Source of the DNA: an uncultured Selenomonadales bacterium
GTDB lineage: Bacteria > Bacillota_C > Negativicutes > Selenomonadales > Selenomonadaceae
Assembly: GCA_937916025.1 (NCBI GenBank)
Contig: CALGGX010000313.1
Span: 1-5,069, forward strand
Direction of reading: 5' to 3'
DNA: 5,069 bases
Below are positions 1 to 5,069 of the stretch, in pieces. The notes under the pieces are model-generated. The model was not told where the DNA came from, did not search any database, and saw only the letters and a program-made list of their open reading frames with translations. Numbering within the stretch: the stretch's first letter is position 1; each line of letters starts with the position of its first letter. A program made the position numbers and the translations under genes.

Positions 1-722
1 GCCGTCTCGAATGCGTAATCGACTTGACCGTGCTCATTGAAATACTGCACGACATCGACATTCATCGAATTGATCGCTTCGTACGCGCCGAGTTTCTTTG
101 CCATGGCCAGTTTGTTGTCGTCAATGTCGATCGCATATACACGCTCAAGTCCTTTAGCTTTCAGGACTTCGAGCGTCAACATGCCGATCGTTCCGCAACC
201 GAACACCAGCGCGGATTTGCCGCAATCGATCGCGCCCGCCCGTTCGACTCCGTGAATCGCAACCGTCGTCGGCTCAATGCACGCCGCCTGCTCGAACGTC
301 ACGTTGTCTGCAATTTTTACGACATTCCGCGCGGGTACCGCGACGTATTCCGCCATCGCTCCCTGCTGCCGAGATCCGATGAATGAGTAATGAGTGCACA
401 TTGCCGGAAAACCCTGCTCGCATTCTTCGCAGTGTTGACACGGAACCAGCGGAGCCGCAGTCACTCGCTCGCCGATTTCGACGTCTTTGACGTTCGAGCC
501 GAGTGCGGCGATCTCGCCCGAGAATTCATGCCCGACCGTGATCGGGTAGAAATGCACTCCGTTATGGAGCACGCGCGGAATATCCGAACCGCAAATTCCG
601 CACGCACGCACTTTGATCAACACTTCATCGGGCTTGAGCTCCGGCACGGGAATGTCTTTATAAGTCAAAACCCGATTGCCCTCGATGACCAGTGCTTTCA
701 TCTTTGACGGGATGCCCTCCAT
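1..722 (-). CDS. gatD: Galactitol-1-phosphate 5-dehydrogenase-like zinc alcohol dehydrogenase (3' end outside window)
   Basis: Medium-chain, zinc-dependent dehydrogenase expected to oxidise a hexitol phosphate (galactitol-1-P to tagatose-6-P in GatD) with NAD in the cytoplasm. Numbering from the internal Met at 701: catalytic zinc ligands Cys37 in CGICGSD, His58-Glu59 in GHEF and Glu143 in IEP; structural zinc cysteines 88, 91, 94 and 102; Rossmann motif GCGTIG at about 168-173, followed by Asp192, which favours NAD over NADP. The stretch CGSDIPRVLHNGVHFYPIT closely resembles E. coli GatD as I remember it (CGSDLPRIFKNGAHYYPIT), which is why I prefer GatD over sorbitol or threonine dehydrogenase. 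About 233-240 of some 345 residues are present; the rest lies left of the window. Start: Met at 722 (MEGIPSKMKAL) has AAGGGG 8 nt upstream; Met at 701 has GGAGGG but 13 nt away. I prefer 722. The gene has its own promoter region and probably opens a polyol PTS operon. The exact substrate is inferred. Confidence 0.85.
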   Translation of the reverse strand, partial: MEGIPSKMKALVIEGNRVLTYKDIPVPELKPDEVLIKVRACGICGSDIPRVLHNGVHFYPITVGHEFSGEIAALGSNVKDVEIGERVTAAPLVPCQHCEECEQGFPAMCTHYSFIGSRQQGAMAEYVAVPARNVVKIADNVTFEQAACIEPTTVAIHGVERAGAIDCGKSALVFGCGTIGMLTLEVLKAKGLERVYAIDIDDNKLAMAKKLGAYEAINSMNVDVVQYFNEHGQVDYAFET

Positions 723-730
723 ACAATCAA

Positions 731-736
731 CCCCTT
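731..736 (-). promoter_or_regulatory. Ribosome binding site supporting the upstream gatD start
   Basis: On the minus strand AAGGGG lies 8 nt before the ATG at 722. The competing start at 701 relies on GGAGGG (720-715), which is 13 nt away and would be coding sequence in the longer form. Confidence 0.5.
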
Positions 737-757
737 TTCAATTGGACTTACGACGTG

Positions 758-786
758 AATATAACAAAGGGCATGTCGCGAGCATA
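758..786 (-). promoter_or_regulatory. Probable activator-dependent promoter of gatD
   Basis: Minus strand: -10 box TATATT at 763-758. Exactly 17 bases upstream, at 786-781, the -35 position holds TATGCT, far from TTGACA. The transcription start would fall near 751, giving a leader of about 30 nt before the ATG at 722. The same TATGCT-N17-(-10) arrangement is found in front of the regulator gene, and in both cases a conserved element lies directly upstream. A weak -35 with an adjoining conserved element suggests that an activator is needed. Confidence 0.6.
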
Positions 787-820
787 GCGGGAAAATTGCC
801 TTTCAGATTGGAAATTTTTT
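781..820 (-). repeat. Copy 1 of shared 40-bp promoter element (candidate activator binding site)
   Basis: This 40-bp stretch matches 2874-2913 at 36 of 40 positions; the mismatches are at 788, 789, 791 and 801. It contains an imperfect inverted repeat: on the plus strand gaaaattgcc (791-800) and ggaaattttt (810-819) around a 9-base spacer. It covers the -35 position of the gatD promoter. Similarity stops sharply at both ends, which points to a selected site rather than a duplicated block. Binding by the adjacent PRD regulator is inferred. Confidence 0.75.
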
Positions 821-849
821 GCCTCGCCGGTCAATCGTTTCCGCTCGGC

Positions 850-872
850 AAAAAAAATGACGCTCGCGCGTC
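850..872 (-). terminator. Rho-independent terminator of the PRD regulator gene
   Basis: Read on the minus strand: GACGC, loop GCGA, GCGTC, then A and eight T (857-850). The 5-bp GC-rich stem closes a GNRA-type tetraloop, and the hairpin begins 25 nt after the regulator's stop codon. It separates the regulator transcript from gatD, consistent with gatD having its own promoter. Confidence 0.8.
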
Positions 873-897
873 GAAATCTATGGTAAGGAAATTACCG

Positions 898-2826
898 TCA
901 AAAACTCTGTTTGAAATCGTCGATGAATGTATCGTAATTCGGACAGTCGAGAATTTTTTTGACGCCGTTCTCTTTGACAAGATATTTGAACAGCTTCAGA
1001 AATATCGGCTCCCAGAGGTAGAACTCGCTCGTCGCAATGCTCAGCAGAAAAATCACCTGCACTTGATGTTCAACCCAGAGTATCGGTCGATTCAACACCA
1101 GCACGGAAATCGACGACACCGCCGCATTGTTGATCATCGGATGCGGGATCGCGACGAGATTGCCGATCTCGGTCGGCGAAGCATTCTCGCGCTCCATCAC
1201 CGATCGGCTCGCCTGCTCGTCCATCAACCCGAGACTCTCGAGCAGATCGGTCATGAAGTTCAAGATTTTTTCCTTCGATTGAAATTGCCTGCCGGTCACG
1301 AAACACTCGCGCCGAAAGAATTTGTCGACGTTCTGCGCGAAAATCCGCGTCGTGTTGAACAGTTTCTGCTGAATTTGTTTGATCTCATCCTCGTCGAGAA
1401 AATTCCGCACGATGACGAGTTTTTTGTCGGCGTCTTCAGACAGTGTCGGCAACTTGTCGCGCGGAATCGTACTGAGAATGATGTCGACGTACTCGAGATT
1501 TTCGCCCGCGAGTCGATACCCCGGCATGATCTTGAGCACCGTCAACAGCCCCTTGAAATATTCTTCGACTTTCGACTTCAACAAAATCGCCGTGCCGATG
1601 CCGCTGCCGCAAACGATATACGCCGATTGCCGACTTCGATCGGCATTGATGTTCATTCGAGTGAGTGCCGCGCCGAAGTGCACCGCGAGATAGCCGATCT
1701 CGTCCTCGCTGACCGTGAAACCTTCGGCTTCTTCAATCACTTTGACGGCGATCACTCCGATCTGAAATGCGAGCGGATATTCGTTCTTGACGACAGACAG
1801 CACTTCGTTACGGATGCGATTGCGAAAGCGAATGCGCGGGATCAATGCTTCCAAGTGCGTTTTCAAGCCTTGCCGGAGCGTTTCGTCGTGGCGGAAGTCG
1901 ATGCCGACAATCTGCATTATTCGATCGAGCATTCGCGTCGTCAGGTTCTGCACCTGCCGATTGATTTGACTGTTGCTCGGCACGTACTTGTTGCCGGAAA
2001 TGATGTGTTGCGCGATGTAATACAGCTCGTTCGACAGCACGTCGATGTTGAAGTTCTCGTAGATTTCCTCGAAAATCGCCGTCGACATGAAAAATTCGCG
2101 ACATTCCTCGAGCGATTTACTCTCGCGTCGAAGATACGTCACGTTATGTTCCATGCTCGCGCGCACGAGCGTGATCACAATGTAATCGATCAGCCGCTCG
2201 AGCGAGTCGTCGGTGAGCATGATGTCATACGACGACATAACTCGAATGATGATGCTGCGGAGTTTTTCGCTGTCGAGTTGCAACGGAATCGATTGCATGA
2301 TTTGCGCCTTCGATTGCGGATCTCGGAAGAGATGATCGGCAATGCAATGACGCATGTCGCGTTCGGCACCGTCGAGCGTCATGCCGTAATTCTTGAAATT
2401 GACGACGGCGAGATCGTAATGCTCGAGCAGGAGTTTGACATCGCGAAGATTTGATTTGAGCGTCGAAAGGCTGACGTAGAGCTCGTCGGCGAGTGTTTGT
2501 TGTTTGATCGGCTCGCCCAAAAATGCGGCTCGGATCAGCGCGCGAAGAATGAAATTCGTGCGTTCCCTGCCGTCGAGTTGAAAGGCACTCTTCATGCTGA
2601 GGAGGCTCTCGAATTTCACTTCGTCGCGAATTTTCAACGTGTAACCGATCCTGCGCGAGATGTGAATTTCTGCAATCGACATGGTGAGCAACGACATGAT
2701 CGCTTTGATATCGGTGCGCACGGTCTTTGAAGAGACGCCGCACAGTTTTGCGATTTCGCTTGCGACGATGCCGCCTTTGCTCTGTTTGAGAATCTTCAAG
2801 ATTTTCAATTGACGCTCTGTAATCAT
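898..2826 (-). CDS. PRD-domain PTS-regulated transcription activator (MtlR/LicR type)
   Basis: A 642-residue regulator that would couple sugar uptake through the phosphotransferase system to transcription. Domains in order: HTH_11-type winged helix at 1-65 (VASEIAKLCGVSSKTVRTDI); second, Mga-like HTH at about 90-165; PRD1 about 185-285; PRD2 about 295-392; EIIB (Gat-like) 400-490 with the CGSGIGTA loop, phospho-acceptor Cys406; EIIA 500-642 with VAIPHP, His562. PRD2 keeps both histidines (His324, His383) and PRD1 keeps His274, but the first PRD1 histidine position is Tyr215 (LIDYIVITL). The N-terminus is a DNA-binding HTH and not the RNA-binding CAT domain of BglG/LicT, so it should act as a DNA-binding activator and not an antiterminator, although databases often label it BglG family. 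Start: ATG at 2826 has GGAGAGG 6 nt upstream; the in-frame ATG at 2841 would lie only a few bases from the predicted transcription start. The sugar is not known; the neighbouring gatD-like gene suggests galactitol or a related polyol. Confidence 0.92.
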   Translation of the reverse strand: MITERQLKILKILKQSKGGIVASEIAKLCGVSSKTVRTDIKAIMSLLTMSIAEIHISRRIGYTLKIRDEVKFESLLSMKSAFQLDGRERTNFILRALIRAAFLGEPIKQQTLADELYVSLSTLKSNLRDVKLLLEHYDLAVVNFKNYGMTLDGAERDMRHCIADHLFRDPQSKAQIMQSIPLQLDSEKLRSIIIRVMSSYDIMLTDDSLERLIDYIVITLVRASMEHNVTYLRRESKSLEECREFFMSTAIFEEIYENFNIDVLSNELYYIAQHIISGNKYVPSNSQINRQVQNLTTRMLDRIMQIVGIDFRHDETLRQGLKTHLEALIPRIRFRNRIRNEVLSVVKNEYPLAFQIGVIAVKVIEEAEGFTVSEDEIGYLAVHFGAALTRMNINADRSRQSAYIVCGSGIGTAILLKSKVEEYFKGLLTVLKIMPGYRLAGENLEYVDIILSTIPRDKLPTLSEDADKKLVIVRNFLDEDEIKQIQQKLFNTTRIFAQNVDKFFRRECFVTGRQFQSKEKILNFMTDLLESLGLMDEQASRSVMERENASPTEIGNLVAIPHPMINNAAVSSISVLVLNRPILWVEHQVQVIFLLSIATSEFYLWEPIFLKLFKYLVKENGVKKILDCPNYDTFIDDFKQSF

Positions 2827-2832
2827 TGCTAT

Positions 2833-2839
2833 CCTCTCC
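2833..2839 (-). promoter_or_regulatory. Ribosome binding site fixing the regulator start at 2826
   Basis: GGAGAGG on the minus strand, 6 nt before the ATG at 2826. It would be inside the coding region if translation began at 2841, and that upstream ATG has no Shine-Dalgarno sequence of its own. Confidence 0.75.
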
Positions 2840-2850
2840 ATCTGCTCGAC

Positions 2851-2879
2851 ATTATAATTTGCAAGCGTTGCAAAGCATA
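2851..2879 (-). promoter_or_regulatory. Promoter of the PRD regulator gene
   Basis: Minus strand: perfect -10 box TATAAT at 2856-2851, 17-base spacer, and TATGCT at 2879-2874 in the -35 position. Transcription would start near 2844, giving a short leader of about 18 nt. The geometry is the same as in the gatD promoter, so both promoters probably respond to the same factor (autoregulation). Confidence 0.7.
2858..2874. promoter_or_regulatory. Perfect 7-3-7 palindrome in the promoter spacer (candidate operator)
   Basis: TTTGCAA GCG TTGCAAA is a perfect inverted repeat lying between the -35 position and the -10 box of the regulator promoter. A dimeric protein bound here would block RNA polymerase. 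The gatD promoter lacks it, so it would act on the regulator gene only. It has an odd centre and lacks the WWNCA half of a CcpA cre site. The bound factor is unknown. Confidence 0.4.
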
Positions 2880-2913
2880 GTTGAAAAATTGCCGTTCAGA
2901 TTGGAAATTTTTT
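2874..2913 (-). repeat. Copy 2 of shared 40-bp promoter element
   Basis: 36 of 40 positions are identical to 781-820. The inverted repeat is cleaner here: plus-strand aaaaattgcc (2884-2893), 9-base spacer, ggaaattttt (2903-2912), 9 of 10 positions complementary. Its distance to the -10 box is identical to that in copy 1. Confidence 0.75.
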
Positions 2914-2921
2914 ACGCAATG

Positions 2922-2967
2922 AAAAATGGAGGCAATTCCATGCGGAACTGCCTCCGAATTTTTTTTT
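2922..2967. terminator. Bidirectional-looking terminator closing the mmd operon
   Basis: A 12-bp stem (2928-2939 with 2944-2955, one G-U pair in the minus-strand RNA) closes a 4-base loop. On the minus strand the stem is followed by A and five T (2926-2922), 28 nt beyond the mmdC stop. On the plus strand it is followed by GAA and nine T (2959-2967), so it could also stop transcription from the other side. It shows that mmdC is the last gene of its transcript. Confidence 0.88.
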
Positions 2968-2983
2968 GCCTTCGTACGATCGA

Positions 2984-3373
2984 TTATCCGAGAATGACGA
3001 GCGACTCGTGCGCTTTGACGGACTGCCCCGCCGCCACGTTGAATTTCTTGACGACGCCGTCCGCGTCCGCCGGAATTTCGTTCTGCATCTTCATTGCTTC
3101 GAGAATGAGCAGGACTTCGCCGGCTTTGACTGCCTGCCCTTCGCTCGCAACGAGCTTGACGACTTTGCCCGGCATCGGAGCATCAATCGAATGCTCGCCC
3201 GCGCCTGCCGTTGCCTTCGGAGCCGCCGCTGCCGGAGCCGGTTTCGGAGCGGGAGCCGGTGCCGGAGCCGCCGCTTTCGGAGCTGCCTTCGGAGCCGCCG
3301 CGCCTGCCGCCTTCACTTCTTCGACTTCGACTTCATATGTCGTGCCGTTGACTGTCACGTTGAATTTTTTCAT
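2984..3373 (-). CDS. mmdC: Biotin carrier subunit (gamma) of methylmalonyl-CoA decarboxylase/carboxyltransferase
   Basis: A 129-residue cytoplasmic protein that carries the carboxyl group on biotin between the carboxyltransferase and the next acceptor. Layout: short beta-rich N-terminus ([20 protein letters not shown]), a flexible Ala/Pro/Lys linker at about 23-57, then the biotinyl domain from about 62 to the end. EAMKMQNE contains the lysine that is biotinylated (about residue 95), and the domain ends VILG as is usual. Start: ATG at 3373 has GGAGGG 9 nt upstream; the longer frame from 3433 overlaps the preceding small gene and begins with an unrelated 20 residues. It follows the small gene by 29 nt and mmdA lies upstream, so the three are co-transcribed, with a terminator right after. 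The same fold serves glutaconyl-CoA and oxaloacetate decarboxylases; the assignment to methylmalonyl-CoA comes from MmdA next door. The linker-coding DNA (about 3205-3305) is made of repetitive GGAGCC/GCCGGA units and may vary in length. Confidence 0.92.
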
Positions 3374-3402
3374 GCGTTTATACCCTCCAATTCGATTTTC
3401 AA

Positions 3403-3546
3403 TCAGCGTTCGAGGCGATTGACCAACGTCCACATCGGACTCGTTTGAATGCGCACGGCGACGACTTTGCCCTCGCCGCCCGTCATTGATTGGACGGCAG
3501 CCGTGATCGCCGCGATGATTTCCGGATTAATCTGCTTGTCTGCCAT
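3403..3546 (-). CDS. Small MmdE/MmdD-tail-like subunit of the decarboxylase
   Basis: A 47-residue protein beginning [18 protein letters not shown] and ending VNRLER. An N-terminal helix ([15 protein letters not shown]) is followed by a glycine turn and a strand with VVAVRI and [10 protein letters not shown]. This helix-then-VVxVRI...W pattern is what I know from the cytoplasmic C-terminal tail of OadG/MmdD-type delta subunits and from the small epsilon subunit (MmdE) of Veillonella methylmalonyl-CoA decarboxylase, which helps hold the complex together. There is no membrane segment. Start: GGAG at 3559-3556 lies 9 nt before the ATG at 3546, the same spacing as in mmdC; the in-frame ATG at 3552 (adding Met-Thr) is only 3 nt from it. 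Its position between mmdA and mmdC supports the role. The similarity is from memory, so no symbol is assigned. Confidence 0.75.
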
Positions 3547-3555
3547 CGTCATTCA

Positions 3556-3559
3556 CTCC
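3556..3559 (-). promoter_or_regulatory. Ribosome binding site of the small mmd subunit
   Basis: GGAG on the minus strand, 9 nt before the ATG at 3546. It directly abuts the heptamer repeat array (first unit at 3560), so folding of the array in the mRNA could affect access to this site. Confidence 0.6.
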
Positions 3560-3606
3560 AATTCGTAATTCGTAATTCGTAATTCGTAATTCGTAATGCG
3601 TAATTA
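3560..3606. repeat. Tandem heptamer array (AATTCGT)5-AATGCGT-AATTA
   Basis: Five perfect AATTCGT units (3560-3594), one AATGCGT variant (3595-3601) and a partial unit (3602-3606). It fills the space between the small gene's ribosome binding site and the inverted copies near mmdA. No open frame uses it. Array length is likely to differ between strains because such tandem units slip. Confidence 0.9.
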
Positions 3607-3652
3607 AACGACCGCCTCTTCATTACGCATTACGCATTCCTAATTACGCATT
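3588..3652. repeat. Inverted repeats forming two alternative hairpins between mmdA and the next gene
   Basis: The units recur inverted as ACGCATT at 3625-3631, 3632-3638 and 3646-3652. Two competing pairings result: a perfect 12-bp stem of 3595-3606 with 3641-3652 (34-nt loop), and a 17-position stem with one mismatch of 3588-3604 with 3622-3638 (17-nt loop). Both share the segment 3595-3604, so only one can form at a time. No T-run follows either stem on the minus strand, so they are not typical terminators; an mRNA-stability or translation role is possible. Confidence 0.8.
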
Positions 3653-3657
3653 GCTTT

Positions 3658-5069
3658 TTACAGCGGAATGTTGCCGTGTTTCTTCGACGGACCGCTCTCG
3701 CGCTTGCTCGCCAATGCATTCAATGCCGTGATGATGTAGGGGCGAGTCTCCTTCGGCTCGATTACCATGTCCGCATAGCCGCGCTCCGCCGCCTTGTACG
3801 GCGTTGCAAACTCTTCGACGTATTCTGCCGTCTTCTGATCTTTGTCGGGATCCTTGCGGAAAATGATATTCGCCGCGCCTGCCGGTCCCATAACCGCGAT
3901 CTCCGCGCTCGGCCACGCCATGACTTGATCGGCTCCAAGCTCGCGGCAGCACATTGCAATGTACGAACCGCCGTACGCCTTGCGAGTGATAACCGTGACC
4001 TTCGGCACCGTCGCCTCGCTGTAGGCATACAACATCTTCGCGCCGTGGCGAATGATGCCGTTATACTCTTGATCAACGCCCGGCAGGAAGCCCGGCACAT
4101 CGACGAGATTGACGAGCGGCAGATTGAACGCGTCGCAGAAGCGAATGAACCGCGCGGATTTATCGGACGCATCGACATCGAGGCAACCGCCCATGACCGA
4201 CGGCTGGTTGGCGATGATTCCGACGCTCCGACCGTCAAAGCGCGCAAAGCACGTGATGATGTTCGTCGCGAAGTGTTCATGCACTTCATAGAACTCGCCG
4301 TTGTCGACAATCGAGCGGATAACGTCTTTCATGTCGTACGGCATTTGCGGATTGTCGGGGACGACGGAGTTGAGGCTCTCGTCTTGGCGATCGGGATCGT
4401 CGTCCGTGTCGACGTGCGGCGCATCTTCCATGTTGTTGCTCGGCAGGAACGACAGCAGATAGCGAATTTGCTGAATGCAATCTTCCTCGTCCTCCGCCGC
4501 GAAATGCGCAACGCCCGAGCGAGTGTTGTGCGTCATCGCGCCGCCCAATTCTTCCGCCGTCACTTCCTCTGCCGTAACAGACTTGATGACGGCCGGTCCT
4601 GTGATGAACATCTGGCTCGTGTTCTTCACCATATAGATGAAGTCCGTGATGGCTGGGGAATACACCGCACCGCCCGCGCAAGGTCCCATGATAACGGAAA
4701 TCTGGGGAATCACACCAGATGCCGCCGTGTTGCGGAAGAAAATGCCCGCATAGCCGGAGAGTGCGTCCACGGCCTCCTGGATACGCGCACCGCCGGAGTC
4801 ATTGATGCCGATAAGCGGAGCGCCCATCTTCATGGCAAGATCCATGACTTTCCAGATCTTATGCGCATGTTTCTCGCCCAGCGAACCGCCCTCGACCGTA
4901 AAGTCCTGCGCATAGGCATAGACAAGGCGACCGTCCACCGTGCCATATCCGGTGACAACACCCTCGCCCGGCAGATCCTTCTTGTCCTGTCCAAAGTTCG
5001 TGCAGCGATGCTTCATGAACATATCAAGCTCTACAAAGGTTCCCTCATCGAAGAACATCTCAATGCGCT
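3658..5069 (-). CDS. mmdA: Methylmalonyl-CoA decarboxylase/carboxyltransferase alpha subunit (5' end outside window)
   Basis: Biotin-dependent carboxyltransferase that moves the carboxyl group of (S)-methylmalonyl-CoA onto carrier biotin, giving propionyl-CoA; the last energy-relevant step of succinate decarboxylation to propionate. The 469 residues present start RIEMFFDEG, so the frame continues past 5069; about 40 N-terminal residues are missing compared with the roughly 510-residue family. Numbering from the Met at 5058: N-terminal crotonase-like half with INDSGGARIQEAVDAL (85-100) and the oxyanion-hole region GPCAGGAVYSPA (125-136); C-terminal half with VDVPGFLPGVDQE (319-331) and the second oxyanion region RKAYGGSYIAM (359-369). 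The C-terminal KKHGNIPL matches Veillonella MmdA as I remember it. Glutaconyl-CoA decarboxylase alpha is less similar, and propionyl-CoA carboxylase beta is the nearest alternative. Base composition of the first ~470 bp seen (about 4600-5069) differs from the rest of the gene. The promoter lies outside the window. Confidence 0.93.
   Translation of the reverse strand, partial: RIEMFFDEGTFVELDMFMKHRCTNFGQDKKDLPGEGVVTGYGTVDGRLVYAYAQDFTVEGGSLGEKHAHKIWKVMDLAMKMGAPLIGINDSGGARIQEAVDALSGYAGIFFRNTAASGVIPQISVIMGPCAGGAVYSPAITDFIYMVKNTSQMFITGPAVIKSVTAEEVTAEELGGAMTHNTRSGVAHFAAEDEEDCIQQIRYLLSFLPSNNMEDAPHVDTDDDPDRQDESLNSVVPDNPQMPYDMKDVIRSIVDNGEFYEVHEHFATNIITCFARFDGRSVGIIANQPSVMGGCLDVDASDKSARFIRFCDAFNLPLVNLVDVPGFLPGVDQEYNGIIRHGAKMLYAYSEATVPKVTVITRKAYGGSYIAMCCRELGADQVMAWPSAEIAVMGPAGAANIIFRKDPDKDQKTAEYVEEFATPYKAAERGYADMVIEPKETRPYIITALNALASKRESGPSKKHGNIPL

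What the first reader, a model, noticed from the sequence alone, without database searches (positions are those of the whole stretch)
781..2913. Identical promoter architecture and a shared 40-bp element in front of the PRD regulator and gatD
Seen: 781-820 and 2874-2913 match at 36/40 positions, and each is followed by TATGCT-N17-(TATAAT or TATATT). Similarity stops outside the element, and spacing to the -10 is exactly conserved. The element contains an imperfect 10-9-10 inverted repeat (AAAAATTTCC...GGCAATTTTT on the minus strand). Known: MtlR/LicR-type PRD activators bind next to poor -35 boxes of their target operons. Inference: this is the binding site of the regulator encoded between the two copies, giving autoactivation plus activation of a polyol operon. 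It can serve as a query to find the whole regulon.
Basis: partly seen in the sequence, partly recalled or inferred. Interest (0 to 1): 0.7.

Follow-up and report, generated by a model that had tools for sequence, protein, structure and literature searches.

The report
Twin promoters for a galactitol switch
Two matching promoters sit in front of a sugar-alcohol regulator and the gene next to it, and comparison with relatives suggests that the regulator switches on both itself and the pathway through a two-part DNA address shared by many of its relatives.

Summary
781-820 and 2874-2913 match at 36 of 40; the best in 40 shuffles was 28. Both lie on the minus strand, 17 nt before a -10 box.

Relatives support the interpretation. 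The site precedes the orthologous regulator in 4 of 4 fetched loci from 3 Selenomonadaceae genomes, and in L003 also a gatD-gatA/B/C/Z/Y operon. A strict pattern built from these sites has no match elsewhere in 189 genomes, so in relatives it is not a dispersed repeat; the regulon appears to be the regulator gene plus the adjacent gat operon.

The conserved address is TTTCC-N9-GG(N)AA, 8 nt, CTATG, 17 nt, -10. CTATG replaces the -35 box and marks a larger clade of PRD regulators: 34 of 48 with its Mga-HTH helix type have it, against 1 of 30 others; in loci fetched after the idea arose, 6 of 16 against 0 of 8. I infer a class II, self-activating PRD activator like Bacillus MtlR, with a different operator and -35 element. 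Binding and activation are untested.

The parts
2874..2913 (-). 40-bp element before the regulator; conserved core TTTCC-N9-GGCAA-N8-CTATG at 2907-2876
   Evidence: conserved before the orthologous gene in L001-L004
2876..2880 (-). CTATG at the -35 position of the regulator promoter
2851..2856 (-). -10 box TATAAT of the regulator promoter, 17 nt after TATGCT
898..2826 (-). PRD regulator gene (HTH_11, Mga HTH, PRD, PRD, EIIB-like, EIIA-like); the longest ORF starts at 2841
781..820 (-). 40-bp element before gatD; core TTTCC-N9-GGCAA-N8-CTATG at 814-783
783..787 (-). CTATG at the -35 position of the gatD promoter
758..763 (-). -10 box TATATT of the gatD promoter (preceded by TGT, the extended -10 form)
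3..722 (-). gatD, galactitol-1-phosphate 5-dehydrogenase-like, cut by the window end
   Evidence: best NCBIfam match NF007642, 235.7 bits, below its 550 cut-off on this partial protein
2928..2955 (-). terminator-like hairpin (12-pair stem) after the mmd genes, ending 14 nt before the regulator element

Best explanation
The two 40-bp elements are operators of the PRD regulator encoded between them, which I call a GatR-type activator. Shown: two promoters with the same dyad, the same CTATG at the -35 position and the same 17-nt spacing to a -10 box; the arrangement recurs in relatives, also where gene order is swapped. Inferred: the regulator binds as a dimer to TTTCC-N9-GG(N)AA centred near -54 and contacts CTATG, so that it places sigma-A RNA polymerase on a promoter without a usable -35 box (class II activation). 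PTS phosphorylation of its PRD, EIIB-like and EIIA-like domains sets activity, so uptake of galactitol (or a related polyol) turns on both the regulator gene and the gatD/PTS operon. Also inferred, with less certainty: HTH_11 reads the dyad and the Mga-type HTH reads CTATG.
For: Element before the orthologous regulator in 4 of 4 fetched loci (3 genomes) and again before gatDA-gatB-gatC-gatZ-gatY in L003. Strict pattern: 5 hits in 189 genomes, all at these genes, 0 in control. In G046, G049, G051 and G052 both gatD and the regulator carry a site although gatD there precedes the regulator; in G047 and G048 one site precedes a gatD-regulator operon. Conservation among five promoters peaks in the site and is 0.23-0.36 in the three blocks furthest upstream. 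Unbiased count: CTATG-N19-TANNNT in 21 of 31 upstream regions, next pentamer 5, CTATG at most 2 in 100 shuffle rounds; spacing 17 in those 21. Mga-helix type and CTATG: 34 of 48 against 1 of 30. Five likely phospho-acceptors H279, H329, H388, C411 and H567 present. Model puts residues 38-51 and 125-140 in the third helix of each winged HTH. Known parallel: B. subtilis PmtlA and PmtlR share a 42-bp operator 7 bp from -35 and MtlR induces its own gene (PMC3217849, passages).
Against: No binding, transcription start or expression data. The window's own genome is not held, so other copies in it are unknown. The window ends inside gatD, so the PTS genes are seen only in relatives. The strict pattern was built from the sites it finds. 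14 of 48 regulators of the right helix type lack exact CTATG; 8 of those 14 have CT[AG][TG][GA] at the same place, but that pattern was chosen after seeing them. The helix rule was set on the first loci: there 28 of 32 against 1 of 22, but in loci fetched afterwards only 6 of 16 against 0 of 8, p 0.07. It also follows clade structure. The first PRD1 histidine is Tyr (Y220) in the window. The strict site is absent from 186 of 189 family genomes, so this subtype is rare.
Confidence: 0.85

Rival explanations
1. A dispersed repeat or a recent copy of one promoter segment, with no regulator-specific role.
For: Within the window the copies are 36 of 40 identical, and the window's own genome could not be scanned.
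Against: 5 hits in 189 genomes, all at these genes; in L003 the two sites differ widely outside the core yet keep TTTCC, TCTG, GG(N)AA, CTATG and N17; G046, G049, G051 and G052 have paired sites with unlike centres.
Confidence: 0.03
2. CTATG and the dyad are recognised by RNA polymerase or a general factor, and the PRD regulator acts elsewhere or only represses.
For: CTATG sits exactly in the -35 slot at 17 nt from -10.
Against: CTATG-N19-TATAAT is not a general promoter class: 56 hits against 48 reversed-control hits in 17 genomes. In three genomes that use CTATG at other PRD regulators, a regulator with another Mga helix lacks it: L163 (G051), L165 (G052), L164 (G030); L163 and L165 are near-identical, so two cases. 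TATGCT matches TTGACA at 2 of 6 positions.
Confidence: 0.07
3. RNA-level control by antitermination (BglG/LicT type), with the inverted repeat as an RNA hairpin.
For: The protein has two PRDs, and some plasmid records call such relatives BglG family antiterminators.
Against: The element lies upstream of the -10 box and would not be transcribed from it; the protein has HTH_11 and Mga HTH matches and no RNA-binding CAT domain in its Pfam list; no Rfam hit in the window.
Confidence: 0.02

Closest known systems
Bacillus subtilis MtlR with PmtlA and PmtlR (PMC3217849, passages; domain and phosphosite positions from PMC8560693, passages)
   Same: Same domain order; regulator activates its own gene and a polyol PTS operon; one shared 42-bp operator 7 bp from -35; proposed class II activator touching sigma region 4.
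   Different: MtlR box is TTGTCA...TGCCAA (PMC10992428, passages) and the -35 boxes are TTGTAT and TTGATT. Here the dyad is TTTCC-N9-GG(N)AA, its centre is 19 bp from the -35 hexamer (about 28 bp in PmtlA by my count from primer sequences in PMC3217849), and CTATG replaces the -35 box.
Mga/AtxA group of PRD regulators (PMC8560693, passages; fold matches 4r6i, 3sqn, 5way, 9atx)
   Same: HTH_11 plus Mga HTH plus two PRDs plus EIIB-like domain; the Mga HTH is reported as essential for DNA binding.
   Different: That review says these regulators lack the EIIA-like domain and that their sites share little sequence; here the sites follow a clear two-part rule. Membership in that group is not claimed.
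Galactitol (gat) operons with a PTS, dehydrogenase and tagatose-bisphosphate aldolase
   Same: gatD, gatA, gatB, gatC, gatZ and gatY beside the regulator in L003; gatD, gatA, gatB, gatC and gatY beside the 41-48% identical regulators of six genomes.
   Different: From recall, the E. coli gat operon is controlled by a DeoR-type repressor; here a PRD regulator sits inside the locus.

Membership tests
MtlR/LicR-type PRD transcriptional activator | Domain order HTH_11, Mga HTH, PRD, PRD, EIIB-like, EIIA-like | tested here: met
   (all above Pfam cut-offs; PRD matched in two stretches)
MtlR/LicR-type PRD transcriptional activator | Six phospho-acceptor residues (MtlR H230, H289, H342, H399, C419, H599) | tested here: inconclusive
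   mapped by domain motif, MtlR itself was not aligned: H279, H329, H388, C411, H567 present; the first PRD1 histidine is Y220 in the window
MtlR/LicR-type PRD transcriptional activator | Gene beside a PTS operon | tested here: met
   gat PTS genes in L003 and in the loci of G046, G047, G048, G049, G051 and G052; the window itself ends inside gatD
MtlR/LicR-type PRD transcriptional activator | Binds an inverted repeat just upstream of -35 and activates | not testable with these tools
   position and conservation fit; no binding data
B. subtilis MtlR operator type | TTGTCA-spacer-TGCCAA box and near-consensus -35 | tested here: not met
   the two sites read TTTCC-N9-GGCAA and CTATG
BglG/LicT antiterminator | CAT RNA-binding domain and a transcribed RNA target | tested here: not met
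   no such Pfam hit, element upstream of -10, no Rfam hit
Dispersed repeat | Many copies at unrelated places | tested here: not met
   in relatives: 5 hits in 189 genomes, all at the regulator or gat operon; the window's own genome is not available

The most novel reading that the evidence does not exclude
A clade of PRD activators, seen here in Selenomonadaceae and a neighbouring order, reads a modular two-part address: HTH_11 reads the variable dyad and the Mga-type HTH reads a nearly constant motif, mostly CTATG with CTGGA, CTAGG and CTAGA as variants, that has taken over the -35 slot, so the activator itself supplies -35 recognition. Dyad and -35 motif could then be predicted from two recognition helices, giving a way into the unsolved DNA specificity of Mga-like regulators.
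Probability: 0.3. Interest if true: 0.65.

Novelty: new variant of a known kind. Interest (0 to 1): 0.5.

Why it matters
It gives a predicted operator and regulon for PRD regulators in Selenomonadaceae of ruminant guts; I saw no description of it in the listings of my literature searches (open-licence papers only). More broadly, a review of the related Mga-like regulators says their binding sites lack shared sequence (PMC8560693, passages). Here the sites of many, not all, relatives down to about 31% identity follow one rule, with one part that varies by regulator and one that mostly stays, which makes domain-by-domain specificity testable by helix swaps in a laboratory reporter strain.

Tried and rejected
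Dispersed repeat: rejected for the relatives. General promoter class CTATG-N19-TATAAT: not enriched, 56 hits against 48 in the control. RNA element: no Rfam hit at gathering score in the window or in L001-L004. Possible cre-like palindrome TTGCAAGCGTTGCAA in the spacer of the regulator promoter: 12 of 15 to the consensus quoted in PMC3217849, absent from the spacers of the gatD promoter and of the L001-L004 sites by eye, so not used. A palindromic site with CATAG mirrored on the left (L034, L035) looked like a clue to symmetric contact, but I saw no left CATAG in the few other sites I checked by eye. The plasmid search listed only relatives of at most 30% identity and was not followed. Literature on gat operons with PRD regulators or on CTATG in PTS promoters: nothing relevant in the listings. 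The PDB sequence search gave only weak domain hits.

Full report
Observation. The window holds, on the minus strand, mmdA (5058-3658, cut), a small ORF at 3546-3403, mmdC (about 3373-2984), a terminator-like hairpin at 2955-2928, a PRD regulator and a cut gatD at 722-3. The repeat 781-820 / 2874-2913 is real: 36 of 40, best in the window, 28 at most in 40 shuffles. Each copy ends in CTATGCT, which lies 17 nt before TATAAT (2856-2851) or TATATT (763-758).

Conservation. One search found 4 loci with the orthologous regulator (68-74% identity), in Selenomonadaceae MAGs from goat, sheep and red deer; L001 and L002 lie in one genome. All 4 carry the element before the regulator, and L003 has a second copy before the next operon. 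The seven sites, window included, share TTTCC-N2-TCTG-N3-GG(N)AA-N8-CTATG. Ungapped column identity over five regulator promoters (L002 and L003 nearly identical here) is 0.36, 0.25 and 0.23 in the three 15-nt blocks furthest upstream, 0.45 in the next, 0.80, 0.67, 0.60 and 0.64 across site and promoter, and 0.47 after it. The L003 operon is gatD fused to gatA, gatB, gatC, gatZ, gatY.

Specificity. TTTCCNNTCTGNNNGGNAAN9TATG has 5 matches in 189 family genomes, in 3 genomes, all at these regulators or the gat operon, and no reversed-control match; allowing one mismatch in those 3 genomes added none. The pattern was built from these sites, so the evidence is the absence of others. The window's own genome is not held. 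The looser pattern TTTCC-N8/9-GGAAA-N8/9-CTATG has 31 matches in 22 genomes against 4 control matches. Of the 31, 15 lie before a PRD regulator or a gat gene. One more (L062/L135, G040) precedes a stretch that by eye reads as the first 16 residues of a PRD regulator and then stops. L042 (G038) is a related site without a -10 box at 17 nt. The other 14 show no such neighbour. All 16 linked sites have TANNNT at the 17-nt spacing, against 1 of the other 15 (L060), by eye.

Rearranged loci. In G046, G049, G051 and G052 the order is site-gatD-site-regulator-gatA-gatB-gatC-gatY; in G047 and G048 one site precedes gatD-regulator-gatA-gatB-gatC-gatY; G041 has site-regulator-gatA-gatB-gatC; in G034, G040 and G170 a CTATG promoter lies on both sides of the regulator. 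G478 and G259, from another order, have the site just before a gatD that is 67% identical to the window's.

CTATG. In 31 upstream regions (the window, L001-L004, L013-L031, L033-L039; with near-identical pairs such as L002/L003, L015/L016 and L034/L035), counting every pentamer 19 nt before TANNNT, CTATG appears in 21, the next in 5; in 100 shuffle rounds CTATG reached at most 2 and any pentamer at most 6. Spacing 17 gives 21 regions, other spacings from 10 to 25 give 0-5. In 25 more distant regions CTATG appears in 2. It is not a general promoter class (56 against 48 control).

Two-part code. I aligned N-termini of 80 regulators and dropped two (L132 frameshifted, L145 partial). Of 48 with the Mga-HTH helix type [SGA][LIV][ST][STA][LIVMF]K, 34 have CTATG-N17-TANNNT at their own promoter, that of the next gene, or within 1.7 kb upstream; of 30 with another helix, 1 does (L123, whose dyad is at a different distance). 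Three far-upstream hits (L034, L035, L156) were left out; each of these loci has a promoter hit anyway. Fisher p is 9e-10 without correction for relatedness; with one row per distinct helix pair the counts are 29 of 41 against 1 of 25. The helix rule was drawn from the first loci. Split by date of fetching, the first loci give 28 of 32 against 1 of 22, the later ones only 6 of 16 against 0 of 8 (p 0.07), so the independent support is weaker than the total suggests. Eight of the 14 misses have CT[AG][TG][GA] at the same place, a pattern I set after seeing them; 1 of 30 others has it. Same-genome controls: L163, L165 and L164 lie in genomes whose other regulators use CTATG, yet lack both the helix and CTATG; L163 and L165 are near-identical, so this is two cases. 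The dyad behaves otherwise: L109 and L110 have HTH_11 helix VSSRTIRSD and a TTTCC-GGAAA dyad (spacer 11), but a different Mga helix and no CTATG; L034 and L035 have VSERTIRRD and a TGTCC-GGACA dyad but keep CTATG. Against a strict code: L163 has a TTTCC-GGAAA dyad with VSSKTVRNLL; L030 has CTATG with no clear dyad; and several regulators with VSSRT-type helices (such as L024, L028, L148, L154) show a weak dyad or none at the sites listed. AlphaFold (mean pLDDT 83.7, pTM 0.58) puts 38-51 and 125-140 in the third helix of each winged HTH; the top PDB fold matches are Mga/AtxA-type regulators, with low TM-scores over the whole chain.

Mechanism. If the -10 box is at -12 to -7, the dyad centre lies near -54 and CTATG covers -36 to -32. 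This fits a class II activator, as proposed for B. subtilis MtlR (PMC3217849, passages). From recall, Mga sites are also centred near -54. PRD1 H279, PRD2 H329 and H388, EIIB-like C411 and EIIA-like H567 are present, while the first PRD1 histidine is Y220 (19 of 26 aligned regulators have His there), so control is probably by PTS phosphorylation with some change at PRD1. Galactitol as inducer is inferred from the gat genes.

Verdict. The wider architecture is the more interesting result. Residue numbers follow the 647-residue ORF from 2841.

Noticed in passing
L003:4800-6341; L001:12722-13333: gatD and gatA are fused into one ORF in L003 (dehydrogenase followed by an EIIA_2 domain); L001 shows the same junction sequence before its contig ends.
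   Followed up: partly
L001:11973-12725 and L004:2920-3726: After the regulator, where gatD is expected, L001 has an HNH/NUMOD4 ORF followed by a gatD that lacks its first part, and L004 has a GIY-YIG/NUMOD3 ORF: two homing-endonuclease types at the same place. No Rfam hit at gathering score.
   Followed up: partly
L135 (G040:C1 about 303,850): A site and -10 box precede what looks like a relic of a PRD regulator (16 residues, then stop); G038 (L136) has a decayed copy of the same site.
   Followed up: partly
window 3560-3661: Tandem TAATTCG/TAATGCG heptamers and an inverted copy (43-nt arms, 79% complementary) between mmdA and the small ORF; might be a small dispersed palindromic repeat.
   Followed up: no
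window 2859-2873: Near-perfect palindrome TTGCAAGCGTTGCAA (+ strand) in the spacer of the regulator promoter, loosely cre-like; not seen in the spacers of the close relatives by eye.
   Followed up: partly
L034 and L035, about 40 nt upstream of the regulator: The site is a long palindrome with CATAG mirrored on the left, unlike the few other sites I looked at.
   Followed up: no
window regulator residue 220: First PRD1 histidine replaced by Tyr in the window and in L001; 19 of 26 aligned regulators keep His.
   Followed up: no
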